This document shows, one piece after another, positions 1 through 64,000 of a DNA stretch of 64,000 bases. The DNA is from Dromaius novaehollandiae (taxonomy: Eukaryota > Chordata > Aves > Casuariiformes > Dromaiidae). The stretch is from assembly GCF_036370855.1 (NCBI RefSeq), contig NC_088113.1, positions 19,426,501-19,490,500 on the forward strand. The letters run 5' to 3'. The position numbers and the translations under genes were made by a program. The notes below the pieces were generated by a model, which worked only from the letters and a program-made list of their open reading frames with translations, ran no database searches and was not told where the DNA came from. Numbering within the stretch: the stretch's first letter is position 1; each line of letters begins with the position of its first letter.

Positions 1-3360
<3,360 letters not shown>

Positions 3361-3383
3361 GCTCCCCCCACCCCCCGCCCTCA

Positions 3384-3900
3384 GCCACCCATCAGGCTCC
3401 GGCATCCGCCCCCCGAAATCAGGCTCTAGCATCCTTCCCCCAAAGTCAGGCTCTAGCATCCTTCCCCCAAGATCAGGCTATGCCATTCTCCCGAGATGGG
3501 GAGCTGGCATCCCACTCCCAAATCGGACTGTGACCTGCCCCCATCAAATCAGGCTCCAGCATCCCCCCCCAAAAGTCTGACTCCCTCCCCAGAAATCAGG
3601 CTCAGGAATCTTCCCCCCCCCCCCCCAAAAAAAAAAAAAAAAAAAAAAAAACCACAGGCTTTGAAATCTCTCCCCACACACATGCCTAGTCAGGCTCCAT
3701 CATCTTCCTCCAAATCAGGATCCAGCATTGCCCCCTAAAATCAAAGTCTGGCATCCTCCTCCAAAATCAGGCTCAGGAATTCCCTCTTCCCCCCAAAAAT
3801 CAGGTTTTGACGTCTCCAGCATCCTCCCCCAAAATCACACTTCATCATCTCCCCCCCCCCCAAATCAGGACCCCACATCCCCATCCCCAAATTCTCACAG
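3384..3900. repeat. degenerate 27-28 bp minisatellite upstream of KCNQ2
   Basis: About 15-18 imperfect copies of a unit like CAGGCTCTAGCATCCTTCCC followed by CCCAAAAT run head to tail. The copies near 3420-3480 are the most alike; others carry C-run or A-run expansions. The plus strand is pyrimidine-rich with CCCCC blocks, so the KCNQ2 sense strand carries GGGGG blocks. The array begins about 250 bp upstream of the KCNQ2 ATG, at the upstream edge of the CpG island. Confidence 0.85.
3613..3651. repeat. C14-A25 compound homopolymer
   Basis: Fourteen C (3613-3626) are followed directly by twenty-five A (3627-3651). The tract lies inside the minisatellite, apparently as an expansion of its CCCCC-AAA junction. 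Its length is likely variable between individuals and error-prone in assembly. Confidence 0.95.
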
Positions 3901-6900
3901 GCGTGCTCCTTCAGGGAAGCCCCCCAGGAGAAGGGCTGGGTAACACGTGTGAGTTATTTTCCACTCTGTGCAGTGCGAGCCGGGTGCACCCTGGGATGGG
4001 GAGCCCGTCCCCAGGGCTCCGACATGGTCCCATTGGAAGATGATGGGGTGGATTTGCAGGAGGGACCTGGGTCCATGCTCCCTCTCTGCATCACCACACA
4101 GGCACCAGGCCCTCTTAACCACACAGCCAAATTTCCAGGTCCCAAACCATTCCCTTCGCGCACACTTCCCCAGGGTTCAAGCTCAAATTCAGCTTATTTC
4201 ATGCACTGAAACTCCGTCCTGATGTGGCCACCAGGCTGGACAGAGGACCAAGCTTCCAACTTAGGGAGTCCGTTTCCAGATACACTGACCAAAATCAGCT
4301 CTTTAATGTAGCCTTTTGGTTATGGTCCAGCTTTACCATTTCCCCCCATACAATATGGCTGGCTTCATGCCCCCAAGGAGTATTTCCTCATGCACCTTCA
4401 CAAGAGTCAGAAGACAACATTTAGCCTGGAGAAGCCTGAGATAATGCAGATATATGTGCAGCACAGAACTATACTGCACAAAAAGTGATGATTGCAGTGC
4501 AATGGGATGACCTGCAGCCAGAATCAAGCCCAAGATGATCAACACTTGCTGCAGGGCGGGGGGTTCTATCACTTACAAGCCAACAAACCACAGATGATCT
4601 CTTCTTCATAAGCAAATGATGCTTCAGGACAAGGCTTTCTATACGTAAATAAAGTTACAAGCCCAGATGAGCCTCTTCTGTCAACACAAAGTACCTTGTC
4701 ACAATCTGGTTATTTGGGAAGCATCAAAACAGCTGCCCAAGATTTCCTCAAGCGCAGGAGGAGTGCAGAGCTGTGGTTCAGCCCCTCTGTTGCTGGGGCA
4801 GTAGCTGGAAAACCAGTCCTGCCACTGTCTTGTTGATAGCTTTTCTGTGACTTTCATATTTAAATGAAAATATCAACAAAACCTTTCAGAGTGCATTTCC
4901 CAAGTCCTGGTTTTGGCTTTTGGTTCTCTTCTTATGCCTAAGGAGAAAGCCAACATCTAATGGATTAGAGGAGCATTGAGACTTAAATTCCCACCACTTA
5001 CTCTCCAAATCCGATCCTGCACATTAAGAGAAGAGTCGGCATGGAGCAGCCCTACATTTTTATGAGCAGTGTGTTTCCTGTGACCCACATTCTCTCCAAC
5101 ACGGAGCTAAAAGAGAAGTCATCTCTGCAAGTCAGGCAGAAAACTAAAGCTGGGTTAAATAATAGAAAAACAGATCTGCAAGTATGTCAGTGAATAAATT
5201 ACTCAATTCAGCGAGGGGCCATTCTATTCATTATTTGTGAACACTTGTAAGATCATTATTGTTCTTTAATAGGGTAGCCAATTACAAATGTGCCTGGCAC
5301 TAATGTACAAAGTGCATTATTATAGATCCAGCTACACAGTCCAAAAGCAGGAAATATCCCCCTCCACAAAAAGGCCAACAACAAACAGAGGAAGCGATTT
5401 TCAATTAACAAATTCAAGATTACAAGTAGTCTGTGAGCCCTAAAGAAGAATCTAAATTCATCTCGCTCCTCTTTGTCTAATTAGTTGGTCGTTTGCAACG
5501 TTGCACTGCGGTGCAGCTTTCAGGGTTGCCTATCTCTGAGACCATCACAAAAATAGGGATGGGCCAAGGGAGGGGATGGGATTTCTTCCCTCTTGAGCCC
5601 TAGATGGGCTGAGCAAGATGCCAAAAAAGAAAGAGCGAGGTTGTACCAGCTCTCAGGGGTTGTCGCTTCGCGTGGGAGGGAGATAAGACCTCAGGCAAAG
5701 ACAAGCGAGGCCCTGTGAGCAACTGGCACCAAGGATGTTCCCCTGGATGGTGGAAACACAAACAGAGCAATCCTTGGGGAGGTGAAAACGGCCTGAAACT
5801 GTAGATGAAGACCCACTGTAGCCTTGCTCCTTCCCCCTGCTTCACCTTGGGTGCTTCAGGTATCCCTGACTCCTTCTCCAGAGATACTTCATGGCTTAAC
5901 ACTGAGTAGAACAGTGGTGTGTTTAGAAGCAGCTTGGCTGAGTGGAAGAGGCTTTGCCTGGGGCGGCAGGAGAGCTGCTCCTTGGTCCCTCCATCAAAGC
6001 GCTCTGGGCCTGACCACATCACTGCCCACTTTCCTCCCCCCTCCTCCAGCCTGCGAGCTTTTAAGAGCACACCCTCAACGCGTGCTTGCCCAGCACCGAG
6101 CACGTCACCACCCCAGGAGGAGCAGCGGTCCATTGGGAATGACCGGAATACAAATACTCACAGCGCTGAGATGTCCTGCCCCAGCCTCTGGAGCAGAGCA
6201 GTTTTGAAGATGAGGTCTGTTACGTTGTTAGCTTCTGCTGGGGCACAGAAGACAAGACACGGCTACTAACGTTGCGTGAATTAATGAAGCATATAAAAGC
6301 AGTGCTGGGAAGGTGCTTTTATCTGATCCAAGGACATTACGTCACCACAAACAAACAGAATTATTGAGTCAGTTCTTTACTTTCAACGCTACTGATAGCT
6401 TTAAAACATGAATATCATGGCAGATAGCTCAGGCCCTGAAGGTGCGACGAAATCTACCAAGCTATATGAAGATAGAGGAAGTTCATGCTCTCTCCTTGGG
6501 CAGTTTTTGAGACACAGTAAGAAATGACTAGTGTGAAATGTGTGGAATGACTCCAGGGATATATTCCTATTTGAAATACATAATTGATGCCCTTTCTTCA
6601 AGCCTGCACAACAATTGGAGATCTGCACAAACTGTGCAAACGTAACCTGGGTTTGCTAACTCACAGCTTGCTCCTGGAGCTATTTCCAAAACCCAAAGCA
6701 GATGGCTTCATCTCACCTTGCTTGGCTCACTGATGGCTATACCACCTTAGCAACACTAACCCACAAGAGCAAAGGTGCAAACAGATCAGTCATTTCGCAC
6801 CCCACATGCACCCATCTCCCTTCTCCACCTCAGCTACCTCTCACAGCCACATCCCTCTTCTCCGAGTGACAAACAGCCCCCTGGAACCCAGGTTTATTGA

Positions 6901-8879
6901 TTAGACCTGTGTCTTGTGATGATCAATAGAGCTGACTTTTGGGCTAACAATGATTTTTGCCAACCCATGCCAAACCGTTTTTGGCTTTGCAGCCAGGAAG
7001 CCTGACCTAAAAGAAAGCTCAGTTCATACAGAGGGACCCACCCTGGGAAGTGTGGCTTCCAAGGGGTAGGGTTCGAGACTGCAGGGGAAAACACTTCACC
7101 ACTTCAGAAGATGCCTCTACCATTCCACCGTGTGTAAGGGAGAAGTTCTTGGGTCATCTGCAGATTTCTTCATTTAGGCACGAAGGAGACAGATGGTCGC
7201 AGTCCCTTCTCCCTGCTGGAGCGTACTGCCTCAAGCAGGGCAACGGCTCTTCCAAAAGCCCTGAGGCAGGCACGTCTTGAGAGGGCATCATGCTTCAGAC
7301 ACCTAACAGCAACGGACCGTCCTTTCCCTGAAGGAGGGAAGTGATCAATACCAGAGGTCATCAGACTATGCAAAAGCCCACCAGGAACGTCTGGATGAAT
7401 TCACATTACAAAATCTGCCGTCTTTGGAGTAGAGCAGCACTGGGGTGGAATAAGCGTAACTCATGGCAAAGACGACCATAACAAGGGGGATACGTACTGC
7501 TGGCTGGAGCATAAGCCAATGCTCAGCGGTTTCATCCTGTGCGAGGGGGAGATTTGGAGGCAGCTGCAGAGTACCTGGAGCGTGGCGGAGAAGGAAGCGT
7601 TAAGATGAGCACATGGTAAAGTAAATTAGCAGAGAGCCTGCTTATCACTGCTGTTAATTGAGCCATAAGGAAATGGGCCTTCAGTGAGAGACAGAAATTG
7701 GCTGAACAAGCTTAAATTAGATTGAAGATCCATGCCCTGTTTATTGGATTGAGGAAGGGATTAAAAGCACATTATAAATCTGTAGTTGCTAAGGACACAG
7801 GGTTAATGGCAGGTGCAGTAGCATCGTCTCTCAGCTCTGAAAAATTTCTCTCCTGTAGCTAGTGACGGTTCGGCCTGAGCCTTCTGCTGTGGGTGAACGT
7901 GGGGTTTGCAACCCCTTGCAGGCCCAGAGGGGACGGTCACTCCAGCCCATGCCGCTGGTCAGGCTGCGGCAGCGAGGGCGATTCCCGTGGGATGAGACAT
8001 GCACACTGGCGTGGGAGGATCACCATGGGAAAGCAGGTTTCGAGTTGGGCACTAGGCACAGAGCAAAGGCCTTTCTTGGTGCTCACTTCCAGCCACCACA
8101 TCAGTGCTTTTTTGCCAGCCTAAAATGAAGGGATACCAGACTGTTGTCCAGTTTCAATCACATTTGACAGACAGCAGCCTCAAAGCTAATTAAATGTGTC
8201 AATTTTCATGGGAAAGAAAAGCAATTCCTCCTCTCCTTCCAAGGGGATCCTGAAGTATGAACTCATCTTCACTAGACACCAGAAAAGGCAATCATGAGAA
8301 AATACCCCCTGCCATTAAAATGCTTCAACTGGAATTCATGTTCAGCACATTAATAAGAAGCCATGCGTAATTAGTGTTGGTGCTGGCAGAGCTATTTTTT
8401 TTATATTATATATTTACTGGATGCAAGTTTCTTTGCCACTGTCCTTCTTTCTATCCTGTTCTTATCTCCTAGCTTGTTGGAGCCTGCTCCAACAAATATC
8501 GGGACAAAATAGTGCTCTATGAGATTGGCTAGACCTGCAGCTGGAAGAAGGGTCCCACTCAGAGCATCCGCAGAGCTGAAAATACCCCCTGTCCCCCAGC
8601 AAGGACCCAGTTAGCTATGGCTTGGGGAACCCCTCCCAGCACTTGCCGGGCAGCCCACCATAGGGCCCCTCAGTCACACAGGGACCTGCATCCACCTTGG
8701 TCCCCCTGCCCCCAGCCAGCACTGTCCCCTTTGCCCAGCTCAGCTCCCCACCACAGCCCCTTCCCCAACCTATTCCCCACCGCTCAGGTCTCTTTCCCAA
8801 ACTCTAGCCTCTATTTTTCCTTCATTAGCCTCCAGCTCTGGCTCTTTCCCTAGCCTCCTTTGAGACCACATACAATTCC

Positions 8880-9000
8880 CTTTCTTCATTTATATTGTTA
8901 CCTTGAAGGTATTTTTAGCCTGTGACCACGTCGCCCCTGAGTCTTCCTTTTCCTAGACTCTATAAATTTAACTCTCTTAGTCATTCCTCATGTCTGACAG
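8880..9000 (+). mobile_element. worn CR1-like LINE 3' fragment (tentative)
   Basis: The stretch has the phrase order of the 3' part of avian CR1: 'gtcgcccctgagtcttcc', then 'ttttcctagactctataaa', then 'ctcttagtcattcctcat'. These correspond to consensus phrases (gtccc-ctcagtcttc, tctccagactaaa, ctcagtcgttcctcat). It is strongly diverged and short, with no protein-coding part. It could be an older CR1/L3-type element. Confidence 0.4.
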
Positions 9001-9567
9001 CACTCGCGTTGCTCCTCCTGACCTCCTTGCTTTACTGCCTCCTCCCATACCAGGAGGGCCAGAGCCCCACGGCAGCCAGCTCCAGCCACAGTCCCCTCTG
9101 CGCTCTGGACCCCGTCCCTGGGGATGGGGCGGCTCCATGACATCCTCTCTGGAGCCCATGGTCTCACCACCATCCCTTCACGTGGCCACCTCTCCATAAC
9201 CCCTGGAGAGCCAACTTACAGCTCTCCAGCAGTAGAACCAATCTGGTTTTGCCTGGTAGCTCTTCTAGCCTTGCTAGCACAGAGTCTAGCACAGGATTAA
9301 CTTTGCTCCTAGTGAGGACAAGAGTAAAACAGCTGCCTTTAACTGCCTCCTGGCTAGGGCCCAGCTTCACAGAGACCATTAAATGCTTTGCACCTCGTCA
9401 GGCAATGCTGAAGCGAAACCTGCATGATTATTTAGGGCCTGGAGGTTGTCATGGGAAGAGAAAGCCTGTGCTGCAAGAGCTAACAGCTCTGACACATCTC
9501 TTTCTCTGAGAAATGAACAGTGCAGAAGTGCATCAGATTTCTGCGTTTTATTTGGCAATGAAGTCCA

Positions 9568-9598
9568 AAAAAAAAAAAAAAAAGAGAGAGAGAGGGAG
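9568..9598 (+). repeat. A-rich tract followed by (GA)n
   Basis: A run of 17 A passes straight into GAGAGAGAGAGGGAGA. It is a simple sequence tract; no attached SINE or LINE body could be recognised upstream. Confidence 0.85.
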
Positions 9599-12500
9599 AA
9601 ACAAAAAGTAAGCTTCGAATGGCCCCAGGTGTCATGGGTTAAGCAGGGCAGGAGCTTGCAGAGCTGGAGCTGCCCCTCGTTGGCAGGCAGCTGCTTGCTG
9701 CTGAGGACATAAAAGAGCTGCAGACAGCTGGTGGGGGAATCTAGGAGATTTAGGAGCTGGTGGGAGAGATGTTGGTGCTGGCAGGATGCTTGCCATACAG
9801 CTCCTGGGGTATTGGTAAGGGATTGCAGGGGAAATGCTGTGTGTTTGGAGAGGAAGAGTGCATCCTCTTCTAGAGATGAGGCTGCAGAATGGGTCCATCC
9901 TTGGGGAAGGCAAGCAGCCTGCTGGGTTTCGGGGGTCCTTTGGCAGGAGAGCTTAGACCTGGCCCATGCTGGGTGCTTGAGGGGGTGCAGGGGTTGTGCA
10001 CATTGAGGGTGGGATGACGAGAGGCAGAGCATAAAATCTCCAGGTTCTGCAGGCAAGACTTCCAAATCCAATCACTAACGTACTGAGGAGCCTTAAAACT
10101 AATAATTTTATCTCTTTGTTATTGAAACAGAGATAAAGAAAGCCTTCCAAATATAAAAATATCTCCTGTTTTCTGACCTCTTTTTCTTTTCCAAAATGTT
10201 GAAAGTGCAATTTTGGTGTAAACTGACAGGGTCACTTTTGATACAAGTTTCAGATGTGAAAACTGTCACATAGCAACAAAACTTAAAAATACATATTTTG
10301 TTGGGGAAACTCCCAAACAGACCTAGCTGCCTCCGTATTCCCGGGCTGCCTCTGCTGCAGCACAAACCCAGATGTCACCTGTGAACATGAGCCCCTGAAG
10401 TAATTTAATTTGTAGTTTCTCTGCACCACGAGCTTTTGCTGCAGGCCTTTTTCAATCTTTCAGCCTGGACATGCAGGAAATAAAAAGAACACAAAGGGAA
10501 AAGGATTTATGATTTATTTATTTTTTTAACCTGAAGTCCTAAGGAAAGCTGCTGCATGTGATCAGACTCTGTATCTATCTCTCTTCCCTCCTCTATCGTG
10601 GAACCTATGGGCAATTTTTACTGAAGCTCATTAAGGGTAGGGGGGATGCCACAAATTGCTGCAGGTTTTGTGAGAATATGTAGTCGGGTAGAGGGCAGAG
10701 ACCTTGATGTCCTTCCAGGGAGGGAGATGATGACTGAGGTGCACAACCTTATTAGACATCAGAGAATCCACACATGCCTGCCACCTCCAAACCCAGATCC
10801 ATAGAGAATTGGACTCCCCTGGTCCTGCTGCTCATGCTGCTCCTTCCTTCCTTGCTGACTCACTTTGGAGCTCATGCAGGGAGTACCAGGGAGGTGCTGA
10901 GCGCGTCTGTCCAGTGCCTCAGCAGCAGGGCAGAGCTGGTGGCACAGACCCTCCGCGGGCCACGTCGAGGCTGCGTCTGCCGGGCGGCATCTCCTGATCC
11001 CCAGCCTGATTTTCATGCAGCCTCTGTTTCGTTCTCGCAACTCCGTCTTGCACACACGAGTCCAAGAGATCTCACTGTCCTTTGGGCACCCGGCCGCTTG
11101 GCTCTGCCTGCAAAATGTCTCCTTCAGCGTCTCCGTGTCCTCACCTGTGTGTGCAGCCCTTAGGCAGAACAGGGAGGGTGGGCTTTAAACAAGCTGCGTT
11201 TGTGCCTGACCATGGGCTGTCGCTCCGGCAATGGCTCAGTTACCGGGGCTGTGCTGCAAGAGGGGCTTTGCCTCCACCCGAATTTGCAGCCTGTCTCACC
11301 CCCTCCACGTTTCCCCTCTCCTGCAGGTCCCTCTGGTCCACGTGGAGATTGATAGCGGGAGATGTCCTGGGACACCGAAGCGTATCGATCTGCAGCGGCA
11401 CACCTCGCTTGCAGCAATCGCTCTAATGGGAGTCGTTCAGAGCATCCAGGCAAAGCTCATTAATCATCCCCGCCTCCGCCTGGCACGGGATGCCCTCCCT
11501 CGTCCCCGAGATCCTTCAGTCCGGTCCCGGGGGACAAGTCTACGGCGCGTCCTTGCAGCTGGCGCGTGTCACTGCCCAGTGCTGGTGGGGATCTTCCCAC
11601 GGCGACGATTGCTCTGTCACTGCGACGAGGCCAGGAGCGACGGCAGCCCGCATCCCTCTCCTCCCGGAGACCGCTGCCTAAAAATAAGGGCTCAGAAATC
11701 TGCAGCGTTCGCTAAGAAACGGCTGTCGTGCGGTTGAGCTCCTCAGGGGACGCTGCTCACTGTGGCACCCCTGCCAGCAGGGCCTGCAGGATGCCCTGGC
11801 CGTGGGCCGCCCACGCCCGGGCTCGTCGCCCCTAAGTGCTCGCCGGGCAGGCGTCCACCGCAGCTGGGAGGGACGGCAGAGAGCGTTTAGAGGATATGAG
11901 GCTGGAAAACAGTGCCAGGCAAGGGGTGATTAGAAATCGTTTAGACTAGGCAAAACCTGGCCACCCTCAACGCGCAGGCAGCCCGGCCCGCGGCGGGAGC
12001 GTTTGGGACCGAAGCTGAAACGAATTATTTGAAGCTGCAGCAATGTCTCCGCGTGAGACATTGGAGTGCGGCGAGGGGGTTTCCGAGCCCTTGGCTCGGG
12101 GAGGAGGTTTCGGAGGGTGCATGGGCAGGAGAGGGCACCGGGCTGCGGCACGGCTCCTCTCCCTCCCTCGCATCCATGGGATCTTAGCACAGGGGCTAAA
12201 CCACAGGCCCGGAGGAAAACGGGGCGCGGTGCCGAGCCCTGGCCGGGGCTCTCGGCTGTGCACTCGCTCGAAAAATGCAGGTCTCAAATGGGGGGAATGC
12301 AGAGGCGGGTGGCTGAAGGAAATGATTCAAACGCACCTGCTGATGCCCTCCCAGGTGTGGTCCTTGGTGCTCTGCAAAACACCCGGGGGTGCCTGCTTTG
12401 CAAACAGCGAGTGAAAGCAGGAGGGAGAGGTGGAGGGGCGAGGCATGCTCAGGCAGGGATGGCTTTTCTCTCTTTCTGCCCCGACCAGCCTTTTTTCCCC

Positions 12501-15500
12501 CTTCTGATCCAGCCTCTCATCTGTTCCCCAAGGAGGTTTATCCTGAGGGTTTTGCATTACTAGCTTGCTGTGCAGAAAACCCGTCCCAAGGACAAAGAGA
12601 CCAGGGCGAGCAGAGCTCCTGCCTTCGGCTCTTCTTCATCCTCGCTGTGCCGGGGGCTGTACAAGGTGGGAGCCCCAACCCCTCTGCTCAGACTCGGGGC
12701 ACTTTGCACCCCATGGCTCTGCTCTGAGGGAGGCAGTGCCTGGCTGCGTGGTCCCAGGAGACGAGCAGCCCCTTGCTTCCCTCCCCTCCCTCCGCGGGGG
12801 ATGCGAGGGACACGCTGCCGAGGACGGGAGGGTCTAGATTCACCTCTAGGGAGAGAGAGGCGTCTCCAGACGTGCCCCAGGCCCTTGCTGGAGCTGAGCA
12901 CAGGCAGCTTCGTCATCTGGAAGTGTGCAGAGCTCCGCACTGATTTAACCAAGACGCTAGCGCGGCTCCGTTCCCGCGGCCGGGTGAAGGGAGTCGAGGC
13001 ACCGAGTTTCCCACCCTGCCTCCCTTATCCACCCCTGCCAGCTGGGGCCAGGCAGGTAACGGAGCGCTGCCCTCGGCAGCACGGCTCAATTCTGGAGACG
13101 CTCTGGAACTGTATTTGATGGATCATCTGGAAGTGCGTTGTCTGGGCAGGCTAATGATTGCAGCCCGGGTCTGGTGGTGATTTATAAGCCTGCGTTAGAT
13201 GGAGAGCTACCTACTGCTGGAAAGGCTTTGCAAGGCGAAACGTGCCGTGTGCGGTGAAGCAGCCCAAAAGGAAGGCAGAAGGGTGCTGTCAGGAGGTGCA
13301 GACCCCAGGACAAAGATCTTGGTCAGTGCTGAACCCGCTTTCCAAGATCACATCACGGACTTTGTGCTGCATCACTCCTGCACCTACCACAGACAGCTGG
13401 GTCAGTGCTGCTGGCAGCCGGTGATGGCAGGACCAGCCTGGGTGACGTCCCACGACGGTGCTGGCTTTCAAGTGGCTGGAGGCATAACTTAGCCTCCCCG
13501 GTAGTCAGTGGCCATGTGTTCATTGACTTTGAAGGGAACAGGAATGGGATGGAAGGCCAAGAGACCTTCACTTGGTCTTCATCCATAGCAGGGTGCAGCT
13601 CCAAAGGCTACCAAAATGATCCAGGCATCACCATGCCTTTTGAGGCAACATGAGATGCGCAGGACCTCCCTGGCCACATGGGGTTAAGGTTCAGCCAGGC
13701 GTGCGGGGGAGCTCGGTAATCGATGGAAGCAACGGGAAGCGTTGCTGTTCCCGGCATCCCTGGAACGAGTTCGATGCTGAGCTCAGCCTGGAAGCGGTGC
13801 AGCGCATCTCCACGTGTCCTTCTCCTCGCCCCCGACACGCAGCCTCCAGACGTGCCCCACATCCCTTCCCTGCAGCAAGGAGGCAACGGATCGTCTCTGG
13901 AAGAGCCGCGTGGATTTGCGCAGGACCACTGCCCTATTTCCTACTCCTGCCGACCCGGAGAGGTTTTCTCGCGCTGCCGAGCGGCCGCGGAGCCGGCGTG
14001 CAGGGGACCAGCAGCCTCCCAGGCCACGTGCTGCCCCGCGCTGGGCTTTCGCCGGGACGTGCCCAGCGGACGGGGGATTTTGCGGCTGCCGCCTTCGCTT
14101 GCTCCGCGCACGGAAGGGCAGGAGGCAGCTCGAATTCACCCAGCTCAGCAGCTGCAGCGTGGATTCCTCTTGCAGCCTTTCAAAAGCTTCATAAATTTTT
14201 CAGAGCAGCCCGAAGTGCCTGCTGAGTCGGCCAATCAGCGCCGGGAGAGTAATGAAACTTACTTTAAATTATTAACCACACGGGGCCGGAGGGTGGAGGT
14301 GGGAAAGGCAAAGCTACTCGTTTCCCCTTCTGCAGTGAACGCCGCGAGGGAGCCCAGCGCCAGCTGCCCGGAGGTGCCGCGGCCTCGGCTCCTGCTCCCT
14401 CGCCAGCACCGAGGCTGTGCCCGAGGTTCCCCAAAGCAAAGGACGGGCCAGAACTCATCTCACAGCTGATGTTCCCCCCTGGACCCCATCATAGGTGGGA
14501 GCCAGCCAGGAGGTGCAGAAGTGACCACAGACGTCCTCCATCCTGGGAAATCTGCCCCTCCGCTGCCTCTCTGCCTTCCTCCCCTCTCCCACTGCCTCTC
14601 CTGCCCTCTTCCCAGGCCCATAAGTTTCTTGAGCCCCCTCTTAAAAAGCTGATTGGGAATAGGGAGGGAAAGCCAGGCCCAGCGCTCTCCGACTTCCCTG
14701 TAACCTCCAGTAATTTCCCCCCCTGCGCTTTAAATGTCATGTAACGTAACCAAGTTTGCAAACTCCGCTCCCCGAGGAGACGCTAATAAGCACTTGGCAG
14801 CCTCCGAGGCTCTGCCCTTCGCTCCGCTCCCGCGGCTGCTGTCGCGGGTCAGGCTTTCAGCGTCGGTGCCCTGCGCAGCGGCAACGCGTGCCTGGGCTCG
14901 GGCGATGCGGGACGGCCGGCACAGCGGAGCGCGGGGCCACCAGCTTCGGAGAGTGGGAAGCAGTGGCAGGGCTCGGTGTGGGTGCACTGGGTGCTCGGGC
15001 AGGGCGTTGGGGAGGGAGCACCGGGCGGCCGAGGGACTTGGTGCCTGCTTCCACGAGGTGGCATCCCTGAGACTGATACAGAGCAAAAGTGGTGTGCAGA
15101 GAGGACAGGGAAAGTGTCTCCAAAAAAAAAAAAAAAAAAGGAAAAAATCTCTAGGATAAAAATGCCTGTTTAACTCTGGAGTTGCAAGGTCCCAGGACAC
15201 CGGGTCGTGGCAGGGAGAAACCGGAGGAGAAGCCGTCGTTTTAAGGTGCATCTCGCCAGCACACCCTGTATCTCACCTGCTGCAAGCGCCAAGCCGTGCA
15301 GCACCGCCTGCGTTCGCACCGCGTTGACGGTTTTCGGCTCCTTTCAGGTTTGCTGCGAGGTTCCCCGAAAGCCATCTGTGGCCCAGTTCAGAGGGGTGTT
15401 GGGTGCTTACAGTTTTGGTGGAAACCCAGAATAGGTCACCTCCCCCCACCAAAGCAAGCATTGCCCTCGACGTACCTCCCGAGCCCTGTGGGGTCACGCA

Positions 15501-17539
15501 GTGATTTGCACATCACAGATCAATGGCCTGGCACAAAAATCTGGCTGGGTCCCAAATGAGTCTTCAGACCAAAGATTTTGGCTGGAATTAGGTCACGGCT
15601 TCATTTGATTTTTATTTGAAATCCTGAGAATTTGGCATACATGGGGGATTGCTTGATTCTCTTTGAACCTCGAGTTCTGAAATGGGTCTAAATCAGAGCA
15701 TTTTGGTTTGTTCTGGCTCCCTGCAGAGCCCAGCCCAGACCTCCCAAACTGGGGGGACGCGCCATTGCAGATGCCTCTGGCCAGGCCCCAGCTCTCCTTC
15801 CCAGCCCTATAGGTTACTCGGGGTACGAACTGCGCTGAGATCGGGCTGAGTAAATAGGATCTGCCCTGAGCCGTAAGCGAGTTGGAATTAAATCCTCAGG
15901 GGCTTTAATTTTTCCTTTTCTGAAGCTGCACCATTAATTACCACGCCACAGGCACCTCGCTCCCCAGGCACCTCGCAGAGCTCCCCTGGCATATTTCTAT
16001 GGCAACGTCACCGTGGTTTTGTCAGACTTGTGTTTGCAAGAGCCAAGCAGCAAAACAAGGGGGGGGAACTTTGTGCCTGGTGCCCCCCTGCACGGGGAAG
16101 CAAAGCGCGCGCTGTGTCCCTGGTCCGGCTGAGCCAGGGCCGGTCCCTCATTCGGGGACCCGAGAACAGGCGCCGGGGAGGACGTTCCCCATGGAAATGC
16201 CATCTCCTGCTGCTAGTGACAGAGGAGAAACCTGCACACCGCGATGTTTTCCTGTTTGGAGAAACCCAGGATGGTGCAAAATCTCCCGTGCTTGGCGCAG
16301 GGACAGTCAGCCAAGCAAGCTGGGAAACGGAGGAGGAGGCTGGAACACGAGATTAAACCATCAGTGGGAAAACAGCCTCTCGGATCACCATGCAGCGTGG
16401 CAGATGGGCATAAACAGAGGCATGAACTCCCTCTCGCGGCGCCCAGAGCTCGAGTTTCAGCCTTGCGGTTTCTGCGGTGACTCAAGGCCCCGGTGGGAGC
16501 AGGGCATTGCTCCCCGCAGCATAAGCCCGGCTTGGGACAAGCTTTCCCAAGACGAGCTGCCCTCCTCCGTCGCGGCCACGCTGCACCGTGCCAGCCTGGG
16601 CCGGTTCGGCCAAGCAGCCACCGCGTGCTGGGACACCCATGTCCTACATCCAGCCTGTTGCATGACAAAGGCACATCGCCAAAGCTCCCCTGGAAGGACC
16701 TCGTACGACCACGTCCTCCCCGGAGCCCCCACACGACGTCCCCTGCTCTGCAGCTCCCGGCACCGGCACTTTTCCTGAGCACGGATTTATGAGCCCCAAG
16801 ATGCTCCAACACGCTGCTAAACCCACCTTTGGGGAGGAGATGTCCCCCCGGCCGCGGACCGTCGTGGTGGGGGTACGTGGCAGCCCGGGGATGTGCTGGG
16901 GGAGCCTGAGCCATCCTCCCTCCCCACCGCCCTGCTGGGTCACTCCCGCTCCCCCCCCCCCGCCCCGCGGTGGATATTCCCGTGCCGGGAGACGGCATCC
17001 TCCGGCCACTTCTCCCAGGACTATGGGTTATTACCGAGAGTAAAAGAGATGCTGCTACCTTTCCAGGAGCTCTGGGCTGTGCTATTTTCTCTCTTCGAAT
17101 GATATATTTTTAGAGGGTTAACTCAAGCTTATTCTGCATGGAAAAATTGATATTAAAGGGCTGTATAATTGGTGTTAAAGGGCTCAGTTGTTAACGAGTC
17201 AGCGAGAGCACCAAGACCTGGCTGCCACAAGAGCAGCCTCTGCATTAGGCCGGGGCAACCAGTCCAGACACCTGCACTGGTCGAGAAGCAAGAGCTCGGG
17301 AACGCCTGGGCCCTGGGTGCCCACATGACCCTGCGGCACCGAAATATGGGTCTCCAGCTCTCCTGCCTCCAGACGCCCTTCCCAGCCCTGCTGCTGCCCA
17401 CAACCAAAGTCTGCCGTACGCGGGACCACACGAACCCCAGCCAGCCTGTCCCTCTCAATGACACACACGCACACAGAGCTCCACACCGTTTGGGTTGGTT
17501 GGTTGGTTTTTTTTTTTCCACTGTGGATGTTGTACCAGT

Positions 17540-17545
17540 TTTATT
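17540..17545 (-). terminator. EEF1A2: EEF1A2 polyadenylation signal AATAAA
   Basis: A canonical AATAAA on the minus strand lies 200 bases beyond the EEF1A2 stop codon, in ACCAATAAAACTGG context. The sense sequence continues into A-rich and then GT-rich tracts (a T11 run and CCAACCAACC on the two strands at 17490-17515), as expected for a cleavage region. It would give a 3' UTR of roughly 220 nt. Confidence 0.8.
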
Positions 17546-17745
17546 GGTAAAATTGACATGAAGCCTCACAAACGCTGGAACATGCTTTTCCTTTTAAAGA
17601 ATTTCCACTGGACCTTAATGGTGAGCATCCAGTCGTTGACATATAAACTCTTACAAGCTGATGTGCACACATGCGCCCGGGGGAGACGGTGGCAGCGTCC
17701 TGGTGTCAGGGATGGTTTCTGCGCTACGCACGGGGAGCCTACGAT

Positions 17746-32379
<14,634 letters not shown>

Positions 32380-32440
32380 CGGAGCGGCGGTCGGGGCGGC
32401 AGAGGCTGCCAGCTTGGGCTCCGGCGGTTTTATCTCCCCG
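32380..32440 (-). promoter_or_regulatory. EEF1A2: EEF1A2 core promoter and non-coding exon 1 (predicted)
   Basis: On the minus strand a TATA-like GATAAAA (32434-32428) is preceded by a GC-rich CCCGGGGA stretch. About 50 bases downstream of it is a strong donor, GCTCCG|GTAAGAG, at 32380. A transcription start near 32403 would give a short exon 1 (about 25 nt), whose sense strand reads GCCGCCCCGACCGCCGCTCC just before the donor. A short non-coding first exon is usual for EEF1A genes. The start site is inferred from TATA spacing and needs RNA support. Confidence 0.55.
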
Positions 32441-32515
32441 GGAGGGGGTCCACCTATTGACGGCGGCAGCGCAATGCAGTGACCCCCCCGCACTACGGCA
32501 ATGCGGTACCGGGGG

Positions 32516-32548
32516 GGAGGAGGAGGAGGAGGAGGAGGAGGAGGAGGG
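32516..32548. repeat. (GGA)n tract upstream of EEF1A2 promoter
   Basis: About ten GGA units lie 80-110 bp upstream of the TATA-like box. Together with the tract at 30767-30807 this gives two GGA arrays flanking the first two exons of the same gene. Confidence 0.95.
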
Positions 32549-32639
32549 AGGCAGGGAGGGAGGGAGGGATGGGAGCAGGGCGAGGCGGAGGGGAGAGGGC
32601 TGGGGGCGAGCGGGAGCGGCGGCAGCGCGGCTGGGAGGA

Positions 32640-33120
32640 CGGAGGGCTGGAGGATGGAGGGATGGGGAGAGATAGCGGGATGGAAAAGGGAGGCACGGGA
32701 GGGAGGCGGAGGGGTGGAAGATGGAGGGATGGGAGGAAAATGGAGGTATAGTGGAGGTGGAGGGATGGAAGATGGAGGGATGGGAGGGAGATATAGGGAT
32801 AGAAGATGGAGGCATGGGCGGGAGATGAGTGATAGCAGAAACGGAGGGATGGAAGATGGAGGGATGGGAGGGAGCTGGATGGGGGAGATGGAGGGACAGC
32901 AGAGATGGAGGGCTGGGAGAGACATATAGGGATGGAAGATCAAGGGATGGGAGGGAGATGGAGGGACTGAAGATGGGAATGGGAAGAAGGTGGAAGGATG
33001 GAAAGTGGAGGGATGGGAGGAAAATGAAGGGATGGTGGAGCTGGAAGGCTGGAAGATCATGGCATGGGAGGGAGATGGAGGGAAGGGCTGTGGCGGGGGA
33101 GGGGAAAGGATGAAGGTAAA
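32640..33120. repeat. GGAGGGATGG-type minisatellite upstream of EEF1A2
   Basis: Degenerate tandem copies built from GATGGAGGGATGGGAGGGA and GGATGGAAGATGGAGGGATG run for almost 500 bp, with higher-order units of roughly 45-60 bp. The plus strand is nearly all purine, with T at fixed positions in each unit. The repeat lacks stop codons on the minus strand, which explains the very long Ser/Pro/His-rich open frames there. Confidence 0.9.
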
Positions 33121-36100
33121 ATGGGGCAGATGGAGGCCAAGCGGGCTTGGACCCCCTACGACAGCAGGGGGTGGAGGGAAGGGGCTGGTGTGGGAGCAGG
33201 GGCCAGGGCGGCCCTTGCTCCATCCCGCAGCGAGGCCAGGTGCGAGGGCTGTGCTCGCCGGCTGTGCCGGGAGGAGGGGGGCTCCGCGCTGGCCGATGCA
33301 GGCTGGCGTTTGCATCCCCCCCTCCATGTTAGAGCGGGGGGGGCCTGGCCCCAGGGCTCTGCCCTCTCGCTCCCTGCCTCTCCTTAGCCACCTAACCCCG
33401 GGCAGGTCGTCCTCCTCCCCTGGGCCTCCGTTCACCTAGAGGGCAAAGCCGACTTGGGTTTAACTAACGCCACAACCCCCCCAGGTTGGTTAGGCAAAAA
33501 GCAGAATGATGAAATTCCCCATCTGTTGTTTAAAAAATGGCACAAATGTGCACAGGAGCAAACAGCCATGCAAGGAACAAATACATCGAAGCATGTTTCC
33601 ACATCTGGGTTCGCTCAGCGTGTGCATCGGTTGCTCGAGTACCCGGGGCTTGTTAACACCAGTTCAGCTGGCGTGAGATGGGGTTCACCTTCTAGGGGAA
33701 CGAGGGAACCAGAAGTAACCTTCTCCTCTGCAGTGCCATGATGCTTCCTTTGCATAAAAATGGATCATGCAATGGTCAGAAAACTCAAGCCCTGTGTCAG
33801 CTGTGCAATTAAAAGGCTAATGCAGAATCTGCTGTGTCCCGAGGCCAAGTATAGGTCAAAAGAAAGGTAACTTGGAATTAAGCTGTGTAATAGTCCAGAA
33901 AAATGTTATGGTCTAGACCAGCTTTCGGTGACCTTAGCAGCTAAATCTAGCTAAAGCCTAGTTTAGGAGCTGAAAACTTCACATCACGTATTAACCTCTC
34001 ATTAATGTTTAAAGGGAGACTCAGTTTTTTTCTGAACATGGCATTTTTTTAGAAATATAATGGGATAGGGAAGATATCCTTTGGTTTTATGCAGCATTCC
34101 TTGTGCAAATATAATGCACTGACAGTCCAGAAAGGTAAAAAGAAACATCCTCGAGGAAGGCTTAAGGCAGTGTTTAGAGGGACTGACTTGGAGCCGTTCC
34201 CGGTCAAATACCCACTGCGGCTCCTCCAGCCCCTTCGTGCTGCCTGGAGCCGGGGGACCATCCTGCGTGGGGACACCCGGGGGCCACCGCCTGCTCCGTG
34301 CCTCTGCGCCCCTTGTTCTTCTGCCCCCATTTTAGTGCTTGGCCAGGAATAATCTCCCCTTTCTATGCAACGACTGCGGCCAGCCTGGGAATTGCCCCAG
34401 GTGGGAGCCGGGCTGGGTCTGCTGATGGAGTCTGCGGCCTTCGCTGCAGTCACAGGACAGAGCAAAAGCCTGGGGAGACGGAGGCGGGTGACAGTCCTCC
34501 TTTCTGTCCTTCCTTTCTCCAGTAGCTGGTGTGAATTTTTACCCTTTTCCCCAGACAGGGGAAAGAGACAGAGCGAGTACATCAAAAATAGCAAGGCATG
34601 CAACCGTGCAGGACGCATCCACGAGCGCGGGGAGCCTCAGGCCCGTTGGGAGCCACGGGACCGAGACGGGCAGTGGTCCCGGTGCCACAGGGAGCGCGGT
34701 GCAGCACCCTTGCCCGTCGGGAACGCTGCTTTGCGGTTCCGCGTCCGCTCCGGCCAGCCGGGCCGTGCACCGCGGCGTCCAACCTGCCTCGCTGGCAATC
34801 GCCCGCACGGCGGAAACCGGGCCAGCGCCCGCCCGCAGCCTGCGTTTTATTCCTGCGATGAAGCCGTCAGGCTATAAATAGTCGGGGCTGGGAAAGGAGA
34901 GTACAGTCAGACCTGGCTAAGCCGGGCTAGGTTGAGCCGCAAGACGCCCAGCCCCTGCGAGGCTTAAAGCGACAGCAGTCTGCGAGGCCCGCGGCATCCC
35001 GCCAGCCTCCTGGCTCCAGGAAAAGAGTTTGGATCAAACGCATTTGATCCATCAAGCACTTGGCGGTATTTCCGTGCTGGAGGGGAACCGCTTCCCCGCA
35101 GTGCTTGACCGAGCACCTGAAAATATTGCTAATCTGTCTGCAAACGCTCAGCTCTGCACAAAAAGATGAAGCCGGACAGCCCGAATCCGGGGGCGGCGGG
35201 AAGTTTCGCGCCTTGTCTCCAGCCATCTGGCTCGGGAGCGGCTGCCGGTGGCGGGCGAAGCCGTTCCCGTGCAGCCGCCGGTACCGCCACCCTCCTTCCA
35301 GCCGAGCAAAAAGCCGAATGATTCGGGATGTCACTGGGATGTAACCGGGCTGCGAGCGCCCAGGCTGCCCGCGTTCGCCTTCCCTCCAGGGTTTTTTTCC
35401 CCGCGAGCAACGCGCTCGGCTCGCTGAGCTGCTGCGTTTCTGGCAGCAAACCGTCTCTGTGGCCTGGACCAGAAAATCTCGCTGCCCGGCCGCAGCAGAT
35501 GACCCCTTCAAGCATCCCTCGAGGGCAAAGCTCTTCTCCTCCTCCTTGCCTTTCAAAGCAATAGAGATGTTTGCCTTGAAAAGCAGAAACGCAGGGGCTC
35601 GGGCTCTTTCTGCACCCCCGTACGCAGCAGGCACGATGGAGTAAAAAATCAGCTGTGAGGGCATGGGTTTTGGGGCGTAATGCCCAGCGGATTTTAGTGC
35701 ATGCTTACACTGACGGTCGGGGTGGTCCTGGGGGGGGCCCAGCCTTGCCGGCTCATCTGGCACCCAGCGGCTCCCGGCTCCCGGCCGCGTCATTGCAGAG
35801 CAGAGCGGAGCTGGGCACCGGGCTCGCCCCGAGCCTGCTCTGCCCAAAACGCCATGCGGGGGCCGGGACCCCCCTGCGCCTCTTTAGGGACACCAGGCAG
35901 CTTGGGTGTCTGGGCGGGCGGGGGGCGTCGCGCCTGCAGCAGCCGGGGGCCGATCCCGTAAACCTCAGCATGTGCCGAGACGGGAGGAGATCCCATCCTG
36001 ATGCACTGCTTCGTTCCTCAGGTAGGGCAAGAGCCCTGCGCTCCGGTCCTGCTTTCAGGATGCTGCACAGCGCTGGACTGGGCCGTTTACACAGCAAGGG

Positions 36101-36925
36101 AGTCCAGGGCTGTATCCAGCTGCTGCACAGCAGTGTGTTGGGCAGATGTGCACATCTGCGGGGCAGAAAAAGGCCCTGGTGATCCAGGGGACAGCTTTAA
36201 ATTATGGCCACCGAGCTAAAAGAGCCCTGTCTGCCTGTGTCTTCTGATCACCGTGGGTGAAGGGCTGTTGATGGACGTATCTGGCCAACAACACAAGCTC
36301 CAGCTGCATCCAGAGGGAGAAATTAATGAGCAAATTCACTGCTGAACTGACCCTCATCAAAACCTGTGGAGTTACATTAGACACTGATGTGTTTTCATGT
36401 TTTGTATCACCGATGGGTAGCAAAACCGCCCCCGTCCTCCCATAAAGGAGGCGCTGGCCTAGGAGGTCTCTGTAGAAGATGAGTCCTGGTCAGCTCCTCC
36501 AGTCCTCCTTGGCTGGTTTCTGCAGGACAATTTTCCGGTTTTCCCGGACAGGCACCCTGCTTTGCTGATTAGACACAGATGCGGAGCCATGTCCCTCTGC
36601 GCGCCGTCCTCCGCCCCGAACATTATATAAAACGGTCATCAGATAGCGTGTTCATTGTCGGCACTGTATTTTCACTAAATATCGACAAAGTGCCAAAACG
36701 GCATCACATATTTAAATTCTCAAACTTCCTAGGGATGGCGCTATTTTTAGGCTGCATTTTAGCGTTTAACTTTAAATGCTAAATTTCAACAGTTCAAGTT
36801 TTACTGTTTATTTTTTTGCATATGTGTGCATATATATATATATATGTATACATGTTTTTCTTTTTCTTTTCCTTCCTCTTGTTTGTTTTGGGGTTTTTTG
36901 CTGTTTTTTTCTCATTACTGCCGCT
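33121..36925. other. EEF1A2-PPDPF intergenic region
   Basis: I recognise no gene here. The part at 33440-34160 is AT-rich and quiet. The part at 34180-36000 is CpG-rich and contains a perfect TATA/MEF2-type CTATAAATAG at 34872-34881 on the plus strand. A 306-codon minus-strand open frame at 34927-35847 has no recognisable family, and its composition follows the local GC content. Human EEF1A2 and PPDPF are likewise direct neighbours. Confidence 0.7.
36831..36849. repeat. (TA)n microsatellite
   Basis: A short ATATATATATATATATGTATA run is followed by T-rich sequence to 36912, just before the PPDPF CpG island starts. Confidence 0.9.
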
Positions 36926-37222
36926 CCTCGCGGGTGCTCGGCGCTGCGCACAGGCTCCGCGCGGGTGGGAGTAGGGGCAGGGGGCGGAGCCCCGCGGTCC
37001 CGCCCCTCCCAGGGAAGGGGCGGAGCCTCGCGTCCCGGATCCCCATTGGCGGCGGCGCGCTGCGTGGGCGGGGCCCGAGGGGATATAAGGGGCGGGGCGG
37101 GGGCGGGGCCGGCAGCGCCGCGTCCCGGGCCGTGCGGAGCGGCCGCGCACGCCAGCGCTCCCCGGGCGGCGCCGCCGCCGAGGGCCCCGCGGCCCTAGCG
37201 CCGCCGCCTCCTTCCCACCCAG
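36926..37222 (+). promoter_or_regulatory. PPDPF: PPDPF promoter and non-coding exon 1
   Basis: The promoter grammar is compact. GC boxes (GGGGGCGGAGCC, GGGGCGGAGCC) lie at about 36978-37030, an inverted CCAAT box (ATTGG) at 37045-37049, GGGCGGGGCC at about 37066, and a TATA-like GATATAAGG at 37082-37090. Transcription would start near 37112. Exon 1 then runs to a CACCCAG|GTGCGCG donor at 37222-37223 and splices to the acceptor at 38063. The order CCAAT, GC box, TATA at normal spacing supports a real core promoter; the start site itself is inferred. Confidence 0.7.
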
Positions 37223-37239
37223 GTGCGCGGGGGGCCGGG

Positions 37240-37372
37240 GCGCTGCTTGGGGGTGCTGGGCGCTGCCGGGGGTGCTCGGTGCTGCGCAGGTTGCTGGGCG
37301 CTGCACGCGGTGCTCGGCGCTGCACGCGGTGCTGGACGCCATTCGTGGTGCTCGGCGCTGCACATCTCGCCC
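37240..37372 (+). repeat. six-copy 19-21 bp GC-rich tandem repeat in PPDPF intron 1
   Basis: Tandem copies of a unit like GGTGCTCGGCGCTGCACGC are seen, with variants GGTGCTGGGCGCTGCC and GGTTGCTGGGCGCTGC. They start about 20 bp after the exon 1 donor. A single copy (GGTGCTCGGCGCTGCGCAC) also lies at about 36930-36950, upstream of the promoter. Confidence 0.85.
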
Positions 37373-38063
37373 GTGCAATGCAGGCAGCGCCGTGCGCGGT
37401 CCAGGGAGCGGTAGCACCCCCTGCTTCCTCCCCCTCCGCGGGGTTTGGTTGCGTGTGGGTGGCTCCATGCCGAGCAGGCCTTCGGGGCACCCCGAAGGGG
37501 TGGGGGCTCTTGTCCCGCCGTGGTTTGGGCGGCTCGGGGCACCCCGTGAGTCTGGGGGTTTGACCGCAGCGCTGGGCTCGGCTGCCCTTTGGGTTAGGGC
37601 CTGCCTTGCCGCGGGCTCCCTTGGTGGGGGACAAGCCCGTGCTTCAGTTTCCCACCTCGCTTAAGGCCAGGGGGACCCAGGTGGCGGCCGGTGGGGACCC
37701 ACGTGCGTGGGAGGCGCTGAGCAGCGGGACCCCCAAAGCGGGTCAGCAGCAGAGAGAGCAAAGCCTTTCTGCCGGGACAGTCCCTACGCGCAGCTCCGGC
37801 GCAGGCTGGGCCTTCCTGGGCGCTGTGAACGGGTCCAGCTGGACTGGGGACGGGGACAGAGGGGCTGCCGGGCACGTGCTGGGGGTTGCGCAGCATTGCA
37901 ATGGCGGTCCCGAACACCAAACCTCTCCCAGCAGAGTCACGCTGGTGCTGCTTAAAGCATCTTGCAGCTTTCTCGGGGTGCCGCACCTCGGGGGCGGTGG
38001 GTTTTGCCGGGCCGGCACCGAAGCGAGCGGGCGCAACCCTGACCGCTGTCCCTTCGCTTGCAG

Positions 38064-38152
38064 GCTTTAGGTCGGCACCGGCCCGGAGCCCGGGAGCATG
38101 GCCGCGATCCCGTCGAGCGGCTCGCTCATGGCCACGCACAACTACTACCGAA
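38064..38152 (+). CDS. PPDPF: PPDPF exon 2 (start codon at 38098)
   Basis: The acceptor is CTTGCAG at 38057-38063. The coding part from 38098 encodes MAAIPSSGSLMATHNYYR and ends in phase 1 at CGAA|GTGAGA. Confidence 0.93.
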
Positions 38153-39223
38153 GTGAGAGCGAGGGCTGCGGGGCCGGGGGCACCGAGCTGGGGCCGCACG
38201 GGGATGGGGACGGGGGCGGTTTGCTCCACTGCTCCGTGTCGAGGTCAGGGGTGCGGGGAGGGGGCAGCCGAAAACGCTGTCGCTGGGGAAGCAAGGCCTC
38301 CGGAGAGGCTGCAGAACCGGTCTGGGGAGCGGCAGCTCCCGGAGTCTCTCCGGGGAGAGAGAGACTTTCCGCTTTAACCAGTCGCCGAAGCCGGGAGGGA
38401 GGGAGGAAAATATTCCCTCGAGGGGGAGCTGGCAGTCGGACTCAACTGCCTGGATTACATGCAGATTACGTGCGGCAATCTGCGTCCTCTTGGCCTCGGG
38501 GCATCGGCAGTGGCTTCCCAAGCGTCGCATGCAAACGCGAGGCCATTAAGTAGCATCCTTGGGGTGGACGTGTTTTTCCCTGCTCTCCTGCATTGCTGGT
38601 ACCTGGGGGTGGCTCTGACGGCCCCGCTCTCGCCCCCAGGGCGCCTGAGCTCGACGTCCAGCAGCAGCTCCTGCGGCAGCTCGGACTACGCCGGGGAGGT
38701 GATCCCGCACCCGCCGGGTGAGTGCCGCCGCCGCGCTTTTCCCGCGCGGGAGCTTGGGATGACGCTGGTCTAGCAGCCGCGATGAGCTGCCTCCCCAGGA
38801 GATCGCAGCGGGAAAAATCCCCGTGGGTTATATAAAAACCCCGACGGAGGTGCCAGGCGCTGAGCGTTATTTTGCATTGCATTTTCAACGAATTGCAAAT
38901 CTCACCCGACCTGCCGCCTCCTGCGCCCTAGGTCTCCCCAAGGCGGACCCCGGGCACTGGTGGGCCAGCTTCTTCTTCGGGAAGACCGCTCACCCCGCCA
39001 TGACCACGGTGGCGGAGTCCCCGGAGCGGTGAGTGGGGCTCGGGGACGGGGAGCGCCGCCGTGGCGGGGGGCAGACCCTGGGGGTGGCCTCACCGGGTGC
39101 CCGCTCTCTTGCAGCCCGGGAGCCGTGCAGGCGGCGGGCGACGGGCCGGTCTGCGGCGCGGTGCCGGCGGCCGGGAGGAAGCGCCACGCCAGCGAGCCCA
39201 GCCAGCCCCGCGCCGCCTCCTGA
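38098..39223 (+). CDS. PPDPF: PPDPF, pancreatic progenitor cell differentiation and proliferation factor (complete)
   Basis: PPDPF is a small vertebrate protein (exdpf in fish) linked to exocrine pancreas growth; its biochemistry is poorly defined. Coding segments 38098-38152, 38640-38717, 38932-39028 and 39115-39223 join in phase to 112 codons plus stop (human 114). It reads MAAIPSSGSLMATHNYYRR, a serine-rich stretch STSSSSSCGSS, then the family hallmark GEVIPHPPGLPKADPGHWWA with SFFFGK, and a variable tail ending QPRAAS. Donors are CGAA|GTGAGA, GCCGG|GTGAGTG and GCG|GTGAGTG; acceptors are CCCCCAG|GG, CCCTAG|GT and TTGCAG|CC. The first two thirds are strongly conserved with human as recalled, the tail is not. 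The ATG is in the exon that opens at 38064 (CTTGCAG|GC). It is transcribed away from EEF1A2, as in human. Confidence 0.96.
38640..38717 (+). CDS. PPDPF: PPDPF exon 3
   Basis: The exon encodes the serine-rich segment through DYAGEVIPHPP. Length 78 nt, phase 1 at both ends. Confidence 0.94.
38932..39028 (+). CDS. PPDPF: PPDPF exon 4 (conserved core)
   Basis: The exon encodes GLPKADPGHWWASFFFGK and TAHPAMTTVAESPE. Length 97 nt, phase 1 to 2. It is the most conserved part of the family. Confidence 0.95.
39115..39223 (+). CDS. PPDPF: PPDPF exon 5 (C-terminus, TGA at 39221-39223)
   Basis: The exon encodes PGAVQAAGDGPVCGAVP through the basic RKRH and ends QPRAAS. It is diverged from mammals in sequence and similar in length. 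Confidence 0.9.
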
Positions 39224-39340
39224 GGAAAAAGCAAGAAAAACCAAAAAAAGTTTCTACACCAGCCTTTTTACTGTTTTGTAACGCTGTGTTCTTTCCGTGC
39301 AGACTCGGTAACGCGTTTGTTTATTTGTACAACGGCAACT

Positions 39341-39346
39341 AATAAA
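39341..39346 (+). terminator. PPDPF: PPDPF polyadenylation signal AATAAA
   Basis: The sequence ACTAATAAACTCGAG lies 118 bases after the stop codon, followed within 40 bases by T/G-rich sequence (CCTGAGTTGTTCTT). It gives a 3' UTR of about 140 nt. Confidence 0.9.
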
Positions 39347-40391
39347 CTCGAGCAGCCTTTTAAAATGCCCTGAGTTGTTCTTCACCCGGCACGGGGGCAG
39401 CTGGGCTCCGGCCGTCTGCATCCACCCTCCATCTCCTTTCTGCAGGAGGCAAACGCATCCGAGCAGGACAGTGCACGCTTGGCCCGGGTGCAAGGGCGGG
39501 TTGCAGCGTGGTGATGCGGTGACGTGGTCTGCGTGGGAGCTGCGTGCCCCCCAGGCACGGGGAGCGTGCCTGACCCTGGCGCTGTGCCCGTGGCTGACGG
39601 GAGGCTGGGGTCACCCGGAGCGGTGACTTTGCACCCGTGACATCACGCCGGGGCAGCAGGCGCAGGGCGAGGTTGAACATTAACGCAGCTCCCATCAGAC
39701 TTTCGGGCCAAAGGAAGAGCTGGCGGGGGCGGTTCTGCTTCTGCCTGCGCTGCAGATGCCTCCGGGGTCACTTGTGGCTTTGCAGCTCATTTCTGCCAGC
39801 AAAAACGCCTTTTGCAAGCTTTGCCCTGAGACGGGGTGTCCTGCCTGTGAGTCGTCACTCCTCCGGCCCTCCTCCTCCTTATTTTTTAGTGAAAACCTGC
39901 ATATGTAGTTTGCAAAATTTGCCCCTGTTTTAGCGCAGTGACGGGGCTCCCCAGCTTTGCTCTGTCCTCCTTAGCACCAAGACGGGGCTGAGGCCGCTGC
40001 GATGCCGACCGGGAGCCTGGGGGCAGCAAGCAGCAGGTTCCCGGTGCTGCTCTCTCATTTGGGTCTTCCGTCGCGGCCCCCCCTGCCCCGGGATGGGAGC
40101 GAAGCAGCGGGTTTTACCTGCTGTTGATTCCTAGCAGAAAGTCCCAGTTTTCAGAGGCACAGATATGTGCAAGGGACAAGGATAAAGCTAATAGCCACCG
40201 AAAGCTGGCCAAACCGAGGCAGACAGCCGAGCTGGGCATGGCCGGCGGGTCCGGAGGCTCCCGTTGTTTAAAAACAAGCCAAAAAAAGGGCAAAAAGCTG
40301 AGGCGCCCTAGGCAGAGCGTAGAGCAGCCCTGGGGTGGTGAGCAAGGGGCTGATTAGGCAGCAGAGGCGAGAGAAGCAAAGGGGCTCCCTG

Positions 40392-40477
40392 CACACACAC
40401 GCTTGTGCACACATGTGCATGCATGCACACACACACATGCGTGTGCACAGACATGTGCATGCACACACGTGTGCAGG
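40392..40477. repeat. alternating purine-pyrimidine CACACATGTGCATG repeat
   Basis: The stretch is built from ACACACAC, TGTGCATG and GTGTGCAC blocks, almost strictly alternating purine-pyrimidine and full of inverted repeats, so it is a candidate Z-DNA or cruciform tract. A similar shorter tract lies at 23005-23050. Confidence 0.9.
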
Positions 40478-41569
40478 CTTGCAGCACGCACAATCATCCA
40501 CCAGAGCTGTGCTTGCACTCCGGGGGCAAATGCCCTCCTTTCCGCTCCCGGAGCAGCCGCCTCCTGCCCGTTGCCAAGGCTTTGACTGTTGATTAACTCA
40601 GTATTTGGGCAAACACGGCTCGTGCTCTCTGTTGGGTCTTGGCCGCCGCAGCAGCGCTCATGCCGCTGCTTTGCCGGAGGAGGAGCTCTCGCCGGCAGCC
40701 TGAGCCGATAAAATCCTTGCTTTTATTTCCTGCGTCTTGCTGCTCTGGGATTTTTTTCTTCCAGGAGCTCTGCTTCCTCCCACCTTTGCAAAGGCCAGTG
40801 TTAAAAATAGACCCCAGCTCTGCAGCTGAAATACGCTGCATTAGACTGATGCTGTTTTCTAATGTCGGCAGGCCAAGTTTGATCCACAAACACGGCACAG
40901 ATGAGACTGAAACGAGGGTGTGGAAATGCCTCTCAGAGCACGTGTTCACTGTAGCCGCCCCGGGAGCAACCGCGTAAACAGCCTCGGGCTGCTCGCCTGG
41001 AGGCCGGATCACGGGAAAAACCCGGAATCGCGGCAGGGCCAATTTCTTTCATTATATCTAGCTTCGGCGTGCAATCGCTGTGCTTGGTGCTGGTGCACGG
41101 GAGGGCGCGCGAAGGGAGGTCCCTGTCACCAGCAGCACGAACTGCTGCCGCAGAGCTGAGCTGCCTTTTCCAGGTCGGGTATCCGCTGGCACGGCGAGGC
41201 GAGATGCTCGCGTGGCCGCTGGCCAGGCTGTTCCTCCTGCAGAGCCGCAGCCGGGATGCAGCACGGAGACCTCCCAGCACCATCCGGTGGCAGCAGGACC
41301 TGCAAATCTGCTGTCCTTCCTCCGTGTCCGAGCCGCTTCTCGGCACGCACTATGCCGGTGCTGCTGAGGTCTCCAGTCCCTCGTCGGAGGAGACCTGGGA
41401 CGTGCCCACGCGCGTGCACAGCCCTGCAGCACGCTCTCGGCCGGGCGCTTGACCAGGCTGCGAAACGCTTTGCAAGACGAGGGGTTCCCATCACAGCTGT
41501 GTCCAAGCACTGGGGCAAAAGCAAGCTGAGCGGGTGCCTCAGCGGCCTTTGGCCACCTACGTGTCCCAC

Positions 41570-41640
41570 CAGCGAGAGCTGCCAGGGCTCTGCACGGCCC
41601 CTGGTCAAGAAGCAGGTTCCTCCGGGCCACATCACCTCAT
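41570..41640 (-). pseudogene. possible remnant of a tyrosine-kinase catalytic loop (PTK6 position)
   Basis: One minus-strand frame reads GDVARRNLLLDQGPCR, which lines up with the Src-family catalytic loop RDLAARNILVGENTLCK (D, A, R, N and L kept; HR changed to G). A splice-acceptor-like AAACAG lies just before it. In-frame stops lie close upstream, no DFG motif follows, and no other kinase exon was found nearby. Position and strand fit PTK6. A chance match cannot be excluded. Confidence 0.25.
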
Positions 41641-42812
41641 CTGTTTTAGATGTCCACCTTGGGCTGGGAGGTTGCATGCCCTGTCCGTGCACTGAGCAGA
41701 ACGGGATCCAGGCAATGAGCCCCGACAGAGATATTTCCATGTCAGCCCTTTGACACAAGATCTCCCCGGGGTGCAACCCCCAGCTGAGGCTCCCGGCTCA
41801 GGGGGCTTCCGGGCTGCCCATGCCCACGGCTCTCCCCAGCATCCCCACGGGGCTCCACAGCCTGCTACCCACCACCCCGACCCCTCGGAGCCCCCATGAG
41901 CAGCAGCTACGGGCAAAACTTACTTGCCTTTCCCTATATTTGAGGTTTTTGTATTAAAAGAGGGTACAAATTCCAGCAGGAACCTGTGGAAAACCTCCCA
42001 GCCTTCCCGAGACGGCTTCTTGAAGGAAACACGGGCATCCGCCTGAGTATTTGAAGCAAGACATAGACCTTTTAGCTCATCCCACCCAGCTCTACCTGGC
42101 ATAGCCACGAGGTGGTGGCACAGACACGGAGCTGAGCTGCCGGCCTGGGGCAGGGAGCTGCTGCTGCAGAGCCTTTAGCTGCCGGGGAAGAGGGCAGTGA
42201 CAGCGACAGAAATCTGTGTGCTTGCAAAAGGGCTGCAAAAGTGGGATTTGCTGCAAATTATTGCATTCAGGGCAGAGAGGAGAGAGCAGAGCACCAAGCA
42301 GCTCAGAGGCTCCACCACCACCCAAACCAGTGCAACGCCTCGCGAGGCCTCGAGGACCAGTGTCAGCGATGGTGGCAATGTACAGGAGCATGACGAGGGC
42401 TGCGTGCGGCGTGCGGATGGAGGCACACGCATTTATTGATAAATACACAGGACACACTGTAAGTAAATCCAGCGGAGCCACAAGTGGACACAGACCGCAA
42501 ACCTTCACGTTGGATGTGGTGATGGCAGGGGAGCTCCCACCCGACCGGCTGAAGGAAGTTGTAAACTCGGAATGACGCCTTGGCTAACACGCTGCTTTCA
42601 AGACTGCTACTCAGCCAGGTGACAGCAGGACTTCTGCGAAACCCATTGCGTTTCCCCGCAGCCACCTCCCCGCATCCTCCCCAAGAGGGGCCGTGGGCTC
42701 GTTCCGGAGACGTGCAGTCCTGGAGCCGTGTCTGAGGGCAAACCAGGAGGAGGGAGCCATTTGGCATGAGCTGGCCCGTGGGTGATTTTGGAAGAAGGGT
42801 GGTGGGAGGAGG

Positions 42813-42986
42813 TTACCCTCCGGAGAGAGAACCGAGCACCCGTCTGTAAAAGAAGCCGAGCCTCTCGCGCAGCGTCAAGGAGGTGGGCCCTTCCTCCGCG
42901 TTGCCCTTCCAGCTCTCCAGCATGACGATGTAGCTCTCGGCAGGGCTGGTGCTCGGCCGGGGAAGACGGTAGCCAATACCCAGGTG
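42813..42986 (-). pseudogene. SRMS: SRMS kinase C-lobe fragment
   Basis: The fragment reads GYRLPRPSTSPAESYIVMLE, then SWKGNAEEGPTSLTLRERLG, ending TAA at 42815-42813. It matches the end of the SRMS kinase domain (GYRLPRP..CPAE.Y..MLECW...PEERP.F..LRE.L). The conserved Cys of the ECW motif is Ser, and the invariant Arg of EERP is Gly. A TGA lies in frame 12 bases before GYRLP, and no acceptor sits at the expected border. Confidence 0.7.
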
Positions 42987-44169
42987 TCACGGAGGAGCGA
43001 CCAGAGCACGGTGCCCCACCGCTTGAGCTGCACTTGCGTTGCAAGGTGGGCACCGCCTTCCCCTCACCTAAAATTTTCATTTGAGGTGCAGAAGACGTGG
43101 GGAACTCTCTGCAGTGGCCACTTGTTGGAAACATCTCAGAGCCGAGAGTGCACGAAGGAAGAGCTTTTGGAGGCTGCATGAAATATGAGGAATTTAGGCA
43201 GCCTTAGCTTTTTCTTGGGAAAGATTTGGGCCATATAAGAAGCACAAAGGCAAAGCAGATGTTGCTGCAATGGAGCTTTTGCTTCAAAGTCACCCACCTA
43301 GGAGCGGCCATTTCATTTGCTTCTGCAAGCCAGGGAGCTGGTTAAAACCTGCCTTTGCCATTCAGGAGAGATTCAAGTTCTAATTCATTCCAAATCAGCC
43401 CCAAAGATAGCTGTTCTCCATTTCCCACAGACATGTGCTTCCACCAATTAGACAAAAAAAGTAAATAAATACAGTTGCAGGTTATGGCTGATTTAGAGTT
43501 CAGTTCTTTAAGCATTTCTTTTATCTTATGCCTTTCAATTTCACTTTTGAATTATTCATGTGTTTAATTGTTATTTCTAGGTCATAACTGGTGAACGACA
43601 TTCTAATCAGGAAGCGAGCTGGCAATTTGGGATTAATACTCTAATTGGATTTATGTGTGCTACATTAATTGGCACTAAAAGTATATAAAAGCAATGTGTT
43701 CTTATTATACCCTAGGACAAATTTAGAAGCTCAGGTATTTCCAGAGTCGAAGGGCTCTGCAATAAAAACGATTTCCAGTCTTTGATACAGAGCGAACGTT
43801 GCAGAAAAGCCCGTGCATTTTGTCCTGGGAAGGACAACTGGGCAAAAAGCAGGAGCAGAGAGCTGCCCCAACCCGGAGGACACCGTGCCCAGCCCCAGCA
43901 CGGCTGGTTAAGGGAAAGGCTGGCAGTTTTACCAACAGTGCATTTTAACTTTCGGTTTAAGAAAGACCGGTTTAAGAAGATGGATAGACTAATTAGAATC
44001 CCATTTCTTGTAAAAAATACCAAATGATTTTCATCTTTTAGGACAGAGTCCGTACCCCCGTTCCCCCACCTTTTTTTTTTTTTTTTTTAAGGGAGAACTA
44101 AAGCACTCCTAATTTTGCTTTTTGAGTTTTCCCTCATTCCTCTTTAACTGGGCGTCTTCGAAGAAGGAA

Positions 44170-44329
44170 ACCAGTTGCCACCGCCGGGGCGCGGGGCTCC
44201 GCGGGACGCTCCGCTCGGCCGCGTAGAGGCGAGGAGCTGCTCCGTGCTGGCGAGCGGCCGTCCCGTCTGGAGGTGCCGGCGTGGCGGCACGCTGCGAAGA
44301 GGAGTGCAGCGGGGACGAAGGCTCAGGCT
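44170..44329 (-). pseudogene. SRMS: possible SRMS SH2 second-half exon, strongly diverged
   Basis: After an acceptor-like CCGCACGCAG, one frame reads SLSLRPRC and further on RHLQTGRPLASTEQLLAST. These line up with the SRMS phrases SLSVRAQ and LYLQKGRLFPGLEELLTYY (L-Q-x-G-R and E-x-L-L kept). This frame does not match the phase at which the preceding exon ends, so the exon is broken or the match is partly fortuitous. Confidence 0.35.
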
Positions 44330-44519
44330 CTGCGTGCGGCAGCATCGCTGAGCTTTCCGCTGGTAATTCATTTCAACAAGATGCTGCAAAACCCTCAAAA
44401 TGCAGTTGTTTTTTTTCCCCCCCCGCCTCGTGCTGCCCGAATCCCTTAGGCTGCTCCTAAGGCATCGCCCGGTTCCTTCTCCTGTGCTCGTTCTCGCTGG
44501 GGGAACGGCAGCGCGTTAC

Positions 44520-44638
44520 CTGCGCGGGAGTATTCGCCCCTGCTGCTCTGGCTGTCGCGCGCGAGGAAGGAGCCGTGCTGGTGGGGCGGAGAGGAGGAGG
44601 GCTCGGCCTCGCTGCGGCTGAGCTTGCTGAAGTACCAG
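44520..44638 (-). pseudogene. SRMS: SRMS SH2 first-half exon
   Basis: After a good acceptor (CCCCTCGCAG|C) the exon reads WYFSKLSRSEAEPSSSPP, then GSFLARDSQSSRGEYS, and ends at CGCAG|GTAACG. It lines up with SRMS WYFSGVSRTQAQ...GAFLIRPSESSLGGYS; the phosphotyrosine-binding Arg of the FLIR motif is kept. Length 119 nt. Its start phase fits the SH3 frame of the previous exon. Confidence 0.75.
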
Positions 44639-44790
44639 CTGCGAGGGGAGAGCGGAGGCCGGCAGAGCCGGCGGGTCCGGGGACGGGCCACGGCCGTGGG
44701 AACCACCCGCGGGGAAGGGGGAGATGCAACAACATCCCGGGGAACATCCCCAGTGCTGCCGTGCCGGAGTCCCCGTGCCGGAGCCCCTTG

Positions 44791-44823
44791 CCCCCCCCGC
44801 CCCCCCCCCCCCCCCCCCCCCCC
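44791..44823. repeat. poly-C tract (C8-G-C24) in SRMS intron
   Basis: Eight C, one G, then twenty-four C (44800-44823). It is a candidate i-motif/G-quadruplex site and an assembly-sensitive homopolymer. Confidence 0.95.
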
Positions 44824-45667
44824 GGTGCTCGGGGACGGTGCGTTGACCGTTTTGCCTCTTTGCACACATGGCCTCTTGTTGCAGCTTCCTCCGTGCAACC
44901 CGTTGCCTCGTTTTTTTCTAACGAGGGCGGCCAGCACCGCTGTCGGACTGAGTGGCCGCGGCCAGCTGAGACCTGCTCCACCTGCCTGCTGCCAACTCCT
45001 CGGGCTGTTCCAGGTCTCTGGAGCAGGGTCCAGGACCGGCATTTGCCATCGAACCGCGCGAGGATGAGCCCTGGGGCTCCTGAAGCCATCGCTGTGGGCG
45101 AGCGAGTCCATCTCCACCACGGGAGGCGAAAAAAAGGAGCTGGGCTGCTGGCCTGGGCAGGGAAGGGCAGACGGGGCACAGGGAGAGGCAGGGTGCAGTC
45201 ACTGTTGACTCGAGCTGGCCAGGTCTCAGCCCGTGCTGGGGTAGCCGAGCCCGTGGGCGCCGGTTTGGAGCACTGAAGAATGGGGAGCAGCAGTGTGCAC
45301 CCGCGGCAGCTCTGCGGTACCCAGAGCAAAGGAAGGGGCCAGGGCACTGCCGGTGCTGCTCCCATGCCAGGATTTCCCACCGAGTCCCCGGTGAGAAAGG
45401 GCAGGTTTGGCTGCTCAGCGCTGACACCAGCATGACGCACACGCGCCGGGCGGGAGCCCCGTTTTGCTCAGCCCCAGCAGCCCAGCGCGGGCCAGGCCGT
45501 CAGGTTCCCTCGTTAGCCGGGATCTCAGGCTTCCAAGCAGCCGCACAGGGAATTATACGTGATGGAGCTGCTGCAGCTTCATAAACCACCAGAGCGTCTG
45601 CGAAAGTGGCTGATAACCAGCCTGCCGAAACGCGCCTGCATCTGCCCTGCTCCAAAGCGCGTGGAAA

Positions 45668-45689
45668 GGGGGGGGGGGGGGGGGGGGGG
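45668..45689. repeat. poly-G tract (G22) in SRMS intron
   Basis: A run of twenty-two G lies between SRMS exons 1 and 2. With the C24 run 870 bp away this gives two complementary homopolymers in one intron. Confidence 0.95.
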
Positions 45690-45957
45690 TGAGGGGGCTC
45701 TGATACTGCCGGCTGCAATCCCAGCCACTGCCTCCCGGCCACGGGGGCTGGATGGCGGGGGGAGGCTGCCTTTCATAACCACGAGCCCAGGCGCTCCCCA
45801 GCAAGGAAACTCGGAGACAGGTCACACTGATGCTTGGTGCTGCATCAGGCTGAAGCTGATGCTCCCGGCTGCAGCAAGCGGAGGAGCGCGGTGCAGAGCT
45901 GCTCTTGGAAACCCACCTTCCCGTGCAAATGCAAACACACCGAGCCCGGGTACTTAC

Positions 45958-46314
45958 AGCCGGCGAGCGGAGGCTCCCGGGCTGAGACTGGCCACGCAGC
46001 TCGCAGGCACGTAGCCCGTGGCCGGTCCCCCCAGCAGCCTCCTGGCCAGGACACACTCGCCCTCCTCTCTGAGGACGTGCAGTTTGTCCCTGGCGGTTAC
46101 GCTCAGCTTGTCGGTGCTCCGGGCTGCGAAAGCGTATAAAGCGATGAAGAGCGAGGACTTTGGGATGGGGGGAGACGGTGGTCAGCTTGGAGTGCAGCGA
46201 AACAGAATCGGAACCAAAATACCCCAGGGAGCAGCCGTCCGGGCCGGAGTGGGGCCGGAGCTTGGTCTGGACAGACGCCAGACAAGTCAAGCGCTTCCGC
46301 ACAAACTGCTCCAT
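45958..46314 (-). pseudogene. SRMS: SRMS exon 1: N-terminus and SH3 domain in different frames
   Basis: From the ATG at 46314 the frame reads MEQFVRKRLTCLASVQTKLR, close to SRMS MEPFLRRRLAFLS. From about 46157, one frame over, it reads SSLFIALYAFAARSTDKLSV, then EEGECVLARRLLGGPATGYV and PASCVASLSP, a good SH3 domain (ALY.F motif, GYVP). The SH3 frame has a stop at 46184-46182 and no ATG after it, so the two parts cannot be read together as given. A C6 run at 46172-46167 lies between them. The exon ends at GGCT|GTAAGT. Confidence 0.75.
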
Positions 46315-49238
46315 TGCCAGCGCCCGCACCCGCTCCACGGGACTCGCTGAGGCTGGGCAGAGGGGCACCCGCCCCGCGGCTCAGCACCCCGTGCGCGTCT
46401 GGGCACCCGGCTCCCCGGCGCTGGGACCTTCCCATCGCTGAGAGTGAAACTAGCTGATCAGGTGGGGCCGGTTTGCAGGCGGGAGCCACCCGCTCAGACC
46501 TGCTGGCACATCTGGCGAGATGGCCACAGCTGGAACCTGCTCCATTGCGTAAAGCTGGCTGCACTCGGAGGAGAATGGAGCTTTTTTTTTTTTAATTATT
46601 GTTTTAAAGTGCACTCTCATGCTCGCTACCAGAGCACCGGTAAACGCAGCTCTCTGTTGTTTAAGCAGCTCTTGTGACAAGTGGCAGACTCCAGTTAATA
46701 ATCTCGATTGCACTTGTGTGGGAAGGTATTTTTTTTTCAAAGGAAAATGATTGCATCCACAAATGTGTGAGAGTTAAAACGGAGTAGAGGAGCGATTTGA
46801 AGTGGGTCGGAGCTCTGCTGCTTGGCCGTTGGCACGTGGTGCAGAGCCCTTGCACACCAGCCCACCCGGACGCTCGACAGCCCCGGTTGCGCTCCGGCAC
46901 CATGCGGATTTTGTCACTTAACTGTTTCCACCTCGCTTGCAGGAGGTTTTTGGCTGGCACCCCTCGGTGCGACCTGCTCCCCAGGAACTCAGCTCCTGTG
47001 CTTGAGCCTACTACCGTGATCCTCCTCTGCTGTAACCGCTCTGTGTAGCTGACTTTGGGTGTGCGGTTTGGTTTTGAAAGACTGTTTAAAGAAAGGAGAA
47101 ACGTACCACACTGACCTAGGCTGAGGGCTACTATCGATGTCCCTCCAACAGCCTTTCCCCGGGTGGGTGGGCACACAGACACTCTACTGCTGTACAACTA
47201 ACTGGCAATTTTTTCTTGATGAAAAACCCTCTTTAGGATGCCAGATTGGCAAACCATCCTGGGTCTGGTATTTGCAGAAAGGCATTTTTGTTATAGCAAA
47301 TAAAATCACGGACATTAGAAAACCGAACTGGAAGACGCTGCACGGTATATGAAGAACACCTGGTCCAGTGCCTGGGAGAACAGCTGGGGGCCAGCCGTGG
47401 GCTGCCTCTGGGTGCCCCGGGATGGCCAAACAAGCTGCAAAAACTAGATCTGAACGTTTGGGTCTGGAGCTGGCTTGTTCCCCCTCCTTCGCCAGCACAG
47501 AAGGAGGAGGAGGAGCACGCGGCGCTCCAGGAGGGCACACGGCCATCGCTGCACACGAGGGAAGTGGGAAAGGGTGCAGGGAGTTTTTAATAAAATATTC
47601 TGCTCCCTGCACACGAGAAAGCGCTTGGATATATGGGGAATTCCCCTGGGGGTCTCGCTCCTGGTGTTGTGCACTGATGTTTAATTTCCGGGTGTATTTT
47701 TCTCGTTTTTAGCTTGGCTATAGGAATAGAGGGTGGGGGGCATCAGAGCTTGCAACACATCAGAAAAAGGTGGAGGACACCCACTCCTGATGTATTTCTG
47801 CAGCACTTCTGACAAGTCTACTCCTCACGTCATGCTCCATCACAAGGAAAATGGCCTGCTTGCTTATGCATTTAGGGAGATTATCTGATTAGATCAAGCA
47901 CAGGAGGTTTGCACCTTGCTATTTTGAATGAGGACTTGGTAAACTTGCGGTTTGCAGAAGGAGGCTGGAGACTGATTTACCTTTATTGACCTTTGCCAGA
48001 TTAGATTCCCTAGTGGTGCTAGCGATAGACAAGTAGAGCCAATTTATAACACGCAAGGCTTTGGATCTTGATTTGCATCTAAATGAAAGAGTACTTGAAA
48101 ATGATAAACATCCCTGAGGACTAAATACTGCCTCTGAGCTGACCTACCAGACATGCATAACGCACACTCACCACTGCACATTTGTATCCACACAGGACAC
48201 GCACGCACAGCTCAGAATCCCACGCCGGGAAACAGATGACAAATCACAGTCTTTTTCTAGTATCTTTTTATTTTCCTATTAACTTCCAGGAGCATCCCTG
48301 CTGCTTCAAATCCCTTTGGAACTATAACACACCTTAAAAAAAAACAAAAAAAAAACAAAAAAAAAAAGGAGAAGAAAAGAACAGGCATGCTCATAAAAGT
48401 TTCTGATTCTTGCACTGTGGGAAGAGAGGAGGGAGGACACAGGAAGAAAAAGTGAAAAAGAAAGGAAGGCATAGTCTAATGGATCAAGTATTTCTCTTGG
48501 TCCCTGCAACTGGCTTGGATTAATGTATTAAAATCCAACCTGTCCACAGATTTTGGGCTATGGTAGCTACACAGGGACTTTGGTTCTAGCACCACTAAAA
48601 AGCACCTCCAAAGAGCAACAAAACCATAACATCTATCCAGCAAAGCTGGTTACGCAGTCCTGGTTTAGTTGCAGAGCACCTGGGAGCAATAAACACAAAC
48701 AGCGCTTTGTATTCATCGGTGTGTCAAATACTGCACATAGTGTTCTCCCGTACTAATTGACGGAAACCAGCAGCTCCCTTCCATTAATGAGAGAGCCCAT
48801 TACATTTAATTATCTGAGGTTCTGTTTCAGGTCCTGTTATGTTCACACTCTAAATACATCTTCCAGCTATGAGCCTTTTGGGAGAAAGAAGAAGAGAAAC
48901 ATAAATCCAATTAAAAACCCGAAAGGGTAGAAACTTGGAGAACGCAGTTCATGTTTAGCAAAAAGCTTCTTAGCACTGGGCACGTAACGGTAGATTCACT
49001 CACATGGTAATATAATTGAGGACGCTCCACTCATTATCAAATGATTGGCAAAGCACAGTGGCTGATCTCAGCAATGCGGGCCACCACGCTCTTCTGTTTC
49101 TGGCATCCCATTTGGAGGCAACCAGACAGTGGGGAGATTCCCTAGGCACTGGGTTCATTTCGTTGCTGCTGGCATGAACTGCAAGCCCAGCCAACAGTGC
49201 TTGCCGGGGCCCTGCGGTTGTTCTTGCTCTTTTTGCTC

Positions 49239-49264
49239 TTTTTTTTTTTTTTGGGGGGGGGGGG
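49239..49264. repeat. T14-G12 homopolymer junction
   Basis: Fourteen T are followed by twelve G, then TTATG. It is a simple tract of uncertain length. Confidence 0.9.
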
Positions 49265-50869
49265 TTATGTTTGTTTAATTTTTTTTAAAACACAGTAATA
49301 TTTCTCCAGGGGCTTCCTGGCACCAAAACTTGGAGATAGCTTATCTGAGGAAGATTTTGCCTCATAATAAACTGTTTAGCCTAGGTGCCATGGGACATTG
49401 CAGACAAGCGGTGGTGGATGATGACAGCATTGCATGGGAAAAAGAGAAAAGCAGAACAGTGGCACTAAAGCAGCTTCAATTATCCTCCATTTCCTGTGCT
49501 GGGGACTACGGCAGAAAGCGGCATCTTGGCAGACTGCTAGTCTGCCACCATTAAATGGGGCAGTGCAGAGGGAAAACCTATTCCCTGGAGGCTGATGAAT
49601 GTAGAAACAGTCAGGGGCTGAGGGGGGTCACAAACAGTCAGTGCAGAGGGTTCGGTACAGGCAGAAGTACAGTCGTCCTGGGACAGGGAGCCATACAGGA
49701 GGTGTGAGAGGAGGCAGAGCATTGCTGGGTCTTGCAGGCTGCTGTTCTGGAGCCCTTCAGGCGTGGATTGAACTGGCCGGTGGAGAGCAGGTCATGGGGC
49801 ACCTGAAATGGCACAGGAAAGCAAACAAGCTGTATTGGAGAGAGTTTGAGGTAGAGATTGCTGTCTGCACAGTGTCTGGTAGGTCTGGGACATGTGTAAC
49901 TGCAGCATGAAAATAGTAATAACCCTTTAAAACCAAAGAGATACTTTTGAAAGGCTCTGTGAACCCCCCGCCCCCACTGTTGTTCAAGGATCTGCAAAAC
50001 ATGACAAGGAAAAGCTAACTCACAAGTGTCATACTGCATACAACCATACTATGGTTGTAAAATGTCTAAAGGGGATTGATATTCCACCAGAAAGTCTGCA
50101 AGGACCCACTAATCAAATCAGACTGGAAACCAGTATGGTGAGTCTTCAGGCTTCCCCCTCTGCTTTCCACCGAGATTATTTGGGCAAAGCAGCCTTCTTT
50201 TGCTCCCACCTGTAACCTGACTTCCAGAAGATGCTCCTTAGAGCACAGACTGCCTGGCAGAACAGCACTTTAGCCTAACTCGTCTGCTCTTGTCCCTGGA
50301 GTAGCCATTTGTGACATATAAAAACTATTAAAGATCTCCTCCAGACTGGCAGGCGCCAGCGAGTTGTTCACCCCCTCTTTCAAGGCTGCAGAGACATGCA
50401 TGGAAACCAAGGTTAAAGGGGCTCATTCTGTTTCCCCATTGCCCTTAGATATAGCAAACTAGGACTTGCAGCTTTCTACCAGCACCTTGGAGACTGATCC
50501 TGCCACAACCGAGTGGCAGCAGGAGCCCCAGGCCAGCAGGTGCTTACAGTGACCTTCCACGCGCACTTGAACAATCTCACTCCCTTGGCTAGCGCTGAGC
50601 CAACAGGGCACTGGTGCTCTCAGAAGAGATGTGCTTAGTGACTTAGTGACTCAGTTTCTGAGGGGGAAATCTCTGTCAATACATAAGCAAATAAGGGATT
50701 GCTCCATCTGCCAGATGCTCCTGTTACACCAAGGAGGAAGCAGTCCATCTACCCCATGACTGTGCTCTGTGATATCGCTCCTCAAAGAAGCTGTTGGATT
50801 TGGGGTTCTGTTATTAAGTGTTGCTAGAAGAAATCTGCCCAGAGTCCCAGGAGAAAAGGCCTGAGAGAG

Positions 50870-51190
50870 ACCTCACCCAGTCCACCTAGTCCATCCTATA
50901 CTTATGTCTTCCTCCATCTTGGTAAACCTCCAGGAATGGATATAGCACAATGTCCCCAGACAACCCATTCTAGTGAGTCACTTACCATTACTGTTAGAAA
51001 TGGTGTCTAACCTGCTACATTTAAGCCTATTACCTCTTGTCTCACTCATCACTGGATCGCTCCATTCCTTTCTGCAACAGTCTTTTATATATGTGAAGAC
51101 TGCTCAAGTGTCCCACCACATGCTCAGCAATGTCGCATTGATCTACCTGCTGGACCCCAGCCCAGCTCACAGCAAACATACTGACCTTGT
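50870..51190 (+). mobile_element. worn CR1 LINE 3' fragment
   Basis: The phrase order matches the avian CR1 3' region: 'cacccagtccacctagtcc', 'caacccattctagtgagtca', 'ttactgttagaaatggtg', 'ttaagcctattacctcttgt', 'tttatatatgtgaagact', 'gtcccaccacatgctcag'. These correspond to the consensus (ttccagtgctt, gttagaaa, tttaagcccattacctcttgtcct, atatttgaagactg, gtcccc-ctcag). Divergence is high and no open frame remains, so it is an old insertion. Orientation follows the consensus. Confidence 0.65.
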
Positions 51191-51731
51191 ATGAACAGGC
51201 AACGTGGTCATCTTTTTCTCCATTTGTCTCCAGTCCTCTTCCCCTGTCCATACGCACTAGTGTTCCTGTGGTGCCACCTCAGCTGACTCTCTAGGACATT
51301 TACCTAGCAGGGACGACAGAAAAAACATTAGCTTTAAGAGCAGCATTCTGCCCTCCTGATGCCAAATGCCATGACCTGACAGGTATCCAGGCAAATACAA
51401 TTGAATTACCATTCATCATCTGAGCTGCCAAAATTGATTGCACAAATGATCTTTCATGTGTCCCAAATACAAATGAAATACCAGCTCAAGCCACCCTGAG
51501 GGTCAGACTTGCATTTCAACTTGCCGTTGTAGAGGTGTGAGCTTAACTTCATCTCTTCTCTCCTTACTTTCCTTCTTCTGTACCTGCTTGCTAGTTCCCT
51601 CTGATCAGCGCGTTGCTGTTGGCTCTTAAATGCACAGGAGCTGCAGAGGCTGCCAACTTCCATAGCTCGTAGATAAATCCTGCTCATGCTGTGACTCCAT
51701 GGAAGACAAATACTGGGACACAAAATTTTAC

Positions 51732-51825
51732 CTGTTTCTGTAGGGAAGCAACCGTCTTCTCTAGTTCAGCCACAAGGGACTCAAGATTCTCTCTGGAGGT
51801 AGGGCGTGGAGAAGGCACCTCATTC
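51732..51825 (-). CDS. peroxidasin-like coiled-coil exon
   Basis: The exon reads [20 protein letters not shown], then [11 protein letters not shown], a short heptad-like helix as in the C-terminal region of PXDN (EMQKTITDLRTQIKKL). 94 nt, phase 2 to 0, acceptor GTCTCCAG|G, donor AACAG|GTAAAA. If unspliced, the frame stops 15 codons later at 51686-51684. Confidence 0.8.
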
Positions 51826-54800
51826 CTGGAGACAGAGATAGAAAGCAAACAGGATAATGGAAACATCAGCTTCCTGGATGGGGAGAATCATTCTGCCTTC
51901 TCTAACATCAGCCTTAGATTAAGTATCAAATTGGGCACAGAAGGGCCCACATGCCAAGAGATGCCAACCAAATAGTCACACAACTGCCTGATCTACCTAA
52001 ATCCCCTGGCTAGTGCTATGTGTGGTTGGAAACAGTTTTGGGGATTTTTAAAACCTGTCCCTAAAATGGTCTTCTCTGTCATTCTCCCAAGACTGTGAAG
52101 GTGCACAGGAATAGAGGATTAGCAAGGGTATTCACATGTCCTCTCAGTAAGACAGAGCTTCATCTGGTGGCAGTTCAAACAAAGGAAAAAGATCCCTACT
52201 CCTTTGGAGGACTTTGGATCAAGCTCTGTATTTGGTTACTGAAACACTCCTGATCTCTAGGCCTCAGTGCAGAATGCCAATTTCAAAAGTCTGAATGGAC
52301 AGAGCTATTACAAACTTGTTGTGCTCTTCAGAAAGCAGAGGTATAAGAAATGGATCTACCAGACCTGGGAAATGTAGGCTTGTGCTTGGAAGGGTTTTCT
52401 TCCGGGTAGCTGAATCTGGGAGACCTCTTGCTTCGGAACCGCTGGGAAAGAGCCTTGAATTGTCCACGTGTCTGGCAGTCTTGGGAAGGAAGGGAGAATC
52501 TGGAATGAGCATTTATGCTTCAGGCAGAACCATTTGGCTTGAACTGTCTGTGAACAAAGCAGTGCTACCCTCCTTCATTGTCCACCCTCAACACATCAGT
52601 TATGCTGGAGGGAAGCAGGCAGCAAAGGTGTATAGGGCATGCATCCTGCATGGATTACCATGCCTTGGCTGGACACTTGTAGCCAGAATGTAACACAAAG
52701 GGACCAGGGCAGGATCTGCTGTTTAATAGCAGAGTTTTACAGATTCCCGAACGGCATGAAGGTGATCAGAGGAATGAGCATTCATCAAAATCAGGGGGCT
52801 CTGTGAGCTGCTTAGAGGCAAGCAACAAACCAAAAGAGATGTTACAACTTTCACACATAAGCTGGAGGATTTGTTGCCACAGGATGCTGTGGAAGCCAGA
52901 AATGGGAATTGCTCAGATAGGATAGCAAGAAAATAAATCCACAAGTCTTGATTAAATACAATGCCCTCAATGCCGTTTTCTAGCTCAAAGTTCCTCAGCT
53001 ACTGTACATTGTAGAGACCACTGTGCCAATGCCCCATTTTAGTCTCTTCCCCGAGCATGAGCTTTTGGCTGCTGTGAGACAGAAGCCCTGAACTAGGTGG
53101 ACCTTCGGTCAGATTTGACGCAGCTATTTTCCTCTTTGCATCCATTTGCCTCACACATGGCTCTACTTCCCACAGAGAAGTAATGTGTGTCATTAAACCA
53201 GCTCCTGACATGTCATATAAAGTGACAACGTAATGGGAATGCCACCCAGAATCATCCCCATGTCAGTCGGTGCTAGAATGGCCTCATTCCTACCCTCACA
53301 ACAATCCTGCCACAAGCGGAGATCCACTGCTGGAATCTCTTCACAACCAACCATGCCCTGCGGGTATGATGCCACCTGGAAGACGTCTCTCTGGAGCTGC
53401 TGAATGTGGTCACTGTTGTCACAGATGATACGAGCAAGGGATGTCTGTCTGATCTGAGTCAGCTGCGCTGGTGTGAAGACCCCGGGATTCTCGTACCAAA
53501 ATCTGCAGGATTTGCAGATGATAGCATGACTCAAGAGTACAAGACGATGATGGAGAGTGAGGCTGAGAGGGAGAAGAGCTGCCCTACATCTGTATGACAG
53601 CACCCAGACCCCTCAAAAGGAGCTTCTATTCCAGTTTCCCATGCTGTGTTTAATGGCAAACAGGGCCTGCCCTTAGGAGGGCTTCACATAGCTATGAAGA
53701 CAATCTCCCATGAATCCCAGTGAGCTGCTGACCTGAGCTGCAGAGTGACACTGCTTACTCCAGATACAATCCCTTGCAGGGGAATCCTGAGGCTCAGACA
53801 ACTCTACCATAGCAGTTAGGACATGGATTGCTGGGCCCACAAAGCATCTCCCCTAAGTGCATCACGAGGGCAAGAAGAGTCGTGTTAGCATGAGCAGCAA
53901 ATGGGAATGAGAAGGAAGCTCCCTGAGAGATGTTCTAGCATTTTCATGGGACATTGGACATATCTTCAACAGTGTCTGATGTCCTGCAGTGGAATGGAAA
54001 TCATTACATCAGAAAAGGATTGTAATTGTTGCAAGTGCTTTTGCAAATACACTGGACAGAGGAGACCCTTCCCTGTATCGTAAGATGAGGAACAACTGGA
54101 GAAAAATCACAGGTTCTGTTCCCTCCATGTTTCCTGCAAGGAGCAAATCTCCCCAAATAGAAGAATACCAAAGACTGGGTTGACTCTAACAACAATACCT
54201 GTCTCCATCTCTCAGCCTTCTGAACTGCGTTGTTAACAGACACATCAGTGTTGGTCCAACCCTGGTACCAGGGACAAGATCCTCTACCATCAGTGCTGGA
54301 AACAGGTCAATATTTTTGGTAATTCCATATAAGCTGCAGGATAAAAGATAAAAAAAAGGTAAGGGACTGTCAAAGAGTGAAGATAAAAGAGACCTGATTC
54401 CATCATAGGAATGTGTATACAAGAAACTCATCTGGACAACATTTCTAATAGTCTTGTCTGAAAAACAATGAGCACGCCTTGGAAAGAGTAACCTAATGTC
54501 AGCCAGTGCAGATAAGATGCAATTTAGTCTCACTGGAAAATAGCTCCAAGGCTCAATCTGCTTTCAAACTATACCACTCCAATCCCTCATGACATTCCAC
54601 TCAGAACCAGAATGATCACTTGGAGAGATCTAATTTGTCTTGCCCCACTCTTGAACCAAAGCTATTATCCTATCTGAACATCTGTGGGTAGTAATATCTG
54701 GGGAAGGTTATTTGATGGATGTTCTAGGAAGAGCAGTAACTTTTCACAGACTGATTTTCAGTGATTGCGATGCCTCCAAGCCTGGCCAGGCTACCATACC

Positions 54801-57800
54801 TCCTGAGCTTTTCCCTGATCTCCAAGTTCTTTATCTCATTTCTGAGGTCCTCAAACTCCTGTGCAGATGAGAGGTTGCAGAAGACCCTGAAATCATTGTA
54901 AGGTGGGATGCCATGGTCTCGCCCTCTCTGGATGTTGATAGCAGCCAAGTCCAGTGAGACCGAGTGTGCCATTGAGAAGAGCTTCTCTGTCAGCTCCATG
55001 TTGAGGAGTTCTGAGGGTACCCGCATTTTCCCAGGCACCCCGAATAGCCCGCGGAGGAGGGGGTCAATCCCACCCTCCTGTGTGATCCTGAAAGGGGAGA
55101 AGAAGGCTTTGTGCAGGGGGATGTGGCCTTGGCGGATGGGCTGGAAGGTTTCATTCAGCCGGTACAGAACGGGGTTGATCAAGGTGTGCCCAAAGCGGAA
55201 GGCAGCGGTGGCAAAAGCATTGAGGATTCCCGCATTGATGTTTGGGTTGTAGCCTTTGTACTCACCCAGCATCTTCATTCCGGCTTCCCCAAGGATCTTG
55301 GGGAGCCACTGGGCATAGGTGATATGTTGCATTTGGGCACCCACAATCTTCCGTGCCTCGTGATATACGAGATCTCCATCCCAGTGGGGATTGAGGGCTG
55401 ATAGCTCATTGGCAATACGGTTGTGCTCCCGGAACCAAAGGGTGTGCATGGATGTGAGACCCAGCTGCTCATTGGCACGGTGGTCTCCTGCTAGGAAGCA
55501 CGGCACAGGGCTCTCGTTCTCATCTCTCATGCATTCGGTGGGTGGCCCCACAGCAAAGGGAAGAAGGTGCTTCCCCGAGCTGGGCACAACTTGCCCTTGC
55601 TTCAGCAATCCACTCTGGTTGCTCAGATCCCTCAGCTCCTGCGATTCCTGCTCGGTGCTGCCGTAAACATTTGAGGCATCAATGTAAGAGGTCAAGTGGT
55701 TGATCTGCTCCCTGGCATAGACGGAGTTCATTAGCAATGAGGTCATCCCGCTGCCACACACAGGGCTCGAGCGGACAAAGAACATGCAGCGCCCATTCCT
55801 CACACGGGGGTCATTCCCAGGAATCATGACGGAGAAGCAAGGAGGGTCGTTGCTGCACACCTCGCTGCAGGGTGCCCCATCGGAGAAACGGGACATGCTA
55901 ATGGCTGCCACTGTCTGGTCCATGTCGTGGTCCAGAAACTGGCCCCATTGCATGAGCATGTGAGTGAACTGGTCATCTGGGGTGATGGTCTCAGTCCCAA
56001 TCATGGCAGTGGAGACAAGGCGGGGTAATGGAAGGGGCAGGTCCCTGGAGTCTTCTGCCAAAGAAAATCCCCGGGGGAGGTTAAATCCATTCTGGTAGGC
56101 TGGCTTGAGGAGTCTCTGGAAGGCTGTGAGAGATGCACCCCACATAGGGTGCTGGAGGTTGTTGCAAGAGCCGTCGTGGGTCCTGTACTTCTTGTGGAAG
56201 CAGATATCTGAGCAGTTAGGTGTACGGCGGTGTGCAGAGCAGCCAGACAGGTTGGCAATCATGTTCAGGTAGTGAGGGGAGACCAAGTCATTGTAACGAT
56301 AGCCTGCAAAGGTAAATGCAAAAGCAACTCATCAGACCACAGCCGCATTAGCCATCTAGATCCTGAGATCCCATATAAGGGCTCTGACTGGAATCTGTTT
56401 CTGGGATTTTTGTGATGGGCATGAAGACCTGACCTCTGATCTTGGTATTGCTATGCGCTTTATGCAAGGTAAATGAAGCACAGGATCATATCAGGCCGAA
56501 GCATATCAGGCCCAAAGAGAAGAAAAGAATGAGAAAAGAGTTTAGTATAAACTGCGCAGACCTCGAAATCTGAAACATTAAACAGAAGACCAAGCTGTGG
56601 GGGTGGTCTTGGTCTCCATTCTGCAGTCAGCACTGGGTTTCTTTTTATGTCTGTCTGGGTTATTACTGCAGCCTCAAGCATAACTGATCATCCAAATTAT
56701 ACGTGACGAGCAGCAGGGAAGCCGTCAGTGGCTGCCGGGACACTACGCTCTGTGAAAGCGCTGAATAAGGCAGAGTCGTGCGGATGCTGACAGGGCCGCG
56801 AGGACAAGAGGTTGCAGTCCGACTAGCCCAGACTAGACCTGCAGCTTGGAGCGAGACTCCTCACAGGCTGGAACATATCCAGACAGGCAAAAATATTTAT
56901 GTGCCCAAACGTACATGATGACTAACACATATAGGTAGAAATGTGCAGCGCATGAGACTTTTCCTTCGTATAAAGGAAATGTCTCTCTTCCCACTGCAGA
57001 GGGACTGAATCTTAGATCCATAAAGGTACTTACATGCCCACTCCTCTTCGGAATTAATGGGAGGTAGATGGCTAAATATTTTTAAGGATTAGGGCCTTAA
57101 TAACCACTCAGGAAATCTTTAGCAAAATGGGGAACTGAACTACAGTTTCCTGAGTACCAGGTTGGTACAGTAACCACAAGACCAGCCCTCTGGCTGTTAA
57201 AAAAATCATTAGATGTAAGAGAGAATTGCAATCCTGACAACACATTTCTTGAGTTACTGATCTAGACTTTTGGTACAACGTTCCACACTTTATCTTTCTG
57301 GATAAACTGTTGTTTTAATTAAATCTTACCCAGAAATCTGTTCAGAGTTAAGGAGAGTTAAGGAGGGAAATACATCTTTCATACCTGTGACATTCATATC
57401 CACGATTAAGCCTTGCTGCACATGTTCTTGAATCAGCTGCAAGGTTCTTTCAAAGATCTCACCCGCCCTGGCTGTTTCAATGGTATAGGGGTCCCGGGGG
57501 TAACGGAAGAGAGCCAGAAGGTCATTGGGAGTCTTGGGGCGCCTGTTTCAAGGAATTAAAAGTGATGCAGAAATATTAAAATGAGTATGTTGTTCAGAGC
57601 AACGAGACACCGCAGGCAGCAGCAGGCAGGTTCTAAGCCTTGTCTGATGCTGAACCCCAAAATCTAGTGCATATGAATGATGTGGCTTGCCTGCATATGC
57701 AGATGATAAAGACAGGATATTTTTCCCCAGGAAAATGCACACATTTAATTTCCTCAGCATCTCTATTTCTTCTACTCTAGTAATGTATTTTTCACTTTTC

Positions 57801-60800
57801 AACAGCTGAAACCCAGAGGTTTTTGGCTTAACACAAACTGTCTATCTTTTCAATAAAAAGCTTATTTTTGGATAGAAGAGGAGGGAATTTCCATTCACTC
57901 AGAAGTAATTTCTCATTAAGAAAATGGTTGTAATTAAATTATTATTTTTATTCACCCTGCACTAAGTCAGTTGCTTTTATAAAATGACTATGCTGATTAT
58001 TTTCTTTTCTATGCACTGTCTCTAGAGCCAGCTCCAGCTGACAAAATGCATGTAGCAGATATATATGACATAGAAGGTGATATTAATATCTAAGACGTTT
58101 CCAGAATCCCAAACACCTTCCTGTTATGAATCTCTATCTCATTCTTACATCTACATGGTGTCGCTTCAATCTCCAGTACATGAAACAATAGTGCAGCTTT
58201 TATTTATAGATTGTCACCAACAAAATGAGATTTCGAAAAGCTTCGTTCAGCATCTCTTTTATCTCTTTTCTGCTTCACATCTCTGATCTTGGTGCTTCAT
58301 GCACTTACTTGCTAAACAGCTCAGTGCGTGTTGAATTAATAGCGTAGTCCACACTGCTGATGGCTTCCCGTATTGATGTGGCTACAAACATGTCACCGCT
58401 CCGACCGACATCCATGGCTTTCCAAAAGAGCGAGAGAATACCAATTTCTTAATTTACTTTGTTAAGAATCTCTCTTCCAAGCTCAAGAAACTCTACATAT
58501 CAGTACGAGCATCATAGTAACTCCACTGCATGTAGAACACCATTACCATTTGCCACATAAACAACATGAAACTTTATAACAGATATTCTGAAAGAGAAAT
58601 TAACTGACAGAAGAAACTATGGCAAAACAGGTGACTTTTGGGGGAGATGTCTGTGGAACACATATATGGAGTCTGCTGCTGTGGCGCTTTCCAAATAAAC
58701 ATCTATTTTGGTTTGTGGCTAAAGCAGAAAAAGTACAAATTACAGTGGACTATCCCAAAATAGTGCATTTTCTTCCCATGAAGGAAACTTCTAAATCTCA
58801 AAGTTCATTTTAATGTATTGCTTATGCATTAATTTTTCCTTTCTGAAGCATTTCTAATTCACTTCAAATTCAGTGTTAACACATCAAACACAATTTAAAA
58901 TAAAAAGGAAAGCTGTTTTTTGAATACCTTCAGAAGGAAACACTTAAATTCTTAAAAAAATACTATAGAATGCATTTTTAAAGCATTAATTAATTTATTA
59001 AGCTCTGGCCAGCACAGAATGGCATTTCTATTAAGTTATTTGACCCTAAATTTCCCTTCAGACCTAACTGTGGTCCACAGATTGCAAATGTGGCTCTAAA
59101 TGTGACCCACCTCCCTGCCATTCTGGGGGACAATACACAGGCCCTTTGTTACAGATAAGCAAACCAGTTCCCATTTGGCTATGGACGTAGTGCAACAGGC
59201 AGCTGGAAAATGAGGTACCAATCAGGCATAAATCATAGCAATTATCTTATGAATAATTTTAAACAACAAAGAAATTACAGGTTATTCTCAGTTCCTTGCA
59301 TACAATCCCTGTATAGAAAATGATAATAAATTTGTCTAATAATCTACTCACTATTCATGCTGGTTATTCCTGCGTGCTTGAGAAATATGCCTCTACTTAA
59401 GTTTTTAACCTTATTGCTCGCCTTTGAATTTTTTTCCTTATCAGTTCTTCCTTACCCTCCAAGAAGCACAATTTCCACACTTGACCTCTGGTTTGATTAG
59501 CAGAAGAGTGACTCTTCTTTATTCATTACAGTTTCTGCTTAGCCTTCCCTAATACACAGAGATGTAGTTTGAAAACTAGAGAATCATTTCCCAGCCCCAA
59601 GGGATTTAGTGAATTTTTAAAACCCTGTGTTTGCACCAACAATGTTGTTCTCATTCTTCCTCCCCTAGTGTGTGAGGTTACGGTCAGACAGTGACTTGAG
59701 AGCATGTTAGCACATTTTAATAAGTTACTGCCTCTCAACGGAGACGCAGTAACTACAAGCACACTGTCAGCGCACTGCAGTGTGAGACAAAGCAGGCTCG
59801 CGGGAGGTAGTTTAAGACAACACCTTTTCCTTTGCACTGTGCAATTGCATCTCAGCTGAGATAACAGTGAGGAACAGCTGGGAGGTGTACGGGGTTACAC
59901 AACTGAAAGATTGTCTCATCATGTCTGTGAATGGCCTCTCTATAAAGAAGCTAAAGAATTAGCAGAATTATCCTTCAAAGCAAAGGCATCAATACAGCAC
60001 AACCCCTCCCTTACATGAGAGCAGAGAAGAGAGAAGGCGCTAAAGGATCACAGGAGATACTCTACCAGTGATAGTGAGCTGCATAGTACTGGAGGTGAAG
60101 CCAAAGGGGTTTCTTGCTATACACTCGTATCTGCCCTGATCAGCCACGCCAAGGTCTTGGATGGAGAGGGTCCCATCCGGGCTTACGTGGAACTTGCCAC
60201 TCTCCGTGATCTGAATTCCCTCCTGTTGCATGATCAAAAGACAAAAAAGGCATCAGTGTGTGGAAAGCCTCCTAGCACCCCAGCCTTCAGCCTTCACCCT
60301 TCCCAGCAAACCCATCAACAGATGTGATTAACCAGTGCGGCCACCAGATGTTAGCATTGCTCTTCCAAAAAACCCAGAAAAGCACAAAAGCACATCTGAT
60401 GCTGCCTTACTGAACCCACTGCAGTGGCATCCTTGTTCAGCTCCTTCACCCTGATCTGCCTTCAGGCACCCACTGCAAGGCAGAAGCACTGCATGCACTT
60501 CACCGCACTTCTCACAGACCAGCTGGCAGGAGTGAGTGCTGTACCCCCACGCTGTCACAGAAATTTAGAGCCACATAAGCTCTGAACACCTTCAGTTTGG
60601 GAGCCATCTGAAACTGATGGATATTGCTGACCTTGAACTGCAATTACACCAGCTTTTGCTGACTCTGGGCAGCCCAAGGCAAGCTGCAGATCACCTCTAA
60701 GAGACCTCTGCAGGTAACTGAGGCTCATGCATTTTCCCTGTAATTTCTTCCATGCCTGACTGTGCTCACAGGTATGGTAGGTCCCCGTGAAGGTCGTAGC

Positions 60801-62968
60801 TGTTGTGGCACAGCAGGGCGAAGTCTGAAGAGCTCCACCTAATGAATTTTTCTAAAAACAGTAGCCAAAGTGCAGCGTAGCTGTGACTGACCATGGCTTT
60901 GCCCCATCAAAGCTGGAGCCAGCCAAAATTGTTACACAAAAGCATTGCATCCCACTTCTGCCAGTGGGAAATCTGTAAATAAGGACAAGCTACTTAAAAA
61001 GTATCTTTTTTCAGTACTTTCCAGGAATAGTCAAACAATGTTAATAACACCCTGGAAGGTCAGTAGTTTGGAAGGACATGACTTGTCTGGAAGGAAAAGC
61101 AAGAGAAAAAGGCATTCTGCATTGCTCGGCTTAAAGCTTGAGAAAAATAAACATTTTTTTAAATCATTTAAAACCACAATCAGTGGAAAAGTTAGTCTTA
61201 ACATTTCTTCAAGAACAACTTCTTCCACGTCTAGTGCACAAAGAGACCGAGCTGGGAGAGCTGTTTAACCAGAGAGTTGTGCAGGGCCTGTGGTGACTAT
61301 CAAGCAATAGAGTCTCTTACTTTGACCCAGGTTATGGTGGGCCGTGGATCTCCTTGGGCAGCACAGGTAATCGCAACATCCTGGCCTGTCTCTGCCACCA
61401 CATCTTGGGGGGGATGAAGAAACACAGGTATCACTGTGCAACACAGGAAAAAGAGTCACTAGCACGAGAAATGCATTGAGGAAAACAGCCACATCCATGT
61501 TTGAAACATCTCACTACTGTGAAATCAGAGCTGCTGGGCATTTTCTGCTGTTGCAAGAGCTCTTCAAAGAGGTGTCAGTAACCATGTTCTCTGTCTCTCT
61601 ACCAAGTCCTCCATAATTTACATTTATTATTTTCTGCTACTATTCATGTCTCAGCTTGGGACAATTACACAGGAATATGTCAGCATCTTTAAGTCAAAGA
61701 CTTTCTAGAAGAGATGCTCTAGCTGAAATAACTATTGTGAATTGATTCAAGAATTATTGTATGAGCCTCTGTGGCACGTGTTAGTCAGGTCAGACTACTG
61801 ATCATATCGATCCCCCTGGTCTTCCAGTAATCTGGGAATTCTTCATCTGAAGCATCACTACTTTCACATGTTTCTAGCTGGTTTCCTTCTCTGCAGTTTA
61901 CCACTGGTAAAATTCCAGCGTGTTTGTGAAACAGCAGGGATGTTTTCTTGTTGAAAAAGATCATTTACATGGGAATAAAAAAGAAAATAAAAACATGAAA
62001 GCATTTCTGCATGACTTGTGTTTTTTGAAGGCTTGATTCTAGAACACCTGAATTTAGATTGAACTATAATCCAGTAGCTAGTGTTTAAGACAAATATATC
62101 TGAACCAGAGGTAAATCTTGCTGATAAGTTATTGCTTTTCTGCAGAATATTTAATTTAAAAAAACAGTATAATTCATTTGGTAGGAAAGCCAAAATTAAA
62201 AATAGGAAAAGAAAAAAAGAATTACCAAGATTTTAATTAATAAAACTTTCTCCAAAGTCTCCAACAAACATCCTCTGTTTCCTTTTCTTTACCAAAATCA
62301 TTATTCATAATAACAATTCCCAAAGACAGTAAAAAGCCCACATCTTCATTTTTCACTCAGCTGGTCAGATATCATCGTTCATCTGATGACTGGTAACTTG
62401 TCAAAGTAACTGGTCACTTCTGATCATACAAACCCTGCCCTAATGTTTATCCTTTCAGATGCAGACTGATACAGTCCCTTCTCCCTTTTACTGACCGAAT
62501 CAGATGAGTTTCATCCTCACAACTATATACTTTCTAGACAACAAAACAAATTTTCAAATAACGAAAACTGAAGCAACTTCTTCCAATTTATAGATCTTGG
62601 CACTCTGGAAAACTTGTTAGAATTTCCCAACAACTGATGGAGCTTTTATGGCTAGATTTCTGCTCCTGGGCAAAAGCAAAATCACAACTCAGGGGAATTA
62701 GGGCAATTCCCTGCCTTGTCAGACAATGCATTATTTAGCATAATATAAACTTAATGAAACCCATTTGCCAGCCCTTATTACCCACCAGCTTTAGCTTTTA
62801 CCAGCTTACCTCGAGGGGTCACTGTCAGCTGTACTGGGAGGCTCCTTACACCAATGGCACTGATAGCATGGCATTCATATTGACCTTGGTCATGTAAAGC
62901 AACCCTCATCACCCGCAGGGTACCAGTGGAGAGGATGCTATGTCTCCGGTCATTCGGCAAAGGCCCAC
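51732..62968 (-). CDS. peroxidasin-family haem peroxidase (3' two thirds; third peroxidasin paralogue?)
   Basis: Peroxidasins are secreted matrix peroxidases; PXDN makes hypobromous acid that forms sulfilimine cross-links in collagen IV. Ten segments (62968-62810, 61433-61321, 60222-60066, 58417-58309, 57542-57385, 56303-54800, 54333-54199, 53502-53294, 52479-52365, 51825-51732) have GT-AG borders and agreeing phases: 917 codons without a stop. In order they encode the end of Ig3, Ig4, a linker, the full peroxidase domain, a basic linker and a coiled coil. Distal His (GQFLDHDMD), Arg/Glu (LWFREHNR) and proximal His (FRFGHT) are present. Signal peptide, LRRs and Ig1-2 lie off the right edge; no VWC exon was found. 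Wording such as DFRVFCNL and [17 protein letters not shown] recalls PXDNL, but the active site is intact, unlike human PXDNL. It is not in the PXDN or PXDNL neighbourhood, so I give no symbol. Confidence 0.92.
52365..52479 (-). CDS. peroxidasin-like linker exon
   Basis: The exon reads [20 protein letters not shown], then [12 protein letters not shown], matching PXDN [20 protein letters not shown] and FSYQEDKP. The RSKR stretch resembles a furin-type basic site, and PXDN is known to be cleaved by proprotein convertase near here. 115 nt, phase 1 to 2. Confidence 0.88.
53294..53502 (-). CDS. peroxidasin-like peroxidase-domain 3' exon
   Basis: The exon reads [20 protein letters not shown], then [19 protein letters not shown], then [16 protein letters not shown]. 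Length 209 nt, phase 2 to 1, acceptor TCCTGCAG|AT, donor GAGG|GTAGGA. Confidence 0.95.
54199..54333 (-). CDS. peroxidasin-like exon ([11 protein letters not shown])
   Basis: The exon reads [20 protein letters not shown], then [20 protein letters not shown] and RDGD. Length 135 nt, phase 2 at both ends, acceptor TCCTGCAG|C, donor GACAG|GTATTG. Confidence 0.95.
54800..56303 (-). CDS. peroxidasin-like giant peroxidase exon
   Basis: A single 1504-nt exon, phase 1 to 2, carries most of the haem peroxidase domain, as in PXDN. Landmarks in order are [54 protein letters not shown] with FLDHDMD (distal His), [56 protein letters not shown] with [20 protein letters not shown] (proximal His), [12 protein letters not shown] and [20 protein letters not shown]. 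No frame break was seen. Confidence 0.97.
57010..57205 (-). repeat. old amniote SINE-like element with hairpin tail
   Basis: On the minus strand it starts with a tRNA-like head (GTCTTGTGGTTACTGTACC, then GTAGTTCAGTTCCC resembling a B box). It ends with an imperfect inverted repeat: AAATATTTAGCCATCTACCTCCCATTAAT pairs loosely with a later GGGCATGTAAGTACCTTTATGG. Turtle and crocodile genomes carry many elements with a similar 'ctaactcccattgatttcaatgggagttagg' palindrome. Family name uncertain. Confidence 0.45.
57385..57542 (-). CDS. peroxidasin-like exon (peroxidase N-terminal part)
   Basis: The exon reads [20 protein letters not shown], then [20 protein letters not shown] and GLIVDMNVT. Length 158 nt, phase 2 to 1, acceptor TGAAACAG|G, donor CACAG|GTATGA. 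Confidence 0.95.
58309..58417 (-). CDS. peroxidasin-like exon (FVATSIREA)
   Basis: The exon reads [20 protein letters not shown], then [15 protein letters not shown]. It corresponds to PXDN GDPFVATSIVEA and INSTRTHLF, the link from Ig4 to the peroxidase. Length 109 nt, phase 1 to 2, donor AGCAA|GTAAGT; the acceptor TTGGAAAG|CC has a weak pyrimidine tract. Confidence 0.9.
60066..60222 (-). CDS. peroxidasin-like Ig4 second-half exon
   Basis: The exon reads [20 protein letters not shown], then [19 protein letters not shown], with the Ig signature DxGxYxC. Length 157 nt, phase 0 to 1, acceptor GCAACAG|GAG, donor CACTG|GTAGAG. Confidence 0.93.
61321..61433 (-). CDS. peroxidasin-like Ig4 first-half exon
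   Basis: The exon reads [20 protein letters not shown], then [15 protein letters not shown], with the first Cys and the Trp of the Ig fold. Length 113 nt, phase 1 to 0, acceptor GCACAG|TG, donor CAAA|GTAAGA. Confidence 0.93.
62810..62968 (-). CDS. peroxidasin-like Ig3 second-half exon
   Basis: The exon reads [20 protein letters not shown], then [20 protein letters not shown] and [10 protein letters not shown], matching PXDN RRHLVLSSGTLRI and [15 protein letters not shown]. Length 159 nt, phase 1 at both ends, acceptor TGACCAG|GT, donor CGAG|GTAAGC. Confidence 0.93.
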
Positions 62969-64000
62969 CTGGTCAAAAAAGCAGAGTTAAATGCTTGTTA
63001 AATATTTTACTAAACCAAAGCACAGTTTTTTCACTTTTCAGTTTATTGGTAATTTTCTTAAAATACTCAGTTTTGCTCTAAACCAAGAGGTCTGCTATTT
63101 AGTCGCCTATCATACCAAAGGGAATCTGAATCCTTTGTACACTTTCAAGAGTGGTTTTGAGAACATGCTTTGTTCCATCATTTCTCTTTCTCTTGCCTTG
63201 TTCTTAGTATGTCTTCTATTAAAGCACTGTCATGTTTAGTTAACCTTTGCATTGCTGAGTGACCTACCAAACCTGGTTATAAAACAGTCTTATTAATAAT
63301 CCTAGTTCTTGTCACTGTGCTCCTTTCAATCTCTCTAAGACGTATCTTCTGAAATCTGGACAGGGGAATGGAACAGGTTAAAGGGGATGGAGAACATTCT
63401 GGTCAAGGAGAATTTCAGCTGGTCCTTCTTAGCTCAGTGTCAGGGCTATTGCTGTGGAAGCTGGGATACAATAGCCATGAATTCTCCACAGCACTAAACC
63501 ATTAATTCTGGCTTGTGAAGCATGAGGAAAAGTTGGAGGGCCTCTGGGCCAAGCATTATTGGCTCCTGTCCCAGAAAGTGTTAGATGGGATCAACTCAGT
63601 GGAGCCAGAGCTGACAACCACCCGAGACTTCAAAAGTTCACCACCACCTGTTGGCCCAAAGTGTTTTTTCCTAAGCAAAAAGAAACCACAGAGGTTTGTC
63701 CGTGGTGAACTGCTGCTCTCCTGCAACACTATCTCCAAGAGGACAAAATCAATGACAACGATGGAGAGCTGGTGCGTAGCGATACCCACCAACCTGGAGT
63801 GTCCAGACCTTGCCTTTTTGAATGAGGTAAGAAGCCACAACAGGAGGAAGCTCAAGGCTTTGACGGTTTCATGTGGATGAAAAAATGTACACTGCTTCCT
63901 TCCCATATGATGGCTTAGGTTATCACAGACCTGAAAGTGTACTTTCCTTCCTCAATATTTAACGCTATCCTTGGTGATCTAAGACACCTAGCATGACTAG
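62969..64000 (-). other. peroxidasin-like upstream intron (runs off right edge)
   Basis: No further Ig exon was found here, although the first half of Ig3 must lie upstream. A plus-strand open frame of 121 codons (63515-63880) has no recognisable family. It contains a good donor-like GAATGAG|GTAAGA at 63827. Confidence 0.6.

Follow-up and report, generated by a model that had tools for sequence, protein, structure and literature searches.

A third peroxidasin gene beside PCMTD2 and MYT1 in the emu, most likely a genome-duplication partner of PXDN and PXDNL

Three peroxidasin loci in paralogous blocks

The emu genome holds three large-exon peroxidasin loci, one of which (C16) enters the window, the whole 64,000-nucleotide stretch of DNA analysed here. 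The C16 gene is very probably a third peroxidasin of vertebrates. It most likely arose as the partner of PXDN and PXDNL in the early vertebrate genome duplications and was kept beside PCMTD2 and MYT1, and it is proposed to encode a matrix-cross-linking enzyme that has lost its VWC tail. The three loci pair one to one with three MYT1-domain loci, in the same order and orientation. On C3, a MYT1-domain gene lies beside PXDN (MYT1L-PXDN), which additionally adjoins a TPO-like gene. On C2 the order is ST18-PCMTD1-PXDNL, and on C16 it is MYT1-PCMTD2-window gene, with the MYT1-domain and PCMT-domain exons to the right of the window. PCMT-domain exons stand between the MYT1-domain gene and the peroxidasin on both C2 and C16, and SOX17/18-type genes are also present on these two.

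The original prediction had proposed looking for PXDN beside MYT1L in the same genome, and for MYT1 and PCMTD2 further right, and both are found; its reading of the gene as the peroxidasin partner expected beside MYT1 is supported by the one-to-one pairing and by the tree. It had also proposed looking for PXDNL beside ST18, where a copy does lie on C2 with PCMT-domain and MYT1-domain genes, but this copy is broken, with three stops and ten frameshifts within one exon. With PXDNL reduced to a relic, the emu has two open-frame peroxidasins and one dead one. Humans are known to have two peroxidasins, PXDN at 2p25 and PXDNL at 8q11. Searches for relatives elsewhere gave 12 pattern matches in viral contigs and nine in bacterial and archaeal genomes, none of which was confirmed.

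Alternatively, PXDN or PXDNL could have been copied long ago in a small-scale event, the copy landing beside PCMTD2 by chance and not being a product of genome duplication. By the identities, the split between PXDN and the C16 gene is older than the bird-human split and is bounded only in this way, which such an origin would accommodate. Nevertheless, a chance landing predicts no repeated pattern, and the blocks share one (MYT1/PCMT/peroxidasin on C16 and C2, MYT1/peroxidasin on C3), in the same order and orientation, making this origin very unlikely.

Gene model and domain architecture

The model of the C16 gene comprises 22 exons and 1,406 codons, from start to stop without an internal stop, and its 21 introns all have AG/GT sites and fitting phases. 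The gene extends beyond the right edge of the window. The ten in-phase exons of the original prediction, on the minus strand from 62968 to 51732, are exons 12-21 and are present as described, with AG/GT sites, unbroken phase and no stops. Exon 12 (62810..62968; AG/GT, phase fits) encodes half of an Ig domain (I-set, E 1.1e-5), and exons 13 (61321..61433) and 14 (60066..60222) encode the first and second halves of the last Ig domain, the latter exon being recognised as I-set by Pfam and having a weak donor score (-0.5). Exons 15 (58309..58417) and 16 (57385..57542) form a linker ahead of the peroxidase. The bulk of the haem peroxidase domain is carried by exon 17 (54800..56303; 1504 nt; An_peroxidase, E 1.1e-161), and its end by exons 18 (54199..54333) and 19 (53294..53502). 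Exon 20 (52365..52479) contains a proprotein-convertase-like site, RSKR, ending at 52424, and exon 21 (51732..51825) reads by eye as a coiled-coil-like linker.

An eleventh in-window exon, exon 22 (51208..51303, minus strand), was added and closes the frame, reading VNVLESQL and then reaching a stop before any VWC cysteine. Its start has the top first-eight-residue score among the 437 AG sites of the interval, a score reached by two of 19,585 sites overall, exon 22 itself counted. The whole-exon score of 35 is fifth in the list and inside the control range (chance level), and the exon is called from its opening eight residues, together with acceptor, phase and location, rather than from this score.

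Across the full 1,406-residue frame, Pfam finds LRR_8 in three stretches, I-set in four and An_peroxidase over 530/530 profile positions. Leucine-rich repeats, Ig domains and peroxidase follow one another in the order of the peroxidasin family, behind a signal-peptide-like start. PXDN on C3 shares the leucine-rich repeats, Ig domains, haem peroxidase and full active site, and exons 2-19 of the two genes are equal in length: transferred to the homologous starts in PXDN, these lengths mark out stretches preceded by AG and followed by GT in 18/18 cases. The convertase-like site is RGRR in PXDN and RSKR in the C16 gene, and PXDN has two VWC exons whereas none was found in the C16 gene.

A tblastn search of the window and a further 70 kb did not find the C-terminal VWC module; its best match, at 39518 on the plus strand, had an E of 0.030. 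In the 10.7 kb downstream, the best VWC scores were 33-37, against 34-38 on the opposite strand and 27-40 in five shuffles; as a control, the same scan of PXDN on C3 reached 211-212 when the letters of that gene were used and 93 when those of human PXDNL were used. A second VWC exon was likewise not found in these searches. The gene had been described as an intact peroxidasin, which is correct for the open, stop-free frame but requires a qualifier because the VWC domain was not found; in this respect the gene does not have the canonical long peroxidasin architecture. The missing VWC is a departure from what is usual in peroxidasins.

A frame that stops in exon 22, together with a second VWC exon that was not found, might also be expected of a gene in early decay, cut at its first VWC exon with the rest to follow. 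Against this stand 1,406 stop-free codons, AG/GT sites at every intron, 35/36 aligned cysteines and all of the active-site residues checked; real decay has the form of the C2 relic, with its stops and frameshifts in one exon. Early decay is therefore very unlikely.

Neighbouring genes in the window

The next gene downstream is represented by an SRMS-like SH3 reading frame (45957..46181, minus strand; SH3_1, E 5.5e-5), some 5.55 kb from exon 21. The original prediction had SRMS on the same strand within 6 kb, which agrees with the strand and distance of this frame, but the kinase core was looked for at the SH3 locus and not found; from its position and pieces, the locus is best described as SRMS-like. 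The expected PPDPF, EEF1A2 and KCNQ2 neighbourhood was recovered: two EEF1A exons on the minus strand by Pfam and, by sequence matching, PPDPF (38098-39107, plus strand) and one KCNQ2 exon (2914-2837, minus strand).

Active site and proposed function

Alignment with myeloperoxidase (MPO) shows that 6/6 active-site residues checked are kept in the C16 peroxidasin, all encoded in exon 17 on the minus strand: the distal Gln (55941-55939), the haem-linking Asp and distal His (55932-55927), the distal Arg (55479-55477), the haem-linking Glu (55470-55468) and the proximal His (55188-55186). The roles of residues other than Gln823 and Asp826 are presumed here. In the human PXDNL sequence used, W and E occupy the positions of PXDN Q823 and D826. 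Neither is present in the C16 peroxidasin, which keeps both Q and D, in line with the predicted functional-looking catalytic residues, unlike human PXDNL. According to PMC8533639, changing Q823 and D826 as in PXDNL abolishes PXDN activity, and PXDNL is reported as inactive. The C16 peroxidasin is 44.6% identical to MPO, and the fold can be regarded as fixed because of this identity. A search of solved structures gave 45 matches, including myelo-, lacto- and eosinophil peroxidase, none of them named peroxidasin.

The C16 protein, which has leucine-rich repeats, four Ig domains and a haem peroxidase domain behind its signal-peptide-like start, would be secreted and would hold its haem via the conserved Asp and Glu. 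The enzyme may convert H2O2 and bromide to hypobromous acid, which, as in the case of PXDN, would form cross-links in matrix proteins such as collagen IV. A proprotein convertase could cut at RSKR to give the mature protein; the VWC tail, which in PXDN is located past the cleavage site, appears to have been lost from the gene.

Phylogeny and origin

The C16 gene is 70.6% identical to emu PXDN, 69.7% to human PXDN and 61.7% to human PXDNL, and so stands about equally distant from the two PXDNs, which are themselves 86.5% identical. It groups with the peroxidasins rather than with MPO (70.6% to emu PXDN vs 44.6%). In raw identity to the relic, human PXDNL (53.6%) comes slightly behind emu PXDN (55.8%) and the C16 gene (54.0%). 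Trees covered emu and human peroxidasins only (emu PXDN, human PXDN, the C16 gene, human PXDNL and the C2 relic), with MPO as the only outgroup; the human sequences were spot-checked.

The six-row tree is ((emu PXDN, human PXDN),(C16 gene,(human PXDNL, relic))), with support of 90/94 for the C16 gene with the PXDNL group and 97/95 for the pair of human PXDNL and relic; when MPO is included, emu and human PXDN join only at 70/85. Human PXDNL and the relic have long branches, which may attract one another. The test does not reject the C16 gene as the sister of PXDN (p-AU 0.081 for the six rows, 0.118 without the relic). A one-residue gap is common to the C16 gene, human PXDNL and the relic, and absent from both PXDNs and MPO. 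The tree favours the C16 gene beside, and not inside, PXDNL.

The C16 gene might instead be the PXDNL orthologue proper, relocated to the MYT1 block from that of ST18, as its position nearer PXDNL than PXDN and the name PXDNL, given in chicken to a chromosome 20 gene that is entered alongside PCMTD2, could suggest. The ST18-PCMTD1 place of a PXDNL orthologue, however, is that of the broken C2 copy and not of the C16 gene; this copy groups with human PXDNL, and human PXDNL is itself listed with PCMTD1. The low p-AU values for grouping the C16 gene with human PXDNL alone (0.021 and 0.025 in two tree runs) or with the relic alone (0.026 and 0.029) argue with moderate strength against a place inside PXDNL, and the W and E of the human PXDNL active site are absent. 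A moved PXDNL is very unlikely. A recent copy of PXDN, for which the like exon layout and architecture might speak, can be dismissed on identity (70.6% to emu PXDN vs 86.5% between PXDNs) and on its rejection in all trees (p-AU 4.4e-8 or less; 1.65e-32 with the relic and 4.37e-8 without it for grouping with emu PXDN), so that the gene does not fall inside PXDN.

A third peroxidasin retained beside PCMTD2 and MYT1 differs from both known relatives. PXDN is about 70% identical and adjoins MYT1L-type and TPO-like genes. PXDNL, the favoured sister in the tree, shares the one-residue gap and a PCMT-domain neighbour but occupies a separate locus, and its human version carries W and E at the positions where the C16 gene keeps Q and D.

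Relation to chicken PXDNL and published work

In a chicken study, "PXDNL,PCMTD2" is the entry for GRCg6a chromosome 20, 9.06-9.10 Mb (PMC7240924). The likeness to the emu C16 gene is one of position, drawn from this listing, in which PCMTD2 accompanies the gene as it does in the emu. Because of this placement, chicken "PXDNL" is probably a misnamed C16 paralogue. The C16-type gene is not new to annotation, as chicken already has a gene annotated at the corresponding position, under the name PXDNL. A limited literature search on peroxidasin paralogues, PXDNL and MYT1-family neighbours found no naming of a third vertebrate peroxidasin. PMC4420034 divides the long peroxidasins into as many as five subfamilies, and an unnamed clade may therefore already exist in print.

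Implications

Birds and mammals probably lost opposite members of the peroxidasin pair. Mammals would have kept PXDNL (lost later in mouse and rat, and with no working active site in human) and dropped the C16 gene, while the bird line would have kept the catalytically complete C16 gene, minus the VWC tail, and lost the true PXDNL to decay. Given these opposite losses, the PXDNL of bird databases would be paralogous to human PXDNL and would differ from it in having an enzymatic role. In PMC8533639, peroxidasin is described as cross-linking the collagen IV of basement membranes, and humans as having one enzyme that is active and a relative that is not. If the reading is true, a third copy that is catalytically complete but lacks the VWC tail would be a natural test of the role of that tail, and of whether one peroxidasin enzyme suffices. 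Selection scans on bird PXDNL may then mix paralogues or trip on the altered 3' end, and results on bird PXDNL, such as those from chicken muscle and trait mapping, would not be transferable to human PXDNL.

Three peroxidasin loci and their neighbours

Domain searches of the Dromaius novaehollandiae genome (1.468 Gb, 271 contigs) place three peroxidasin genes in matching surroundings. For the animal haem peroxidase domain, all 42 first-look candidates were scored, giving 39 exon matches. Stop-free single large exons covering most of the profile number two, one in the peroxidasin under study on contig C16 and one at C3:21191950, and a third large-exon copy, with stops, lies on C2 near 137.25 Mb. 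The remaining matches fall on C19, C10, C8 and C20, in a TPO-like gene (C3 ~21.34-21.36 Mb), or in smaller exons of the three peroxidasin genes. Those at C19:12897297-12929400 form two multi-exon genes in opposite orientation, plus then minus, perhaps of myelo- or lactoperoxidase type.

The MYT1 domain gave 12 matches at three places, C16:19.572-19.577 Mb (minus), C2:136.936-136.955 Mb (plus) and C3:21.041-21.052 Mb (plus). The PCMT domain gave eight in all, at C16:19536038 (minus), C2:137065742 (plus) and, for the other six, C3 ~72.16 Mb and C5 ~71.38 Mb. The positions of these and the haem peroxidase matches give three blocks, read in the direction of the genes: MYT1-PCMTD2-peroxidasin (C16), ST18-PCMTD1-broken copy (C2, in pieces spanning 137.203-137.256 Mb) and MYT1L-PXDN (C3), with identical orientation in all three. 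The paralogue names are those we presume from gene order and the human map; the paired order itself rests on family searches, in which the human sequences play no part. The original prediction of a third peroxidasin beside MYT1, probably a genome-duplication paralogue of PXDN and PXDNL, is supported: MYT1 and PCMTD2, which were to be sought to the right of the window, are represented there by the C16 domain matches, and the expected PXDN beside a MYT1L-type gene and PXDNL copy beside an ST18-type gene were both found by domain search, the latter broken. SOX17/18-type matches number four (C16 19.91 Mb, two at C2 135.85 Mb, C3 3.38 Mb); the C2 matches (135849698-135859106) score equally, lie 9 kb apart and are possibly a tandem pair. 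A table in PMC7188851 names human PXDNL alongside PCMTD1.

Structure of the C16 gene

The ten exons first proposed (window 62968-51732, minus strand) are real and belong to a 22-exon model whose start codon lies at C16:19522304 and whose stop lies at C16:19477708; exons 12-22 fall inside the window, which covers C16:19426501-19490500. The model was built from the window and the next 70 kb rightward; human PXDN and PXDNL sequences guided the exon search, and splice sites, phases and open frame were taken from the window's own DNA. The frame holds 1,406 codons with no internal stop, every intron has AG/GT boundaries, and phases are compatible end to end. A frame scan finds LRRs, I-set in four stretches and An_peroxidase over its full length, and the N-terminus, judged by eye, is signal-peptide-like.

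Exon 22 begins VNVLESQL where C3 PXDN has IKKLESRL. Of the 437 AG sites separating exon 21 from the SH3 exon of the downstream gene, it scores best by these eight residues. Counting exon 22 itself, two of the 19,585 AG sites across the whole stretch (both strands) attain that score, and of the two exon 22 alone has an acceptor score of at least 5. Because its whole-exon score (35) lies within the control range, its identity is probable, not proven. Its frame stops ahead of the VWC cysteines. C3 PXDN has two VWC exons, whereas no counterpart of the second was found in the C16 gene (best scores 33-37, against 34-38 on the opposite strand and 27-40 in five shuffles; in the C3 control the native letters scored 211-212 and those of the working human PXDNL sequence 93). 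Sequencing error may play a part where the exon 22 frame ends, but would leave the missing second VWC exon unexplained.

Besides an SH3 frame, the downstream SRMS-like gene (window 46181-42882, minus) has an SH2-like piece (FLARDS at 44568) and, near 42974-42882, a weakly matching piece of the C-terminal kinase region (E 0.001). Neither of the kinase-core motifs HRD and DFG could be matched within 46181-42882, and the gene may be degenerate or very divergent.

Relationship to PXDN and PXDNL

The human PXDN and PXDNL sequences are unreferenced working versions of 1479 and 1463 residues. In PXDN, Q823, D826 and RGRR 1333-1336 (tail 143), and in PXDNL a QKKR whose last residue is 1319 (tail 144), match excerpts of PMC8533639, and the two are 60.5% identical over aligned columns, against 58% there. 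The chimpanzee 'PXDN' outgroup in an excerpt of PMC2315650 has 1463 residues, the length of the working human PXDNL, unlike PXDN, and may be PXDNL.

Over all aligned columns, the C16 protein is identical to PXDN of the same genome (modelled from exon 2 to the stop, exon 1 not being found within the fetched C3 stretch) at 953/1349 positions (70.6%), to human PXDN at 977/1401 (69.7%) and to human PXDNL at 861/1396 (61.7%), and the two PXDNs share 1222/1412 (86.5%). These figures argue that the C16 gene branched off before the bird-mammal split.

In a six-row tree rooted on MPO, the C16 gene groups with human PXDNL and the C2 relic together (support 90/94; 83/93 without the relic). The relic pairs with human PXDNL (97/95; 95/94 without MPO), and the two PXDNs with each other (70/85; 100/100 without MPO). 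A one-residue gap common to the C16 protein, the relic and human PXDNL, at a position where both PXDNs and MPO carry a residue, points to the PXDNL side. Placement as sister to both PXDNs is not rejected (p-AU 0.081; 0.118 without the relic). Grouping with human PXDNL alone or the relic alone fares worse (p-AU 0.021 and 0.026; 0.029 each without MPO), and grouping with its own genome's PXDN is rejected (p-AU 1.65e-32; 4.37e-8 without the relic).

Raw identity gives the relic no special closeness to PXDNL (own PXDN 306/548, 55.8%; C16 protein 296/548, 54.0%; human PXDN 295/548, 53.8%; human PXDNL 293/547, 53.6%), a flat pattern that a fast-changing human PXDNL and a relic of the PXDNL place would produce; the tree's grouping of the two is of moderate strength. 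Frameshift-aware alignment of the relic's peroxidase exon counts three stops with each of three queries, with 10 frameshifts and 35 missing residues against the C16 protein, 13 frameshifts against human PXDNL and 10 against own PXDN; the same program found no stops or frameshifts in the C16 gene or C3 PXDN. At C2:137195000-137274999 the relic's LRR, Ig and peroxidase pieces are still recognisable over ~53 kb, so that it could be datable through breaks common to other birds.

Predicted activity and significance

Aligned with MPO, the C16 protein keeps 6/6 active-site residues (distal Gln, Asp and His, distal Arg, haem-linking Glu, proximal His), whose roles, other than at 823 and 826, are presumed; the working human PXDNL differs, two of the six being replaced by W and E. 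Among human PXDN cysteines that align, 35/36 are kept, the single loss being in the VWC part, and the convertase-like site is RSKR. These conserved features suggest that the enzyme is active, secreted and bound to the matrix, and oxidises bromide as PXDN does. In excerpts of PMC8533639, introducing the W and E pair of PXDNL into PXDN abolished activity, and PXDN is cleaved at Arg1336, cleavage being tied to how PXDN binds the matrix and cross-links collagen IV.

In a chicken trait-mapping study, as excerpted, PXDNL stands with PCMTD2 at chromosome 20, 9.06-9.10 Mb (PMC7240924), so a gene at the matching chicken place is annotated as PXDNL. Judged by place, it would be the same gene as the C16 peroxidasin, and is probably misnamed; a chicken 'PXDNL' is reported, in an excerpt of PMC8464878, as reduced in breast muscle when feed was supplemented. 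Among the listings and excerpts covered, no paper names a third vertebrate peroxidasin. Not a new kind of system, the C16 gene encodes an enzyme of a familiar type, at a place predicted by genome duplication and with its tail lost, a finding useful to specialists in peroxidasins and comparative genomics.
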